A DNA stretch of 64,000 bases from Filimonas lacunae (GTDB taxonomy: Bacteria; Bacteroidota; Bacteroidia; Chitinophagales; Chitinophagaceae): positions 434,001-498,000 of the forward strand of contig NZ_AP017422.1 in assembly GCF_002355595.1 (NCBI RefSeq), in the 5' to 3' direction. The first letter of the stretch is position 1. Each line of letters begins with the position of its first letter. A program made the position numbers and the translations under genes. Shown here one piece after another: positions 1 through 64,000 of this stretch. The notes under the pieces were generated by a model, which was given only the letters and a program-made list of their open reading frames with translations, was not told where the DNA came from and did not search any database.

Positions 1-290
1 ACTGTCCAGGTATAAATAGGTAATTCATTTAAACTGCCACCATTTGCATTATTGTTGCCGTCGTTGTTGATATAGTAATCGAGGTGCACATCATCTATAT
101 CGGTGCTGTCGGCCTGAAAGATAAACGTTACCGGGACATTGGTGATAGAAGAATCTATGACAGAATCTATAGTAGAAGTGCTATCGTTAGGAATGCTTCT
201 ATTTGGATTATCGGATGATTTGGAACAGGTAAAAGCGCCAAGGGTAAACGAAAAGCTGGTAAAAGCCAAAAGGAGAATACTTCCTTTCAT
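1..290 (-). CDS. Hypothetical lipoprotein-like secreted protein (partial, 3' end outside window)
   Basis: The ATG lies at 288-290 on the reverse strand and the reading frame stays open to the window edge (96 codons visible). The protein begins MKGSILLLAFTSFSF and has a hydrophobic stretch followed by CSKSSDN. A Cys followed by Ser/Lys/Asp is how Bacteroidota lipoproteins usually begin after signal peptidase II cleavage. The residues before the Cys (AFT) are a weak lipobox, so an ordinary signal peptide is also possible. A Ser/Thr/Asp-rich linker follows. No domain is recognised in the visible part. It is divergent from the IPT/TIG gene at 631. Confidence 0.6.
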   Translation of the reverse strand, partial: MKGSILLLAFTSFSFTLGAFTCSKSSDNPNRSIPNDSTSTIDSVIDSSITNVPVTFIFQADSTDIDDVHLDYYINNDGNNNANGGSLNELPIYTWT

Positions 291-630
291 AAAAGTGGAA
301 TGGTTTAGAGTGTTTGGTATAGCGAAAATGTTTTTCGGCCACCAATATTACCATTTATTACCAGGATAATGGCGGCTAATTTGGCACATCTGTGCGTTTA
401 AAACCTATCAATAAAAAAAGTGATGTTTTGCCAACGTTTTGCATGGATCACACGTAATAGAAGGAGAGGGCATGGCACACAGCAGCTAACGAAAAGAAAA
501 AGTGGTGTAAGGTGTTAGTAATCAATTGTTTTATAGCCGGGGTGGCAAGTACGGGAATTATCATTGATCAGTTTCAGACATAATAGATACAATATCTAAA
601 TTTTCAAACCTAAACCTAAACAAACCTTGT
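291..630. other. Intergenic region between divergent genes
   Basis: This 340-base stretch separates the reverse lipoprotein gene from the forward surface-protein gene. It must carry both promoters, but I see no clear TAnnTTTG element, no strong hairpin and no convincing small gene. A 76-codon forward frame at 139-369 runs mostly antisense to the lipoprotein and is not credible. Confidence 0.4.
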
Positions 631-3600
631 ATGATTAAACATCTACACTACAGGAAAGCAATGTCGTTGTTATGGGCAACATTGTTTTTGGTTTTTCTGA
701 GCACCATGAGTGCTTTTGCCCAGAATTATAAGATTACCGGTTTTTATCCTAAAACGGGAACGATTGGGCAGTATGTAATTATTTCAGGTACTTTTCCCTA
801 CAATGTAGCTACGGGTGATACTATCAAGAACGTAGCATTTGGTGGAGTGAATGCTACCGCCTTCCGGGGGTATTATAGCGACTCCCTGATTGAGGCAAGA
901 GTGGGACAGGGTGCTACCGGCCGGATAACGTTGACATTGCCTGATGGCTCGGTGATTAGTTCTACTGACACCTTTCGTTATCAGCAGCCAAGCCCAACAT
1001 TGTATTATTTTACGCCTACCAGTGGCAAGGCAGGTGACACCATCAACATTTATGGTCAAAACCTGACCAATGTATATGCTGTGCAATTCGGGGGAGTGGC
1101 AGCACGCAGTTTTTCTGTAGCGAATGCCGGCCTTATTAAGGCTGTGGTAGGTGCTGGTGCTTCAGGTAATGTTACTGTGTATGGTAATAATGGCTCAAGT
1201 ACGTTAGGTGGGTTTGCTTATAGCACTAATGCACCGGTTACTGATTCTGTTTATCCACGTACAGGTTACTTAAGAACAGAAATTACTATTTGTGGCCACG
1301 GCTTTTCCAATGCAACAAACGTTGCCATAGGAAACAAGGGGAGGAATGTTGAATCATTTTATGTGGTAAGTGATTCTATTATCAAAGCAAAGGTAGGCTA
1401 TGGTAATTACGGTCCGGTGTATGTAACAACTACCAGCGGTACAGATACTTTGCAGCGCGCTAACTTTTATTTATGGGGGCAGATTAACAGCTTTAGCCCG
1501 CTATCTGGTAAGAAAGGTACGGTAGTTACCTTGCATGGTGTTTTTACTGTAGATGGCCCTGCTGTAAATGTAACGTTTGGTGGAACAAATGCGGCTTCTT
1601 TTACGCAATTGAATGATTCTACTATTAATGCGGTAGTAGGTGAGGGTTCTTCAGGTGGTGTTACAGTATATTCACATGAACGTTCAGGTTTTAGCGGAGG
1701 TCAAAGCTTTACTTTTATAGACAGCGCTAATGAGTTTGTACCAGCTATCTATTCTTTTTCACCTACAAGTGGTGGAATAGGTGATACTATCTGGATTTAT
1801 GGTAAAAAGTTGAATGCTGTTTACGGAGCATCTTTTGGCGCAAGTTATTCTCAAGGTGTTTATCATGTGAACGACTCTTTGTTGTTTGTTGTTATAACAC
1901 AAGCCACTTCTGGAGCGGTTACTGTATATTCCAATAACGGAAAAGCGAGTGCCATCGGGTTTACCTACATTAAAAACCTGCCGGTAGTAAACTCCATCTG
2001 GCCTAGTAAAGCAAATGTAGGTGATACTGTATTGATTCATGGTAGCAGGTTTACTGGTACACGATATGTGGTAATAGGCAATTATGGTGTAGAGTGGTTT
2101 AGAGAGCTGAACGATTCGATAATACAAGTGGTTATTCGTAATGGGAATTACGGGAAGGTGACTGTGTCGAATTATGATGGCGAGGACACGCTCAAACGCG
2201 CTTATTTTACTTTATTGCCCAAAATAACCAGTTTTACCCCTCAATCGGGCGGTAAAGGAGCCTTTGTTGCAATACGTGGTTTATTCCCTACGCCGGTTGG
2301 TGCTGAGTGGAACAATAAACTACTCGGTGTTACATTTGGGGGTGTTAAAGCCATTAGTTATCAATTATTAGGGGATTCTCTTATTTACGCCAATGTAGGT
2401 GAGGGGGCAACGGGACTAGTGAAAGTAATATTAACAGATAGTGTTAGTGGCTTCTCGGTTGACACGTTTCGCTATGAGCCACAAGGGCTGGCAAGGATCG
2501 ATTACTTTGCCCCAGACAAAGCCAGAAGTGGTGATACTGTTATTATACATGGCAAAGGGTTAAGAAATGCTTACAATGCTGTATTTGGTGGGGTATATGC
2601 AGCCCGCACTTTTGTAATAAATGACTCTATTGTTAAAGCAGTAGTAGGTGCCGGTGCAACTGGGTTTGTTGAAATGGTGCTGCCAGATTCAACAATAAGA
2701 TCTGGACAATACTTCACGTACGTGGATAGCGCCAGTGCTGTAACTCCGCACATTTACCGCTTTACACCCGATAGCGCTAAAACTGGTGATACCGTTACTA
2801 TATACGGCAGCGGATTTCAGTATGCTGAAAGGGTATTATTCGGTGGTGTAGATATCGTTGGAATTGGTCAATTTAGCGATTCTGTATTGCAGGTAGTAGT
2901 TGGTTTAGGTGCGTCAGGAGTTGTAGAAGTTGTTACCAGCTTTGGCGTAGCAAGAGATAGCGGATTCGTATACCTGGGCTATCCTCCTGCGATTGTTGAT
3001 TTTACTCCTAAGTATGCCTATGTGGGAGATACTGTACTTATTACAGGTACTCATTTCAATGGAACAAGTCAGGTTCGTTTAGATGGTTATTATGCATCCA
3101 GCTACACTGTGTTATCTGATAGCGTTATCAGCGCTGTTGTGGGTAGTTATAGTGTAGGTAGCGATAGCCTGGTTGCTGTAATCAGTGAATATGGTACAGG
3201 CCTGGCATATGGTATGGCTGTTAGCGGTACTGTTATTGATACTGTTCCACAAAACTATCCTCCTGTAATTGTTGACTTTACCCCTAAATCGGGCCATGCA
3301 GGCGATACGGTGCTGATCACCGGCGCTCATTTCAGCAATATCAACCAGGTGCGTTTAGGGGGCTATTATGCATATACTTCCACTGTATTGTCTGATAGTG
3401 TTATCAGGGCTATTGTAGGTAGTTATGGTGCTGGTTTCGATAGCTTCCTGGTGGTGGTAGGCAATACGTATGGTATTGACACGGCCTATGGCTTTACTTA
3501 CCTCGGAACTGTGATTGATACGGTGCCTAACAACACAGATACCCTGGCTAAAGCAGCTATCTCTAACTATCCTAACCCGGCAATAAACAGTACTACTGTT

Positions 3601-3792
3601 AAGCACCCGGCTATTAAAGAGAAAGCAGTGATTATGCTGTATAATATGAACGGTGTGCTGGTGCAGGTGCAGTCAGTGAATCCGGGAGATGTACAAACTA
3701 CGCTCTATTTCTCCTCTGTGCCTAAAGGCATGTATAAGATCATTTGGACTAACGGAAAAGTTTCCAAATCGTCAACTGTTATTATCCAGTAA
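631..3792 (+). CDS. Secreted IPT/TIG-repeat protein with T9SS sorting domain
   Basis: This 1053-residue protein begins with a signal peptide (hydrophobic about 11-28, AFAQ cleavage region). It then has 11 IPT/TIG immunoglobulin-like repeats of about 80 residues, each opening with a motif like FxPxSGxxGDTVxIxG and containing a GGVxA turn and a DSxIxAxVG strand. The last 75 residues begin with SNYPNPA and end in a short beta segment, typical of a T9SS type A C-terminal sorting domain, so the protein is probably exported through the outer membrane and anchored at the cell surface. IPT/TIG arrays generally serve as stalks or adhesion and binding modules; no catalytic domain is visible. Repeats 2-4 and 5-7 resemble each other as blocks, and repeats 10 and 11 are close copies. 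An alternative start is the Met at residue 11. Confidence 0.85.
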   Translation: MIKHLHYRKAMSLLWATLFLVFLSTMSAFAQNYKITGFYPKTGTIGQYVIISGTFPYNVATGDTIKNVAFGGVNATAFRGYYSDSLIEARVGQGATGRITLTLPDGSVISSTDTFRYQQPSPTLYYFTPTSGKAGDTINIYGQNLTNVYAVQFGGVAARSFSVANAGLIKAVVGAGASGNVTVYGNNGSSTLGGFAYSTNAPVTDSVYPRTGYLRTEITICGHGFSNATNVAIGNKGRNVESFYVVSDSIIKAKVGYGNYGPVYVTTTSGTDTLQRANFYLWGQINSFSPLSGKKGTVVTLHGVFTVDGPAVNVTFGGTNAASFTQLNDSTINAVVGEGSSGGVTVYSHERSGFSGGQSFTFIDSANEFVPAIYSFSPTSGGIGDTIWIYGKKLNAVYGASFGASYSQGVYHVNDSLLFVVITQATSGAVTVYSNNGKASAIGFTYIKNLPVVNSIWPSKANVGDTVLIHGSRFTGTRYVVIGNYGVEWFRELNDSIIQVVIRNGNYGKVTVSNYDGEDTLKRAYFTLLPKITSFTPQSGGKGAFVAIRGLFPTPVGAEWNNKLLGVTFGGVKAISYQLLGDSLIYANVGEGATGLVKVILTDSVSGFSVDTFRYEPQGLARIDYFAPDKARSGDTVIIHGKGLRNAYNAVFGGVYAARTFVINDSIVKAVVGAGATGFVEMVLPDSTIRSGQYFTYVDSASAVTPHIYRFTPDSAKTGDTVTIYGSGFQYAERVLFGGVDIVGIGQFSDSVLQVVVGLGASGVVEVVTSFGVARDSGFVYLGYPPAIVDFTPKYAYVGDTVLITGTHFNGTSQVRLDGYYASSYTVLSDSVISAVVGSYSVGSDSLVAVISEYGTGLAYGMAVSGTVIDTVPQNYPPVIVDFTPKSGHAGDTVLITGAHFSNINQVRLGGYYAYTSTVLSDSVIRAIVGSYGAGFDSFLVVVGNTYGIDTAYGFTYLGTVIDTVPNNTDTLAKAAISNYPNPAINSTTVKHPAIKEKAVIMLYNMNGVLVQVQSVNPGDVQTTLYFSSVPKGMYKIIWTNGKVSKSSTVIIQ

Positions 3793-3808
3793 CGGAATAC
3801 ATACAGAT

Positions 3809-3843
3809 AAAAGCACCTCATGCCTTGCATGGGGCGCTTTTTT
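3809..3843 (+). terminator. Rho-independent terminator after the IPT/TIG gene
   Basis: A 14-base arm (aaaagcacctcatg) pairs with catggggcgctttt through two G-U pairs, with a 5-base loop, and runs into a T stretch. It lies 17 bases after the stop codon. Confidence 0.75.
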
Positions 3844-3879
3844 GTTGGGCAGGTTGACGCTATTTATTAGTTTTATTTT

Positions 3880-4923
3880 ATGGAACAACCCAACCAACCC
3901 CAAACCGACACTGCCGAAGAGGTAGTGAACAATGGCTGCATTCAATGCGGCCACACTATCACTGTACCGGGCCATGCACATAAGTTATGTTACGAATGCC
4001 GGGAAGGATTTATTAAATACCCCATTCCCCGCAACATTAAATTGTTTGCCGCCGGAGTAGGTGTGATAGTGTTGATAGCTTTGATAAGCCTGCCTGCACA
4101 ACTAAGCACGGGCATTCACTTAAAGCGTGCTGAACAGGCTAAAAGAGAACGGCGCTATGCTACTGCCGAAGCTGAGCTGGAAAAAGTGCTGGCCAACGAG
4201 CCCGATTACACCGAAGCACTGGGTAATTTGATGGTAACATCTTACCACAACAATAAATTTGAGAAGGTTGTAGAGCTGTATAAAAAGTTGGAGAAAAGGA
4301 ACTTTGACAACAAAGAACTGCTGGCGGAAATTAATGGGTGCCTGACAGGCATGGACGCCATGTATCCTTTAGAGTTAATGAAAACGTTGGTGGAAACTTA
4401 TAAGGAACTGGATAGTGTTCCTGATGCAGAATTTGCCAACTATTACAGAAATTATCCTAAAGATCTGGCAGCAGGAGCTAGTTATATAAGACGGCTGATG
4501 GACAAAGAAATGTATTCCAGGTGTGATACGCTTTTAATGGGCATGGAAAAAGAGAATGCCGATTATGTGCCTGGCCTGATGTTACATGTAAGTGTTAAAA
4601 GGCAGCTGAAACAATTTGACTCTGCCATGTACTATTGTAACAGGTTGTTGAGACAGAACGAGGAAAGCTCTTTTGGGCTGAGCGCTAAAGCCCGCATTTT
4701 ATTGCAGCAGAAGCAAACAGCAGAAGGCTACCGGGTTGCCGAGCAGGCTTATAAACTGTTTCCCGGTGATAGTTATGTGCGCACTACTATGGTGCTGGCC
4801 TATCATGTAAACAACAAGGTAAAAGAGCGTGATACCTTGCTGAAAGACTGTCTGAAGGATTCTGCCGGTTCCGAGCAGGCAAAATATGTATCTGACGTAA
4901 TCGGCGGCAAAGAACAATTTTAA
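3880..4923 (+). CDS. Membrane-anchored TPR protein with N-terminal zinc-ribbon-like motif
   Basis: This 347-residue protein has an N-terminal Cys pattern CIQCG...CYEC (residues about 20-45) that looks like a small zinc ribbon. One transmembrane helix follows (about 57-77), then tetratricopeptide-like helical repeats, including a clear unit with ATAEAELEKVLANEPDYTEAL. TPR domains mediate protein-protein contacts; the topology suggests a cytoplasmic ribbon and repeats on the far side of the inner membrane. The next gene, an HExxH membrane protein, starts 22 bases after the stop, so the two are probably cotranscribed and may work together. The exact role is unknown. Confidence 0.7.
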   Translation: MEQPNQPQTDTAEEVVNNGCIQCGHTITVPGHAHKLCYECREGFIKYPIPRNIKLFAAGVGVIVLIALISLPAQLSTGIHLKRAEQAKRERRYATAEAELEKVLANEPDYTEALGNLMVTSYHNNKFEKVVELYKKLEKRNFDNKELLAEINGCLTGMDAMYPLELMKTLVETYKELDSVPDAEFANYYRNYPKDLAAGASYIRRLMDKEMYSRCDTLLMGMEKENADYVPGLMLHVSVKRQLKQFDSAMYYCNRLLRQNEESSFGLSAKARILLQQKQTAEGYRVAEQAYKLFPGDSYVRTTMVLAYHVNNKVKERDTLLKDCLKDSAGSEQAKYVSDVIGGKEQF

Positions 4924-4945
4924 ATAACCCTTATCCTTCTACTAT

Positions 4946-5476
4946 ATGTTTGTTCCAGGAATTTTAATCACCATAGTCACCTTTCCCGGTGTTATTGTAC
5001 ACGAACTGGCTCATCAGATCTGTTGCAGAATTTGCAAAGTGCCGGTTTTTAAAGTGGTGTATTTTCAGGCGCAGAACCCGGCAGGGTATGTGCTGCACGA
5101 AGCCACCGATAATTTATGGCACCAGTTGTTTATCAGCACTGGTCCCTTCCTGTTTAATACCCTTGTGGCCGCCTTAATAGCCTTACCGGCTGCGTTGCCT
5201 GTGTTTGAATATGGCAATGCCAATTTGTTTCATTACCTGCTGATGTACTTGTCAGTAGCCATTGGCATGCATGCTTTTCCCAGCACTGGTGATGCCAACG
5301 CGCTATGGTCGTCTATCCGGCGCGAAACAACGCCTTTTTGGCTGAAAGTGTTGGTAACGCCTGTTGTGGGTATTATGTACCTGGGGGCATTGAGTAGTTT
5401 TTTCTGGCTGGACATGATCTATGGACTGGCTATTGCCATCGGTTTTCCTAAGTTGCTGATTGCCTTGCTGGCATAG
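4946..5476 (+). CDS. M50-like integral membrane metalloprotease family protein
   Basis: This 176-residue hydrophobic protein has an HELAH motif (residues about 19-23) in its first membrane segment. HExxH is the zinc-binding motif of M50/DUF3267-type membrane proteases. It has about four transmembrane segments. A second acidic residue near the end, needed as third zinc ligand in M50 enzymes, may be the Asp in the PSTGDANALW segment (residues about 112-121), as in other short family members. It follows the TPR gene closely and is probably in the same operon. Substrate unknown; it could also be a non-proteolytic relative. Confidence 0.65.
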   Translation: MFVPGILITIVTFPGVIVHELAHQICCRICKVPVFKVVYFQAQNPAGYVLHEATDNLWHQLFISTGPFLFNTLVAALIALPAALPVFEYGNANLFHYLLMYLSVAIGMHAFPSTGDANALWSSIRRETTPFWLKVLVTPVVGIMYLGALSSFFWLDMIYGLAIAIGFPKLLIALLA

Positions 5477-5580
5477 CGGCAATTTTGGGTAATTCCACCG
5501 TTTTGCGGCGGCATACTGTCCATGGATAAAACTTCTTTGCCTAACTTTTTGTAACATTGGGCTGATAACCAGTATTTCTT

Positions 5581-6165
5581 ATGCCTACCATAATGGAAAA
5601 AGGATTATATGCGTATCTGACAGACCGGAAAGAAGCCGGTTTGAAGGAGAATGTTATCACTAAAAAGCTGAAAAAGGGAGATATACTCTATGATACTACC
5701 CAGCAGGACACCGGTATTTTTGAAATAGTAAGCGGTGCGGTAAAACTGGGGGGTATTTCTAACAAAGGCAAAGAATACATATATGAATTGCTGACACCCG
5801 GTGAATTTTTCGGAAATCTGGCTTTTTTAGGGCCGGATTTCTGTGAATTTTGTAAAGTGCTAACAGCCACCGAGCTGCGTTACTATAAAACGCCCTATTT
5901 TAAACATTTAATAACGCACGACCCGCAACTGGCCGATTGGGCCTTTTCCAAAATCGTTTTCCGCTGGAATAAAACGGAATCGATGCTGGCCAATATCCGT
6001 TCTTACGAACCCAGGGAGCGCATCCAGGTTTTGTATTCCAGTTTGCAGCGGAAAATAATGACCGCGAACGGCAGAGAGGTGTTTTTGAACAAATTAATCA
6101 CCTACCAGGACATTGCCGACTTAACGGCTACCACACGCCAACTGGCAGCAGATACCATACATTAA
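5581..6165 (+). CDS. Crp/Fnr-family transcriptional regulator, C-terminally truncated
   Basis: The 194-residue product has a cyclic-nucleotide-binding-like beta barrel (about 20-115, with ELLTPGEFFGNLAF near residue 75), a long dimerisation helix, and the start of a Crp-type winged helix-turn-helix: TYQDIADLTATTRQ. Family members normally run to about 220 residues or more, with the recognition helix followed by a wing. Here the frame stops within or just after the recognition helix (DTIH then TAA). The sensor lacks Cys residues arranged as an iron-sulfur ligand set, so an Fnr-type oxygen sensor is unlikely. It may be a functional short variant, but loss of the wing would weaken DNA binding. 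Confidence 0.75.
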   Translation: MPTIMEKGLYAYLTDRKEAGLKENVITKKLKKGDILYDTTQQDTGIFEIVSGAVKLGGISNKGKEYIYELLTPGEFFGNLAFLGPDFCEFCKVLTATELRYYKTPYFKHLITHDPQLADWAFSKIVFRWNKTESMLANIRSYEPRERIQVLYSSLQRKIMTANGREVFLNKLITYQDIADLTATTRQLAADTIH

Positions 6166-6174
6166 CGATGGGAA

Positions 6175-6206
6175 TGTAAGAATCTGACAATTGTAATATT
6201 CTTACA
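6175..6206 (+). promoter_or_regulatory. Inverted repeat after the Crp-like gene
   Basis: TGTAAGAAT and ATTCTTACA form a perfect 9-bp inverted repeat with a 14-base spacer, 10 bases after the stop codon. It lacks a T run, so it could be a dyad binding site as well as a weak hairpin. Confidence 0.4.
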
Positions 6207-6696
6207 TAGTGTTAGAAGCTTACTTCGTTAATATTTTTATAATCATACTTCTTGTGTATGTGGTGTATTATTTATAAGTTTCCAGTGTATTTTGCACGAG
6301 CAAAGCAGTTACACACAAATACACACACTGTAGTTACACACATATGAGATGAAACGCAAGAGCCTGTAAGCATAAAGCTTTCAGGCTCTTTGCTTTTGGG
6401 GAACTGAGGTGATGTGTGTGGGATTGGATTGTTTATGTTTTTTTATATTTATTATTGGAGATGTGATTTATAGAATTAGTATGATAGTAGTTTGATATAG
6501 ATTATGATGCCTTCTCTGTTGTGTCCTAATTCGCTACATTATCTTTTTGGGGAATGGTATGTCTTTTTATAAACGGAGATGTTTTATGGATGATGCAGCC
6601 GTATTATTTAATCATCTGTTTTTGAGGGACTATGGAGCTTATATGTGAATATTGCTAATGTAAATGGTGCTTCTATTTAAATGCCCAAGGAATTAG
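6207..6696. other. AT-rich intergenic region
   Basis: About 490 bases between the Crp-like gene and the toxin-antitoxin promoter. It holds a terminator-like hairpin at 6358-6390 and an ACACACAAATACACACAC tract near 6311. I find no credible gene. Confidence 0.4.
6358..6390 (+). terminator. Terminator-like hairpin
   Basis: AAGAGCCTG pairs with CAGGCTCTT over a 15-base loop and is followed by TGCTTTT. It may terminate readthrough from the Crp-like gene or mark the end of an unrecognised small transcript. Confidence 0.5.
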
Positions 6697-6704
6697 TATA
6701 TTTG
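6697..6704 (+). promoter_or_regulatory. Putative -7 promoter element of the toxin-antitoxin operon
   Basis: TATATTTG matches the Bacteroidota -7 consensus TAnnTTTG and ends 20 bases before the antitoxin start codon. No clear -33 TTTG is seen. Confidence 0.5.
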
Positions 6705-6724
6705 TTAACAGCAAAAATGGTATT

Positions 6725-6955
6725 ATGATAGAGGCAAGAAAGATTCATTTAATTGAGCAGATGTTGAAAGTAAACGACGATGCAGCGTTAACTCGCTTGG
6801 AATCCATTTTGCAAGAACTTACAAGAATACACAGTACTCCTCGTCCTTTTTCTGCACATGAGCTTTCTGGTGTTTGGAATAAGGAAGATGCTGATTTGAT
6901 AGAGAAAGCGATTGAGGAAGGATGCGAACAAATAAACGAAGATGATTGGAAATAG
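6725..6955 (+). CDS. Putative antitoxin (VapB-like) of a type II toxin-antitoxin pair
   Basis: This 76-residue acidic protein overlaps the PIN-domain toxin gene by 14 bases, the usual layout with the antitoxin first. The N-terminal half is helical with regularly spaced Leu (LIEQMLKVNDDAALTRLE). The C-terminal half (GVWNKEDADLIEKAIEEGCEQINEDDW) is strongly acidic and probably blocks the toxin active site. No AbrB or ribbon-helix-helix motif is obvious, so the DNA-binding part and antitoxin family are uncertain. Confidence 0.7.
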   Translation: MIEARKIHLIEQMLKVNDDAALTRLESILQELTRIHSTPRPFSAHELSGVWNKEDADLIEKAIEEGCEQINEDDWK

Positions 6956-7331
6956 ATTTGCTCTGGATACAAATATCGTTTCTGCATGGCTTAAGGGAGA
7001 AGAAGGGGTTGCTGATAAAATAGATAATGCAGAAGTATATGTCCCTATTGTAGTTATAGGGGAGTTGTATTATGGCGCTGCTTATTCTTTGCATGTACAG
7101 AAAAACATCAAAGATGTACAGCAAATAACTCGTAATTATGAGTTATTGTTGATTGATGAAGACACTACAATCCTCTACGGTGATATAAAATCTACACTTA
7201 GAAGAAAAGGCAAACCAATACCGGAAAATGATATTTGGATTGCAGCTATCAGCCAAAGATATAATATAACATTGGTGACTCGTGATAACCACTTTTCCGA
7301 AATAGATGGCTTGAAGCTAGCACAGTGGTAG
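6942..7331 (+). CDS. vapC: PIN-domain ribonuclease toxin, VapC family
   Basis: The 129-residue protein is the normal length for VapC. It carries the conserved PIN acidic residues: D9 in FALDTNIV, a Glu in IGELYYGA, an Asp in ENDIWIAA and the terminal TRDNHF. These coordinate magnesium in a single-strand-specific RNase that usually cleaves tRNA or rRNA. The ATG lies inside the antitoxin frame, pointing to translational coupling. A 15-bp perfect hairpin follows the stop. Confidence 0.88.
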   Translation: MIGNRFALDTNIVSAWLKGEEGVADKIDNAEVYVPIVVIGELYYGAAYSLHVQKNIKDVQQITRNYELLLIDEDTTILYGDIKSTLRRKGKPIPENDIWIAAISQRYNITLVTRDNHFSEIDGLKLAQW

Positions 7332-7347
7332 GTGTATTGTGTAGCAT

Positions 7348-7394
7348 TATATTTAGCAGCATCTATGCTTTATGTATAAATGCTGCTAAATATA
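7348..7394. terminator. Bidirectional terminator between convergent genes
   Basis: TATATTTAGCAGCAT and ATGCTGCTAAATATA form a perfect 15-bp inverted repeat with a 17-base spacer, between the stops of the toxin gene (forward) and the aldo/keto reductase gene (reverse). Confidence 0.7.
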
Positions 7395-7415
7395 TAAATA
7401 GAGTGTGTTGCTGCT

Positions 7416-8399
7416 TTACAATCTCGCCAACTCCTGCTCAATAAATCCTAACTCTCCATCTGAAAGCTGAATATCCATAGTCCTTGCATTCTGCACAGCC
7501 TGCTCCGCATTCCTCGCCCCGGTAAGTACTACCGAAATCCCCGGTTGCAAAGTGGTCCAGCGCAACACCAGTTGTGATAAAGAAGCGTTTTTATCTTTAG
7601 CCATAGGCGTAATAGCGTCCAGAAAAGCTTGCACTTTCTCCAGGTTAAACTGCTGGAAATAGCCATTGCGGTGGTCATTATCTTTCAGCTTATTATCCTG
7701 GAAATATTTACCAGTAAGCAAGCCTCTTTCCATGGGGCTATAGGCGATAATGCCCAATTGGTTATCCGTTGCATAGGGCACCAGGTCTTTTTCTATGCTT
7801 CTGTTCAGCATACTGTAGGCTACCTGGTTGCTGGCTATGTGAATGGTTTGGCGGGCTTCCTGCACCTGTGCCAGGGAGTAGTTGCTAACGCCGGCGGCGC
7901 GTACCTTACCTTGTTGAATCAGCTGCTCCAGTGCTTCCATGGTTTCGTGGATGGGAGTGGTGCTGTCGGGCCAGTGTATTTGCAGCAAATCAATATAATC
8001 AGTGCCTAGGCGTTTCAGGCTTTCTTCGGCTTCTTTAATTACGTTGCTTTTGGATGCGTATTTATAGATCGGTATTTTTTTGCCGTCTTCTTCTGCGTCA
8101 AAGAAGTAATCGCCTTTGCCCTGGTTGCTGCCGTCCCATACTAGGCCAAACTTGGTAAGTAGTTGAATGCGGGAGCGGTCGTAGCCCTTGATGGCTTCGC
8201 CAATCAGTTCTTCGCTCAGGCCAAAGCCATAGAAGGGCGCGGTGTCGATAGTGGTTACACCGTTGTCGATAGATGCTTTTACCGATGCGATAGAATCCTG
8301 TTTTTCGTTGCCACCCCACATGTTACCACCGATGGCAAAGGCGCCGTAAGTGATAGCGGATAATTGTAAATCGGTATTGCCTAATGTTCTGTATTCCAT
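7416..8399 (-). CDS. Aldo/keto reductase
   Basis: The 327-residue protein is a TIM-barrel NADPH-dependent oxidoreductase. The catalytic tetrad is visible as D52 (TTIDTAPFYG), Y57, K83 (LLTKFG) and H142 (LLQIHWPD). The C-terminal coenzyme site appears as ISVVLTGARNAEQ. Members reduce aldehydes and ketones. It is the last gene of a three-gene operon behind two Old Yellow Enzyme genes, starting 26 bases after the previous stop. The set suggests reduction of reactive carbonyl and enone compounds, controlled by the divergent LysR regulator. Confidence 0.9.
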   Translation of the reverse strand: MEYRTLGNTDLQLSAITYGAFAIGGNMWGGNEKQDSIASVKASIDNGVTTIDTAPFYGFGLSEELIGEAIKGYDRSRIQLLTKFGLVWDGSNQGKGDYFFDAEEDGKKIPIYKYASKSNVIKEAEESLKRLGTDYIDLLQIHWPDSTTPIHETMEALEQLIQQGKVRAAGVSNYSLAQVQEARQTIHIASNQVAYSMLNRSIEKDLVPYATDNQLGIIAYSPMERGLLTGKYFQDNKLKDNDHRNGYFQQFNLEKVQAFLDAITPMAKDKNASLSQLVLRWTTLQPGISVVLTGARNAEQAVQNARTMDIQLSDGELGFIEQELARL

Positions 8400-8425
8400 G
8401 CTTGAATTTTTATATGTTCCTGATG

Positions 8426-9529
8426 TTATGCTGGCTGCTGGTAAACAGGCCAGTTGATATATCCTTCCATTGTTAAACCGTAATGCAGTTCTCTTTTAGG
8501 GGGCGTCCATTCCCAGTTGTTCTGCAACCTTGCTACCAGGTCGGGGTTGGCAATAAACGGTTCGCCAAAGCCTGCTATGTCTATCAGGCCTGCGTTGATC
8601 AGTTGCTCTGATTTTTCGCGGTTCATACCGCCGGCCAGTATGATAACGCCATTATACCAGTTGCGGAAACGTGCCAAAAAGCCTTCGGGTAAGGCAAAGC
8701 TGCCGCGGGATTGCTGATCCATAATATGGATATAGGCTATCTTTCTTTTGCCCAGTTCTTCTGCCAGGTATTGATAGGTGGCTTCTATTTCGGAGTAGTG
8801 GGGCAGTTCGTGCAAGCCACCATAAGGGGTAAGGCGGATAGCTACTTTATCGTGACCGATAGCGGCGATACACGCGTCGATGGCTTCCAGCAAAAAGCGG
8901 GAACGGTTTTGAATGTTGCCGCCGTATTCGTCTGTACGGTTGTTGATAGCAGGGTTTAAAAACTGCTCTATTAAATAGCCGTTAGCGCCATGCAGCTCCA
9001 CGCCGTCGAAGCCTGCGGCTATTGCGTTTTGGGCAGCATGTGCAAAGTCCAGTGCTATCTGTTTTACCTCGGCTGTTTCCAGTGCCCGTGGTACCGAGCA
9101 GGTAACAAAGCCTTCGTTGCCGTTTTCATCATAACCCCAGGCTTTGGAGTTGGCGGCCTGTATGGTAGAAGCGCCTACGGGTGCTTGCCTGTTAGGTTGG
9201 TTGGAGGTGTGCGATACCCTGCCTACATGCCACAGCTGTGTAAATATCCTGCTGTCCGAGGCATGCACGGCGGCGGTTACTTTTTTCCAGCCTGCCACCT
9301 GCTCCTGCTTATATAAACCTGGAATGTACAGCACGCCTGCCGAGGTGGGTGAAATTGCTGTGCCTTCGGTAATAATTAAGCCTGCACCGGCGCGTTGTGT
9401 ATAGTAGAGTGCGTTGTTATCGTTAGGAATGCTGTCGATATTGCGTGCCCGTGTCATAGGGGCCATAGCAATACGGTTTTTCAGTTGTAAAGAACCGATA
9501 GTGGCCGGTTCAAAAATATTTGTGTTCAT
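8426..9529 (-). CDS. Alkene reductase, Old Yellow Enzyme family (FMN-dependent)
   Basis: The 367-residue protein is of normal length for NemA-type alkene reductases. It shows the FMN-barrel start LKNRIAMAPMTRAR, the FTQLWHVGR strand, and the substrate-binding pair H180 and N183 in ELHGANGYL, with Y185 as likely proton donor. The reaction is NADPH-dependent reduction of activated C=C bonds in enones, maleimides or nitro compounds. It lies 11 bases downstream of a paralogue (9541-10644) and 26 bases upstream of the aldo/keto reductase. Confidence 0.92.
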   Translation of the reverse strand: MNTNIFEPATIGSLQLKNRIAMAPMTRARNIDSIPNDNNALYYTQRAGAGLIITEGTAISPTSAGVLYIPGLYKQEQVAGWKKVTAAVHASDSRIFTQLWHVGRVSHTSNQPNRQAPVGASTIQAANSKAWGYDENGNEGFVTCSVPRALETAEVKQIALDFAHAAQNAIAAGFDGVELHGANGYLIEQFLNPAINNRTDEYGGNIQNRSRFLLEAIDACIAAIGHDKVAIRLTPYGGLHELPHYSEIEATYQYLAEELGKRKIAYIHIMDQQSRGSFALPEGFLARFRNWYNGVIILAGGMNREKSEQLINAGLIDIAGFGEPFIANPDLVARLQNNWEWTPPKRELHYGLTMEGYINWPVYQQPA

Positions 9530-9540
9530 AAAAGATGCTA

Positions 9541-10644
9541 TTAATGTGCGTAAACGGGGTAATCGGTATAGCCTACAGTGCTGCCGCCAAAAAAGTATTC
9601 GCGTTTGGGTTCGTTTAACGGATGTCCATGCTGTAAGCGGTGGGGGAGATCGGGGTTGGCAATGAATGGCCTGCCAAAACCAATTAAATCGGCCCAGCCG
9701 TTTTGTAATGCTTCTTCTGCACGTTCCACGCTATACTTACCGGAATAGATTAAAGTGCCTTTGAACGTGTTGCGGTAAGCTTCTTTAAAGGCTACAGGCA
9801 TTACCGGGGCATTATCCCAGTCGGCTTCTGCTACGTGTATATAGGCAACGCCTATTTCGTTGAGTATTCGGGCGGCTTCAATATAGGTCACTTCCGGATG
9901 GTCGTCCATAGCGCCCATTAAGGTGGTTAAGGGAGCTTGGCGCACGCCTACTTTATCGGCACCGATAGCATCAACAACGGCGGTGGTTACTTCTTTCAGA
10001 AAACGCAGACGGTTTTCCAGTGAGCCGCCATAGGCATCGGTACGCTGATTGGTTTGTGAGTCAATAAACTGCTCAATCAGGTAGCCGTTGGCGCCGTGCA
10101 GCTCCACGCCATCAAAACCTGCCGCTATAGCATTTTTAGCTGCCTGTGCATAGTCTTTAATGATCTGCTGAATTTCGGGAATGGTTAATTCGCGTGGAGT
10201 AGAGTGTTGTATCATTTCGCCCACGCCGGATTCGGCGCCCTGGCCGTTTTTGGATAAGAATACTTTTACGCCTTCTGCTACTAACACGGAAGGGGCAACG
10301 GGCTGCTGACCATTTTCCTGTAAGGAAGTGTGCGATACCCGGCCTACGTGCCACAGCTGAGCGAATATTTTGCCGCCATTATGATGTACGGCTTCGGTTA
10401 CTTTTTTCCAGCCTTCTACCTGGGCCTGGGTGTAAATGCCGGGTGTCCAGGCGTAGCCTTGCCCCTGTTTGCTTATTTGAGTGCCTTCTGATATAATCAG
10501 TCCGGCAGAAGCGCGTTGTGCGTAATAGGCTGCCATCAGGTCAGTGGCTACTTCGCCCTGGGCGGCCCGGGAACGGGTCATAGGTGGCATAACTATCCTG
10601 TTTTTCAACGGGATATGTTGTAATGTATACGATTCAAATAGCAT
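9541..10644 (-). CDS. Alkene reductase, Old Yellow Enzyme family (FMN-dependent)
   Basis: First gene of the operon, 367 residues. It has the same landmarks as the next gene: LKNRIVMPPMTRSRA, IFAQLWHVGRVSHTS, and H183/N186 in ELHGANGYL. The two proteins are clearly related but diverged, so the duplication is not recent. The start is 89 bases from the divergent LysR gene, and a candidate LysR operator lies in between. NemA-like enzymes are often induced by electrophiles, which fits LysR control; the actual inducer is not evident. Confidence 0.92.
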   Translation of the reverse strand: MLFESYTLQHIPLKNRIVMPPMTRSRAAQGEVATDLMAAYYAQRASAGLIISEGTQISKQGQGYAWTPGIYTQAQVEGWKKVTEAVHHNGGKIFAQLWHVGRVSHTSLQENGQQPVAPSVLVAEGVKVFLSKNGQGAESGVGEMIQHSTPRELTIPEIQQIIKDYAQAAKNAIAAGFDGVELHGANGYLIEQFIDSQTNQRTDAYGGSLENRLRFLKEVTTAVVDAIGADKVGVRQAPLTTLMGAMDDHPEVTYIEAARILNEIGVAYIHVAEADWDNAPVMPVAFKEAYRNTFKGTLIYSGKYSVERAEEALQNGWADLIGFGRPFIANPDLPHRLQHGHPLNEPKREYFFGGSTVGYTDYPVYAH

Positions 10645-10679
10645 GAGTTATTATTTTAATGATTGATAATGCAAATTTC

Positions 10680-10692
10680 TATCAGAAAAATG
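10680..10692. promoter_or_regulatory. Candidate LysR binding half: upstream TATCAGAAAAATG copy
   Basis: TATCAGAAAAATG occurs here and again at 10724-10736, 44 bp apart, close to four helical turns. This copy sits 36 bases upstream of the first alkene-reductase start codon. Confidence 0.4.
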
Positions 10693-10715
10693 TATTAGTA
10701 AAATAACTTAAATGC

Positions 10716-10723
10716 TATCTTTG
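10716..10723 (+). promoter_or_regulatory. Putative -7 promoter element of the LysR gene
   Basis: TATCTTTG fits TAnnTTTG exactly. Transcription would begin near 10729, leaving a leader of about 5 or 14 bases depending on the start codon used. Confidence 0.5.
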
Positions 10724-10739
10724 TATCAGAAAAATGATA
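10724..10739. promoter_or_regulatory. Candidate LysR operator palindrome overlapping the regulator's start
   Basis: TATCA-gaaaaa-TGATA is a perfect interrupted palindrome like the dyads bound by LysR-type regulators. It overlaps the likely transcription start of the regulator, so autorepression is a reasonable inference. Confidence 0.45.
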
Positions 10740-10742
10740 CTT

Positions 10743-11672
10743 ATGCTGTCGAATCTGGAATGGTTGCGCACTTTTAAGGCTATTTATGAAACAGGTACCT
10801 TATCGGGCGCAGCACAGGAATTATATATATCACAGCCAGGAGTGAGCCTGCATCTGAACTCGCTGGAAGACTTTACCGGCTGTAAGCTGTTCGATCGTTC
10901 GGCCCGCCGCATGGTGCCTACGGAAAAAGGGAAGATGCTGTACAATTTCATCCTTGATCCGTTGCTGAAGCTGGAAGCGGCTGAAAAGCATTTTCATAAA
11001 CGCTCACAGGCCGAAAGGGCTACTATTAGCGTGGGTATGTGTTTTGAAACTTTTCAGTATACCCTGGAAGAGCATATTGCCGAACTGCCTTTTAACCTGA
11101 TTATTAAGTTTGGCGAGTACCCGCAAATGCTGCAAGACCTGGAACATGGCTTGTTAGACCTGATTGTAACACCCCAAAAAGGACAGGAGAAGAACCTGGA
11201 ATTTGTGCCTTTTTCCAAAGAGAGGATTGTGTTGATTGCTGGCGGCGAAACGGACACGGAAATGATACAGGAATTACTGTCCCGTGATGATATGGAGGCA
11301 GCCCGCAACTGGCTGAAGCAACAGCTTTGGTATAGCACTGCTGCTGATATGGAGCATTTGAAAAACTTCTGGCGCAGGAATTTTGAGGAGCATCCTGACT
11401 TTTCACCTAATTATATTGTACCTAACATCAGCTCTATTATCCGTTGCCTGAGTAAGAAAGAAGGCTTTTCGGTAGTACCTGATTTTTTGTGCCGGGAAGC
11501 CATTGAAGCAGGAAAGATTAAACTGGTATGGGAAGGGCGTTTGCCCTGGGAGAATACCCTGCATTTTGGCACCCGCAAGAAAACGATGTATGAAAACGAA
11601 TTGCAGCAGCTGAAAACCTTATTCAGTGAGAAATGGCATTTGGCAAATGCAGAACCGTTTAGTGCAGACTAA
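10743..11672 (+). CDS. LysR-family transcriptional regulator
   Basis: About 309 residues. The N-terminal winged HTH is plain: FKAIYETGTLSGAAQELYISQPGVSLHLNSLE. The rest is the periplasmic-binding-protein-like effector domain. I chose the ATG at 10743 because family members usually begin about three residues before NLEWLRTF; the in-frame ATG at 10734 would add three residues and sits only about 5 bases after the predicted transcription start. It is divergent from the alkene reductase/aldo-keto reductase operon and very probably regulates it. Confidence 0.9.
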   Translation: MLSNLEWLRTFKAIYETGTLSGAAQELYISQPGVSLHLNSLEDFTGCKLFDRSARRMVPTEKGKMLYNFILDPLLKLEAAEKHFHKRSQAERATISVGMCFETFQYTLEEHIAELPFNLIIKFGEYPQMLQDLEHGLLDLIVTPQKGQEKNLEFVPFSKERIVLIAGGETDTEMIQELLSRDDMEAARNWLKQQLWYSTAADMEHLKNFWRRNFEEHPDFSPNYIVPNISSIIRCLSKKEGFSVVPDFLCREAIEAGKIKLVWEGRLPWENTLHFGTRKKTMYENELQQLKTLFSEKWHLANAEPFSAD

Positions 11673-11703
11673 GTAGTAAGCGGTTCTGTTCCGGATAATA
11701 TAA

Positions 11704-11733
11704 AAAGGGCTTCTGATTACTCAGAAGCCCTTT
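11704..11733. terminator. Bidirectional terminator
   Basis: AAAGGGCTTCTGA pairs with TCAGAAGCCCTTT across a 4-base loop. It lies between the convergent LysR and lipoprotein genes. Confidence 0.85.
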
Positions 11734-11756
11734 CGTTTGTGTTTCCGGATGCCGGT

Positions 11757-12650
11757 TTATTTAGATTTTACATAGTAGAAGGTATGCATAGGGCTTGTGT
11801 AATCACCTATTACAGTCTGTTGTGTTTTTACAAAGCCAGACTCACTATCGTATGTATTGGTAAAGTTAAAGGTAGCTGAGGTGGTGCCATCAGTGCTTGT
11901 ATATTCACGTAATATCTTTGTGAAATTGTTTTTTCCTTGCGAAAGATACAGGCCCTCTGAATAATCTCTGCCAGTAAGCAGGTAACCGGCAAATGGATTG
12001 TTTTTGAATAACCAGTACAAACCATTGTCTTTTGCATCGCAGGTGTAAGTATGTTTTAATGACTGGTTTTCGATAATACTGCCATTGGAATACGCTACAT
12101 AGCCTGTATAAGCATAGGTAAGCAGGTTACCTGCACTGAATGTCCATGTTGCATATTGAAGGCGTTTTTCACCATCAAGTCTGGTAGTGTCTTTACTTCC
12201 TTCCTGTACTATGCCGTCAGTGGTAAGCGTCCACTCTAGGCCTTCTCCACTAAGATCGATTGTTTCGTTCCGACTAAGGTAGAAGGTGTACCAGGTTACT
12301 TTGCCGGTGCTGTATACCAGGGTATCCAGTACGGGCAGCTTGCTGCTGCCAATGGTATATTCACGTGCGCCGGTGCACAGGCCGCTTGCATCATAGCTAA
12401 ACTGGAAGTACATGTAGTAGCTGTTGGAGCCGCTGTTGTCGCTAAGGTAGATTTTGTCAACGCTGTTGTTGCTGTTGTAGGTAAAGCTGTCTATGGCTGT
12501 TTCATTCTCGTAAATGACAGAAGGCAGATAAGCAGGTGCCGGGGTTGCCACAGGGCTGCTGTTGTCGCTTTTGCTACAAGAGGCCGCAGTGCTTAATGTT
12601 ATGATTGCAGCAATGGCCGTTTTGTACCATTGCAATGATTTTACGTTCAT
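11757..12650 (-). CDS. Hypothetical lipoprotein
   Basis: The 297-residue protein has a signal peptide with lipobox TAASC followed by SKSDNSS, a typical Bacteroidota outer-membrane lipoprotein start, and a Pro/Ala linker. The remainder is beta-rich with repeated Tyr/Thr/Ser strands such as DSFTYNSNNSVDKIYL and a late TSATFNFTNTYD. This resembles the YD-like DUF4595-type lipoproteins that are common in the phylum, but I cannot confirm it. No catalytic motif. It appears to be a single-gene unit with a terminator after it. Confidence 0.7.
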   Translation of the reverse strand: MNVKSLQWYKTAIAAIITLSTAASCSKSDNSSPVATPAPAYLPSVIYENETAIDSFTYNSNNSVDKIYLSDNSGSNSYYMYFQFSYDASGLCTGAREYTIGSSKLPVLDTLVYSTGKVTWYTFYLSRNETIDLSGEGLEWTLTTDGIVQEGSKDTTRLDGEKRLQYATWTFSAGNLLTYAYTGYVAYSNGSIIENQSLKHTYTCDAKDNGLYWLFKNNPFAGYLLTGRDYSEGLYLSQGKNNFTKILREYTSTDGTTSATFNFTNTYDSESGFVKTQQTVIGDYTSPMHTFYYVKSK

Positions 12651-12869
12651 AGAGATTTTTTATGTTGGTTGAGAAAAAGATTACGTTGAGAAAAAAAGGT
12701 TTAGGCGGCGCAATTTATATCGATTCTTTATATGGATGCAATAAAGAATAAGAATATTCAGGCATTATGGGAAATAATATGCGGAAATGCAGGTAATGTT
12801 GTAGTGTTGCCTGGGATGTGAATTCTCAAGTTGCCAGAAAAAAACATTCAAACCAATAATTCAAGTCGT

Positions 12870-13520
12870 ATGAAAAAAATCACCGCAGTGCTAATGGTTT
12901 TTTGTATGGTTACCGGTTTAGCTGCCCAAAAGCTGGAAAAAATGCTTTGGTATAACGAACCGGAGAAATGGGAAATTAAGGATAACGCTTTGCACATGTT
13001 TGTAACCCCACAAAGTGATTACTGGCGTATTTCGCATTATGGATTTACGGTAGACGATGCTCCGTTTTACTATGGTACATACGGAGGGGAGTTTGAAGTG
13101 AAAGTAAAGTTGACAGGCGATTATAAGGCCCGTTTTGATCAAATGGGATTAATGATAAGAACGGATCACGAAAACTATATTAAAACTGGTATTGAGTTCG
13201 TAGATGGTAAGTTTAATGTGAGCACGGTGGTTACCCACACCACCAGTGACTGGAGTGTAACGAAGCTGGAGAAAGCGCCGCCATTTATCTGGATAAAAGC
13301 AGTGCGCCGGTTGGATGCCGTTGAGATATATTATTCTTTTGATGACAAAAATTATGTAATGACGCGTAATTGTCCTTTAAAGGATAATCACCCGGTAATG
13401 GTAGGGTTAATGGCTGCTTCGCCGGATGGCAATGGCTTTGATGCTACTTTTGAAAATTTTGGTGTAAAGCATTTACCCGATTTGCGCAGGCAAAAATGGT
13501 TGCAGGAGCATAAAAGCTAA
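12870..13520 (+). CDS. DUF1349 family secreted protein (concanavalin-like fold)
   Basis: I place the start at the Met beginning KKITAVLMVFC because it gives a clean signal peptide ending in GLAAQ; the longer frame from 12831 would put 13 polar residues before it. The mature part contains LEKMLWYNEPEKWEIKDN, DYWRISHYGF, DQMGLMIRTD and IKTGIEFVDG. These are marks of DUF1349, a laminin/concanavalin-like jelly roll of about 190 residues found in bacteria and fungi. The family probably binds carbohydrate; no enzyme activity can be assigned. Confidence 0.8.
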   Translation: MKKITAVLMVFCMVTGLAAQKLEKMLWYNEPEKWEIKDNALHMFVTPQSDYWRISHYGFTVDDAPFYYGTYGGEFEVKVKLTGDYKARFDQMGLMIRTDHENYIKTGIEFVDGKFNVSTVVTHTTSDWSVTKLEKAPPFIWIKAVRRLDAVEIYYSFDDKNYVMTRNCPLKDNHPVMVGLMAASPDGNGFDATFENFGVKHLPDLRRQKWLQEHKS

Positions 13521-13534
13521 TATTGCTACAATAA

Positions 13535-13578
13535 AAAAGGCCGTATCTGTGCAGTGTATTGCAGGGAGGCGGCCTTTT
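13535..13578. terminator. Terminator hairpin between convergent genes
   Basis: AAAAGGCCG pairs with CGGCCTTTT over a 26-base loop. It lies directly after the DUF1349 stop and immediately before the end of the reverse permease gene. Confidence 0.65.
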
Positions 13579-13581
13579 GTT

Positions 13582-15978
13582 TTATTCCGCCTTCAGGCTT
13601 TTTACCGGGCTGGCAATGGCTGCTTTAGTGCAATGTATACTTATCAGGGTAAACGCCATGGCGGCTACAGACACCAACACTAATAAGTAAGGGGCCATGT
13701 TTTGCTGAACGCGATAGGCGAAATTTTGTAAAAAATGTTCGGTGCACATATAGGCCAGCGGCCATGCTATAATGTTGGCAATGACAATAAGCCAGGCGTA
13801 TTCCTGTAAGAAAAGCATCACGATACTGCCCACATTGGCGCCCAGTACTTTGCGTACTGCAATTTCTTTCATGCGCTTATTGAGTGTAAATACTATTACA
13901 CCCAGTACACCCAGTAGTACTATAATAAGGTTTAATACGGTGGCCACATCTGCTGCTGTTTTCAGCTGTAGCTCTGATTGGTACATAGCTTCAAACCTGT
14001 CATCCATAAAAGAATAATCAAAAGGGGCATTGGGTGACAGGGTATGCCATTGCGCTTTTATATCATCCAGGGTAGCAGTGATATTGCTGGTGTTCAGTTT
14101 CACGGCCATGTACCGGTAAGCTTTTGCATATTTCAGGTTGCCAAAACCCAAAGGGCCTATCTTATCCTGCATGGATGAGAAATTGTAATCGCCTATTACG
14201 CCGCTGATGGTAGCAGGCCCGCCAGGTGTTTCAATTTGTTGTCCCACTGCATTGGTGTTGGTAAGTCCCAGCTCTTTCACTGCTGTTTCGTTTAGTACCA
14301 GGCCGCCGCCGGAAGGATCGAAGAAAGTGCCTGCCTTCATTTTTATACCAAAGGTTTTTGCATAATCTTCATCGGCGTTGGAGATGGGTAAGTTCAACTG
14401 TTTCTTTGTGCCTGTGCTACCGGGAGGAAACAATATGATTCTGCCAAACGGCGTGCTTTCAGGGAGGTCAAAGGCTACGGTAACGTTTTGTACATGGGGT
14501 ACCAGTAACAGCGCATTTTTAATCGTTTGCATTTTTAACACCCCTGCGCTATCCCATTGCTTGGGAAACGCCGATATTACCAGTATCTGTTCTTTATTAT
14601 AGCCAAGATCTTTGTGAAACAGGTAGGTAACCTGTTTGGATAAGTTAAGTGCGCAAATGAACACCAGTATAGCCAGGGAAAATTGCACTACTACCAGCGC
14701 GCGCTTCAGGCCCCGCCCGCCTTTGGAGCTATCTATTTTACCCTTTACTGCCTGTATAAGATGCGTGCTGCTTAATACAAAAGCCGGGTAGGCACCTGCC
14801 AGCAAGCCTATGGCGGTTACCAGGCCCAGTAGCTGCATGCATTCGGCTGCTGAAAAATTCCATACCGGTTTTAGTGTGGTATTCAGCACTTTTGAAAACA
14901 CCGGTGTCAGTAACTGATAAAAGAGCAGGGAAAAAAGGGCGGCCATAAAAGTAAGTATCAGTGCCTCCAGCAAAAACTGCAGTACCACCTGTCTTTTAGC
15001 ACTACCAAATGTTTTGCGCAGGCCAATTTCTTTTAAACGGTAAGCAGAGGTGCCTATATTAATATTTACATAATTGATAATGACCATGAGTAAAATAAAC
15101 ATCGCTATTGTAGAGAGGATGGTGGTCATCTTTTTTACAGCAGCGTTGTTGTCGTTCAGGTAGTAATCTTTCACTGGTACCGTGTTGGCCCACAGGTTTT
15201 TCCAGATAAAATCGGAGGAGTACTTTTTAATAAGCTGGTTTAGGGCAGCGTTTACTGCTTGTACATGTACGCCGGGCTTCAATTCTATAAAGCTGAGCAT
15301 GCTTACATTATCCCAGCTGAGCGAAGGATCGCCTGAGTTATAATACCTGTTGCCGGTGGTGGGCACATACACGCTGTATTCGTCTTTTAGTAAATGGGTA
15401 ACTGAATTATAAGGAAGATTTTTTAATACCGCAGATACCATATAGTCTTGGGAGGTGCCGGCTACTGTTGTTTGAATGCTGAGTGTTTTACCTATGGCGT
15501 TCGTAGTGCCAAATAGCTTTTTGGCAAATTGGGCCGTGATAACAGCTGCATTGTTACTGGTAAAGGCGTGATTTTTATCGCCATGCAATAGTGGAAAATC
15601 ATACATCGATACCAGTGTGGTATCGCAGATAGCAATGTCTTCTTTAAAGTGCAGGTTACCACTCGATACTACATTGGTAACCGGGTTGTAACGAAAATAA
15701 TTTGCCACCAGCGCGGGGTATTCTTCTTTGATGGTTTTAGCCCAGGGGGAAATGGAAACGATTTCAGACCCCAATCCCTTTTCTTTCCAGGCTGTTTTAA
15801 TGTAGTACTGGCGATCTGCATGGCGAAGTGTACTGTTTATCCGTTGCTGGTCCAACACATACACCCCAATGATCATGGAAAAGGTGATGCCTATGGAAAG
15901 GCAGAATATGTTGATGGCAGAAAACAGCTTATGCTTTGTAAAATGGCGAAAAGCAATAAGGGCATAATTTCTAAACAT
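13582..15978 (-). CDS. ABC transporter permease, MacB/FtsX type (two FtsX modules)
   Basis: This 798-residue protein starts FRNYALIAFRHFTKHKLFSAINI, the usual opening of large Bacteroidota FtsX permeases. It has a first membrane segment, a periplasmic MacB-like domain, three helices with the EIGLRKTFGSAKRQV coupling-helix signature, a central segment around SSKGGRGLKRALVVVQFSLAI that begins the second module, a second periplasmic domain, and three more helices with KEIAVRKVLGANVGSIV. No ABC ATPase gene is adjacent, so the partner is elsewhere. Such proteins act in lipoprotein or peptide extrusion, often near two-component systems; the substrate is unknown. Confidence 0.88.
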   Translation of the reverse strand: MFRNYALIAFRHFTKHKLFSAINIFCLSIGITFSMIIGVYVLDQQRINSTLRHADRQYYIKTAWKEKGLGSEIVSISPWAKTIKEEYPALVANYFRYNPVTNVVSSGNLHFKEDIAICDTTLVSMYDFPLLHGDKNHAFTSNNAAVITAQFAKKLFGTTNAIGKTLSIQTTVAGTSQDYMVSAVLKNLPYNSVTHLLKDEYSVYVPTTGNRYYNSGDPSLSWDNVSMLSFIELKPGVHVQAVNAALNQLIKKYSSDFIWKNLWANTVPVKDYYLNDNNAAVKKMTTILSTIAMFILLMVIINYVNINIGTSAYRLKEIGLRKTFGSAKRQVVLQFLLEALILTFMAALFSLLFYQLLTPVFSKVLNTTLKPVWNFSAAECMQLLGLVTAIGLLAGAYPAFVLSSTHLIQAVKGKIDSSKGGRGLKRALVVVQFSLAILVFICALNLSKQVTYLFHKDLGYNKEQILVISAFPKQWDSAGVLKMQTIKNALLLVPHVQNVTVAFDLPESTPFGRIILFPPGSTGTKKQLNLPISNADEDYAKTFGIKMKAGTFFDPSGGGLVLNETAVKELGLTNTNAVGQQIETPGGPATISGVIGDYNFSSMQDKIGPLGFGNLKYAKAYRYMAVKLNTSNITATLDDIKAQWHTLSPNAPFDYSFMDDRFEAMYQSELQLKTAADVATVLNLIIVLLGVLGVIVFTLNKRMKEIAVRKVLGANVGSIVMLFLQEYAWLIVIANIIAWPLAYMCTEHFLQNFAYRVQQNMAPYLLVLVSVAAMAFTLISIHCTKAAIASPVKSLKAE

Positions 15979-16170
15979 AACGTTATTTGTGTAGGTAGTT
16001 AATGCGAACCATAGTTTTCAGCTTCAACAGGTATGCCAGGCTGGTAACTACATTATTTGTAAGCTTTATGAGTAGCGGTAGGGGGGAAGGTGTACGAAAA
16101 TGAACACTTTTTTGTCCGCTATTGTAAAGGCGGTAAGTGGGCTTGATATTCCTCCTCCCGGCTTAAAAAT

Positions 16171-16202
16171 AACAGGGCGGCTTATTTTTAAGCCGCCCTG
16201 TT
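16171..16202. terminator. Terminator of the reverse membrane-protein gene
   Basis: AACAGGGCGGCTT and AAGCCGCCCTGTT form a perfect 13-bp stem with a 6-base loop, 29 bases past the stop of the gene at 16231-16917. Confidence 0.8.
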
Positions 16203-16230
16203 GGTATATATCTTACGCAGGTAATTTTTG

Positions 16231-16917
16231 TTAGCGGCCATAGCGCCAGGCCAGAATAATAGCCACTACGTACAGTATCATAGTGAAACGAATCCACAAT
16301 GGAGAAGGTGTGAGCTTGTCTGTAATAAGTGCTTTCAGTTTTGCCAATATGGCTTGTTTTATTTCCGGAGCTGGTGCATGCCAGTTGATATCCTCGAGCT
16401 TTACCTTGCCAAGCAGGTAATTCAATAATCGTTTTTGTAGTTTATTGGTACCGGTATCCTGGCGTGTTTCTGCTTTCAGTTCTTTAATAGATTCTTTGGT
16501 AAGCGCGGCGTCCGATTCGTTGTTTTTTAGTGCCAGCCGTGGCAGTACGCGGTCCAGGTAGCCACTCAGTTTGTGAATAAGGTAGTCGCCCAGTTTATTT
16601 TCCCAGCACAGCGAGAGTGCTGTTCTTACTGCATAGCCCGAAGCCATGGATGAGAACAATAGCATGCCACCAAGTGAAAGTATAAGCAGTAGGGTGGGCC
16701 AGAAGGCACTAGATAATAAAACGAGAATGGCCAAGATAACACCCGGAAGGCCTGTTCCTGCTCCGGCAAACCCGGGACTCTGAACGGGAAATAGAATAAG
16801 GCTAAAGACGAATGCGGTAATGCAGAGTAGTATGCCGGGAATAGTAACTCTGAGCCAGGCAAGGAATGAACGGGCGGCGATTTTTCCGAAAAGGGAGATA
16901 TTAGTGTTCATGGACAA
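16231..16917 (-). CDS. Hypothetical membrane protein
   Basis: 228 residues with about three N-terminal hydrophobic segments (residues about 20-45, 55-75, 75-95), a charged middle region rich in Lys/Glu (about 100-200), and one C-terminal transmembrane helix ending WRYGR. I do not recognise a family. It is monocistronic by appearance, with terminators on both sides (16171-16202 and 16979-17006). Confidence 0.6.
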   Translation of the reverse strand: MSMNTNISLFGKIAARSFLAWLRVTIPGILLCITAFVFSLILFPVQSPGFAGAGTGLPGVILAILVLLSSAFWPTLLLILSLGGMLLFSSMASGYAVRTALSLCWENKLGDYLIHKLSGYLDRVLPRLALKNNESDAALTKESIKELKAETRQDTGTNKLQKRLLNYLLGKVKLEDINWHAPAPEIKQAILAKLKALITDKLTPSPLWIRFTMILYVVAIILAWRYGR

Positions 16918-16978
16918 AAGATATAAATAAAAATGATATCACCTCATTGCGGAAATTATCAGGTGTATCTTAAAAAGC

Positions 16979-17006
16979 AAAGAGACCTGCATTATCAGGT
17001 CTCTTT
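16979..17006. terminator. Terminator of the T9SS-sorted protein gene
   Basis: AAAGAGACCTG pairs perfectly with CAGGTCTCTTT over a 6-base loop, 27 bases beyond the stop codon of the reverse gene at 17034. Confidence 0.8.
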
Positions 17007-17033
17007 ACGCTACTCTTATAAACAACGTTTCTT

Positions 17034-19013
17034 TTACAGCTTAATTATTTTGTAAGAAGTTTTTTTGTCTCCATACAGTATATTGACTATATAAAGGCCT
17101 TTTGTCAATTGATCAACATGAACCGGGTTGATGGTTCCTGTTTGTACTTTGTCGGTTTTCTGAAGCGTCCCCTTCATGTCGTATATTAACAGCGTTGCCC
17201 TTCTTGAACCTGGCACAGCAGTAAGATCTACGTTCAGCAGATCGCTGGTAGGGTTAGGGTATATTTTAATGGCGCTGTTTCTGTTAAACGCGCTGGTGTC
17301 TATCCCGGCGTTGCTGGTGTCTATAACCGATGGGTCTACCCTTAAATACTGAGTAACTTTGTTCTGATAAGGTGAACCGTTACAAAGCGCTTTAATTTCT
17401 GCAGTGGTAGCCGGTGCCAATGTTGTAGCGCAGCTGGCATCCGGAAGATAATCGTCTGAATCGGGGTTCATCACATAGTCGCTCACTGCCTTGGTTTCAT
17501 ATACAGCAACGTATGGCACAACAGTGCTGCTCCCTGCTACTTTAAACTTGGCTACTATTTTTATTTTTACAATTCCTGGCGACCATCCGGTAACCATATG
17601 GCCCAGCCAGCCATTATATTCATAATAGTCAAAGTTTTTAACCACGTCTTTTAAGCAACCCAGGCCATAATAGTCTGTTTCGTAAGACTGATTGCCATCT
17701 GTGTAAATAATAGATGCGGTGATTTCGCTTTGAGAGAGGTCGAATCCAGCATTAGGGTTTACTGTATAAGAGATATTGTCCTGTAATTTGAAAGTAGACC
17801 AGGAGAGGAATTCATGAGATTCTGGTGTCCACTCATCATAATAAACATAATTGAAGGCATTTCTTACAATCGGCTCCTTCAACAAAGTGAAAATGCCGGG
17901 AGAGTTATTGTAATATGGTTTTACAATGGTGGACATCAACGTTTGCTCCGAGCCAGGCACAATCAGCTTTTTATAACCGTAAGGAGAGCTGGTAACTATG
18001 CTTCCGGTGCCATGCAACGAAATGTCCAGTACTAAAGGGCGTGGAGGTTCTGCTGAGCTGCCGTTAAATAGCGTAATCAGGAAATCGGCTGCTCCGGCAA
18101 CGCCCGGAAGTATATTGGAGATAGAAGAGAACAGAGAAGATAGTTTAGATATCTGCGTGGGTTTCAGGTTCAGATAATTGTTTTTATTCTTCACCAGATC
18201 AGCCGCCCATTCTGCACCTTTGCCGGCATTTTTTAGTACGCTTACAATGCTTGATAACGGGGATGTTGCATTAGCCTGGTTGCCTATATTGCCTGTTCTG
18301 CCATAGAGGTCGGTGGCTACTCCGGGGCCCAGGTTTTGAATAGCGGTTCCTTCAATGTTGAATTGCAGGGTGCTGGAGCTGGCCAGCTTTACGTTTAATT
18401 CCAGTGCTGTTTCAAAATTACAGATACAGGGATCGTACTGTAAATAAAAATCAGCATGATACCAGTATAATATCTGATTCAGGTAAAAGTTATTGATGCC
18501 TATAGGAGCTACGTTGTTATTGAAATTTTCTGTAGCGTGCCTGCCTGTGCCGGAAAAGTTTTCCAGTACAGCTGAACGGCTTTCATTGTCTACATACTTG
18601 AGCTCAATGGTAATGGCGTTATTCTGATTCAGCAAATTGGCAAATGCAACAAATACCCGTAAAAGCCCTGTTCTTTTGTTGTACAAAATCAGGTAAGGGA
18701 AATCTGTTCCTACGGTAGGGTTTCCAAAGTCGTATTGAATTAACTCCCAGCCATCGGCATTGGCAAAATCCTTTAACGTATACTGAGAAAACTCAACCGT
18801 GTTGGGGTTGGTTAATCCAGATGAAAAGTAAGGAGATTGTACTGTTCTCGGACCAAGGCTGTTAGTATAAATGGTGTAGGTTTCTGTGGTCCAGTCAATA
18901 AAGTTGCCGGAAGAGCCACTGCCGTTAATACAGGGAGCATTGTCATGAAAAACAATCTGTGAGTTTGCGTGTAATGCCGCCATAAGAAATAATAGCGTAA
19001 ATAGTTTCTTCAT
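17034..19013 (-). CDS. Secreted protein with T9SS type A sorting domain
   Basis: The 659-residue protein has a signal peptide (MKKLFTLLFLMAALHANSQ) and a C-terminal domain of about 75 residues beginning KIYPNPTSDLLNV and ending YKIIKL, typical of T9SS cargo. The middle is long, Ser/Thr/Asn-rich and beta-like, with no enzyme motif that I recognise. A Cys-containing CICNFETALEL segment lies near residue 197. It is probably secreted or attached to the cell surface. The next gene upstream (19061-19894, a lipoprotein) ends 47 bases before this start, so the two may form an operon. Confidence 0.8.
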   Translation of the reverse strand: MKKLFTLLFLMAALHANSQIVFHDNAPCINGSGSSGNFIDWTTETYTIYTNSLGPRTVQSPYFSSGLTNPNTVEFSQYTLKDFANADGWELIQYDFGNPTVGTDFPYLILYNKRTGLLRVFVAFANLLNQNNAITIELKYVDNESRSAVLENFSGTGRHATENFNNNVAPIGINNFYLNQILYWYHADFYLQYDPCICNFETALELNVKLASSSTLQFNIEGTAIQNLGPGVATDLYGRTGNIGNQANATSPLSSIVSVLKNAGKGAEWAADLVKNKNNYLNLKPTQISKLSSLFSSISNILPGVAGAADFLITLFNGSSAEPPRPLVLDISLHGTGSIVTSSPYGYKKLIVPGSEQTLMSTIVKPYYNNSPGIFTLLKEPIVRNAFNYVYYDEWTPESHEFLSWSTFKLQDNISYTVNPNAGFDLSQSEITASIIYTDGNQSYETDYYGLGCLKDVVKNFDYYEYNGWLGHMVTGWSPGIVKIKIVAKFKVAGSSTVVPYVAVYETKAVSDYVMNPDSDDYLPDASCATTLAPATTAEIKALCNGSPYQNKVTQYLRVDPSVIDTSNAGIDTSAFNRNSAIKIYPNPTSDLLNVDLTAVPGSRRATLLIYDMKGTLQKTDKVQTGTINPVHVDQLTKGLYIVNILYGDKKTSYKIIKL

Positions 19014-19060
19014 AGTTCCAGTGTTTTGTTTCAGGTAATAAGAAAGCGGGAGAGCGTGTT

Positions 19061-19894
19061 TTATAAGAGTCTGTTAGCGGCAAATACCCGTTTTGTTTCT
19101 TTCCAGACGCCGTTGTCATCCGTGAAAAAAGAACAGGTAATGCTTATTTTGTTTCTGTTAGTGTCGTCTACCCGGCCATAAAGCTTTGCTTTAGGGCAGC
19201 AGGGTAAAAATCCGGTATTATCGCAATAAAAAGCCTTGTAGCCTGCTTCCATGGGGTAACCGAAATAGTCTACGCCAGGTGTGCTGAAACCACATGCTCC
19301 TGTAGTAGGATTGCCGGCACAGCCACGTGGTAAATTGTAGATACGCATACCATAAGATCTGGTAGTGAAAGATCCGTCTGGTACAGGGCCATTGTTTACG
19401 ATATAAACACTGAATGTGTCAGCAGGGGTATCTGTAAAAGCGCCCTGCCATCTTCCTGCATAAGGCAGCTCAATCAATTGCTCTGGCTCAAATAAAGAGT
19501 CGCGTCCAAAGCCTTTAGGATATAGTACGGTTACGCGTTTTATTGTTTTACTGGTTAGATCTGTTATTGCCGCGCAGCCTTCCGGATTGCCGGTAGCAGT
19601 AAAGGCTATGGGGATGCTTTGGCCTGCATTAACGGCGGTAAATTTTAATGCTACAGTGGAGTCGTGAAAAATTCTGGTATCTTCTCCTATTTGCCAGATA
19701 TAAGAGGTGTATTTCTTTACTGAATGGGCAGTGAATGCGAATCGAATAATGGTATCAGTTTCGGTAAAGCCATAGCCAGGCAAATCTTCGCCTATGCTAA
19801 AATCTGCTGTGAATTCTTTGTCGCAGGGATCAATAACAGGTTTTTCTGTACAGGCCGAGAGGCACAGAATCAAAAATAGGAATAGCAACCTCAT
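19061..19894 (-). CDS. Hypothetical lipoprotein with PKD-like region
   Basis: 277 residues. Lipobox LSAC followed by TEKP gives a confident lipoprotein signal. The segment TFSYIWQIGEDTRIFHDSTV-like (about residues 60-85: YTSYIWQIGED) has the look of a PKD/immunoglobulin-like fold. The C-terminal half has eight Cys residues, including CDNTGFLPCCPK, so disulfide bonding in the periplasm is likely. It sits upstream of the T9SS-sorted protein and is probably cotranscribed. Function unknown. Confidence 0.65.
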   Translation of the reverse strand: MRLLFLFLILCLSACTEKPVIDPCDKEFTADFSIGEDLPGYGFTETDTIIRFAFTAHSVKKYTSYIWQIGEDTRIFHDSTVALKFTAVNAGQSIPIAFTATGNPEGCAAITDLTSKTIKRVTVLYPKGFGRDSLFEPEQLIELPYAGRWQGAFTDTPADTFSVYIVNNGPVPDGSFTTRSYGMRIYNLPRGCAGNPTTGACGFSTPGVDYFGYPMEAGYKAFYCDNTGFLPCCPKAKLYGRVDDTNRNKISITCSFFTDDNGVWKETKRVFAANRLL

Positions 19895-20206
19895 AAGGTG
19901 TTTAGGTTTAAGGTTTGGTTATTGAAAGTTATAACATGAAAATGTAGAGAATGTATAACCTGTGTTACCAAATTGACAAGTTTCTGATGCGATGCTGTTT
20001 TTGGGAAAGTATATAATAAATAGAACTAAAAAAATACAAGAGATTGCCGACAGGAGATGTCGTAAAATAATTTATAAGTTGTTGTAAGCATAATTTGTGC
20101 ATAGGTATTGTTATGACTTGTAATTGTAGTTAAACAATGCCCAAAACGAAAAGGTCTCACAAGTGAAAACTGTGAGACCTTTTCGTTTTATTTATTCGGA
20201 ATTAAT
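19895..20206. other. Intergenic region upstream of the lipoprotein operon
   Basis: 312 bases containing the strong terminator at 20144-20188 and otherwise AT-rich sequence. I see no gene and no clear promoter element. Confidence 0.4.
20144..20188. terminator. Strong terminator of the reverse gene at 20207
   Basis: AAACGAAAAGGTCTCAC and GTGAGACCTTTTCGTTT form a perfect 17-bp stem with an 11-base loop, 19 bases past the stop codon. Confidence 0.85.
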
Positions 20207-20917
20207 TTAAACCGTTTGCTTTACGATTGCTAAATGGGGATACCTGGATTTTAATTCCTCCAAAAAATGCTCCCCAACAACCTGGTACTTTGCCCTGGTT
20301 TGCAGGTTTTTTTGTTGGTTCCACATCTCTGTAGTAGTAGGAATATATTTTAATCTGTCATGAATTTCCAGCGATAGTGGCTTGCCATCCACATCAAAGG
20401 TAATCGTGTGCACTTTGGGTAGATATTCTTCTGCCTGCTTAGCATAAAATCCCAGTGATGTTTTTAATACACCGTTATTTTGTAGTTGGGCATTGGCTAT
20501 GCGCGATTCATTAAAAATTAAATGTTCTTCCAGATCGCCTTCTGTATCAGCAGAAAGAAGATGTAATTCTTTACCGCTCAACACCCAGAATGCATCTGTT
20601 TCAACGCGTTGAACCCGTACGCCAACAGTTGATAATGCTACATTTTTAACCCCGTCTCCGATAAATTGTTGCACTTTATTGGCGGTGCTTTGAGGTGAGG
20701 ATGCAGTACTGAAAGCGTCAATGGGTTTGTCTTTCATCCATTTTTGGAGGAAGGCAAAATCCTGGTTTAATAACTCGGTTTTATAAAGCGAATACAACTT
20801 GCGTTCCTGGTCGATATTTATTTCCGCTTTTGCAGATTTGTGACGCTTGTTTATGATCACCGAAAACACTATACCTGCAACAATAACTACTACCGGTATA
20901 AAATACATTGGGTTCAT
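20207..20917 (-). CDS. Hypothetical membrane-anchored protein
   Basis: 236 residues with one N-terminal transmembrane helix (residues about 4-24) followed by a soluble alpha/beta region. The gene upstream in the same direction (20947-21402) ends 29 bases before this start, so the pair is probably an operon. No family is recognised. The soluble part contains VQRVETDAFWVLSGKELHLLS, which suggests a small domain of beta strands, but I cannot assign it. Confidence 0.55.
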   Translation of the reverse strand: MNPMYFIPVVVIVAGIVFSVIINKRHKSAKAEINIDQERKLYSLYKTELLNQDFAFLQKWMKDKPIDAFSTASSPQSTANKVQQFIGDGVKNVALSTVGVRVQRVETDAFWVLSGKELHLLSADTEGDLEEHLIFNESRIANAQLQNNGVLKTSLGFYAKQAEEYLPKVHTITFDVDGKPLSLEIHDRLKYIPTTTEMWNQQKNLQTRAKYQVVGEHFLEELKSRYPHLAIVKQTV

Positions 20918-20946
20918 AGTGTATCAAAATTTGCAAGGCGTTAGCA

Positions 20947-21402
20947 TTATACGGTTGTAGGTTCTACTGTCTTTTCTTCTTTTTTAGAAGAAACAGCACC
21001 CCATACGATAAGGCCAATAATCAATACAGCCACTATTTTACCGCCATACTTTGTGTAAAAAGGTAATTTATTGATGTCAGCCTTATTGACCTTTTGCGAT
21101 GCAAGAATGCCGTCTAGTTCGCTTTCAGGGATGTCGTAATAAGTGTCTGATTGCTTATTATATCCCACCAGCTTTGGTTCTTCTATAATGTACAGCGGTA
21201 GAATGTAGGCAATGTTGAATTCTTTGTGAAAAGTAGCAAGGTCAAGATGGGTACCATCCTTTAATTTAAACTCCTCTGTGTCTGGTAAGTCATACACTTT
21301 GTTGAGTACTTCTCTTTCTCCAAAAGGAATTTTAAGTCTTGCAATCGCTGAGGTAGAAGAAAGTGTAATAAGTAAGGCGATAAAAATGCGATGAGTTAGC
21401 AT
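20947..21402 (-). CDS. Hypothetical protein with signal peptide and C-terminal membrane helix
   Basis: 151 residues: a signal peptide (about 1-21, ending TSAIARL), a soluble region of about 90 residues, and a C-terminal transmembrane helix (about 119-137) followed by a short Lys/Glu tail. The layout implies a periplasmic domain anchored by the C-terminal helix. It is followed closely by another membrane-anchored unknown. No family is recognised. Confidence 0.55.
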   Translation of the reverse strand: MLTHRIFIALLITLSSTSAIARLKIPFGEREVLNKVYDLPDTEEFKLKDGTHLDLATFHKEFNIAYILPLYIIEEPKLVGYNKQSDTYYDIPESELDGILASQKVNKADINKLPFYTKYGGKIVAVLIIGLIVWGAVSSKKEEKTVEPTTV

Positions 21403-21645
21403 AGTCCTAGTATTTTGTTCAGGTTATGAGTGATTAACCAGTTTAGCTGGCTTATAATTTCGTCGCAATAGTACGTGTTTTTTCTAATATTAGAAAAATG
21501 TTAATAATTATATTCAGTTGTGGTTTACCGCAGAATGGCATTATCAAAACAGGTTGTGATAGCGTTACTGTTTACAGATGGTTGTTTTGATGTAGGATAT
21601 AATTAGTGATTATTTTATATAGAGACCTGGGTGTTTTTACTTGAT

Positions 21646-22917
21646 CTAAAGCCGATCCAGTTTTCGTTGGTACTTCTGCGTAATATCACTCCAGGCCTTA
21701 CTGTGCATTTCATTGTTATATAGTAATTGGCTATAAGCATAGGTGTCGGCTGAAAAATGCCAACCGAAGATGTTCTCCAGATATTGAGCATCCGCTTCAA
21801 TAACGCGCTTTAGTACATTTTCTTTGGATACTCCGGCAGCGTTACAATATTTATCAAGCCATGCACCACGACCGCTTTTTACATACGTAACCAGCAGGTC
21901 TTCTGTAATAAAGGATGCCGGTATGCGTTCCATTTGGGAATCGTTGTGGCTGATGAGGGTTTGTAATAAGGTTGCATCATAAAAGCGTTCGGGAATGTCC
22001 AGATCAATGATGGCGCCTTTGGTAGCTGCTATCTGGCAAAGTTCCCTGGTAATGAGTGTTTCCGGAAGGTTGCGTAGGGCTATTCCGCTAATGTTCACCG
22101 CCTGTAGTGCCAGTTCAGGAGTGATAAGAGAGGGCGGGAAATGTTGCAAGGCAAAAACCGATTTGTGAAGTGCCTGCATGCATAATGTCTGCGTTCGCTG
22201 TTCATGTGGCACTCTTTTCAGGTTCCGGTAGTTTCGATCTATCTTTTTTTGCCAATAGTGAATGTTGTGTTCAGTAGGTTGTAATACGTATTCACCCTCT
22301 GCCAGGTCGTAACGAATTTCCTCAAATGACGAGGTGAGTTTATTATTCAGTACTGCTTGCAGGTTAAGGGAGATATGTTCGTCTTCTTCGTCATTTTCAA
22401 AACACGCATTCTCTTCCGGACTGGCAGGATCGTTGTCGTTGTAATAAAAATCGCGAATGTTTTTACGGGTTGGAATAAAGTGATAGTCTTCTACAATCAT
22501 TACCGGTGCTGTAAACAGGCCAGGGCATTTCATCCAGCCGTGGTTGTAGTGCAGCATGATCACCTCTTCTGCGGTAACACTCCCTTTGACATGCGTGGGC
22601 GATCCGCCAATGAGCAGGCTACGGCATTCTATATTACCTGTTACATATAAGGCCGGGCCGTAGTCTCCTTCTTCATTGATGATATTTCCTTGTACCTGCA
22701 GATTGCCATCAACAATATATCCTTCTATACCTGCGGGTAGCTTATCTGTATTCAATAGGAAATGATCTGTTAGTATAAGGTCGCCTTTGTGGAGATAGAA
22801 GCTACTGTTAGTATCTATACTATCCTCAAACATATCGCTATTTTCAAAGATGTTCTCGTGGATGGTATACTGAGATTTGGCGTCTGTTACTGTGATAGTT
22901 TCAAAAGAGGGATGCAT
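21646..22917 (-). CDS. Protein with bactofilin-like N-terminal region and C-terminal helical repeats
   Basis: 423 residues. Residues about 65-125 alternate short beta strands with Gly/Asn turns (VDGNLQVQGNI, GPALYVTGNIECRSLLIGG, VKGSVTAEEV), like the right-handed beta-helix of polymer-forming (bactofilin-like) proteins. Residues about 255-390 carry imperfect repeats of the form ALQAVxxxGxALRNLPETLIT, similar to DUF4116-type helical repeats. Such proteins are often found near polymorphic-toxin or secretion loci, but I cannot give a function. It is on the same strand as the DUF2314-ankyrin gene upstream. Confidence 0.55.
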   Translation of the reverse strand: MHPSFETITVTDAKSQYTIHENIFENSDMFEDSIDTNSSFYLHKGDLILTDHFLLNTDKLPAGIEGYIVDGNLQVQGNIINEEGDYGPALYVTGNIECRSLLIGGSPTHVKGSVTAEEVIMLHYNHGWMKCPGLFTAPVMIVEDYHFIPTRKNIRDFYYNDNDPASPEENACFENDEEDEHISLNLQAVLNNKLTSSFEEIRYDLAEGEYVLQPTEHNIHYWQKKIDRNYRNLKRVPHEQRTQTLCMQALHKSVFALQHFPPSLITPELALQAVNISGIALRNLPETLITRELCQIAATKGAIIDLDIPERFYDATLLQTLISHNDSQMERIPASFITEDLLVTYVKSGRGAWLDKYCNAAGVSKENVLKRVIEADAQYLENIFGWHFSADTYAYSQLLYNNEMHSKAWSDITQKYQRKLDRL

Positions 22918-22964
22918 ATAGGAGAGGGGCTATTCAGTGTGTGGTATCAGAAACTTTAAGAGCT

Positions 22965-23003
22965 TGCCACAGTAAGCGCGGTGCATGTAGGCTTACTGTG
23001 GCA
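22965..23003. terminator. Inverted repeat after the DUF2314-ankyrin gene
   Basis: TGCCACAGTAAGC and GCTTACTGTGGCA form a perfect 13-bp stem with a 13-base loop, just past the stop of the reverse gene at 23013. There is no T run, so termination is uncertain. Confidence 0.5.
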
Positions 23004-23012
23004 GGCGGGTAG

Positions 23013-23771
23013 TTATTTTTTCAGTAATGGTATAATATGCTCCCAGTTCAATGCTATGGCAAAGTCAAGGGCTGTTTTGCCATTGTTTGTGGTAAGTGAT
23101 GTATCTGCACCGGCAGCTAACAACTCCTCTACATAGGTTCTGTTGCCGGCAATGGTTTCTGTGTGTAACAGGGTGTAGCCGTTTTCATCTGCTACATGTA
23201 TTTCAGCGGGGTTTTGTTGAATATGTTCTATCACTTGTTGCCGCATGTTTTTACTCATGGGATGCTCCACCAGGTTTTCAGGATGCTCTTTTTGCTGGTA
23301 TACAATGCTGATGTCGTTATAGTCGCCAAAATCTAAACCCCAGGCGGCATCATGATCTTCCCTTTCCTCTTCGTTCATTTCAGAGCGGATGGCATGGATG
23401 GTAAAACCGCCGAAGGTAAGGTCCTGGCAAACGAAAAGCCAGTCGCTGATTTGATCCAGAGTAAGTTTTACCTCTGCGCCGTTTTCAATATTGGTAAGCT
23501 CGTTGGGAGTGTTCACCAGTATGCCGTAGATGTATTCGCCATCAAACCCAACATTGTTGATCCACATGTTTTCTGTGATCGGTTCTGTATCAGGTCCGGT
23601 TTCTTCCATAAACACAGCTTTTACACAGGCTACGTTTAAGGCAGGTACTATTCTGCGGTATTCCCACGAAAGCTCTCTCCAGAAGTATTTAAATGTGTTT
23701 TGGGCTTTTTTATACGCTGCAAGCATGGCGGGACTGTCACCTTTGACGTAGAAGATTCTTTCATTACTCAT
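23013..23771 (-). CDS. DUF2314 domain protein fused to ankyrin repeats
   Basis: 252 residues. The N-terminal region (about 18-115) matches DUF2314: FKYFWRELSWEYRRIVP, MWINNVGFDGEYIYGIL and the ISDWLFV strand. The C-terminal about 65 residues carry two ankyrin-type repeats (NGYTLLHTETIAGN and NGKTALDFAI motifs). DUF2314 proteins and ankyrin proteins both occur as immunity partners in polymorphic-toxin loci, which fits the neighbouring accessory genes. This is inference; the domain has no established biochemical function. Confidence 0.75.
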   Translation of the reverse strand: MSNERIFYVKGDSPAMLAAYKKAQNTFKYFWRELSWEYRRIVPALNVACVKAVFMEETGPDTEPITENMWINNVGFDGEYIYGILVNTPNELTNIENGAEVKLTLDQISDWLFVCQDLTFGGFTIHAIRSEMNEEEREDHDAAWGLDFGDYNDISIVYQQKEHPENLVEHPMSKNMRQQVIEHIQQNPAEIHVADENGYTLLHTETIAGNRTYVEELLAAGADTSLTTNNGKTALDFAIALNWEHIIPLLKK

Positions 23772-24098
23772 AGATATTGGTATGGTTTGCTGTTGTAAAT
23801 GTAATTAAATAATTGGCGAAGCAAAAAGGGTTTACTGGCAGTTGGGTAGAGTATAAGTTCGTTGTAATAGCGCCTTTTTGTAGTGAAGGTTTGTGGCCAT
23901 CCTGGAAAATGCTTAATTTTAAATGAAGCCGGTTAATAGCAGAAGCTACGGTGAACCTAATCTATGTTATTCACCAGGTGCCTATTCTGCTTGTCGGGCA
24001 TTGGCAATGTATTTTTCTGCTCATTTCCCCAATGAGACAGTGCATTATCTTTTTTTTCATGTCAATAATGGTATCGTCAACATTTGTAAAAAGTAATT
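23772..24098. other. Intergenic region between divergent genes
   Basis: 327 bases between the reverse DUF2314-ankyrin gene and the forward secreted protein. It has a short hairpin (CTCATT...AATGAG near 24020-24036) and no recognisable gene. No exact TAnnTTTG box is seen on the forward strand. Confidence 0.4.
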
Positions 24099-25082
24099 AT
24101 GAAGAAGTTGTTATGTGGTAAAAATTGCCTGGTGGCAGTTCTTTTATCTGTTACGGTTTTTCTTACCTGTTCCGTGTCGGCACAAACGGGGTATTTGTAT
24201 AGTGAGAAAACTTACAAGACCGTTATGCAGGCTTGCCAGGCTTATATGGACTATATGTATAAGCGGGATGATAGTAGCCAGAATACATTATCAGGAGTTA
24301 AGATTAAACATACAGGCAGGGCTGTTGCCCTTAGCCGACAGTGGTATGGGGTGGTGGTAACCAAAACAGATTCCTTTGAAGATGGCGAAAAGCGCAGTGA
24401 GACATTTCCTGTTACAGATAATCTGATAGAAGTAGTGAATCTGGAAAGTATGCCAGCTATCATTCCGCCCACTCAACCTATTCTTACAGATAGGAAGGGG
24501 AAGGAGATGGGGAAGTTTGAAAGGGGAAGGCAGTTGATTATTACTGATCCAGCTATTTTGCTATACGGTGGTAACGTAATTCAGTTAGCGCCTGATAAAA
24601 CAACTACCATTACAGGAACGATGGATGATGTGGAAGTGGTGGCGTTGAGAGGAAGAACTTCTGATGGTAAAGCACTCAACGGTATTACGCTTTCGGGTGA
24701 GGTGAATGACGGTGGTGTAAATATTTTACGGTCGCCCCGGTGGGGAGAGCTTAAAAAAGAATATGGAAAGAAGGTGGGGAAGAATGAATGGGTATACGAC
24801 TGGGAAAGCATTTCAAATAAGTTTTGGGAAGAGATTAACGAACCATGGCTGGAAGCAGCGGTGCTGTTGGGAGATCCGATCAGGTTAGAGTCGAACCCTG
24901 CAAAAGACCGTGCTATTTTTGTTACGGATGCTAAGGGTGAATTTGTTTTGAGCAATGGAAAAAAGGTGCCATCCATCTTTGGCAGAGAAGTAGCGTATAT
25001 TACATCAAAGGGGTATAAGATACAGGCAGATGGAACTGCTATAAAAAAAGAATTATGTCGTACTATCCTGAAAAATATTTAA
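24099..25082 (+). CDS. Secreted protein with possible polymorphic-toxin-like C-terminal region
   Basis: 327 residues with a signal peptide (about 1-29, ending VSAQT). The N-terminal part is unrecognised. The last about 85 residues (from FWEEINEPWLEAAV through FGREVAYITSKGYKI) resemble a C-terminal region I associate with Bacteroidota polymorphic toxins, in which an INxPFL-type helix and an FGxEVxYLxxxGY motif recur. I could not verify this. The downstream gene overlaps it by 28 bases, as toxin and immunity genes often do, but a signal peptide directly on the toxin is unusual. Confidence 0.55.
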   Translation: MKKLLCGKNCLVAVLLSVTVFLTCSVSAQTGYLYSEKTYKTVMQACQAYMDYMYKRDDSSQNTLSGVKIKHTGRAVALSRQWYGVVVTKTDSFEDGEKRSETFPVTDNLIEVVNLESMPAIIPPTQPILTDRKGKEMGKFERGRQLIITDPAILLYGGNVIQLAPDKTTTITGTMDDVEVVALRGRTSDGKALNGITLSGEVNDGGVNILRSPRWGELKKEYGKKVGKNEWVYDWESISNKFWEEINEPWLEAAVLLGDPIRLESNPAKDRAIFVTDAKGEFVLSNGKKVPSIFGREVAYITSKGYKIQADGTAIKKELCRTILKNI

Positions 25083-25471
25083 CCGCTGATATACTAAAGC
25101 AGGTACTGGATAAATATCCCTGGCCTGCACCTTATGACCTTACAGATGGAGTTGCCGGAAATATACTGGTGCATTTTCCTGCCTGTACACTGGTGTTTAT
25201 GGAAGGCTTTGAAAGCAGTATGAATGCTTATTTCCTGAACAGCCAGTCTGGCCGGACTGACTCACAGGCATCGCTCAGTGTTTTTGAGGCTGCTGGTAAA
25301 GTAAGGTTACTCCGGCAGCAGATACCTGGTTTTAATGAGCCGGATGAATTCAATGAATTAGGCCCGGATGCTTCCCGGGAAAAAGTGATGTTAGGAATAG
25401 ACAATATCTGTATGCTGTTACAGAATTATTTGCTGCCGTATATAGCAGGGGATATGCCTGTAAGATTTTAG
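25055..25471 (+). CDS. Hypothetical protein, candidate immunity partner
   Basis: 138 residues, no signal peptide and no membrane segment. Its ATG lies 28 bases inside the preceding gene in another frame, implying translational coupling. It contains NILVHFPACTLVFMEGFES and a helical, acidic C-terminal half. I do not recognise a family. If the upstream gene is a toxin, the position and size fit an immunity protein; a secreted toxin with a cytosolic partner would protect only against uptake. Confidence 0.55.
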   Translation: MSYYPEKYLTADILKQVLDKYPWPAPYDLTDGVAGNILVHFPACTLVFMEGFESSMNAYFLNSQSGRTDSQASLSVFEAAGKVRLLRQQIPGFNEPDEFNELGPDASREKVMLGIDNICMLLQNYLLPYIAGDMPVRF

Positions 25472-25577
25472 CAGCAGTAGTTTCTCGGGATATTGCCATA
25501 AACTATTACAACATACTGGCTGATAAGGCCATGTAAACCGGAGGAAGTGGCTGTACTATGATATAGTAAATTGCATG

Positions 25578-25585
25578 TATATTTG
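25578..25585 (+). promoter_or_regulatory. Putative -7 promoter element for the effector-like gene
   Basis: TATATTTG matches TAnnTTTG and ends 22 bases before the ATG at 25608. No matching -33 element was found. Confidence 0.45.
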
Positions 25586-25607
25586 ATTTCCATTAAAACT
25601 GCTGATA

Positions 25608-27029
25608 ATGCAAACCCATGCCGATAAAAAAACGTCCCAGCGGGCGCCTGTCGCTGTTGGACAAACTTCTTCACACCAGAATAACAGTATTCAGTTACAA
25701 CAGTTAAGACAGTTTCAGAAAATAGCAGGCAACAGCAGGCATGTGCAACAACTGAAAGCCATGCAGGCCAGGATGACTGGGCATGTAAGCAATAGTGCTG
25801 TTGCGCAACGGAGAGTTTTTATTGGTGCCAATGAGATGACCCCGGTAAACGGGCAGCGATCGCACAATGCACTGTTGAATGGAGTAAAAAAGACACTTGA
25901 TAGCAGGGATAAAGGACTAGGATTTGTAAAAGATGAATATATACGAAAATACAACGATGAAGCTGAATTTAACGATCATAGTAAGTCCAGACCGGTAGAA
26001 GTGGGGTTGGCCCGGAAAATGGGTAGATGGTACAGGTTACCGGAACTGAAATCAAATAAAGAATTTTTTGTGCTGGGTGAAAGCCATGGCACTTTTGGGT
26101 ACCGTGAATTGGTGGCGGAGAGTAACCTGTCGGGGAAAGTGTTGGGCGAAGGCGGTACAAGGGACATCCTTTCTGCTACCGGCAATGCTAAGATAGAGAT
26201 GAATGAGAGTGCGGATGCTTTAAAAGAGAGAAATGGTACGTCCAGAGAGGGGAAAATGGAAACTACTTTCGCTAAAAATTATTATGCATTAGCCGAATTA
26301 AAAGTGGGATTGGAGGCAATGATCGGTAATAGGGGAGTGATGCCTGCGAGTACCAGGAACATGCAGGCAGAAAGTGCCTGGTTAGGGGATTATAAGGCTG
26401 CGGCTGATCGCGGTGAAGATGCTGGTAGTAAGTTGCCTTTTTATAAGCATCATGGTGAGAAGTATTATGCTACTACCGGTTCAGCTGCAGAAAATTACGA
26501 TGTAGTTGCTACCGCTAAAAGCTTACTCACTAAGTTAAATACTGCCATCGTAACTTATCTTACCAAACATAAGAACAAAGCTGCTGCATATGCAGGCACG
26601 CTGGTGGATGCCATGCTGAATGAATTAACCAGAACGGACACGCTGGTAGATGCAGATGAAAAAGTAAAGGGTTTAAAGAATGCAATAGTATTGATTGACA
26701 AGCTGTCGTATGTTATGGAATACCTGTCTAAAAAAGAAGCAAAAGAACAGGAGTTTCCTACAGACGGTACCACCATGGGAGAAAGGGTAACTGCTGTTAA
26801 CAATGCTGCTTTTGCTGCAAGATGGAGTGATGATAGGAAGAAGGCTTTTGCATACAGAGACTTCTCTATGTTTAAGGCTGTTGTAAAAGCAAAGAATGAT
26901 GGGGATTATATAATGGCTGGTATGGGCGACTGGCATGCACAAAACCTGAAAACAGCCTTACAGGCAGAGCATATAAAAGTATTAACGCTAAATGATTTCT
27001 TCGCGAAAACAACCAATGCCATTGTGTAA
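25608..27029 (+). CDS. Effector-like protein resembling contractile-injection-system cargo
   Basis: 473 residues without a signal peptide. The first about 65 residues are Gln/Ser/Asn-rich (QLQQLRQFQKIAGNSRHVQQ) and end near AVAQRRV. This resembles the leader of DUF4157-type proteins carried by Bacteroidota extracellular contractile injection systems. Residues about 150-170 read FFVLGESHGTFGYRE and residues about 435-455 read MAGMGDWHAQNLKTAL. The first motif (GExHG) is like the start of erythromycin-esterase/ChaN/TraB-type domains and the second like their late His motif. Both points come from memory of motifs, not from a search. No injection-system genes are in the window. Confidence 0.5.
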   Translation: MQTHADKKTSQRAPVAVGQTSSHQNNSIQLQQLRQFQKIAGNSRHVQQLKAMQARMTGHVSNSAVAQRRVFIGANEMTPVNGQRSHNALLNGVKKTLDSRDKGLGFVKDEYIRKYNDEAEFNDHSKSRPVEVGLARKMGRWYRLPELKSNKEFFVLGESHGTFGYRELVAESNLSGKVLGEGGTRDILSATGNAKIEMNESADALKERNGTSREGKMETTFAKNYYALAELKVGLEAMIGNRGVMPASTRNMQAESAWLGDYKAAADRGEDAGSKLPFYKHHGEKYYATTGSAAENYDVVATAKSLLTKLNTAIVTYLTKHKNKAAAYAGTLVDAMLNELTRTDTLVDADEKVKGLKNAIVLIDKLSYVMEYLSKKEAKEQEFPTDGTTMGERVTAVNNAAFAARWSDDRKKAFAYRDFSMFKAVVKAKNDGDYIMAGMGDWHAQNLKTALQAEHIKVLTLNDFFAKTTNAIV

Positions 27030-27076
27030 GCGATAACGCCAGGAACTATTCAAAAGGCAATAAAAGAATCCGGATA

Positions 27077-27108
27077 CGGGAGTAAAATGGCGTCGCCATC
27101 TACTCCCG
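27077..27108. terminator. Bidirectional terminator between convergent genes
   Basis: CGGGAGTA pairs with TACTCCCG, with an inner ATGGC/GCCAT stem. It lies between the effector-like gene and the TlpA-like gene and is followed by TTTTT on the forward strand. Confidence 0.7.
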
Positions 27109-27129
27109 CATTCACTTTTTAAACGACCT

Positions 27130-28341
27130 TTATAGGCTATCATTTCCTGATCTGTCATAAATTCGACTTATATCATTTATCAAGGCCCGATTATTATCAT
27201 TCTCGTAACGCCCAATAATCATTCCTTTAGGATCAATCAATATTTTAGTAGGTAAAATAGATACTCCGTAAAGAACCATAATATCATTTTGATACCGATC
27301 TGAAAGCCCATGCTGCCAAAGTTCAACTTTATCCCTTTTTATTGCTTCTTTCCATCTGTCCTGCGAATCAGCATCATCAGCAATGGCAATAAATGCAATA
27401 TTCGCCTTATTTCTTTTTAATACTTGATATAAAGAATCCAGTTCAGGATTCTCTTTTCTGCAGGGCTTGCACCAAGATGCCCAAAAGATCAACAAGACAT
27501 ATTCCCCTTTATAATCAGCCAGCCGGATTTTTTTTTGCACTGGATTGGTTGCCTCAAAATCACTTGCAATAGTATACATTGCACCGCTTTTCCAATTGTT
27601 CATCTTCAGTTGCAGGTTTTTACCGTACCGGCTGTTCTGCACTTCAGCCCCTAGCTGCTCATAAAAGGTATAAAATAAGGCAGGGGAAAGACGATTCATG
27701 GTATATGTTAATTCATGGGCTGTAACAATAGAGTGGGGGTGATTTCTAAAAAAAATAGTATCAATTGTAAATAACCTTTGACTCAAAGGAGCTGTTTGTT
27801 CCTTTAAAGAGTCCATTTTGTCACCAATCAAATCGAGCAAAGTCGAAGAGTCCTTAAGTTTGCTCAATACTATATATCTGTAATTCAATTCTTCATACTG
27901 CCTGTTTAGGGGCGCCAGCAAAGAAGCTGCTTCCCCTCTCAATCGCTTTAATTCTTTATGTTCATTTTCTGTATCAGACCCTGTTAAATCAGGCAAACCA
28001 AAAACATTATTCGTGAAGCGTAAGGTCAGCAGCTTTGGTTCAATAAAAAAAGAGGTGGTATTGGTATCAGAGGCATTCCATCGCTTTGCGTTTCGCTTTG
28101 ACAAAAAGGCCAATACCGGTTGGGAAATATGACCTTTGAAATGAAAGCCTCCATTTGTTACCAGGGAACTGTCCATTATTATTTTTTCTGATGCAGAAAA
28201 ATAACTTAAATACAAGTACTTACCATCCATCTGCTCTACGGTGCCATTTAATAGAAATACACCTTTGGATGCTATTTGAGCATTCATAAGAAAAGGAAAC
28301 AAAAAAAACATCGTTACTACGAGGTTAAGATATCGCAACAT
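27130..28341 (-). CDS. Periplasmic TlpA-like thiol-disulfide oxidoreductase with DUF4369-like N-terminus
   Basis: 403 residues. A signal peptide (ending LMNAQ) precedes a beta-rich region like DUF4369 (about 28-130), a helical linker (about 135-250), and a thioredoxin domain with WCKPC near residue 290 and a cis-Pro in SILPTKI. TlpA-like proteins of this layout exchange disulfides in the periplasm. The gene lies 59 bases downstream of the cysteine-rich peptide gene in the same direction. It may reduce or isomerise wrong disulfides in that peptide, but these proteins are common in the phylum, so the link is inferred from position. Confidence 0.85.
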   Translation of the reverse strand: MLRYLNLVVTMFFLFPFLMNAQIASKGVFLLNGTVEQMDGKYLYLSYFSASEKIIMDSSLVTNGGFHFKGHISQPVLAFLSKRNAKRWNASDTNTTSFFIEPKLLTLRFTNNVFGLPDLTGSDTENEHKELKRLRGEAASLLAPLNRQYEELNYRYIVLSKLKDSSTLLDLIGDKMDSLKEQTAPLSQRLFTIDTIFFRNHPHSIVTAHELTYTMNRLSPALFYTFYEQLGAEVQNSRYGKNLQLKMNNWKSGAMYTIASDFEATNPVQKKIRLADYKGEYVLLIFWASWCKPCRKENPELDSLYQVLKRNKANIAFIAIADDADSQDRWKEAIKRDKVELWQHGLSDRYQNDIMVLYGVSILPTKILIDPKGMIIGRYENDNNRALINDISRIYDRSGNDSL

Positions 28342-28400
28342 AACTATAATAAAGTCACAAGATAGTGACTACAAAGTAATCACTATCTCATGATAAATTT

Positions 28401-28619
28401 TTAATCACATATAACAACACTTGCTTTTGAACATTCATAGCCTGTATCAGAACAGCCAGAACAGATCAAACCTTTGCAACACTTGGAATCCTGCTGGTCG
28501 CATTGCGAACCTGATTTAAGGCATCCGCCTGCACCATCATCACCACCCATAATCTTTCTCATTTCATCACGGCTAAGCATGCCTTGAATGTCCTTCAATT
28601 GAAATTTTGTTTGTCTCAT
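28401..28619 (-). CDS. Gly-Gly-leader, cysteine-rich (knottin-like) secreted peptide precursor
   Basis: 72 residues. The leader (1-26) ends LSRDEMRKIMGG, a typical double-glycine leader cut by C39 peptidases. The remaining 46 residues contain eight Cys at 33, 40, 47, 48, 53, 56, 63 and 71, that is C-x6-C-x6-CC-x4-C-x2-C-x6-C-x7-C. The C-x6-C-x6-CC-x4-C part is the spacing of inhibitor-cystine-knot peptides; even Cys number suits four disulfides. The core is small, Gly/Ser-rich and has a short acidic start. It sits between two thiol-oxidoreductase genes and next to a C39 exporter, so it is probably exported and oxidised. Activity (bacteriocin, signal or other) is unknown. Confidence 0.85.
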   Translation of the reverse strand: MRQTKFQLKDIQGMLSRDEMRKIMGGDDGAGGCLKSGSQCDQQDSKCCKGLICSGCSDTGYECSKASVVICD

Positions 28620-28707
28620 TGTTTTTCATTTTGTAATGTTGATTAATAATCTGTTTTGCCGAATGGGAGGCACAAATTCTTTAAGCCCTTTTTCGCGAAA
28701 AAAAAGT

Positions 28708-30354
28708 TTATTGTAGAAAATAATTCAGATCTTTCAATTCGTACATAGCAGGCAGCTGGTTGCCGTTGATAAAAAAAGTGGGTGTATACCTTATATCAAC
28801 TTTATCACACCACGCATCCATAGCTTCCAATTTAGAAGCCTGCCTGAGCAATTCTCCATTCATGGGATATTTACCAGCAAAAGCATCAAAATTCAACATC
28901 CCTTCTTGATACCAATCATCCAGAGCCTTTTTGGTAACCTCGGCATTATTCTTTTCTGCAATAGCAAGTAAATAACGAACTGGAGGTGCTTTGAAATCAT
29001 CTTCATCATTAGAAGCCGTAAATATTATCTGTACCTTCAGATTGTTATTATTCTCCAGAAGTTTTTCTATTTCAGGGTGAGCATTAGCGCATGGCCCGCA
29101 ATAAGGACTGCAAACTTTGATAATGGTATTGGTTGCTGCCGGATTACCCAGCAGAATCCCCATCCCTTCTGTAGAATAGGCTATCTTTTTCGACTTATTC
29201 AATAGAGTTGAAAATATTTCTTCATTATACTTCATTCGCATGAATTGCCTACGAGAACGTTTAGCATTTTGCACTTTAATAAACAGGGGCTTTAGTAGAT
29301 ACCAAAATCCAATTGTTGCAAAAACAAGCAAAAGAGGAATTGCCGCAAAAGGCTTAAATGTTATGGATACAAATGAAGAAGATAGAATGCCTGAACTAAG
29401 GGCAGTAACAAATTCTAAAGCCAGAACAGCTTGCACAGATAAGCAAAGTAAACACCACTGCTTTGCCACTCGCCATTGATAAAAAATAGAGAAGAATGTA
29501 TAGGGCAATGCGCATAAATTAAGGAGGACTAGCAGTGAGACTATATAAAAAGCATTTTCGGCCGGCAGCAAACTGGCAATTAACATTGATAAAAAGCTAC
29601 CTGAAAAATAAAAGAAGCCTATCTCACTCCAGCTTATTACAGAAAACAATTTTGAACTTTTGGAGTTCAGGATTGCATTGCAATTCATCGCTTTTCCTCC
29701 CCCCGTGCATAACTTTTGTAAAGCGGGATTAACTTTATCTATTTCATACCAAAGCAGGAGACTTGTAAAAAAAAGGCCGGCAAGTTTTAGTGATAATAAT
29801 ACGGAGTAACCCCATGTAACGCCCGCACTTGCAGCCCCGAAGCTAAAAGCGATAATAGGTAATATGAACATCACGAGTCCTATTCCTATATTCAAGCGTA
29901 ATTTATTTTGAGAAAGGCGCTCTTTTTTTCTACTCTCAAAATAGTTTTTCTCACCGGAGGCTTCATTTGCTTCTACAAATAATGTAATGCTGCTCCATAT
30001 CTTTAAAAATTCGTCTCTCGATATAACAAACGGTTTTTGTTTATCTGTATAGTAGGTAATCTTATTTTCAGTTACTCCGGTTACCAGCAAATAGCTTTCT
30101 CCCTTTTTAGTATTACAGTCAGCGATAAACGGTAATGGATAAAAATCCAAATCTTCTATAGATGCACGGACAATACGTGTATCTATCTTCCAGGAATGTA
30201 ATGCATCATGCAAACTCAACATACTGGGATAATCGGGATGGTTTTGCAGGGTTTCAGATATAGTACTATCTGTAACAGGCACTTTCAGTAAACGCAATAA
30301 TTTTTGAATTACTGATACGGCTTTTTCATTACCGTTAAAAACGTCTTTAATCAT
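28708..30354 (-). CDS. Fusion of C39-like (Cys-less), VKOR and DsbA-like thioredoxin domains
   Basis: I start at the ATG at 30352-30354 (548 residues), as the longer frame adds an unlikely 34-residue extension. Residues about 5-130 resemble a C39 peptidase fold (QNHPDYPSMLSLHDALHSW, YLLVTGV) but lack the catalytic Cys. Four or five transmembrane helices follow with VKOR marks: a Cys pair in the loop (CTGGGKAMNC), a Ser/Trp motif (SWSEIG) and the WCLLC active site. The C-terminal thioredoxin-like domain has VCSPYCGPC near residue 416 and cis-Pro in YTPTFF. It probably forms disulfides de novo using quinone. It precedes the peptide gene by 88 bases in one operon. Confidence 0.87.
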   Translation of the reverse strand: MIKDVFNGNEKAVSVIQKLLRLLKVPVTDSTISETLQNHPDYPSMLSLHDALHSWKIDTRIVRASIEDLDFYPLPFIADCNTKKGESYLLVTGVTENKITYYTDKQKPFVISRDEFLKIWSSITLFVEANEASGEKNYFESRKKERLSQNKLRLNIGIGLVMFILPIIAFSFGAASAGVTWGYSVLLSLKLAGLFFTSLLLWYEIDKVNPALQKLCTGGGKAMNCNAILNSKSSKLFSVISWSEIGFFYFSGSFLSMLIASLLPAENAFYIVSLLVLLNLCALPYTFFSIFYQWRVAKQWCLLCLSVQAVLALEFVTALSSGILSSSFVSITFKPFAAIPLLLVFATIGFWYLLKPLFIKVQNAKRSRRQFMRMKYNEEIFSTLLNKSKKIAYSTEGMGILLGNPAATNTIIKVCSPYCGPCANAHPEIEKLLENNNNLKVQIIFTASNDEDDFKAPPVRYLLAIAEKNNAEVTKKALDDWYQEGMLNFDAFAGKYPMNGELLRQASKLEAMDAWCDKVDIRYTPTFFINGNQLPAMYELKDLNYFLQ

Positions 30355-30510
30355 ATCTGGCTTTTTTATCGGGGTGATAAACCCCCTTGGGGGAAGTTGT
30401 AATAAGATTAGCGAATGTAATTTAAGTACTCCCCATAAGTTTTGCTTGATAAACATACATAAAAAATCAATTCAAAAAAAAATCTATATTAGACGTTCAT
30501 TTATTAACGT

Positions 30511-32697
30511 ATGTCATTTCATTTTTACACGCAGCTCAACTCTATGGATTGTGGGCCTACCTGCCTGCGCATGGTTATCAAACACTATGGCAAACATTAT
30601 AGCGCTGATTTTATACGACAACAAATGGGATTTAGCAAGGCAGGAGTTTCTCTATTGGGCATAAGTGATACAGCTGAAAAAATGGGATTTCGCACAAGAG
30701 GCCTGCAGATTAACTATAAGATGCTTCAGAATGTACAGCAACCCAGTATTTTACATTGGGATCAAAATCATTTTGTGGTACTAATAGAAGCCAGTAAAAG
30801 AAAAGTAAGAATAGCAGACCCGGCGCATGGCATATTAATGTATACACCAGAAGAATTTCAGGAACACTGGGCTTCCAATATATCTGAAAAGGATGGGAAA
30901 GTAGGTACTGTACTCATGCTGGAGCCAACACCTGATTTTTACAATGACTATGGGGATAAAGAAAAAAAACTAAGTTGGGGTATTTTTACACAATATCTCA
31001 GGCAAAACCGATGGCAGATCTCTCAGGTCTTTTTTTCGCTTCTACTCAGTTCTATCATTCAATTGCTGCTTCCTTTTCTAACGCAAACAATGGTAGACAC
31101 AGGTATCAATACCCAAAACCTTCAGTACATTACAATTGTATTAATAGCACAGCTTACCCTTACATTTAGTAATGCCATTGTTGTGTTTATTCGAAGCCGG
31201 CTCCAATTAAACATCTCTAACAGCATTAACTTATCTCTCCTTTCTGATTTTTGGATAAAACTCAGCCGGCTCCCTTTGTCTTATTTTGATTCCAGGCATA
31301 CAGGTGATACATTGCAGCGCATTAACGACAACCAGCAAATACAGAAATTTTTAACAGGAGATGCCTTATCCATTATATTTTCGGGTGCTAATTTTTTAAT
31401 TTATGCTGTTATTTTGACTTTCTATAGTGTGCCTTTATTCCTCGTCTTTATGACCGGTAATATTTTATACTTTGGATGGATACGTCTGTTCTTATTTCTG
31501 CGCCGAAAAATTAACTACCAGACATTTCACCTTTCGGCCACAGAGAACAATGCCACATTGCAGTTAGTGCAGGGCATGCAGGAAATCAGGCTAAACAATG
31601 CGGAAAAATTAAAACGGTGGGAATGGGAAAATATACAGGCGCTGATATATAAGCTCAATTTTAAAAGCCTGAACTACAATCAGTGGCAGTCTACAGGCGG
31701 CTTATTCATTACACAAGGCAAAGATATTATACTTAGCTTTATGGTAGCTAAAATGGTAATTGAGGGGCAATTAACATTCGGAACTATGCTGGCAATTCAA
31801 TATATCATAGGGCAACTAAGCAGCCCGGTGCAACAGCTAATTGGCTTATCTCAAAGCATCCAGGATACAAAAATAAGTATGGAGCGCTTAAACGAAATAC
31901 ACACTCTTAAAGAGGAAGAACCTCCGGAGCAGCACTTTGTTAATGAATTGCCTGAAAGCAAAACACTTTCTATACAACAGCTTTCCTTTACCTATCCTGT
32001 TGCAGGAAGTAATCCCGTACTGGAAAATATAAGTCTCACCATACCAGAAGGAAAAACAACCGCTATTGTTGGCGTAAGTGGCAGCGGCAAAACAACGCTT
32101 TTAAAGATCTTATTAAAGGTATACGAAGGTTACGATGGTAATATACATGTAGGAAATAAAAACTTCAGGCATCTTGGCCACACTTTCTGGCGTAACCAAT
32201 GCGGTTCAGTGTTACAGGATGGGTATATTTTTAACGACAGTATTGCCCGTAACATCGCCGTAAGCGATGAGTATATAGATTATCCTAAACTATTAGATAG
32301 TTGTAAAATAGCCAATATTCTTTCTTTTATTGAAACACTTCCCAATGGCCTGAATACAAAATTAGGTGCAGATGGTACCGGAATAAGCCAAGGGCAACGC
32401 CAACGGATATTAATTGCCCGCGCAGTTTATAAAGACCCACAATACCTTTTTCTGGATGAAGCCACCAATGCTTTGGATGCGAATAATGAAAAAGACATTG
32501 TGGAAAACCTCCAGGATTTTTTTAAAGGAAAAACGGTGATTATAGTAGCACATCGGCTTAGTACAGTAAAGAATGCAGACAACGTCATTGTACTGCATAA
32601 TGGTCAGGTAGCAGAAGAAGGCTCCCACGAGTATCTTGCTTCTATACAGGGTAAGTACTATGAACTTGTCAGGAATCAACTTGAATTAGGACAATAA
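30511..32697 (+). CDS. C39-peptidase-containing ABC exporter (PCAT)
   Basis: 728 residues. N-terminal C39 peptidase with catalytic C14 (SMDCGPTCLR), H88 (WDQNHFVVL) and D103 (RIADPAHG); it removes double-Gly leaders. Then a six-helix exporter domain (about 160-450) and an ABC ATPase with Walker A GVSGSGKTT (from residue 521), signature GISQGQRQR (about 624), Walker B QYLFLDEA and the His switch IVAHRLS. It is divergent from the peptide operon with 156 bases between, and is followed 10 bases later by an HlyD adaptor gene. It very probably exports the peptide encoded at 28401-28619. Confidence 0.95.
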   Translation: MSFHFYTQLNSMDCGPTCLRMVIKHYGKHYSADFIRQQMGFSKAGVSLLGISDTAEKMGFRTRGLQINYKMLQNVQQPSILHWDQNHFVVLIEASKRKVRIADPAHGILMYTPEEFQEHWASNISEKDGKVGTVLMLEPTPDFYNDYGDKEKKLSWGIFTQYLRQNRWQISQVFFSLLLSSIIQLLLPFLTQTMVDTGINTQNLQYITIVLIAQLTLTFSNAIVVFIRSRLQLNISNSINLSLLSDFWIKLSRLPLSYFDSRHTGDTLQRINDNQQIQKFLTGDALSIIFSGANFLIYAVILTFYSVPLFLVFMTGNILYFGWIRLFLFLRRKINYQTFHLSATENNATLQLVQGMQEIRLNNAEKLKRWEWENIQALIYKLNFKSLNYNQWQSTGGLFITQGKDIILSFMVAKMVIEGQLTFGTMLAIQYIIGQLSSPVQQLIGLSQSIQDTKISMERLNEIHTLKEEEPPEQHFVNELPESKTLSIQQLSFTYPVAGSNPVLENISLTIPEGKTTAIVGVSGSGKTTLLKILLKVYEGYDGNIHVGNKNFRHLGHTFWRNQCGSVLQDGYIFNDSIARNIAVSDEYIDYPKLLDSCKIANILSFIETLPNGLNTKLGADGTGISQGQRQRILIARAVYKDPQYLFLDEATNALDANNEKDIVENLQDFFKGKTVIIVAHRLSTVKNADNVIVLHNGQVAEEGSHEYLASIQGKYYELVRNQLELGQ

Positions 32698-32707
32698 TAA
32701 TTCCAGA

Positions 32708-34024
32708 ATGGCAAACACAACCAATCGGTATACCATTAAAGAAGATACGGATAAATCAACGCTGCAATCAGAAATGACCAGGGAAATTATTTCCAGAAAG
32801 CCTGGTTTTTTCGAAAAATGGGCGTTGGCGATTTTTAGCATTATTCTATTATTACTACTTACAGCTTCCTGGCTGATAAAGTATCCGGATGTGGTAACAG
32901 CAAAAGCAACCATTACGACAGGAAATGCACCTAAAGAGATTGTAATAAAAGAGGAAGGGCGTATCGTAAAACTATTTGCGCAAAACGATCAACTTGTAAA
33001 AAAAGGCGCGGTACTGGGGTGGATGGAAAGTACAGCCAACCATGCCGAAGTTTTGTCCTTGTCCATGCTGCTGGATAGCAGTATTAACCTGTCTGATCCC
33101 GGTCAGATTAAAAATCTTTCAAGCTTGTTCTCGCTTGGCTATACTAACCTTGGAGAAATTCAGCAAGGTTATAGAGAATTCATTACATCCCTGCAACTGT
33201 TTAACGATTATATGACAAATGGTTTCTATTCCAATAAGAGAGTCATGCTGGAAGATGATGTAAAAACTTTAGATAAGACCCGCTTAACTATTTTGCATCA
33301 AAAAGAATTGACGCAGCAGGATATCAGGCTTTCTGAAGATCGTTTAAAGATGCAGAAAGCTCTTCTTGATCAAAAAGTGATTTCCAGGGATGAATTTCAT
33401 ACAGAAGAAAGCAGATTGTACAACAAGCAAATATCTATACCGCAGATTGACGCTTCTTTGCTCTCCAATGAGACACAGAAAAGAGAAAAAGAGAAGGAGT
33501 TGAGTCAACTGGATCACGATATGGCACAGCAACAACTTATTTTTCGTCAGGCATTACAGTCGTTAAAAAGCTTAATAGATGATTGGAAGAAAAAATACGT
33601 CATACAATCGCCTTTAAATGGCAAGGTATTTTTCATCATCCCCATTCAGGAAAATCAGTTTTTGCCCCAGACTAAATTGATAGGTTATGTAAATCCGGAC
33701 GACAGATACTTTTACGCAGAGGCCAATCTGCCTCAGGCAAACTTTGGCAAAGTAGATACAGGTTTGAAGGTGCAACTCCGTTTTGATGCTTATCCCTTTC
33801 AAGAGTATGGCGTTGTCAATGGAACATTGAATTATATCTCTAATATTCCTTCAGACAGCGGCTTTCTTGCCACTATTCGTTTAAATAATAAGTTGAAAAC
33901 AAACAACAATAAAGAGATCCCTTATAAAACCGGCCTTAAGGCCGAAGCAGTCATTATCACCCAAAATATGAGGTTACTGGAGCGTTTTTATTATGATATA
34001 ATCAGGGCAACTTCCAGAAAATAA
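32708..34024 (+). CDS. HlyD-family membrane fusion protein
   Basis: 438 residues: one N-terminal transmembrane helix (about 37-60), a split lipoyl/barrel-sandwich domain (EIVIKEEGRIVKLFAQNDQ and its later half NGKVFFIIPI), a coiled-coil hairpin (about 165-290, with Gln/Glu/Lys repeats) and a C-terminal beta barrel. It links an inner-membrane ABC exporter to an outer-membrane channel. Coupled to the PCAT gene by a 10-base gap. No TolC gene is adjacent, so the outer-membrane part is likely shared. Confidence 0.93.
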   Translation: MANTTNRYTIKEDTDKSTLQSEMTREIISRKPGFFEKWALAIFSIILLLLLTASWLIKYPDVVTAKATITTGNAPKEIVIKEEGRIVKLFAQNDQLVKKGAVLGWMESTANHAEVLSLSMLLDSSINLSDPGQIKNLSSLFSLGYTNLGEIQQGYREFITSLQLFNDYMTNGFYSNKRVMLEDDVKTLDKTRLTILHQKELTQQDIRLSEDRLKMQKALLDQKVISRDEFHTEESRLYNKQISIPQIDASLLSNETQKREKEKELSQLDHDMAQQQLIFRQALQSLKSLIDDWKKKYVIQSPLNGKVFFIIPIQENQFLPQTKLIGYVNPDDRYFYAEANLPQANFGKVDTGLKVQLRFDAYPFQEYGVVNGTLNYISNIPSDSGFLATIRLNNKLKTNNNKEIPYKTGLKAEAVIITQNMRLLERFYYDIIRATSRK

Positions 34025-34202
34025 TTGATGCTAAGCAGAAGTCATATCCTATCAAGGTGCTGTAGGATAAAGCATTGTATAATTATCAACGTATTGAACG
34101 GTCGGCCACTCCATGATTCCTAAGCTTCTGCCCCGGCAAATGATCTCTATTATCGGGTAAGTAATGGGCTTTTAAAATGGTATTTGACATTATTGAAAAA
34201 AG

Positions 34203-34228
34203 AAAAGGTCAGCATTAGCTGACCTTTT
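34203..34228. terminator. Terminator after tRNA-Leu(CAA)
   Basis: AAAAGGTCAGC pairs with GCTGACCTTTT over a 4-base loop. It lies just downstream of the reverse tRNA gene and may also serve the HlyD operon. Confidence 0.8.
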
Positions 34229-34247
34229 CAAATCACTGATTTCAGTG

Positions 34248-34331
34248 TGCCCAGAACAGGAATCGAACCTGCACTTCCTTGCGAAAACAAGATTTTGAGT
34301 CTAGCGCGTCTACCAATTCCGCCATCTGGGC
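34248..34331 (-). tRNA. tRNA-Leu(CAA)
   Basis: The reverse strand folds as a class II tRNA of 84 bases, counting the discriminator A at 34248. The acceptor arms are GCCCAGA and TCTGGGC, the D loop has AATTGGTAGAC, there is a long variable arm, and the T arm is GGTTCGATTCC. The seven-base anticodon loop reads CTCAAAA, so the anticodon is CAA and it reads UUG. The CCA tail is not encoded. Confidence 0.95.
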
Positions 34332-34370
34332 CTCAAATCTCCCTTTTATCGGGGTTGCAATATTAGGATA

Positions 34371-34880
34371 CTATTTTAATCCCACCAAAATACGAGTGAG
34401 GTATTTTTTCTTGTAATAGTAATCTTTTACTTGCAACAGCTCTTTTTCGGTAGTAACACCTTCCTGATAATTCGTAATAATTGCTTCAACAGGTTCATAA
34501 ATCTCGGTTTCTACGTTTGCAATTTGTGTTTTTACCTGTGCGGTTTTGGCGGCATTCTGCTCCATAGCAGCATCGGTGGCCATTTCGTTTAAATCCAGCA
34601 TTTCCATTAAAAAGTCTGGCGGCAGCTGGTATTTTTCCTCTTCTTCCAGCAAGCCCTTGGTTGCCAGTAGGTATTTAATGGTTTCATCCCGGTTTTGCAG
34701 CACTTTATAGGCTTTGTTTACGGCGGCGGCTTTTTCCAGTGCTTCGTTCTGCTTGACGGCAGTGGCCTGGGCATAGAAGTCGGGGTGGTATTGCCGGCTC
34801 AGTTCGTAAAACTTCTTTTTTACCTGCTGCATATCCGGTTGCAGGCTCACGGGTATAGAAAATAGTTCAAAATAGTTCAT
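34371..34880 (-). CDS. hscB: Co-chaperone HscB (J-domain iron-sulfur cluster assembly protein)
   Basis: The start MNYFELFSIP at 34880 matches known HscB openings; the 20 extra codons upstream are rejected. 169 residues. The J domain has the HPD motif in QYHPDFY, and the C-terminal helical HSCB_C region runs from about residue 90. HscB recruits the HscA chaperone to the IscU scaffold in Fe-S cluster assembly. It is shorter than nothing expected for the family. The neighbouring divergent gene is unrelated metabolism. A -7-like box (TAATTTTG on the reverse strand) lies 58 bases upstream. Confidence 0.88.
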   Translation of the reverse strand: MNYFELFSIPVSLQPDMQQVKKKFYELSRQYHPDFYAQATAVKQNEALEKAAAVNKAYKVLQNRDETIKYLLATKGLLEEEEKYQLPPDFLMEMLDLNEMATDAAMEQNAAKTAQVKTQIANVETEIYEPVEAIITNYQEGVTTEKELLQVKDYYYKKKYLTRILVGLK

Positions 34881-34937
34881 AACTGTGTCAAAATGGAAGA
34901 AAGCAATCGACGGGCAATTGCTTATCTTTCCAATAGA

Positions 34938-34945
34938 CAAAATTA
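34938..34945 (-). promoter_or_regulatory. Putative -7 promoter element of hscB
   Basis: CAAAATTA on the forward strand reads TAATTTTG on the reverse strand, fitting TAnnTTTG. It lies 57 bases before the hscB start codon and beside the divergent start at 34951. Confidence 0.4.
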
Positions 34946-34950
34946 CTACA

Positions 34951-36150
34951 ATGCTTACGATTGGCCTTATTAAAGAGGGGAAAGTTCCAACCGATAACCG
35001 TGTAGCCCTTACCCCACCTCAGTGCAAATGGTTGTTAAAAAACAGGCCTGATGTGCGGGTGCTGGTGCAGTCGTCGCCTGGCAGATGCTATTCAGATGCC
35101 GAATACCGGCAGGCGGGCGTTACGGTAACAGATGATGTAAGCGGTTGTGATATTTTGCTGGGGATTAAAGAAGTGCCGATAGAGCAGTTATTACCGCATA
35201 AAACCTACCTGTTTTTTAGCCATACCAAAAAGAAGCAGCCTTATAACCGTGCCATGCTGCACACCATGATGGACCGGGGCATCACCCTGATTGACTACGA
35301 ATGCCTGGAGCATGAAGATGGGCAGCGCATTATTGGCTTTGGGTTCTTTGCCGGAGTGGTAGGAGCGCATAATGGAATGATGGCTTATGGTAACCGCACG
35401 GGCGCTTATCAGCTGGGGCATGTGTATCAGCATAAAGACTATCGTGCCCTCATTCATACTTATTTTGGTTTAAAGCTTCCCAACATTAAAATTGCAGTAA
35501 CCGGCAGCGGGCGAGTGGCGCATGGCATACTGGAAATTATGAACCTGATGGATGTGCAGGAGGTGGAGCCGGAAGATTACCTGGGCCGCAAGTTCACGTA
35601 TCCGGTATATGTGCATTTGAAAGGCCGGAACTTGTACCGTCACCAGGTAACGGGCGAGTATATGCGTGAACATTTTCATCATCACCCGGAAGAATACGAC
35701 TGCCTGTTTCCGCAGTTTAGCACCTGCACCGATATATTGATGAACGGTACTTATTGGGCCGAAGGTGTGCCGCGCCTGTTTGAATGGGAGCATTTGTTGC
35801 GGGATGATTTTGCTATTCAAACCATTGCAGACATCACGGATGATAAAGGGGGCAGCATACCCTGCAATCTGGGTGATGCCACTATTCAAGACCCGGTGTA
35901 TGGAGTAAACAAACGAAATCGGGAAAAAACACCGCCTTATTTAATCGATAACATAGATATAATGGCCGTGGGTAACCTGCCCAACGAATTACCTCGTGAT
36001 GCCAGCCGTTATTTTGGCGAGCAGCTGATAAAGCACATCCTGGCTGATTTGCTGGGCAATGGCAGCGATACTTTAGACAGGGCTACCATACTGGAAGCGG
36101 GTAAACTCACCCCTTATTTTGACTACCTACAGGATTACGCAGCCCGTTAA
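34951..36150 (+). CDS. Saccharopine dehydrogenase-like enzyme (alanine dehydrogenase/transhydrogenase fold)
   Basis: 399 residues from the ATG at 34951, where the conserved LTIGLIKEGKVPTDNRVALTPPQ begins; the ORF upstream of it is noise. This N-terminal motif and the later IKIAVTGSGRVAHG nucleotide-binding loop place it in the AlaDh/PNT superfamily. The sequence order and length suit NAD-dependent, lysine-forming saccharopine dehydrogenase (LYS1-like). Most bacteria make lysine by the diaminopimelate route, so the physiological role could differ. Divergent from hscB. Confidence 0.8.
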   Translation: MLTIGLIKEGKVPTDNRVALTPPQCKWLLKNRPDVRVLVQSSPGRCYSDAEYRQAGVTVTDDVSGCDILLGIKEVPIEQLLPHKTYLFFSHTKKKQPYNRAMLHTMMDRGITLIDYECLEHEDGQRIIGFGFFAGVVGAHNGMMAYGNRTGAYQLGHVYQHKDYRALIHTYFGLKLPNIKIAVTGSGRVAHGILEIMNLMDVQEVEPEDYLGRKFTYPVYVHLKGRNLYRHQVTGEYMREHFHHHPEEYDCLFPQFSTCTDILMNGTYWAEGVPRLFEWEHLLRDDFAIQTIADITDDKGGSIPCNLGDATIQDPVYGVNKRNREKTPPYLIDNIDIMAVGNLPNELPRDASRYFGEQLIKHILADLLGNGSDTLDRATILEAGKLTPYFDYLQDYAAR

Positions 36151-36188
36151 TTTGTATAAACGGTAAGCTCATATAGGTTATTTCCTAT

Positions 36189-36196
36189 TATGTTTG
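36189..36196 (+). promoter_or_regulatory. Putative -7 promoter element of the TonB receptor operon
   Basis: TATGTTTG fits TAnnTTTG and lies 70 bases before the start codon at 36267. Confidence 0.45.
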
Positions 36197-36266
36197 CGGC
36201 GCAACGGTAAAGGCGTTTTGCCCGTCAATACATTTATTACTTAACCTGGTTTTACACGGTAACAAA

Positions 36267-38606
36267 ATGAAAGAAACAATTGTAAGGCTTTTGTTTATCA
36301 CAACGTTGGTAGCAACCTGTTTTTCCTATGCACAGGCGCAGGAAAAATTTGCTGTAAGCGGTGTGGTGAAATCGAAGAAAAATGGAGAAACTCTGATCGG
36401 AGCTTCTGTACGAGTGGTAGACTTATCAGTAGGTACTACCAGCAATGATTATGGTTTTTACTCCATAACGCTACCTAAGGGAAAGCATGTGCTGGAAATT
36501 AGCGCAGTGGGCATGGCAGTGAAACAACTGGACATTAACCTCACTGCTAACCAGCGGATAGATGTGGCATTGGAGGATGCTGCCGCGAAAGAGCTGGAAG
36601 GCGTAACAGTATCTGCTTCGTCCACCAGCAGCCGTAGCTTAACCAGCACGCAAATGGGGGTAGAGCGGTTAACGATGAAGGAAACCAAGAACATCCCGGT
36701 GTTACTGGGCGAGCGCGATGTATTGAAAACCATTCAGCTGTTGCCTGGTATTAAATCGGCAGGTGAAGGTAGCAGCGGTTTTTATGTACGTGGTGGTGCA
36801 GCCGATCAAAACCTGATTCTGCTGGATGAAGCGCCGGTATATAACGCATCGCACCTGCTGGGCTTCTTCTCTACCTTTAACTCAGATGCTATTAAAGACA
36901 TCAACGTATATAAAGGTGGTATGCCTGCACAATATGGCGGACGTTTATCTTCTGTGCTGGATATTAAAATGAATGATGGTAATAACCAGGATTATAACGT
37001 AGGGGGCAGCATTGGCTTAATTTCGGCCAAGCTGAATGCCGAAGGGCCTATTCAGAAAGACAAATCCTCTTTCCTGGTATCTGGCCGCCGTACTTACATT
37101 GATTTGTTCCTGAAAGCTTCCAAAGACACAGCTATCAACCAGAACAGCTTGTACTTTTACGACTTAAACGCGAAGCTGAACTTTACCCTGGGTAGCAAAG
37201 ACAAACTGTATTTATCTGGTTACTTTGGCCGCGACAAACTGGGTGTAGGTAAAACCTTTTCCCTGGCATGGGGTAATGGCACCGGCACTATGCGCTGGAA
37301 CCACATCTTTAGCAACAAACTGTTCTCTAACACCTCTTTGATATTCAGCAACTACGATTATAAAATATCCATCCGCAGTGGTAGTAACGATGTGGATGTG
37401 TTTTCACAAATCAGGGACTGGAACATTAAAGAAGAGTTACAGTGGTATGCCAGTGACAAACACAACATTCGTATTGGGGTAAATGCTATTTACCATACCA
37501 TGCGTCCTGGTGAAATTACTTCGGGTGAAAACTCCAGCTTTAATAACAGTATTCTGCAAAAAAGATATTCCTGGGAAAACGCAGCCTACGTAAGTGATAA
37601 CTGGAAGGTATCGCCAAAGCTGAACGTTTCTTATGGTGTAAGAGCTACTGCCTTCAGCATATTAGGAGCTGGCGACTTTTACAATGTAGATGCGAATGGT
37701 AATATTGTAGACACCCTGCATTATAACAGCGGTCAGGTGGTAAAAACCTATTTTAACCTGGAGCCACGTGCAGCAGTAAGCTACCAGTTAAACAGTTCGG
37801 CTTCTTTGAAAACCAGTTATGCACGTAACGTGCAAAACCTGCACCTGATTTCTAACTCTACTTCTTCTTCTCCTACCGATAAGTGGGTGGCCAGCACCAA
37901 CATTATCAAGCCGGAAATATCTGACCAGGTATCGTTAGGTTATTATAAAAACCTGGCTAATAACGCCTACGAGTTGACTGTAGAAGCTTATTACAAAACC
38001 ATGCAAAACCAGATCGATTACCGAGATGGCGCAGATGTGTTTAACAACGATGCCATTGAAACGCAACTGTTGTATGGTAAAGGCCGTGCCTATGGTATTG
38101 AGTGGTTGCTGAAAAAGAAAGCAGGTAAGTTTACCGGCTGGCTAAGCTATACCTTATCTAAAACCGAGCGTAAGATTGAGGGTATTAACAACGGCTCGTG
38201 GTACAATGCCCGTCAGGACAGAACCCACGACATTGCCATAGTAGGTATGTATCAGCTGAACAAAAAATGGACTTTAAGTGCTAACTGGATCTTCTATACC
38301 GGTGACGCCATCACTTTTCCAAGTGGTAAGTATCGTGTAGACGACCAGGTAGTGTTTTATTACACAGAACGTAATGGCTATCGCATGCCTAACTACCACA
38401 GGTTAGACTTAGGAGCTACTTTAAAGCTGAAAGAGAAAAAGAAATTCAGCAGTGAGTTAACCTTTAGCCTGTACAATGCATATGGCAGGGAGAATGCTTA
38501 CACCATCACCTTCCGCGAAAGCAAAGACGATCCTAATAAAACAGAAGCGGTTCGTGTAGCGTTGTTCAAATTTGTGCCTTCCGTTTCTTACAACTTTAAA
38601 TTCTAA
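36267..38606 (+). CDS. TonB-dependent outer-membrane receptor with carboxypeptidase-like regulatory domain
   Basis: 779 residues. Signal peptide (ending AQAQE), a CarboxypepD-regulatory-like beta-sandwich domain (about 25-115: VSGVVKSKKNGETLIGASV), a plug domain (about 120-230, RGGAADQNLILLDEAPVYN) and a 22-strand-type barrel ending in aromatic FKF. It takes up a substrate through the outer membrane with TonB energy. The stop codon overlaps the start region of a DUF4249 lipoprotein gene, a pairing repeated across the phylum and likely analogous to SusC/SusD. The substrate is unknown. Confidence 0.92.
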   Translation: MKETIVRLLFITTLVATCFSYAQAQEKFAVSGVVKSKKNGETLIGASVRVVDLSVGTTSNDYGFYSITLPKGKHVLEISAVGMAVKQLDINLTANQRIDVALEDAAAKELEGVTVSASSTSSRSLTSTQMGVERLTMKETKNIPVLLGERDVLKTIQLLPGIKSAGEGSSGFYVRGGAADQNLILLDEAPVYNASHLLGFFSTFNSDAIKDINVYKGGMPAQYGGRLSSVLDIKMNDGNNQDYNVGGSIGLISAKLNAEGPIQKDKSSFLVSGRRTYIDLFLKASKDTAINQNSLYFYDLNAKLNFTLGSKDKLYLSGYFGRDKLGVGKTFSLAWGNGTGTMRWNHIFSNKLFSNTSLIFSNYDYKISIRSGSNDVDVFSQIRDWNIKEELQWYASDKHNIRIGVNAIYHTMRPGEITSGENSSFNNSILQKRYSWENAAYVSDNWKVSPKLNVSYGVRATAFSILGAGDFYNVDANGNIVDTLHYNSGQVVKTYFNLEPRAAVSYQLNSSASLKTSYARNVQNLHLISNSTSSSPTDKWVASTNIIKPEISDQVSLGYYKNLANNAYELTVEAYYKTMQNQIDYRDGADVFNNDAIETQLLYGKGRAYGIEWLLKKKAGKFTGWLSYTLSKTERKIEGINNGSWYNARQDRTHDIAIVGMYQLNKKWTLSANWIFYTGDAITFPSGKYRVDDQVVFYYTERNGYRMPNYHRLDLGATLKLKEKKKFSSELTFSLYNAYGRENAYTITFRESKDDPNKTEAVRVALFKFVPSVSYNFKF

Positions 38607-38614
38607 TGCAAACA

Positions 38615-39430
38615 ATGAAAAATATATGCCGCTTATCATTGGTTCTGTTAGCAGCCAGCTTCCTGGGTAGCTGTGAAAGGGTCATTGATATTAACCTGAA
38701 TAATGCATCTCCTAAATATGTAATTGAAGGGGTAATTACCAACCAGGAAGATGTAGCGCCTAAAGTGCTGATATCGCAAACCAAGAATTTTTCCGATGAT
38801 AATAACTTTCCGGGTATTACCGGTGCTACGGTTACTATCAGCGATAACGGTGGTGCTCCTGTAACACTGGATGACAAAGGGGATGGTTCTTACACCACTA
38901 CAGCATTCTATGGCACTATTGGTCATACTTATGCACTTACAGTTACCATTGGCTCCACTACTTATACTGCCACTTCTGCCATGCCGCCGCTGGTAAATAT
39001 GGACAGCCTGTATGTAAGCAAGGAAACCCTGTTTGGTGATGAAAAGAACATTGCCAATGTGGATTTTAAAGATCCTGCCGGAAAGGGTAATGCTTACCGC
39101 TGGGTGCAGTATGTGAATGGAAAAAAAGAGAAAACCATTTTTGTACGTGATGATGATTTGACAGATGGTAACGATGTAAACCGGAAACTGTTTTATTTTA
39201 ATGACGACGATGACGATAAATCGAGAGACATTAAAACCGGTGACAACCTGCGGGTAGATATGATGTGTATTGATATGAACGTGTATAAATATTGGTACAG
39301 CCTGGATGCCAGCGCTACCGGTGAAAACCAGCAGGCAACGCCAGCTAACCCGGTTTCCAATATCAAGGGTGGTGCGTTAGGTTATTTTAGTGCACATACT
39401 TATCAAACAAAAACGATAATAGTGCCTTAG
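38615..39430 (+). CDS. DUF4249 family lipoprotein
   Basis: 271 residues from the Met at 38615, giving a short signal peptide with lipobox FLGSC; an earlier in-frame ATG at 38606 overlaps the receptor's stop. Contains the DUF4249 marks INLNNASPKYVIEGVITN and GATVTISDNGG with an immunoglobulin-like beta fold. It is coupled to the TonB receptor and probably covers or assists its outer face. Ends 24 bases before a strong terminator. Confidence 0.85.
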   Translation: MKNICRLSLVLLAASFLGSCERVIDINLNNASPKYVIEGVITNQEDVAPKVLISQTKNFSDDNNFPGITGATVTISDNGGAPVTLDDKGDGSYTTTAFYGTIGHTYALTVTIGSTTYTATSAMPPLVNMDSLYVSKETLFGDEKNIANVDFKDPAGKGNAYRWVQYVNGKKEKTIFVRDDDLTDGNDVNRKLFYFNDDDDDKSRDIKTGDNLRVDMMCIDMNVYKYWYSLDASATGENQQATPANPVSNIKGGALGYFSAHTYQTKTIIVP

Positions 39431-39453
39431 ATAGCTGAGGTAAAAAATAAAAG

Positions 39454-39485
39454 AAGAGGAATTAACAAACACGTTAATTCCTCTT
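39454..39485 (+). terminator. Terminator of the TonB receptor operon
   Basis: AAGAGGAATTAAC and GTTAATTCCTCTT form a perfect 13-bp stem with a 6-base loop, followed by TACTTTT. Confidence 0.85.
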
Positions 39486-39510
39486 TACTTTTATAGCATA
39501 ACCCGATGAT

Positions 39511-39702
39511 ATGAGACGGAATCGATTTTTAAGAGGTGTTTTGTATTGCACACTGGTATTGGTAATTACTTTCCTGTACCGCAGCCAGATAATGCACCAG
39601 CAGGCGCATTTTACGATGAGTATTGTGCTGGAATACATTGGCCTGATATTGATGATGGGGTTTTTATTTATGTTTTTTATGCCCAATGGAAAGAAAGACT
39701 GA
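39511..39702 (+). CDS. Small two-helix membrane protein
   Basis: 63 residues: a basic start (MRRNRF), one hydrophobic segment (about 8-22), a short loop, a second (about 38-58) and a basic end (GKKD). It is flanked by two good terminators (39454-39485 and 39741-39778), which supports a separate small transcript. No family is recognised. Confidence 0.6.
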   Translation: MRRNRFLRGVLYCTLVLVITFLYRSQIMHQQAHFTMSIVLEYIGLILMMGFLFMFFMPNGKKD

Positions 39703-39740
39703 GTGGTTGAATTTGTATACACAGAAAGAGTAAAAAATAA

Positions 39741-39778
39741 TTAAAGCGGGATTAGCAAATGCGTTAATCCCGCTTTAA
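39741..39778 (+). terminator. Terminator after the small membrane protein gene
   Basis: TTAAAGCGGGATTA and TAATCCCGCTTTAA form a perfect 14-bp stem with a 10-base loop and are followed by TTTTTT. Confidence 0.85.
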
Positions 39779-39833
39779 TTTTTTAGCACAACCCAAACTG
39801 TATGAAAAATAAACGTTATCTGAAAGGATGTAT

Positions 39834-39868
39834 TTTGCCACTGTGATGGCGATGATTAACTAGATTTG
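39834..39868 (+). promoter_or_regulatory. Putative promoter of the PQQ-propeller lipoprotein gene
   Basis: TTTG at 39834 and TAGATTTG at 39861-39868 (fits TAnnTTTG) are separated by 23 bases, a little longer than usual. The box lies 18 bases before the ATG at 39887 and overlaps the longer reading frame, which argues for the later start. Confidence 0.5.
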
Positions 39869-39886
39869 TCGCCGAAATTAACTACA

Positions 39887-41356
39887 ATGAAATCAGCCCA
39901 ATTTTCAACCCTTAAAAACTTGAAATTAACCTTATGTAGCTTTTTGATAGGCTGTGTGTTATTATGCTGTACTAAAAAAGACGGATCAGAGCCAGTTCAA
40001 ATAAGCATCACCACTGACACCATTATTGATATCTTATATAATAGTGCTGTTTGCAAAGCAACTATCTCGACAGATGGTTTGTCCGGCCTTCCATCGGAGC
40101 AGGCATCTGGAGATTCTATTATTGGATTGGGTGTGTGTTACAATACAGCATCGCAACCTGTTTTGGAAAATTCGAAAGTGACTTCCACCAGCAGGGAAAG
40201 CAAATTCAGCTGCACTCTCACTGAGCTACAGCCAGAAACCCGGTATTATGTACGTTCGTATTACCAGACTACAAAAGGTACTGTTTATGGCAATGAGTTA
40301 CAGTTCACTACCCAAACGTTAGATTCAGCTATTTCTGTATTTTTTAGCGGCTACTCTACCTTATATTGTTTAAATGCTTCTGACGGAAAGCTGAAATGGA
40401 AAGTGAATGTGCCTGATATACAGGACGCCACACCAGTATGTGTGCAGGGCAGGGTATATGTTGGTGGTTATGACAGTAACTTGTATGCTTTTGATACTTC
40501 CGGAAACCTGTTATGGCAAAGGAAATTACAGGAAAAAAACCTGGCCAAAAATCCCATAGTTAAAAACGGACTGGTTTATATAAGTGACTATGCCAATGTT
40601 TATGCTTTTAATGCTGTCACAGGCACGCCTGTGTGGACTATGACCAGTGAATTTAGCAATGGAAATTACAACCTGACTTATGCAGATGGGATGATTTTCT
40701 ATTCCGGTGTTACTTCCGGGGTGATGGGACTTGCGGGAATTGATGCGCTCACAGGAAAGAAGACATGGCAAACCACTATTGCTTCAAATATACCTTTTGT
40801 AACAGGGGATAAAGTGTATGCTTTTTATTATCGTACGTTGTCTGTGGTGGCTGCAAAAGATGGTTCGTTGATATCGAGAACCGACATTACTAATCTAAAC
40901 AATTTCAGAAATATACAGGTAAGAAATGGACATGTTTACCTGTTTGCGGAGAATATGGGTATTATCTATGACTCTGCTACTCTTGCTCAGCAGGCTGTTA
41001 TTTATGGAAGTGCCATTTCTTATAATGCCAATTCACAGGTTTTTGTAAATAACAGTGTATTTACAAATGGAACTGCTTATGATATGAATTCGGGGACACT
41101 TCAATGGAAGGCTATTGAGGGAGGTGCTACCGATGCAACTGTTTGTAACGGACTTATTTATATGGGAGGAAATACTTATAAAGACATGGGCTCCGGGCTG
41201 TATTTGAAGGATAAAATGGGATATTTTATTCTGGATACACGCGCCCAAAAGCAGCTTTTGTTTGCTGAGTTTGGCAATGATTACAGCCTATATGCTCCTC
41301 CCTGTGTAGTAACACGCAGTGGAAAATGTTATGTAGGGAATAAGATGTATGAGTAA
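39887..41356 (+). CDS. Lipoprotein with PQQ-type beta-propeller repeats
   Basis: 489 residues from the Met at 39887. The signal ends in VLLCC followed by TKKDGSEP, a typical lipoprotein start. A Fibronectin-like region (about 40-145, LQPETRYYVRSYYQTTKG) precedes a propeller made of repeats such as LYCLNASDGKLKWKVN, LYAFDTSGNLLWQRK and VYAFNAVTGTPVWTM. These repeats match the PQQ-binding-like / outer membrane assembly BamB type. A role in carbohydrate or extracellular binding is possible; no enzyme motif is seen. Confidence 0.82.
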   Translation: MKSAQFSTLKNLKLTLCSFLIGCVLLCCTKKDGSEPVQISITTDTIIDILYNSAVCKATISTDGLSGLPSEQASGDSIIGLGVCYNTASQPVLENSKVTSTSRESKFSCTLTELQPETRYYVRSYYQTTKGTVYGNELQFTTQTLDSAISVFFSGYSTLYCLNASDGKLKWKVNVPDIQDATPVCVQGRVYVGGYDSNLYAFDTSGNLLWQRKLQEKNLAKNPIVKNGLVYISDYANVYAFNAVTGTPVWTMTSEFSNGNYNLTYADGMIFYSGVTSGVMGLAGIDALTGKKTWQTTIASNIPFVTGDKVYAFYYRTLSVVAAKDGSLISRTDITNLNNFRNIQVRNGHVYLFAENMGIIYDSATLAQQAVIYGSAISYNANSQVFVNNSVFTNGTAYDMNSGTLQWKAIEGGATDATVCNGLIYMGGNTYKDMGSGLYLKDKMGYFILDTRAQKQLLFAEFGNDYSLYAPPCVVTRSGKCYVGNKMYE

Positions 41357-41400
41357 GTGACAATCTGGCTGCCAGTTGTTGATAATATATTTATTATTAT

Positions 41401-41436
41401 GCAAAATGCCGTATCAAAGTGGATATGGCATTTTGC
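41401..41436. terminator. Bidirectional terminator
   Basis: GCAAAATGCCGTATC and GATATGGCATTTTGC form a 15-bp stem (one G-U) with a 6-base loop, between the PQQ gene and the reverse methyltransferase gene. Confidence 0.85.
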
Positions 41437-41448
41437 TTTTTATAGGTA

Positions 41449-42174
41449 CTATAGGTGTAAATAAAAATTTTTCAATAACCTGCTAAACTCTTGTGTGTAC
41501 AAGTTATCTGCATCGCGTATCACCAACTGCTCTTGTGTAAAAGAGTGCTGTGTTATCCGCTCAAATAAAAGCATCACGCGAAAGTTGTTATGTGCCGGTG
41601 TTTGTTGTATACTGGCCATAGCTGTCATATGCAATCCAGATTGAGTTGCAATAGCAATGGCTTCCTTATGCCGGTGCCAGGGTAATAATAAAGCAAACAC
41701 CCCCTCTGGCTGTAACAGCCTGTCTACATTCTTAAACAATTCATCCAGCGATAAAGCTTCGCTGTGTAAAGCAAGGTTTCTTTTGTTGCTGGCGCTTTTT
41801 AAATCGTTTTCAAAGAAAGGAGGATTGCTGATGATGACATCGTATTGTAGGGAAGAAGTAAACTGCTGTATAGCGGTTTGATGTACTGAAAGCCTGTTAG
41901 CCCACGGGCTGCCGGCAAAGTTGGCTGTTGCCTGTTCTGCTGCGGCTATATCTATCTCTACGGTGTGGATAGTAGCATTGGTTTCCTGTGCTACCATCAG
42001 CGACAATAAGCCGGTGCCACCGCCAATATCCAGCACCTGTTGCGCTGGTTGTGGGCGTTGGCCTAATCCGGCTACTACCCACGCGCCAAACAAGCAGGCG
42101 TCTGTGCACACTTTCATGGCACAGGCATCCTGGTATACTGTGAATTGTTTAAATTGAAAATAGTTGTTAGGCAT
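41449..42174 (-). CDS. trmN: tRNA1(Val) adenine-N6-methyltransferase (TrmN6-like)
   Basis: 241 residues. Rossmann-type SAM methyltransferase with VLDIGGGTGLLSL (motif I), and the N6-adenine catalytic motif NPPF in IISNPPFF. The beginning FQFKQFTVYQDACAMKVCTDACLFGAW is characteristic of YfiC/TrmN6. The enzyme methylates A37 of tRNA-Val. It is followed downstream by the prolyl oligopeptidase gene in the same direction with 3 bases between, in the order peptidase then methyltransferase. Confidence 0.88.
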   Translation of the reverse strand: MPNNYFQFKQFTVYQDACAMKVCTDACLFGAWVVAGLGQRPQPAQQVLDIGGGTGLLSLMVAQETNATIHTVEIDIAAAEQATANFAGSPWANRLSVHQTAIQQFTSSLQYDVIISNPPFFENDLKSASNKRNLALHSEALSLDELFKNVDRLLQPEGVFALLLPWHRHKEAIAIATQSGLHMTAMASIQQTPAHNNFRVMLLFERITQHSFTQEQLVIRDADNLYTQEFSRLLKNFYLHL

Positions 42175-42177
42175 ATC

Positions 42178-44343
42178 CTATTGTGTAATGCCCTCCAGTG
42201 CTAATAAAAACGCATAGTTCAAGGCTACATCTTTCAGGTAGTCAAAACGTCCGCTGGCGCCGCCGTGACCAAAGTCCATGTTGGTGTGTAACAGCAACAG
42301 GTTGTTATTGGTTTTGGTGGCTCGTAAACGGGCTACCCATTTGGCAGGTTCAAAATACTGAACCTGGCTGTCGTGCAGGCCGGTAGTCACCAGCAGGTTA
42401 GGGTAGGCCTTGGCTTCTATGTTCTCGTAAGGCGAATAGCTTTTCATATAGTCATACGCCTCTTTGTTTTTAGGATTACCCCATTCGTCAAACTCGTTGG
42501 TGGTAAGTGGGATGCTTTCATCTAACATAGTGTTTACCACGTCTACAAAAGGAACCTGAGCAATAGCTCCATGCCACAGCTGCGGAGCCATGTTTACTAC
42601 AGCGCCCATCAGCAGGCCACCGGCGCTGCCACCTTGTGCATATAAATGTTCGGGGCTGGTATATTTTTCTTTTACCAGAAACTCGCCACAGTCAATGAAG
42701 TCGGTGAAGGTGTTTTTCTTCTTTAGCATTTTACCATCTTCATACCATTGGCGGCCCATTTCCTGCCCGCCCCTGATATGGGCTATGGCGTATACAAAAC
42801 CACGGTTTAACAGGCTTAAACGGGCGCTGCTGAACGATGCATCCATGCTGCTGCCATACGAGCCATAGGCGTACAGCAGTAGCGGTGCATTGCCGTCTTT
42901 TGTAAAGCCTTTCTTATACACCAGGGAGATAGGTACTTTGGAGCCATCTTTAGCTGTAGCGTATAAGCGTTCGGTAACATACTCGGCAGCATTATAGCCA
43001 CCAGCTACTTCCTGCTGTTTCCGCAATGTTTTTTCGCTGGTAAACAGGTTGTAATCGAATATAGAACCGGGCGTAGTTAGTGAAGTATAGGCATAACGCA
43101 GGTTGGTGCTGTTATACTCGGGGTTACCACTGGTATAAGCGGTATAGGCTGGTTCGCCAAAATCGAGGTAATGCTCGCTGTTGTCGGCCAGTTTTCTGAT
43201 GCGTATCTGCATCAGGCCATTCTTGCGTTCTTCTACTACCAGGTAGTCTTTAAACTCTTCAATATCTTCCAGCAGCACATCGGTGCGGTGGGCGATCACT
43301 TCTTTCCAATGTTCAACACCTGTTTGAGTGAGCGGGCATTCCATCAGGCGAAAGTTCTTTGCATCCTTATTGGTAAGGATTAAAAACTTGCCTTCTACCG
43401 GGGTAACGTGATACAACACTTCTTTCAGTCGCGGCTGGAATAAAACAAAGGCAGATTCGGGCTTATTAGCGTCGATAAACCGCACTTCGGATGATAAGGT
43501 AGCTTCGGAGGTGATCAGGATAAACTGGCCCGATTTGGACTTGCCTACGCTGATATAATTGCTTTTATCCTGCTCTTCATATACCACCACATCCTGTTGC
43601 ACATCGGTGTGCAGTACGTGACGTTTAATTTTTTCCGACAACAGTGTTTCGGGGTTATTGGCGGTATAGAACAGGGTTTTATTATCATTGGCCCACACCG
43701 GATCACCGCTGGTTAAACGAACAGCATCATCATATATTTCGCCGGTGGCCAGGTTTTTAACGTGAATGGTATACTGACGGCGTGATACCGTATCTACGCC
43801 AAAGGCCAGCAGGTTGTTGTCGGGGCTGATGGTAAAGCCACCGGCTGAGTAGTAGGCATGTCCTTCGGCCAGGGCATCTATGTCCAGCAGTATTTCTTCT
43901 GCGGCTTCCAGGCTGCCTTTTTTGCGGCAGTATTTGTAATACTGTTTACCATCTTCGGTGCGGGTGTAGTAGTAGTAACCGTTTTTAAATACCGGAACGG
44001 ATTCATCTTTCTCTTTAATCCGTTTTTTCATTTCTGTAAACAGGTTTTCCCTAAAGCTTTTCAGGCCATCCAGCATGGTATCCAGGTAGGCGTTTTCGGC
44101 CTTCAGGTAGTCTACTACCTGGGTGCTGTCTGGCCCCTTCTTAAAATAGTCGATCATCCAGTAATAAGGATCGGTTACCGTATCACCGTGTATCACTCTT
44201 ATATGTTCTTTAGTGGCGGCAACAGGAGGTGTTACTCCCTGCGGCCATTGGTATGTGTTCTCCTTCATATTCTTTTGTGTGGTGTTGTTATTACAGGCAG
44301 CGAGTGTTGTAAATAGCAGAGCAAGGGTATATGTTATTTTCAT
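42178..44343 (-). CDS. Prolyl oligopeptidase family serine peptidase (S9A, oligopeptidase B-like), lipoprotein
   Basis: 721 residues. Lipoprotein signal (LFTTLAAC followed by NNNTT). An N-terminal seven-bladed propeller and a C-terminal alpha/beta hydrolase with nucleophile motif GGSAGG (QGGSAGGLLMG), Asp in LLVTTGLHDSQV and His in NMDFGHGG. Oligopeptidase B-type enzymes cleave short peptides after basic residues; periplasmic location is implied. The methyltransferase gene starts 3 bases after its stop. Confidence 0.92.
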   Translation of the reverse strand: MKITYTLALLFTTLAACNNNTTQKNMKENTYQWPQGVTPPVAATKEHIRVIHGDTVTDPYYWMIDYFKKGPDSTQVVDYLKAENAYLDTMLDGLKSFRENLFTEMKKRIKEKDESVPVFKNGYYYYTRTEDGKQYYKYCRKKGSLEAAEEILLDIDALAEGHAYYSAGGFTISPDNNLLAFGVDTVSRRQYTIHVKNLATGEIYDDAVRLTSGDPVWANDNKTLFYTANNPETLLSEKIKRHVLHTDVQQDVVVYEEQDKSNYISVGKSKSGQFILITSEATLSSEVRFIDANKPESAFVLFQPRLKEVLYHVTPVEGKFLILTNKDAKNFRLMECPLTQTGVEHWKEVIAHRTDVLLEDIEEFKDYLVVEERKNGLMQIRIRKLADNSEHYLDFGEPAYTAYTSGNPEYNSTNLRYAYTSLTTPGSIFDYNLFTSEKTLRKQQEVAGGYNAAEYVTERLYATAKDGSKVPISLVYKKGFTKDGNAPLLLYAYGSYGSSMDASFSSARLSLLNRGFVYAIAHIRGGQEMGRQWYEDGKMLKKKNTFTDFIDCGEFLVKEKYTSPEHLYAQGGSAGGLLMGAVVNMAPQLWHGAIAQVPFVDVVNTMLDESIPLTTNEFDEWGNPKNKEAYDYMKSYSPYENIEAKAYPNLLVTTGLHDSQVQYFEPAKWVARLRATKTNNNLLLLHTNMDFGHGGASGRFDYLKDVALNYAFLLALEGITQ

Positions 44344-44383
44344 AAGTGAGGTTTAGAAATACAATATACCACATAAAACACAA

Positions 44384-44409
44384 AAGACTGTTCGTGCAGG
44401 AACAGTCTT
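44384..44409 (-). terminator. Terminator of the sdhCAB operon
   Basis: AAGACTGTTC and GAACAGTCTT form a perfect 10-bp stem with a 6-base loop, 44 bases beyond the sdhB stop on the reverse strand, followed there by a T-rich run. Confidence 0.75.
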
Positions 44410-44453
44410 CTGGCTATTAGTACAAGTATATATACAACTTCGGAAACCGCCGA

Positions 44454-45215
44454 TTACTCAGCGATCAAAGAAGCTAATGTATATTCTTTATTCAGACGGG
44501 CGATGTTTGATAGTGAAATGCCTTTAGGACAGGTTGCTTCACAAGCACCAGTGTTGGTACATGCGCCAAAGCCTTCTTTATCCATTTGAGCAATCATGTT
44601 CAGTACCCTGGTGTCAGCTTCGGGCTCACCTTGTGGCAGCAAGGCCAGGTGCGAAACCTTAGCGCTCACAAATAACATAGCCGAGCTGTTTTTACAAGCT
44701 GCTACACACGCACCGCAACCAATACAGGTAGCTGCAGCGAAAGCGGCATCAGCTTTTTCTTTTTTGATAGGTAAGGAGTTGGCGTCAACGGCATTACCGG
44801 TATTTACAGAAATATAACCACCGCTCTGGATAATGCGGTCGAAAGAAGAACGGTCCACTACCAGGTCTTTGATAACCGGGAAAGCTTTTGCTCTCCAGGG
44901 CTCTACAACGATGGTATCGCCATCTTTAAACGCACGCATGTGTAACTGACAGGTTGTGTTCAGTTCCCATGGGCCGTGTGGTTTACCGTTGATATACATA
45001 GAGCAGGCGCCACAAATACCTTCACGGCAATCGTGGTCGAACGCTACTGCATCTTTACCTTCATGAATCAGCTGCTCGTTCAGTACGTCGAACATTTCCA
45101 GGAAAGACATTTCCGAAGAAATATCTTTCAGTTTATACGTTTCAAATCCGCCTTTAGAATCGCTGTTTGCTTGTCTCCACACTTTCAGTGTGAGGTTCAT
45201 ATTATAATGTTCCAT
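44454..45215 (-). CDS. sdhB: Succinate dehydrogenase/fumarate reductase iron-sulfur subunit
   Basis: 253 residues. The N-terminal ferredoxin-like domain has [27 protein letters not shown] for the 2Fe-2S cluster. The C-terminal part holds [11 protein letters not shown] and CEATCPKG for the 4Fe-4S and 3Fe-4S clusters. It carries electrons from FAD in SdhA to the quinone site. An alternative start is the Met six residues in. Last gene of the sdhCAB operon. Confidence 0.95.
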
Positions 45216-45270
45216 AGCAACCTCCGTAATACCCCGGTTAAGGGGAGGGTTTTAATGGTTTAGTATTTAA

Positions 45271-47250
45271 TTATTTGTAGTTACGTTGTGAAGGTTTAAT
45301 CACCTCGTATTTCAGTTCCTCTTTGAACAATTCCCACTCATGTTCAGCTTTGTATTTCCACGCAGCTACATACATGTAGTTGGCATCGTCGCGTTGTGCT
45401 TCACCATCCGGAGTCTGATATTCTTCACGGAAGTGACCGCCGCAGCTTTCATTTCTGTTCAGTGCATCGATACACATCAGTTCTCCTAATTCAATAAAGT
45501 CAGCCACACGACCAGCCTTATCCAACTCAGGGTTAAACTCGTTAATGGTACCGGGAATTCTTACATCGCTCCAGAACTCTTTTTTCAGCGCGCGGATTTC
45601 TTCAATCGCTTCTTTCAAACCTTGTTCTGTACGGCCCATACCACATTTATCCCACATGATTTTACCCAGGCGTTTGTGCAGGCTTTCCACGCTTTGCTTA
45701 CCCTTGATGTTCATCAGGGTACTCAGGCGGTCGGCTACTGATTTTTCAGCCTCAGCAAATGCTTCATGTTCTACAGAGATAGGCTTGTTGTAAATTTCAT
45801 CGGCCAGGTAGTTACCGATAGTATAAGGAATTACAAAGTAACCATCAGCCAAACCTTGCATCAGTGCAGAAGCTCCTAAACGGTTGGCGCCGTGATCGCT
45901 GAAGTTAGCTTCACCTAAAGCGTATAAACCTGGTACGGCAGTCATCAGTTCATAGTCTACCCAAACACCACCCATGGTATAGTGTACCGCAGGGTAAATA
46001 CGCATTGGGGTTTCGTATGGGTTTTCACCTGTGATTTTGTCATACATATCAAACAGGTTACCGTATTTCTCTTTTACTACTGCTAAACCATGCTCACGAA
46101 CTACTTCTGCAGTAGCTTCGATGCCCAGTTTACCACATTCAATTTTACCGTAACGGATAACCGCATCTGCAAAATCGAGGTAAACCGCCTGTTTAGAAGT
46201 ACCTACACCGTAACCGGCATCACATCTTTCTTTTGCAGCACGGGAAGCCACGTCACGTGGTACCAGGTTACCAAAGGCAGGATACCTTCTTTCCAGGTAG
46301 TAATCACGCTCGTCTTCCGGAATGTCGGCAGCTTTACGGGTATCGTTTTGTTTTTTAGGAACCCAGATACGACCATCGTTACGTAAAGATTCTGACATCA
46401 GGGTCAGTTTACTTTGATAGTCGCCTGTAACAGGAATACAGGTTGGGTGAATTTGAGTGTAACAAGGGTTGGCAAAGTGTGCACCTTTTTTGTGTGCTTT
46501 CCACGCTGCGGTAACGTTGCTACCCATAGCGTTGGTACTTAAATAGAATACGTTGCCATAACCACCGGTACATAATAATACAGCATGACCAAAGTGTCTT
46601 TCCAGTTTACCGGTAACCAGGTCGCGGGCAATAATACCACGTGCCTTACCATCAACGGTAACCACTTCCAGCATTTCGTGACGGCTGTATTGAGTAACAG
46701 TACCTAATGCTACCTGACGCTCTAACGCCTGGTAAGCACCTATTAATAATTGCTGACCGGTTTGACCCGCAGCATAGAATGTTCTTTGTACCTGTGTACC
46801 ACCAAAGGAACGGTTGCTTAATAAACCACCATATTCACGTGCAAAAGGTACACCTTGTGCCACGCACTGGTCAATAATGTTAGCGCTTACTTCAGCTAAA
46901 CGGTGAACGTTGGCTTCACGTGCACGGTAGTCGCCACCTTTAATGGTATCGTAAAATAAACGGAATACAGAGTCGCCATCGTTCTGATAGTTTTTGGCGG
47001 CGTTGATACCACCTTGTGCAGCGATAGAGTGTGCACGGCGAGGGCTGTCCTGGAAACAGAAAGTTTTTACTTTATAACCCATTTCGCCAAGTGCAGCTGC
47101 AGCTGAAGCACCTGCTAAGCCGGTTCCTACTATAATAATTTCCAGCTTACGCTTATTGGCAGGGTTTACCAATTTGCAATGTCCTTTATAATCGGTCCAC
47201 TTTTCCTCTAATTTTCCGGCAGGAATTCTTGAGTCTAACATTTTTTCCAA
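45271..47250 (-). CDS. sdhA: Succinate dehydrogenase/fumarate reductase flavoprotein subunit
   Basis: 659 residues. Rossmann motif [23 protein letters not shown]-attachment His in [16 protein letters not shown], and the catalytic region with [17 protein letters not shown] and [14 protein letters not shown]. It oxidises succinate to fumarate (or the reverse). Length and sequence fit the Bacteroidota/epsilonproteobacterial b558-type enzyme with a single membrane subunit. Between sdhC and sdhB. Confidence 0.96.
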
Positions 47251-47323
47251 GTTTATAAGTTAACAAGTGTAACAGGAGCTATTGACCAGCGGCCTGCTAT
47301 TTGTTCTTATGCGTTTAATGATT

Positions 47324-48025
47324 TTAGTTGTAGGTTGGGATATTGATCCAATGAAAGTGCATGCTAACAGGCATTAGGGCAAAAGCCAGCGGCACAATAA
47401 CTGCAAAACCGTAACCCATGCACTTAATCATGGCCACATATCTTTTGTTGTGCACGCCCATAGTGCGGAAAGCACTCTGGAAACCATGCGCCAGGTGATA
47501 GGCCAGAGAAATACAACCTACTACATATAATACTACAACCCACAGGTTTTCAAACACAATAGCCATTTGCTTAAACAGATTGTGTACCATAACACCGTTG
47601 GTTAAAGCAACTTCATCCAAACCGGTAAAACGGGAAGGAACCCAGAAATGTACCAGGTGGGTAATCAGGAACAATAAAATGATAGTACCTAATAAACCCA
47701 TGCTGCGGCTGTACCATTTACTACCTCTGTTGCCGTAGTTAACTGCGTAACCAACACCTCTTTTGCTGCGGTTGCTGGCTTCCAGTGCAAAACCCTGAAT
47801 AATGTGTAACAGGATAAATACAAATAACCCGATTTCGAGGATGCGCGGGACTACGTTATCACCCATGAAGTGAGCAGCTCTGTTAAACATTTCACCATCA
47901 TCGTTGGCCCAGATACAGGCATTCAGCCCTGCATGAACCAGTAGAAATAAAATCAGGAAGATTCCGGACAGGCCCATTGTCAATTTTCGGCCCACAGAAG
48001 AAGTAAACACTTGTTTCCAGGTCAT
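47324..48025 (-). CDS. sdhC: Succinate dehydrogenase cytochrome b558 subunit
   Basis: 233 residues, five hydrophobic segments with conserved His residues for two hemes (VHAGLNACIW, LLHIIQGFALEA, LIThLVHFWVPS and YHLAHGFQSAF positions). The single-subunit diheme type delivers electrons to menaquinone. First gene of the sdhCAB operon. A TACCTTTG promoter element lies about 30 bases upstream on the reverse strand. Confidence 0.94.
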   Translation of the reverse strand: MTWKQVFTSSVGRKLTMGLSGIFLILFLLVHAGLNACIWANDDGEMFNRAAHFMGDNVVPRILEIGLFVFILLHIIQGFALEASNRSKRGVGYAVNYGNRGSKWYSRSMGLLGTIILLFLITHLVHFWVPSRFTGLDEVALTNGVMVHNLFKQMAIVFENLWVVVLYVVGCISLAYHLAHGFQSAFRTMGVHNKRYVAMIKCMGYGFAVIVPLAFALMPVSMHFHWINIPTYN

Positions 48026-48054
48026 AATGAGAGATTTGTGAACGAATTTCGCTG

Positions 48055-48062
48055 CAAAGGTA
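48055..48062 (-). promoter_or_regulatory. Putative -7 promoter element of the sdhCAB operon
   Basis: CAAAGGTA reads TACCTTTG on the reverse strand, matching TAnnTTTG, 29 bases before the sdhC start codon. Confidence 0.55.
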
Positions 48063-48182
48063 GGGCACGATCTTCAGTTTACGTTTTTTGGAAAAATTTA
48101 TTTTCAGGAACTTTTGATAGTTCCATAAACAACTGTTAGCTACCGCTCATAAAATACCATGTATTTCTGTCAGGTTGTCTTG

Positions 48183-48190
48183 TAAATTTG
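48183..48190 (+). promoter_or_regulatory. Putative -7 promoter element immediately before the FtsX permease start
   Basis: TAAATTTG (preceded by TTG) ends 4 bases before the ATG at 48195. Transcription would begin at or very near the start codon, suggesting a leaderless message. Confidence 0.5.
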
Positions 48191-48194
48191 ATAC

Positions 48195-49448
48195 ATGCTA
48201 AAAGTTGCAGGTATATTATTGAATGGCTTCTTAATGGCTTTGCAAGAGCTGAAAGTAAACAAGCTGCGTACATTTTTATCGCTGTTCGGTATCACTATAG
48301 GTATCTTCTGTATTATAGGGGTGCTGGCTACGGTGGGCAGTATGGAGGGAAAAATTCAGAAAGAAATCAGCGACTTTGGCAGTAACAGTATCTATATAGA
48401 TAAGTGGGAATACACCAATAGCAGTGACTATCCCTGGTGGAAATTTGTAAACCGCCCGGTGCCTAAATACGGTGAGGTGGCTTTTATAAAAGAGCGCAGT
48501 TCGTTAGCCGCTTATGTAAGCTATTTTAACTCTATCACTACTACTATATCTTACGAAGACAATCAGTTAAGCAATGTAAATATTAATGGGGTAAGCGAAG
48601 ATTACAACAACATTCAAAACATTGATATTGCCTATGGCCGTTACATGACAGACGCGGAGTTTAAGCAGGGCAGCGCAGTGGCAGTGATAGGGTTTGAAAA
48701 TGCCGAACAATTGTTCGGAAATGCCGAAAGGGCAGTAGGTAAAACTATTTCGTTTGACAGGAAAAATGTAACCATTGCAGGAGTGATAGCCAAGCAAGGT
48801 TCCAGCCTGATTGGGGGAGTAGATTACGACCATGTATTAATAACCTCGTATCGATTTTTTGCCAGTATCTATAATGTAAATGCCACTTATCTCGATCCCT
48901 ATATTATGGTAAAGGGAAAAGAGAATGTGCCTACACCTGCACTGCAGGATGAACTGAAAGGTGTGATGCGCCAGATACGCCGCTTAGGTCCTACGGAAGA
49001 AGATAATTTTGCCTTAAATGATATCAGTGCTTTCAGCGACCAGATAGGCGGCTTTTTTGGAACGGTGAATATTGGTGGCTGGGCCATTGCAGGCCTGAGT
49101 TTAATTGTAGGGGCTTTTGGTGTAGCCAATATCATGTTTGTAACCGTAAAAGAAAGAACCAGCCAGATAGGTTTGAAAAAAGCCATTGGTGCGAAAAAAA
49201 CAATTATACTTTCTGAATTTTTAATGGAAAGCGCTTTCCTGTGCCTGTTAGGCGGTGTTATTGGTTTAATACTGGTGTGGTTGCTGGCGGCGGGATTGAG
49301 TACCGTACTGCCATTTCCTATTATCATTGCCCCTGGTGTTATCATACTGGCATTTAGCATATGCCTTATATTAGGGGTAGCGGCAGGAATTATACCCGCA
49401 TTAATGGCGGCAAGAATGAATCCGGTAGAAGCTATTCGCTCTAAATAA
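48195..49448 (+). CDS. ABC transporter permease, MacB/FtsX type
   Basis: 417 residues: N-terminal helix, MacB-like periplasmic domain (about 45-280), and three transmembrane helices with the coupling motif TSQIGLKKAIGAKKTIIL. The C-terminal ARMNPVEAIRSK is the standard FtsX ending. It probably needs an ABC ATPase encoded elsewhere. The next gene (an MlaE-type permease) begins 25 bases after the stop. Substrate unknown. Confidence 0.9.
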   Translation: MLKVAGILLNGFLMALQELKVNKLRTFLSLFGITIGIFCIIGVLATVGSMEGKIQKEISDFGSNSIYIDKWEYTNSSDYPWWKFVNRPVPKYGEVAFIKERSSLAAYVSYFNSITTTISYEDNQLSNVNINGVSEDYNNIQNIDIAYGRYMTDAEFKQGSAVAVIGFENAEQLFGNAERAVGKTISFDRKNVTIAGVIAKQGSSLIGGVDYDHVLITSYRFFASIYNVNATYLDPYIMVKGKENVPTPALQDELKGVMRQIRRLGPTEEDNFALNDISAFSDQIGGFFGTVNIGGWAIAGLSLIVGAFGVANIMFVTVKERTSQIGLKKAIGAKKTIILSEFLMESAFLCLLGGVIGLILVWLLAAGLSTVLPFPIIIAPGVIILAFSICLILGVAAGIIPALMAARMNPVEAIRSK

Positions 49449-49473
49449 GCCGGAGGGTTGTAAATTGCACCCC

Positions 49474-50229
49474 GTGAAGCAGCTTGTAAACGTATTAACT
49501 CTTGTAGGCAGGTATATATTATTAGTAAAATCAGCGTTTGGCAGACCCGAAAATTTCAAACTTTACTGGCAGGCTTTTATACAGCAGTGTGAAGAGATTG
49601 GGTTGCGTACTTTCTGGATTGTAATAGGTATCTCTGCGTTTTTAGGAATGGTAACTGTGGTGCAAACCGCGTACATGATCACTATTCCTGTTATCCCAAA
49701 ATTTGTAATTGGTATGGTGGCGCGCGACTCCGTTATCCTGGAGCTGGCGCCTACAGGTATAGCCTGTGTGTTATCAGCTATTGTTGGCTTTCGCATTGCT
49801 TCTGAAATAGGCTACATGCGTTTAAGCGAGCAGATAGATGCACAGGAAATCATGGGTATTAACACCAAAGCCTTTATTATATTACCGCGCATACTGGCGG
49901 GTATGTACATGATCCCGCTTTTAATGGTAGTAGCAGTAGTTGTGAGTTTAATTGCAGGTGGCATTGCGGGTGTAAGTAAAGGGATACTTACTGCTAATGA
50001 ATATCATTTTGGTTTGCTGAACGATTTTAAACCGTTTGGCGTTACGATGGCCTTTGTAAAAATTGTAGTGTTCTCTTTTTTAATACCCAGTATATCGGGT
50101 TTTATGGGTTATTATGCCAAAGGAGATGAGCTGGCTGTTACCAAAGCAGCTACCCAGGCGGTTACCATTAATTGTATACTGATTCTGATAGCAGATTTTA
50201 TTATCACCTCTATTATGCTCAACATGTAG
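49474..50229 (+). CDS. MlaE-family ABC transporter permease (lipid transport)
   Basis: 251 residues from a GTG at 49474; an in-frame TTG at 49465 would add three residues. Five hydrophobic segments with the MlaE marks GLRTFWIV, DSVILELAPTGIACVLSA, EIGYMRLSEQIDA and FGVTMAFVKI. The family moves phospholipid between membranes together with an MlaF ATPase and MlaD, which are not in the window. The start follows a TAAATTG box similar to those of its two neighbouring genes. Confidence 0.88.
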   Translation: MKQLVNVLTLVGRYILLVKSAFGRPENFKLYWQAFIQQCEEIGLRTFWIVIGISAFLGMVTVVQTAYMITIPVIPKFVIGMVARDSVILELAPTGIACVLSAIVGFRIASEIGYMRLSEQIDAQEIMGINTKAFIILPRILAGMYMIPLLMVVAVVVSLIAGGIAGVSKGILTANEYHFGLLNDFKPFGVTMAFVKIVVFSFLIPSISGFMGYYAKGDELAVTKAATQAVTINCILILIADFIITSIMLNM

Positions 50230-50243
50230 GTGGTTTTATATTG

Positions 50244-50251
50244 TAATTTTG
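50244..50251 (+). promoter_or_regulatory. Putative -7 promoter element immediately before tsaD
   Basis: TAATTTTG fits TAnnTTTG and ends 4 bases before the GTG start at 50256, the same spacing as at 48183-48195. Confidence 0.5.
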
Positions 50252-50255
50252 CAGG

Positions 50256-51266
50256 GTGAAACAAGATATCAGAATACTGGCCATTGAGTCGAGTTGCGAC
50301 GAAACCAGTGCGGCCATTTGCGAAAACGGGAAAATTTTATCCAATTACATAGCCGGTCAGGCGGTGCATGAACAATATGGCGGGGTAGTTCCTGAACTGG
50401 CCAGCCGGGCACATATGCAAAATATTGTGCCGGTGGTGCATGCGGCTTTACAAGCAGCCGGGAAGCAGCTGACCGATATGGATGCCATTGCTTTTACACA
50501 GGCGCCGGGTTTAATAGGCAGCCTGCTGGTTGGCGGACAGTTTGCCAAATCATTGGCGCTGGCGCTGGACAAACCCCTGATAGCCGTACATCACATGCAG
50601 GCGCATGTGCTGGCCAACCTGATTGAAGATCCACAACCGGAATTCCCTTTCCTGTGTTTGACTGTTAGCGGTGGTCATACACAGATTGTGTTGGCGCACA
50701 GTCCGTTACACCTGGAAGTGCTGGGCGAAACTATTGACGATGCAGCAGGAGAAGCGTTTGATAAAACAGCTAAACTGTTAGGGTTACCTTACCCCGGCGG
50801 TCCGTTGGTAGATAAATATGCCCAAACCGGTAATCCTAAAGCTTTCACATTTGCCGAGCCACAGATTCCGGAGTTGAATTTTTCATTCAGCGGCCTTAAA
50901 ACCTCTGTTTTGTATTTTTTACAGGCGCAAACCAAGGCCAATCCGCAATTCGTTTCCGAAAATGTGGCCGATCTATGTGCTTCCGTACAGCATACCATTA
51001 TTAATATATTGTTGAAAAAGGTAAAAAAGGCCGTACAGCAAACGGGTATTAAAAGAATATGTATTGCCGGAGGGGTAAGTGCTAATAGCGGGTTGCGCAA
51101 CCGGCTGAAAGAAATGGGCGAACAGCAGGGGTGGCAAACCTTTATTCCTTCCTTTCAATATTGTACCGATAATGCGGGGATGATTGCCATTACAGCCTAC
51201 CACCAGTACCTGGGTGGGAAGTTTGTTACCCTGGACGTTGGGCCATCGGCCAGGTCGGAATGGTAG
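50256..51266 (+). CDS. tsaD: tRNA N6-adenosine threonylcarbamoyltransferase TsaD
   Basis: 336 residues with GTG start. Actin-like ATPase fold with ESSCDETSAAIC at the start, the metal-binding H113 and H117 (HMQAH), and the late Gly-rich IAGGVSANSGLR. It transfers threonylcarbamoyl to A37 of ANN-decoding tRNAs with TsaB and TsaE. It is essential in most bacteria. The following lipoprotein gene has its own promoter. Confidence 0.96.
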   Translation: MKQDIRILAIESSCDETSAAICENGKILSNYIAGQAVHEQYGGVVPELASRAHMQNIVPVVHAALQAAGKQLTDMDAIAFTQAPGLIGSLLVGGQFAKSLALALDKPLIAVHHMQAHVLANLIEDPQPEFPFLCLTVSGGHTQIVLAHSPLHLEVLGETIDDAAGEAFDKTAKLLGLPYPGGPLVDKYAQTGNPKAFTFAEPQIPELNFSFSGLKTSVLYFLQAQTKANPQFVSENVADLCASVQHTIINILLKKVKKAVQQTGIKRICIAGGVSANSGLRNRLKEMGEQQGWQTFIPSFQYCTDNAGMIAITAYHQYLGGKFVTLDVGPSARSEW

Positions 51267-51333
51267 TGCTATTCGTCGATGTTTATATTTTGTTTAACCC
51301 TTTATTTTTCAAACAATTAGACAAACAGTGCCT

Positions 51334-51341
51334 TAACTTTG
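51334..51341 (+). promoter_or_regulatory. Putative -7 promoter element of the lipoprotein gene
   Basis: TAACTTTG matches TAnnTTTG, 35 bases before the ATG at 51377. Confidence 0.5.
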
Positions 51342-51376
51342 GCACTGCAATTGTAAATAATCCTAAAAATAACTTT

Positions 51377-51877
51377 ATGGTAAAGCATCCTAAGTACCTG
51401 TTTATTGCTTTCATAGCATTCGTCTCTGTAGCATTTACTGCCTGCGGACCCACAAAAGGCATTACCAACAGCGAAAAATGGGGATATTCAGGCACCTGGT
51501 TTTTGAATAATATTCATTTTGAAGGTATTCCTGCCGGCACCAAGTTTAAAGCCACAGTGTTTGACGATGTGCCTTATTCCTGCTTACAGGGTAGCCAGTG
51601 GAACCTGCAATCGAACGGAAAGGGTAGCTATGTGGTGAACGCCAGCGCATCAGAATGTATTGCAGGTGAACGTTTTATCTTCTGGTCAACCGAAAAATCA
51701 GGTCAGTCGCAGTATTTCCAGTTTAAAAGGGTTGATGGTGGTGTAAAGCCTAAAAATGTAACCACAGGTTATCGTATGGAAGTAAGCGCCTTGAATCAAA
51801 CCTCCATGCAACTGCGTTCTCCTATCAACTTTGAAGGGAACACTGTATATATTGTATATGATTTCAGCAAGCAGTAA
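51377..51877 (+). CDS. Hypothetical lipoprotein
   Basis: 166 residues from the ATG at 51377, which starts a clean signal peptide with lipobox FTAC followed by GPTKG. The longer frame from 51260 overlaps tsaD and the promoter box and is rejected. The rest is beta-rich (GYSGTWFLNNIHFEG, GSQWNLQSNGKGSYV), lipocalin-like or beta-barrel-like in feel, with two Cys (SCLQGSQ and SECIAGE). Similar small lipoproteins are common in the phylum. Strong terminator after it. Confidence 0.75.
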   Translation: MVKHPKYLFIAFIAFVSVAFTACGPTKGITNSEKWGYSGTWFLNNIHFEGIPAGTKFKATVFDDVPYSCLQGSQWNLQSNGKGSYVVNASASECIAGERFIFWSTEKSGQSQYFQFKRVDGGVKPKNVTTGYRMEVSALNQTSMQLRSPINFEGNTVYIVYDFSKQ

Positions 51878-51902
51878 TCTTTTGTAAACAATTTATCAAA
51901 GG

Positions 51903-51950
51903 TGCGGGAACGGCAGGTGGATGAATCTACTGTTCCCGCATTATTTTTTA
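51903..51950 (+). terminator. Terminator of the lipoprotein gene
   Basis: TGCGGGAAC pairs with GTTCCCGCA (51932-51940) over a 20-base loop and is followed by TTATTTTTTA. Confidence 0.8.
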
Positions 51951-51965
51951 TACCTATTAATGTGC

Positions 51966-51973
51966 TACTTTTG
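51966..51973 (+). promoter_or_regulatory. Putative -7 promoter element of the ABC-F gene
   Basis: TACTTTTG matches TAnnTTTG, leaving a leader of about 45 bases before the ATG at 52023. Confidence 0.55.
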
Positions 51974-52010
51974 CGGCCTGTCTGCAATAAGCAGCAGCAT
52001 AAATTATTAA

Positions 52011-53648
<1,638 letters not shown>

Positions 53649-53678
53649 TTCATCTACCAGATACAAACATAGAATGAC

Positions 53679-53711
53679 GTACGGCGCGGAATGTTATTTT
53701 CCGCGCCGTAC
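53679..53711 (+). terminator. Terminator of the ABC-F gene
   Basis: GTACGGCGCGGAA and TTCCGCGCCGTAC form a perfect 13-bp stem with a 7-base loop. The right arm overlaps the promoter box of the next gene. Confidence 0.8.
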
Positions 53712-53716
53712 ATTTG
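53709..53716 (+). promoter_or_regulatory. Putative -7 promoter element of the glycosyltransferase gene
   Basis: TACATTTG matches TAnnTTTG and ends 14 bases before the chosen TTG start at 53731. Confidence 0.5.
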
Positions 53717-53730
53717 ATAAAACTATTTGC

Positions 53731-54747
53731 TTGAACCCTCCTGAAGTTGCTATTGTAATTCTAAACTACAACGGAAGAAATTACCTTGAAAAATTCCTTC
53801 CCTCCGTATTGGCTTCTACCTATACTAATAAACGCGTTATTGTAGCCGACAACGCTTCTTTAGATGACTCTGTTGCTTTTGTAAAAGCGAATTTTCCGCA
53901 AGTAGAACTTATTCTCAATACCAGCAACTATGGTTTTGCCGGGGGCTATAACAAAGCACTGGAGCAGGTAAAGAGTGATTATTATGTGTTGCTGAATTCG
54001 GATGTGGAAGTAACACCCAACTGGATTGAGCCGGTAATAACATTAATGCAGCAAGACTCCGCTATTAAAGTCTGCCAGCCCAAACTGCTGGATTACCACC
54101 GGAAAGATTATTTTGAATATGCTGGTGCGTCTGGTGGCTGGCTCGACTTCCTGGGTTATCCTTTAGCCCGTGGCCGCGTGTTTGAGACGCTGGAGAAAGA
54201 CAAACAACAATACAACGATCCCATACCTATTTTCTGGGCTTCCGGCGCAGCTATGTTTATTGAAGCGGATGTATATCATGCGGCAGGTGGACTGGATGAA
54301 TATTTCTTTGCTCATCAGGAAGAAATTGATCTGTGCTGGCGGGTGCAACTGGCAGGGCATAAGTTATACTGTTGCCCCGCATCAGTGGTATATCACGTAG
54401 GAGGGGGCACTTTACCTAAAGGGCATCGCAAAACCTATCTCAACTTCCGCAACAATATTATCATGCTGCTAAAGAATTTGCCTGCTTCGGAAAAAATATG
54501 GAAGATTCCTTTCCGTATTCTGCTGGATTGGGCATTTGCGTTTAAATGTATTCTGAGTGGAGATACTAATAGTGTAAAAGCCATTTTTAAAGCACACTAT
54601 GATGTAATTGCCTGGACTAAAACAGAGAAAGCCTTTAGGCCGGTGGCTATTAAACCCATGCGCCAACTGGCTGGTGTAGTGGAACGTTCTATTGTGTGGG
54701 CGTATTTTTTAAAAGGAAGGAAGATATTTACAGAAATTGTTCAGTAA
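53731..54747 (+). CDS. Family 2 glycosyltransferase
   Basis: 338 residues from a TTG at 53731. The longer ORF begins at 53674, but its first 19 codons lie inside the terminator hairpin of the previous gene and in the promoter, so they are unlikely to be translated; LNPPEVAIVILNYNG is the usual GT2 start. GT-A fold with the nucleotide-binding VILNYNG, the DxD-type NSDVEV and EIDLCWR near the acceptor site. No clear transmembrane helix. It probably adds a sugar to cell-envelope polymers (rhamnosyltransferase-like). Confidence 0.85.
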   Translation: MNPPEVAIVILNYNGRNYLEKFLPSVLASTYTNKRVIVADNASLDDSVAFVKANFPQVELILNTSNYGFAGGYNKALEQVKSDYYVLLNSDVEVTPNWIEPVITLMQQDSAIKVCQPKLLDYHRKDYFEYAGASGGWLDFLGYPLARGRVFETLEKDKQQYNDPIPIFWASGAAMFIEADVYHAAGGLDEYFFAHQEEIDLCWRVQLAGHKLYCCPASVVYHVGGGTLPKGHRKTYLNFRNNIIMLLKNLPASEKIWKIPFRILLDWAFAFKCILSGDTNSVKAIFKAHYDVIAWTKTEKAFRPVAIKPMRQLAGVVERSIVWAYFLKGRKIFTEIVQ

Positions 54748-54774
54748 CAGGCTGGTTATATTAATTCACATCCT

Positions 54775-54782
54775 TATTTTTG
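54775..54782 (+). promoter_or_regulatory. Putative -7 promoter element of the small membrane protein gene
   Basis: TATTTTTG matches TAnnTTTG and lies 19 bases before the ATG at 54802. Confidence 0.5.
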
Positions 54783-54801
54783 CCACGCAATACTCAAGAA
54801 T

Positions 54802-55008
54802 ATGTCACACGAGATAGAAGATAACTACAAAGAGAAAGATTTTAAGTATAACAGAGTAAGCTCATCACGTTTTGTGTTTTATGTAACTTTCTTCTGTTTG
54901 TTGTCATTTGTATTAGGCGGTTGCTACCGTTTGTACAAAAACCGTTACAAAGGCAAACCTGATATTGAAATTCAGAGCAGCACTAAGTACACTCCTGAGT
55001 ACAAATAA
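54802..55008 (+). CDS. Small single-helix membrane protein
   Basis: 68 residues with a charged N-terminus (EIEDNYKEKDFKYNR), one transmembrane helix (about 28-44, FVFYVTFFCLLSFVLGG) and a basic end. It has its own promoter and is followed by the tRNA genes. No family is recognised. Confidence 0.65.
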   Translation: MSHEIEDNYKEKDFKYNRVSSSRFVFYVTFFCLLSFVLGGCYRLYKNRYKGKPDIEIQSSTKYTPEYK

Positions 55009-55021
55009 AAAAAGAAAAAAA

Positions 55022-55069
55022 AGTGCAAAGAAAATTTTGAAAATACAAACGGAATTCTATCTTTGCACT
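55022..55069. promoter_or_regulatory. 10-bp inverted repeat flanking the tRNA promoter
   Basis: AGTGCAAAGA at 55022-55031 and TCTTTGCACT at 55060-55069 are perfect complements with 28 bases between, enclosing the -33 and overlapping the -7 element of the tRNA genes. Confidence 0.4.
55036..55065 (+). promoter_or_regulatory. Promoter of the tRNA-Gly/tRNA-Leu genes
   Basis: TTTG at 55036-55039 and TATCTTTG at 55058-55065 with an 18-base spacer are a close match to the Bacteroidota -33/-7 consensus (TTTG, then TAnnTTTG). It is 70 bases upstream of the tRNA-Gly. Confidence 0.75.
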
Positions 55070-55134
55070 CCCAATCAATAAGGACACAGAATAAAGAAAC
55101 AAAACATTGATTGTGAGGCTCTTATAAAGGATAC

Positions 55135-55207
<73 letters not shown>

Positions 55208-55212
55208 CTGGT

Positions 55213-55241
55213 AAAAGAACCGATATTTATTTGGTTCTTTT
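55213..55241 (+). other. Hairpin between the two tRNAs
   Basis: AAAAGAACC pairs with GGTTCTTTT over an 11-base loop. It may be a processing signal or a partial terminator within the tRNA transcript. Confidence 0.5.
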
Positions 55242-55246
55242 GGTTC

Positions 55247-55332
55247 GCCCTGGTGGTGGAATTGGTAGACACGCAGGACTTAAAATCCTGTTCGCAGCAA
55301 TGCGAGTAACGGTTCAAGTCCGTTCCGGGGCA
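55247..55332 (+). tRNA. tRNA-Leu(TAA)
   Basis: 86-base class II tRNA: acceptor GCCCTGG/CCGGGGC, D arm with AATTGGTAGAC, anticodon stem CAGGA/TCCTG with loop CTTAAAA (anticodon TAA), long variable arm, T arm CGGTTCAAGTCCG. It reads UUA. Confidence 0.96.
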
Positions 55333-55349
55333 CAGATTTTCAATTAGTT

Positions 55350-55386
55350 ACAAAGGCTGCACATTGTGCGGCCTTTGTCGTTTTTG
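55350..55386 (+). terminator. Terminator of the tRNA-Gly/tRNA-Leu transcript
   Basis: ACAAAGGC pairs with GCCTTTGT (55371-55378) with further pairs inside, followed by CGTTTTTG. Confidence 0.75.
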
Positions 55387-55389
55387 TAG

Positions 55390-55430
55390 AAATTCAAACA
55401 AAATTCAAACAAATTCAAACAAATTCAAAC
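55390..55430. repeat. Four tandem copies of a 10-bp unit
   Basis: AAATTCAAAC occurs four times, at 55390, 55401, 55411 and 55421, with one extra A after the first copy. It directly follows the tRNA terminator. Confidence 0.75.
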
Positions 55431-55888
55431 AAAAACTTTTCGGCTCCGAAATTCGCTAATCCAGATTAACCTACACCACACCTGCCTAACTTCATCTTAC
55501 CGACTTTTAAGCTTTTAGCCTGGGGAGAGATCAATCAACTTTTCAAAGAGCAAATGATGAAATATAGCCCACTTTACGGGCCTTTACCATAGTAAATATA
55601 CGAAAAATAATAGTGAAAATCGCTGAAATGTATACTGTATAAGGGTTTTAATGATTTTGGTTATATTGAAGTGACTGAAATGCAGCCTTTTTAGGCTCTT
55701 TGTTTCCTTTTATTTGGCTTTACTAGGCTTTCTTGTTTAAAAGGCTGGAAGGGGCTTTTTAGGGCTTAATTCAGGGTTAATAGATTAACCTTAGCATCAC
55801 GCAATCTAGCCTTGATGGAATAGGTGAAAACAGGCATCTCTCCTTGGATAAATTGGAAAAAGGGTTGGTAAAAGGAAATGTATAAATA

Positions 55889-56197
55889 TCAGGCTCTATG
55901 ATATTTTTTTTTAAGTATTTCTAATACTACGGGATATAGTTTTTGGGAAACGATTTTTAACAAAAAGGCACGGGGATACATAACAGTATCAAAATTTTTT
56001 CTTTGATCCCAAAGCTCTATAAAAACTGATTGTAGTAATTCTCCGGCAATCGCTTCGTTTTTGGTCATTTTCAGTAAGTATCCGTAAACCCGATTGCTAA
56101 CCTTATCAAAAAAAAAATCAAAGGCTGCTGTATCGCCTTTTGACATTTTCCTGAATAGGATTATTTCCTCTATTCTGTCGAGTTCTTTTTGTTCCAT
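55889..56197 (-). pseudogene. RNA polymerase sigma-70 (ECF-type) region 2 fragment
   Basis: 102 residues. The visible part matches ECF region 2: a helix with FRKMSKGDTAAFDFFFDKVSNRVYGYLL, then ELLQSVFIELWDQRKNF, like the -10 recognition and core-binding segment. Region 4 (the -35 recognition helix-turn-helix) is missing: the frame ends at KKKYHRA in a run of A's on the coding strand, and no continuation was recognised in the other frames. Either a remnant or a small anti- or partner protein. Complete ECF factors are about 160-200 residues. Confidence 0.65.
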
Positions 56198-56412
56198 AAG
56201 GTGCTGATTAGTTTTGGTTTTTATCGTTTTAAATACTGTAGTCCATTTTACAGCCCAAAATTTGGGAAGTAAAACTAAAGTGGCTAAAGCAATTATGTTT
56301 GTTCATTTTGTTCAGTATAGTTAATGATGTTTATTATTTGACCATGTGTAAACTAATTTAGGTGTTTATAACGTGAAAAGGTACAATATGGGTGAACTAT
56401 TTTTTAATAAAA

Positions 56413-57120
56413 ATGAGCCCCAAAATGCAGCGTTTATTAACCTGGCACAAAGTGTTCCCCCATATGTATTATAACATGGTGCCACCATTTCCCACTGATC
56501 CACGATTACACTGGAAGAAAAGAGCATCTATTGTTAACACAGGTTTTTACGAAAGTGTAAGAGCCTGGATACTTGAAATTGGACCGCAGATCAAATGGCC
56601 GAAAGGAGTAGAACCATTACTAACTGACACATTAGTGGCTGTATTGGATAATGCCTGGTGGGACGAGTATGATTCGGCTTACGTAGGTGTGTGGGACGGA
56701 ATTTTAAGCTACCTTTTTTTTATTATTAATGTGGGGCGTATGGATGGAAATATAAATGCTGATCTTTCTTCCGGAGATGTGTATTTTGAGATGGCCGAAA
56801 AGTTCATTGAACAAAATAAAAGCAGTTTCAAAAGTGAAGAAGAGAGACAGTATATCAGGGCAAACCTGACTTTCAGGAGTATGAATGTGCAGAATAACTT
56901 TTTTTCCTATAAAGCCTTACTGTCTCTAAAGTGGCCTGAAATAGAGGTTGAATTACGAATGTTGAAATTGTTTTTTGGGTTAGATGATTTTATACGGGAG
57001 CGGCATACGAAAGAGAGTTGTAATAATATAAGTGAGGAGGGTAAAGAGAATGACGAATATAAAATAAAGGATGAGTTGCATGACATATTGCGATCTTTTC
57101 CATCTTATCTTCTAAATTAG
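56413..57120 (+). CDS. Hypothetical protein
   Basis: 235 residues from an ATG at 56413; a GTG at 56392 would add seven residues. The sequence has many aromatic residues (AWWDEYDSAYVGVWDGILSYLFF), no signal peptide and no clear membrane helix. The last 30 residues are acidic. Not recognised. It lies in the AT-rich region after the tRNA genes and is divergent from the sigma fragment. Confidence 0.55.
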   Translation: MSPKMQRLLTWHKVFPHMYYNMVPPFPTDPRLHWKKRASIVNTGFYESVRAWILEIGPQIKWPKGVEPLLTDTLVAVLDNAWWDEYDSAYVGVWDGILSYLFFIINVGRMDGNINADLSSGDVYFEMAEKFIEQNKSSFKSEEERQYIRANLTFRSMNVQNNFFSYKALLSLKWPEIEVELRMLKLFFGLDDFIRERHTKESCNNISEEGKENDEYKIKDELHDILRSFPSYLLN

Positions 57121-57305
57121 TATCGAATAGAATTTAAAATGAAATATGCCCGCCGGTGTCTTCTGGGGGCTTCATATTTAAGGTTTAGATAAGAACAGTA
57201 AAGGTTTCTTTATATGTACCAGTCTACGGGAAGACTGTTAAATGCTGACTGGTTAGGAGAGTAGGTTTATGGAGATAATTTTTTCTCACATAAATACACT
57301 AACCT

Positions 57306-57629
57306 ATGGATACCATCTTAATTCCTAATGAGGGTGACTTTAAGCGGTGGATAAAAGAAGCAATAAAAGAATGTATTGGTGATTTATCATCTATCCAACT
57401 GAATAACGAATCTACGTCGGAGCAGGAGCCGCTACTGTCCAGGAAAGAAATTGCTGGAATATTTAAAGTGTCGCTTGTAACATTACATGAATGGATGAAA
57501 GGAGGTTTGCCATTTCATAAGCAAGGTGGGCGTGTCTATTTTTTTAAGTCAGAAGTGATCGCCTACATCAAACAGAAGAGAGGGAATAATAGTGTAATTC
57601 AAATGGCGATTTTGAAGCACGTGGCGTAA
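57306..57629 (+). CDS. Helix-turn-helix DNA-binding protein (excisionase/MerR-like)
   Basis: 107 residues. The C-terminal half has LLSRKEIAGIFKVSLVTLHEWMKGGLPFHKQGGRVYFFKSEVIAYIK, the HTH_17-type winged helix of excisionases and of accessory proteins in Bacteroidota mobile elements. The N-terminal third (WIKEAIKECI) is helical. It may control a mobile element or a neighbouring regulator; no integrase is present in the window. Confidence 0.78.
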   Translation: MDTILIPNEGDFKRWIKEAIKECIGDLSSIQLNNESTSEQEPLLSRKEIAGIFKVSLVTLHEWMKGGLPFHKQGGRVYFFKSEVIAYIKQKRGNNSVIQMAILKHVA

Positions 57630-58105
57630 TTATTATTAATAAAAAAGAGGGCGCAGTTCAGCTTCTGGCCCTCCACAGTTCACAATTATCTTTCGGATTA
57701 AAAACGGACTTCTTAATGAAATACTAAACACGTGCCATGTTTTATATAGTTGATAAATAGGGATTTACATAGATTGTTAGTTATTGTTTCTCAAAAATGG
57801 AGTTTTGGGTTTCATATTGGGAAGCTTTCCGGATTTTATACTTAAAAAACTGCCCTCCCAGGTCGATACTGAAAGGGCATTGCTACCTGTTACGAGATAC
57901 TGTTTTCACAGTACCCCCGTCATAATACTGCCACTACAGGCAGATGTAGTTCTGGTTTTGCAACCAATATATTTAATATGTCATAGAATTATTGGTTAGT
58001 TCTTTACCGTGTATATACCTATTGAGTGCAATAGCGATCGGTCGGATTAGCTGCTAAATGAGCTGAAATGCGACTGATGGGGGACAGCACTAAAATAGTG
58101 TAAAA
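57630..58105. other. Non-coding region upstream of the repeat array
   Basis: About 475 bases, with a hairpin at 57648-57673 (GAGGGC/GCCCTC) just after the HTH gene. A 71-codon frame (57784-57999) is not supported by a credible start or by any family resemblance. Confidence 0.4.
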
Positions 58106-58210
58106 ATTTGACCAAACGTAAATAAAGTTGACACTTGGTTAAAAAAAGTTTACAGATGGTCAAAAAAAATTTGCACTTGGTCAAAAAAATATTGACAACT
58201 AGTAAAATCA
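58106..58210. repeat. Array of five 21-bp repeats upstream of the first XRE-like gene
   Basis: Units begin at 58106, 58127, 58148, 58169 and about 58190. The clearest three read GTTGACACTTGGTTAAAAAAA, GTTTACAGATGGTCAAAAAAA and ATTTGCACTTGGTCAAAAAAA-like patterns: a variable head, TGGT(C/T) and an A run. The first and last are diverged. The period of 21 bp equals two helix turns, so a protein would meet all units on one DNA face. Unlike a CRISPR there are no unique spacers. The array ends about 18 bases before the ATG at 58229. Confidence 0.8.
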
Positions 58211-58228
58211 GCGTTTATTCGTTATTGA

Positions 58229-58492
58229 ATGCCGCGAAACTCAACATATGTCAAAGAAGGAATTCTTACAGGTAAGATAAAAACCTGGGAGCAAATCTTT
58301 GACTTGTATAGTATCTCATGGATTGCGTTGGATAGTGGTTTTCGTAATGCCACTCTCCGGAAAAAGTCAAGAGATACAGCTGATTTTAACGCGAAAGAAA
58401 CCCTCAAACTGGCTGCCTTATTTGGTTTGACGTATGGACAGCTGCATAAATTCAATTTAAAATGCACAGGTAATAAAGAATATTTTAAATAA
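58229..58492 (+). CDS. Small XRE-like helix-turn-helix protein, paralogue 1
   Basis: 87 residues. Residues about 28-77 (SWIALDSGFRNATLRKKSRD then FNAKETLKLAALFGLTYGQL) resemble the HTH of short XRE-type regulators, with the LAxLFGxT motif of the fourth helix. It is 84% identical to the protein at 58724 (73 of 87 positions by eye). The 21-bp array upstream is a natural candidate for its binding sites, implying autoregulation. This function is inference. Confidence 0.75.
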   Translation: MPRNSTYVKEGILTGKIKTWEQIFDLYSISWIALDSGFRNATLRKKSRDTADFNAKETLKLAALFGLTYGQLHKFNLKCTGNKEYFK

Positions 58493-58623
58493 ACTCCTAA
58501 TTGCCTGGTTGTGTTTTTGTAATAAGAAAATCACTTCTCTAGTTATACATTTTAAGGTTACATCCATTGAATATTAAACCGCTTTTCTGCTTAGGCGGGG
58601 AGTCTACAATTTCATGCTCAATA

Positions 58624-58707
58624 GTTTACACCTGGTCAAAAAAAATTTACACTTGGTCAAAAAGAATTTTCACATGGTTCAAAAAATATTGACAGGTAGT
58701 AAAATGG
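58624..58707. repeat. Array of four 21-bp repeats upstream of the second XRE-like gene
   Basis: Units begin at 58624, 58645, 58666 and 58687, exactly 21 bp apart. They share GTTTACACCTGGTCAAAAAAA-type sequence with the first array, and the last unit is diverged in the same way in both arrays (ATTGACA...AGTAAAAT). The array ends 16 bases before the ATG at 58724. Confidence 0.8.
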
Positions 58708-58723
58708 CTGTTAATTCGCCCTT

Positions 58724-58987
58724 ATGGCTAGAAATCCTAAATATGTTAAAGATGGAATTCTGTCAGGTAAGATTAAGACCTGGGAAGAAATCTTTGACCT
58801 ATATAGTATATCCTGGCTTGCACTGGATGGCGGTTTTCGTAACGCTACTCTTCGGAAGAAATCAAGAGACACTGCTGAATTCAATGCAAAGGAGACATTG
58901 CGACTTGCTCAACTTTTCGGTATGACATATGGCCAGCTACATAAATTCAATTTAAAGTGTACAAATAATAAAGAGTATTTAAAGTAA
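58724..58987 (+). CDS. Small XRE-like helix-turn-helix protein, paralogue 2
   Basis: 87 residues, differing from paralogue 1 at 14 positions, mostly conservative. It has the same HTH segment (SWLALDGGFRNATLRKKSRD then FNAKETLRLAQLFGMTYGQL). Gene plus upstream array is duplicated as a unit (about 495 bp apart), so the repeats and the protein probably belong together. The two copies may have diverged in target or partner. Confidence 0.75.
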   Translation: MARNPKYVKDGILSGKIKTWEEIFDLYSISWLALDGGFRNATLRKKSRDTAEFNAKETLRLAQLFGMTYGQLHKFNLKCTNNKEYLK

Positions 58988-58997
58988 CCTATAACGT

Positions 58998-59738
58998 TCA
59001 TGCTCTATTGAATTGATTTATTACTATGCAATTCGGAAGCGCAATTGTGAATGTGTTCTTACCCTCTTCTTTAAAGCTTGTTGCTTTTATCTTTCCCTGC
59101 AAGGCTGTTACTATCTGTTTTGAAATATAAAGCCCTAGCCCAACTCCGGTACGTTCTGGATTGATTCGTTTAAATGGTTCAAATATTACTTCCAGTGCAT
59201 CTTCAGGTATAGTGTCTCCCCAATTGGTTATATCAATTGTCAAATCTGTGTTCTGCCTGGTGCATTCTACTTCAATTTCATTCGTGCCTTTGGAATATTT
59301 AAAAGCGTTTTGCAACACGTTATTGAGTATCTGTGAAACTAGGATGTAATCAGAGTTCAACTGTATTTCGTTAATACCTGATGTAATTATTTTTACATTT
59401 CTTTTACTGGTGTCCTCCATCGTTCGTAGTTGAGCAATAGTATTAAGTAGTTCCAGAAAGTCAAATTTCTTTTTTTGGGGGAAATAGGCCTGCTCTCCCT
59501 CTGTAATCTTTACAGCTTCGGTCATGTTGTCTAAAATGGACATTGCAAACTTTGTCCCTAAATAAATCCCTTCCCAATTTTGATCAACCCGTTTGCCTGC
59601 TTTTATTTCATTACAGAATCGCGGAATGTTTTGAATGTAGCTTCTGACCTCATGACTGAATGAAACAAATAATCGTTTGAGAAAACTGGAATTTGTTTCA
59701 TCTTCTCTTTTTACTAAATCAATTGCTGACTTTGACAT
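58998..59738 (-). CDS. Soluble histidine kinase-like protein
   Basis: 246 residues from the Met at 59738; the longer frame adds a dubious 58 residues. It has an H-box-like FVSFSHEVRSYI (His about residue 34), a dimerisation helix, an N box NNVLQNAFKYSKG, and a G box GVGLGLYISKQIV of the HATPase_c fold. No transmembrane helix or sensor domain, and no response regulator next door. It could be a cytosolic hybrid partner or an orphan kinase. A 281-bp inverted-repeat element lies directly upstream. Confidence 0.82.
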   Translation of the reverse strand: MSKSAIDLVKREDETNSSFLKRLFVSFSHEVRSYIQNIPRFCNEIKAGKRVDQNWEGIYLGTKFAMSILDNMTEAVKITEGEQAYFPQKKKFDFLELLNTIAQLRTMEDTSKRNVKIITSGINEIQLNSDYILVSQILNNVLQNAFKYSKGTNEIEVECTRQNTDLTIDITNWGDTIPEDALEVIFEPFKRINPERTGVGLGLYISKQIVTALQGKIKATSFKEEGKNTFTIALPNCIVINQFNRA

Positions 59739-59923
59739 AGCGGTGTTAGTTTTAAAGTGAAAGAATTGCTGTGAAAGTGGGATAGATAAGGTATAGTGTC
59801 CCAAAAATGAGGTGCAGCAATGCCCGCTTGTCATAAATACTTTCGCTCCCGGTAAAGTATCGGGTGCAAAAAAGCGTAGTTTAATAGGTGTTACAGTTAT
59901 AAGCATTGTCACTTTTTTGGGCC

Positions 59924-60204
59924 GAAAATATTAGTCTCTGGCCTGAGATTTTGTGACTACTGCTTAATGAATAAGCAATAGGGCTGGAATCCTGCGTACC
60001 GTGGCCTAGGCAGTGACAGTGCCATGTCTATCCTTTCGGATAAACCCCCAACGGTATAAGCAGGCCCTACACCCTATTGCATCGCAATATAGATATGAAG
60101 GGCCGTAAACTTACACTCACATGGGAAAAAACCTTAAATGTCACTTTTAGGCCTGTGAGAAGCTACGCCTTCCCCCTATGTTAAGGGGTTTGACTAATAT
60201 TTTC
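59924..60204. other. 281-bp element with 13-bp terminal inverted repeats and nested RNA-like stems
   Basis: GAAAATATTAGTC at 59924-59936 and GACTAATATTTTC at 60192-60204 are perfect inverted repeats. Inside, 59975-59983 pairs with 60072-60080 (GCAATAGGG/CCCTATTGC), 59991-59995 with 60060-60064 (CCTGC/GCAGG), 59997-60002 with 60051-60056 (TACCGT/ACGGTA), and two hairpins stand within (60009-60023; 60029-60042). Read on the reverse strand the second hairpin has a GAAA tetraloop, which favours an RNA from that strand. A further hairpin region lies at about 60118-60167. I know no name for it. Confidence 0.6.
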
Positions 60205-60294
60205 TATTCCAAATATACTAAAAAATTACAAATGCGCTAATAAACCTTACAAAATATTCTTCCCGATCAACCAAATATTACCGGCAAAAGAAGA

Positions 60295-60798
60295 ATGCTA
60301 GAAAGCCAGTATTTAAAAGACCAGCAACTGTTACTTGGGCGACAAATCACTTTTTTAAGAATTAAAGCCGGATTTAATAATAAAGAAACAGTTGGCAAGA
60401 TTTATACAGGTAGTGATAAAAGAAGTTCTATAATAAGCAGGTTTGAAAAAGGGAACAATCTTAAATTGGTTTCAATTATAAGACTAGCTAATATTTTTAA
60501 AGTTCCTGTGTATTGCTTTTTCGATTTTCAAAGAAAATTTAGGGTGATAATAAATGATAGATATGTAGATGATCTGGAAGTGCGGCTAAAATCAACTTTA
60601 TTGATGGTAGCTAAGAATATGAAAAGGTTAAGAAAGGAGAGAAATTGGTCACAGCTTGATTTGGAAATAGAAACTGGTATAGATAGAGCCACACTTGGCC
60701 TTTATGAAACTGGTTCTGAAAATTTAGAGTTTGATACATTGGTAATAATCTCTCAGGGTTTCAAAGTTGAAGTACTACAGCTATTACGCGCTGATTAA
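60295..60798 (+). CDS. XRE-like protein with two helix-turn-helix domains
   Basis: 167 residues. First HTH about residues 13-75 (IKAGFNNKETVGKIYTG through RLANIFKVPVYCFF), second about 105-163 (NMKRLRKERNWSQLDLEIETGIDRATLGLYETGSENLEFDTLVII), the latter a clear Cro/CI-type motif. No other domain. It is divergent from the histidine kinase across the inverted-repeat element, so it may control either. Confidence 0.8.
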   Translation: MLESQYLKDQQLLLGRQITFLRIKAGFNNKETVGKIYTGSDKRSSIISRFEKGNNLKLVSIIRLANIFKVPVYCFFDFQRKFRVIINDRYVDDLEVRLKSTLLMVAKNMKRLRKERNWSQLDLEIETGIDRATLGLYETGSENLEFDTLVIISQGFKVEVLQLLRAD

Positions 60799-60809
60799 TC
60801 TTTCTCTGC

Positions 60810-61271
60810 TTATTCAAAATCACAGATACTATTAAACGGGTGTTCTTTACGAAACATCATATACAGGATGGGGGTTATAGCTAACAATTCTTCCCGTTCT
60901 TTTTGATTCAGATAGTGAGGTCTGAACAGAGTGGTGTAAATCCAGTAAAAGGTGTGAGGTTCTGCCGCTGTCATTTTATATTTTTCCATCCGTATTTTAA
61001 CGATCATAAGCATGTTGGCTGCATCTGTATCGTTCAGGCAGCACCAATTCTCAGAAATTCGAGTACCTCCCTGAAATACTGAGTAATGTATGCCATAGCC
61101 CACCGGTGTTACATCAATATATAAGCCTGTAGCTGGCGATTGAAAGCGTCTTGTTTTTCTAGTTTTTTCGTGTTGCTTCCAGGATGAAATATCCTGTAGG
61201 GAAACAGTGTTCAGAGAAAAGTTTATTATTTCACCATCTGGTAAATATTGCAGCAGAACAGGTAAGTCCAT
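60810..61271 (-). CDS. Hypothetical protein
   Basis: 153 residues, soluble. It ends 12 bases past the stop of the double-HTH gene on the opposite strand. Motifs such as SPATGLYIDVTPVGYGIHYSVFQGG suggest a beta fold. Not recognised. It lies between a regulator and the Ser/Thr kinase. Confidence 0.5.
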   Translation of the reverse strand: MDLPVLLQYLPDGEIINFSLNTVSLQDISSWKQHEKTRKTRRFQSPATGLYIDVTPVGYGIHYSVFQGGTRISENWCCLNDTDAANMLMIVKIRMEKYKMTAAEPHTFYWIYTTLFRPHYLNQKEREELLAITPILYMMFRKEHPFNSICDFE

Positions 61272-61385
61272 TTTATAGCCCTTCGTTTCAGCGTTAACAA
61301 TGGCCTGAATATGGGTACAGCATTAATGACGATAAGGTAGTGAGTACAAGATAGTCAATAAACATTAAAAAAATAAAGGTGGCTG

Positions 61386-62966
61386 TTAGTCCATTTGAGG
61401 TAATAATTTAATGAGTTCTATAAAGTCTGCGTCTTTCAATTCATCAAATGTCATATTAATGGAACTGATTACGCTACCCCTGCTGTACTCATAATTATTG
61501 AGAAAGTCTTGGATGTGTTCCATTGCTACATAATAGTTAGGCATGTTTGAATAGAGTGGCATAGGTGAGAACTTACAGGTGTACCAGGAGCCATACAGGT
61601 CTGAATCAGATGTTTTGAGTAATACAATATTAAATCCTGCGGGGTGTATTTCAGCGATGCTTGCCCGCGTGGCCATTTCAAAACGTAAATCGTTTACGAT
61701 CACTTTTCCCACCAACATCACACGGTCTTTTACTATATAGCCAGGGGTATATTTATCACGGACATATCCGAAGCGGTCATTTTGAATTTTGTAGTATTGT
61801 AGTTCCTGCTCTTTGTGGAAATTGGAAAATTCTTTTTTAAAAAAAGCGATGGTCAGTGTTTTGCCAAAAAGAGTGAGTGTATAGGATGCTTCATATGGGT
61901 TGTACGGTTGCAGCCTTTCTGTATGTGTTATTTGTTCTGTAACGGATTGCTGGTTGAATGCCTGGGATATGTCGGTTATCTGGTTGAACAGCTCTTTTAT
62001 AGAATAACTGAGTATACTATTGGTTTCTTCTCGTTGTAATTTGGCTTTCTCCTGGGCTAATGCTTCCGCTGTTATGGCATTGGCTTTTTTATTTGCATGA
62101 TGCAGTACGTCATCTAAATTGTATTTGTTCTGTATTATCTCGGCTCCCTGCAGGTCGGTAAGAATGGCTGCAACATCCTCGTACCTGTCTTTGGCTTTTT
62201 TGCTGGTCATTTTCTTTATGATATTCACCAGTGAATAGGGGATGTCGCTGCGATGACTTTTCATGTCTGGCAGGGGAGTGGTTAGGTGTGCAATTTTCCA
62301 GTCCTGATCTGTCTGCCCTTTGAATGGTATGGATAAAGTAAGTATTTCAAAAAAGATAATACCTAAAGAGTATATATCCATTCGAACGGTGTTTGTTTCA
62401 CTCAGCCAGCATTCTGGTGACATATAGGCCAGGGAGCCATAACCTTTGAAGGTAAGTTGCCGGGTGCTATGGTCTTTGTATTTGGATATACCAAAATCGC
62501 ATATCTGTAATTCGCCGTTTTCTCCCACCAGGATATTGCCTGGTTTCAAATCTCTATGAACTATCAGTTTATGTGCTGCTTGTAAGCCTTTCAATAATTG
62601 TGTAAAGAGGTTCATGCAGGTATCAATAGGAAGCAGGCTGCTGTTTTGTAGCAGGTCACCTAAATCGCCATTTTGGAAATAATCCATTACACTGTAAATG
62701 TAGTTGCCGGTATTGTCTGTGAATTCACCGTAAAAATGAGTTTTGGCAATGTTCGGGTGACGTAAAGACGCTGCCATTTTGAATTCTTCTATTAAAAGGT
62801 CTTTGGTGTTGGGGTTGTCTACAGGTGTTATTTTAATAGCCACTTCTGCATCCTGGTTCTGTGTGTCATTGGCCAGGTAAATAAAGCCCATACCGCCGTT
62901 TCTCAAATACATTAAATTAATATACTGTTCATCTCCCTGTGGGCCTTTAAGTCTTTTGGTGTTCAT
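61386..62966 (-). CDS. Serine/threonine protein kinase with unknown C-terminal domain
   Basis: 526 residues. Kinase domain about 15-280 with the glycine loop (NGGMGFIY), K45 in VAIK, HRDLKPGN with D139 and N144, DFG at 157 and SPECW in place of APE. A helical linker (about 290-340) leads to an unrecognised C-terminal region (about 345-526). No transmembrane helix. PASTA or WD repeats are absent. Such cytosolic kinases in Bacteroidota often stand near regulatory or defence genes. Substrate unknown. Confidence 0.92.
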   Translation of the reverse strand: MNTKRLKGPQGDEQYINLMYLRNGGMGFIYLANDTQNQDAEVAIKITPVDNPNTKDLLIEEFKMAASLRHPNIAKTHFYGEFTDNTGNYIYSVMDYFQNGDLGDLLQNSSLLPIDTCMNLFTQLLKGLQAAHKLIVHRDLKPGNILVGENGELQICDFGISKYKDHSTRQLTFKGYGSLAYMSPECWLSETNTVRMDIYSLGIIFFEILTLSIPFKGQTDQDWKIAHLTTPLPDMKSHRSDIPYSLVNIIKKMTSKKAKDRYEDVAAILTDLQGAEIIQNKYNLDDVLHHANKKANAITAEALAQEKAKLQREETNSILSYSIKELFNQITDISQAFNQQSVTEQITHTERLQPYNPYEASYTLTLFGKTLTIAFFKKEFSNFHKEQELQYYKIQNDRFGYVRDKYTPGYIVKDRVMLVGKVIVNDLRFEMATRASIAEIHPAGFNIVLLKTSDSDLYGSWYTCKFSPMPLYSNMPNYYVAMEHIQDFLNNYEYSRGSVISSINMTFDELKDADFIELIKLLPQMD

Positions 62967-63382
62967 GTTCTTATGCTTTGTAAATGGTATGCTGGGTAAT
63001 TATAAAAATAAGTAGAATTATTATATTCAGAAATAGCAGGATGGTTTTTCGTGTAAATGGAAATGGTTGGATATAGCGGGACTATGTTTATGACATCAAT
63101 GGCTGGCTAATGGGAAGTATTATGTATTAAAGGGTGACCTTTTTATTCACAGTTGTGGATGCTTTCCTGAGCTTTAAAGTGTTGGTTTTTAATAGGTAAA
63201 GGTCGCTTTTGTCATTTCAGGGTGGGGATATAAATGTGTAGTACCATGTGCCAATAGTAAGCAATCATCACTTTATTGATTTATTTTTACCTGGTAAGTA
63301 TTCAGAAGCAGATTTATAGAATATAAGCGATGTGTAGCTGATGTAACAATTCTAAACCATTACAGGTTAGTGATCGTTACAT
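62967..63382. other. Intergenic region upstream of the Ser/Thr kinase
   Basis: 416 bases of AT-rich sequence between the reverse kinase gene and the small forward gene at 63383. I see no gene and no clear promoter box. Confidence 0.4.
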
Positions 63383-63508
63383 ATGGTAAACACAAAACGC
63401 AGGGGAGGGAGGAAGGCCCCACAAAAAAATAAGCCCCCATATTGGGCGCTTATCTTGCAGATTCTCGGAATTATAAAGTTGATTATCGAACTGATTCGAC
63501 CCAGGTAA
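63383..63508 (+). CDS. 41-residue basic, single-helix small protein
   Basis: An ATG at 63383 opens a 41-codon frame: a strongly basic, Gly/Arg/Lys-rich N-terminus (KRRGGRKAPQ), a KPPYWAL turn, then an amphipathic or membrane helix (LILQILGIIKLIIELI) and a basic end. It is followed 26 bases later by a good terminator (63534-63558). I recall similar very short proteins in Bacteroidota with a GGRKAPxxKPPYWAL-like core; this is not verified. Confidence 0.55.
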   Translation: MVNTKRRGGRKAPQKNKPPYWALILQILGIIKLIIELIRPR

Positions 63509-63533
63509 CGATAATTCTTTAGAAAATCCGATC

Positions 63534-63558
63534 AAGGCCAGTTTCAAAAACTGGCCTT
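63534..63558 (+). terminator. Terminator after the 41-residue gene
   Basis: AAGGCCAGTTT and AAACTGGCCTT form a perfect 11-bp stem with a 3-base loop, followed by TTCTCTTT. Confidence 0.8.
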
Positions 63559-63655
63559 TTCTCTTTACCAAAGATACATGTATCGTTCAAAAATTGTGGT
63601 GAAAGTTACATAAATAAAGAAGGGCCCGTCTGTATAGTCCAAACCTTGTTATAGA

Positions 63656-63682
63656 ACCCGCCACCGGTGCGGGTGTTTTTTA
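63656..63682 (+). terminator. Second terminator hairpin
   Basis: ACCCGC pairs with GCGGGT over a 7-base loop and is followed by GTTTTTTA. It lies 19 bases before the start of the next forward frame. Confidence 0.7.
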
Positions 63683-63700
63683 CTATTCTTTTCCCCGCCA

Positions 63701-63976
63701 ATGCCGCTGATGCGTTTTTTAGGCTCCTTCCTGGGGGTGTTTGTGCTGAATGTGTCGTTGTCGGTATATTGTGTTATTAACGTCCTTTTCGTCTCTAAAG
63801 TACGTATTTGGTGGCAATGCTATATAGTAGGCTTAGGCATTAAAGAGGGTGACAGTATCCAGGATAATATCGCGCATGCCTTTTGGGCCACCTGCGCCTA
63901 CCAGGAAACAGGCTACCCGTGTTTGTTCATCAAATACAACATGAAAAGCATACCGGTAGATTTTTTGCTCGAATAG
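63701..63976 (+). CDS. Hypothetical small protein
   Basis: 91 residues with a hydrophobic N-terminal helix (about 5-30, GSFLGVFVLNVSLSVYCVI), possibly a signal or membrane anchor. The rest is unremarkable, with four Cys residues in all. No family recognised. Start could also be the Met at residue 4. Supported only by an open frame after a terminator. Confidence 0.4.
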   Translation: MPLMRFLGSFLGVFVLNVSLSVYCVINVLFVSKVRIWWQCYIVGLGIKEGDSIQDNIAHAFWATCAYQETGYPCLFIKYNMKSIPVDFLLE

Positions 63977-64000
63977 GGAGCGCTGCCCCTGGTTATGCTG

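Follow-up and report, generated by a model that had tools for sequence, protein, structure and literature searches.

Within the Bacteroidota, the closest known counterparts of the locus analysed here are the bacteroidetocins, which have been proposed as class IIf bacteriocins (Coyne et al. 2019, PMC6671954). According to that paper, their cysteine-containing peptides carry a Gly-Gly leader and are encoded beside a thiol oxidoreductase and a C39-ABC exporter, the cysteines are thought to form disulfides, and an immunity gene is absent; bacteroidetocins A and B consist of a 15-aa leader and a 42-aa core with four cysteines, and their loci contain a protein of unknown function with five transmembrane helices, VKOR and HlyD being unmentioned in that text (PMC6671954). 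The present locus is similar in peptide, oxidoreductase, exporter and the absence of an immunity gene, but its leader and core comprise 26 and 46 aa, the core has eight cysteines and is knottin-like, and both a C39like-VKOR-thioredoxin fusion and an HlyD adaptor are encoded, the comparison being one of lengths, cysteine numbers and gene content. The fusion resembles the Synechococcus VKOR-thioredoxin (PDB 4NV5), to which it adds an N-terminal degenerate C39 domain, an extra helix and a predicted inverted orientation. A degenerate C39-like domain also occurs in HlyB-type exporters (PDB 3ZUA), fused there to the transporter and here to an oxidase. For the VKOR of Aeropyrum pernix, a topology that promotes disulfide formation in two compartments has been announced by title (Hibender et al. 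2017, as cited in PMC12453122). Titles and the beginnings of abstracts in licence-limited literature (partly among the best 15 of 114, 40 of 3,111 and 25 of 1,668 hits) described neither a C39-VKOR-thioredoxin protein or a VKOR/C39 peptide system nor disulfide formation guided by a leader.

The window, i.e., the whole stretch of 64,000 nt that was analysed, covers bases 434001-498000 of a genome represented by a single contig of 7.81 Mb. All five genes which a sequence-only reading of this DNA had arranged in two divergent units were recovered as ORFs in their places (ORF check, Pfam; Table 1). The Pfam scan, which took in nine window proteins, clearly assigned all four larger proteins, the C39 exporter and the HlyD adaptor among them, as that reading had claimed. 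With an intact C39 peptidase linked to its ABC membrane and ATPase domains, the exporter is a peptidase-containing one (PCAT/AMS), and its residues Q8, C14, H87 and D103 are kept in 75, 76, 76 and 75 of 76 exporters, respectively, that of the window included. The TlpA-like thioredoxin, likewise proposed as part of the system, is present, but it is an accessory component, since its gene occurs in 37 of the 56 loci of 20 kb or more. A TolC-type channel was found neither among the nine window proteins nor among representatives of 13 further gene families shared between loci; the corresponding OEP domain has 50 matches elsewhere in the host genome. A Bacteroidota promoter consensus had no match in the stretch between the divergent units and one match in the whole window, outside the locus, which is below chance expectation.

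Table 1 Features of the locus (positions within the window)
Feature	Position	Strand	Basis or remarks
Minus-strand unit: C39like-VKOR-thioredoxin fusion, precursor, TlpA-like protein	27130-30456	-	
TlpA-like thioredoxin with DUF4369, WCKPC	27130..28341	-	Pfam; signal-peptide-like N-terminus (by eye)
Precursor peptide, 72 aa	28401..28619	-	Sequence; built like the peptides encoded next to other fusion genes
Core, 46 aa, eight Cys, knottin-like	28404..28541	-	C-x6-C-x6-CC-x4-C-x2-C-x6-C-x7-C
Leader, residues 1-26, ends Gly-Gly	28542..28619	-	L-12, E-8, M-7, I-4, G-2, G-1
C39like-VKOR-thioredoxin fusion, 548 aa from likely start	28708..30354	-	ORF reaches 30456 (582 aa)
DsbA/ScsC-like thioredoxin domain of fusion, residues 431-577	28726..29166	-	Thioredoxin_4, 1.5e-11; CGPC (C453, C456)
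VKOR domain of fusion, residues 219-352	29401..29802	-	Pfam E 1.3e-14; C250, C259, C335, C338 (582-aa ORF numbering)
Extra transmembrane helix preceding VKOR bundle	29833..29901	-	Sequence, predicted structure; alignment with solved VKOR starts only after it
Degenerate C39-like domain of fusion	29965..30345	-	Pfam C39, residues 42-164, E 7.1e-12
Intergenic stretch between divergent units	30355..30510	.	Presumed promoters of both, by position
Plus-strand unit, divergent: C39-ABC exporter, HlyD adaptor	30511-34024	+	
Peptidase-containing ABC exporter, intact C39 (Q8, C14, H87, D103)	30511..32697	+	Pfam C39 5.2e-33, ABC membrane and ATPase parts
HlyD-type periplasmic adaptor	32708..34024	+	Pfam HlyD_3, 6e-12

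The largest gene of the minus-strand unit had been read as a VKOR-DsbA fusion. Both domains are confirmed by Pfam, but a third, N-terminal C39 domain had been overlooked; it has the leader-cutting fold of the exporter without the catalytic residues. Two loop cysteines and a CxxC motif within a helix bundle identify the middle domain as VKOR, and all six redox cysteines are kept in 40 of 40 aligned fusions. The full ORF encodes 582 aa, but a length of 520-565 aa was found for 104 of the 117 unique fusions (that of the window, 65 of named loci and 51 of further loci), so that Met-35 (base 30354) is the probable start. The structure prediction for the fusion drew on 64 of 77 named fusion ORFs and on that of the window, and the AF2 model reached a pLDDT of 92.6. 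A search of the host genome revealed no DsbB and no other VKOR.

The fusion was matched in 41 of 294 sampled genomes of the family, representing 28 of 101 genera (E <= 1e-20; some matches partial), and is present in one of two genomes of the same genus. A scan of named genomes yielded 170 relatives. The 78 loci fetched for these represent, among others, Chitinophaga, Niastella, Niabella, Sediminibacterium, Mucilaginibacter, Pedobacter, Parapedobacter, Sphingobacterium, Runella and Hymenobacter. When BLAST families were counted in these loci and the window, the fusion occurred in 79 of 79 (by selection), the C39-ABC exporter in 59, HlyD in 49 and TlpA/DUF4369 in 46, the next commonest family being a response regulator (9 of 79); some genomes are fragmentary, and a gene may be missing from a locus merely where the contig ends. 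For representatives of the 13 further families found in at least five of the 79 loci, Pfam indicated housekeeping types, regulators and glycosyltransferases as well as a TonB receptor, a further thioredoxin, DUF6625 and DUF6734, one representative being without a Pfam match. In tblastn with the window sequence, seven of 98 loci had no VKOR match; these seven belong to the 154 sources that were searched for peptides, but not to the 78 fetched loci. More distant fusions occur in other families of the phylum (L115, L134, L135-L153), many with similar peptides adjoining.

The precursor of the window, described by the sequence-only reading as a Gly-Gly-leader peptide with eight cysteines, indeed comprises a 26-residue leader and the eight core cysteines. 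Its leader has the pattern of a C39 (double-Gly) substrate, namely L-12, E-8, hydrophobic residues at -7 and -4, and then GG, GA or GS. These positions (L-12, E-8, -7, -4 and the double Gly) are those read by C39 peptidases (PMC6363468). The precursor is not a chance ORF: it was matched in 14 of the 294 genomes of the family (E <= 0.01; the count includes the host genome), and 73 of the 78 fetched fusion loci contain small ORFs whose peptides combine a C39-type leader with a core of four or more cysteines; the few relatives found with the window precursor as query are explained by the leader being mainly what they have in common. Leaders of the relatives show L-12, E/Q-8, M/L-7, I/V-4 and G-1, part of these positions being required by the search pattern itself, and 18 of 54 leaders examined end in Ala-Gly. 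A first, strict pattern left 30 of the 78 named loci without a peptide because it missed the Ala-Gly type; with the widened pattern five were left, and one of these, L182, has a peptide under a laxer pattern. Loci lacking a Cys-rich Gly-Gly peptide, named in advance as the observation that would speak against the system, thus amount to at most five of 78. All 154 sources contained 283 such ORFs (244 unique), the total including repeats from loci fetched twice, as compared to one in their reversed DNA, which measures solely the chance rate of the pattern.

The number of core cysteines, between 4 and 10, was even in 216 of 228 clusters, as disulfides would predict; the parity control drew on 56 of the 154 sources. 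Together with the presence of the peptide in most loci and weak knottin matches, this supports the claimed dedicated system for oxidising and exporting a Gly-Gly, Cys-rich peptide. Across loci, the leaders are shared and the cores are highly divergent. Among 72 precursors (71 of 76 named ones, identified with the strict pattern, and that of the window), 49 matched NCBIfam NF047798 (leader_Chryseo, "bacteriocin-like protein") and 14 matched NF047792 (CCPGW) at E <= 0.1, curated cut-offs not being applied. NF047798 models 18 leader positions; its cut-off is 23.5 bits, and the window precursor reaches 15.5.

That the peptide is oxidised to a knot, as the sequence-only reading suggested, appears valid in part. 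The core of the window fits the knottin spacing C..C..CC..C..C, but knottins make up just one core type among many, the spacing being matched by 28 of 244 cores, compared with a mean of 4.9 and a maximum of 13 in 200 shuffles. In cysteine spacing and, by weak matches, in sequence and small fold, the window core is similar to inhibitor cystine knot (knottin) toxins from spiders and sea anemones; the structure prediction drew on the window core and five cores of named loci. The window core differs in being bacterial and preceded by a C39-type leader. The product of the locus is predicted to be a disulfide-bonded, probably knotted mini-protein.

Disulfide formation in bacteria is, by textbook, periplasmic, and ordinary bacterial VKORs have their cysteine loops and thioredoxin in the periplasm. 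Lys and Arg were counted in six segments, of which this usual orientation places three in the cytoplasm and three in the periplasm. Ordinary VKORs of the same phylum had 7.57 versus 2.22 such residues, and 23 of 23 conformed to the expected sense; these controls came from the 30 loci whose VKOR matches scored highest in a sample of the phylum, a choice which favours ordinary VKORs, and L111, L123, L127 and L132 were removed before counting. In the fusions the charges were reversed, with 1.16 versus 12.42 in a first set (43 of 43), which took in as fusions L115, L126 (where the ORF lacks the C39 part) and L134, and 1.12 versus 12.5 in the enlarged set (116 of 116, one of the 117 unique fusions lacking anchors). 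Ahead of the VKOR bundle, the extra hydrophobic helix is present in 112 of 116 fusions; of the 23 controls, ten had enough upstream residues to be measured, and one of these showed a hydrophobic helix. In the fusions it would place C39-like domain, active site and thioredoxin together on one side of the membrane. Judged by the positive-inside rule only, the fusion does not have the usual orientation with a periplasmic active site. We infer from the reversed charges that it is an inverted VKOR with C39-like domain, disulfide former and thioredoxin all in the cytoplasm, which is the main new claim of this analysis. The Aeropyrum pernix VKOR reportedly exists in inverted form; neither a leader-binding domain nor a peptide-export locus is known for this archaeal protein.

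Alternatively, the fusion might have the usual orientation, with active site, thioredoxin and C39-like domain in the periplasm, and the peptide might be oxidised there once it has been exported and has lost its leader, which is the presumed order of events for bacteroidetocins. The signal-peptide-like N-terminus of the TlpA-like partner suggests a periplasmic protein, the characterised bacterial VKOR-thioredoxins are periplasmic, and C39 exporters are generally assumed to handle peptides in an unfolded state. We nevertheless regard this arrangement as rather unlikely, given the charge reversal in every fusion counted as opposed to the normal controls; moreover, because of the extra helix, a C39-like domain for which no signal peptide is evident would then have to lie in the periplasm, by which stage the leader is already gone. 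Oxidation of the exported peptide, as suggested by the sequence-only reading, holds as regards the disulfide system, but to judge by the charge distribution it most likely occurs in the cytoplasm before export. For the degenerate C39 domain, binding of the leader is proposed because the leaders carry the positions read by C39 peptidases and because degenerate C39 domains recruit the substrate in toxin exporters (PMC6363468). Leaders and C39-like domains covaried weakly in two attempts, in the same direction but unspecifically, the exporter core doing as well once controlled; this would also suit a domain that docks the fusion to the exporter instead of binding the leader, a function we consider unlikely.

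The cysteines might serve thioether rings, as in lanthipeptides or radical-SAM RiPPs, and leader models named for these classes do match weakly (TIGR04149, 35 of 72; NF038158, 12 of 72 precursors; E <= 0.1). This reading was rejected: no dehydratase, cyclase or radical-SAM domain, and no lanthipeptide or radical-SAM enzyme, was detected among the nine window proteins and the representatives of the 13 further families, those representatives included no RiPP-modifying protein, cysteine counts are mostly even, and the constant enzyme is a disulfide former. It appears highly improbable. Metal binding by the Cys-rich cores, with the thiol enzymes just maintaining the redox state, would be compatible with the number of cysteines per core and with the presence of two or more His in 42 of 244 cores, and HlyD and TolC systems move metals too. 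However, a quinone-linked oxidase is the defining gene of the loci, some cores match knottins of known disulfide structure, and His makes up just 1.3% of core residues, so that metal binding, too, seems very unlikely.

Altogether, we think it fairly probable that the locus makes and exports a disulfide-bonded mini-protein by means of an inverted leader-docking fusion, a C39-ABC exporter and HlyD. The leader would dock on the degenerate C39 domain of the cytoplasm-facing fusion, whose thioredoxin domain, by analogy with VKOR/DsbA chemistry, would oxidise the core cysteines in the cytoplasm and be re-oxidised by the VKOR domain, the electrons being handed to quinone. The folded precursor would pass to the exporter, where the intact C39 peptidase, to judge by the recognition and catalytic residues present, would cut after Gly-Gly; exit would proceed through HlyD and a TolC-type channel encoded elsewhere, and disulfides are probably rearranged or checked by the TlpA-like protein in the periplasm. 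The chances seem about even that ribosomal peptides with diverse cores, knottins included, form a dedicated class across the Bacteroidota in which a quinone-linked maturase (degenerate C39 domain, inverted VKOR and thioredoxin), guided by the leader, introduces the disulfides in the cytoplasm. The most likely role of the peptides, by analogy with bacteroidetocins, would be antagonism of other bacteria.

If true, a cytoplasm-facing oxidase acting on tagged peptides would explain disulfide-rich products in a genome in which no DsbB or other VKOR was found, and disulfide formation would rank as a leader-directed RiPP modification like any other. The 244 distinct precursors with at least four cysteines constitute a large peptide library, in which some members share their cysteine pattern with channel toxins of animals, and the enzyme might find use in producing knotted peptides in bacteria.

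L169, L174 and L215 contain two or three fusion genes each, in L169 with an own precursor near each, and in L023 (7495-19839) several precursor copies alternate with TlpA-like genes, as if one thioredoxin were provided per peptide. At L019:6953-7423, tblastn pieces abut in one frame, an exporter-type C39 (first 98 residues) being followed by the thioredoxin of the fusion (last 60), an arrangement suggestive of either a new fusion or a remnant of recombination. Glycosyltransferase, DUF6625 or DUF6734 genes are present in L166, L168, L175, L209, L221, L224, L227 and L232, several of them with Ala-Gly leaders; their peptides may be glycosylated too.

In the window, PHROGs gave no match for three ORFs upstream of the locus. 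Two adjoining ORFs (24099-25471) match no family in Pfam or PHROGs, and a 473-aa ORF (25608-27029) has no significant Pfam or PHROG family; we take its N-terminus to be reminiscent of cargo of extracellular contractile systems. Directly beyond the HlyD gene, a tRNA-Leu (caa) gene at 34247-34331 (minus strand) possibly marks an insertion boundary.
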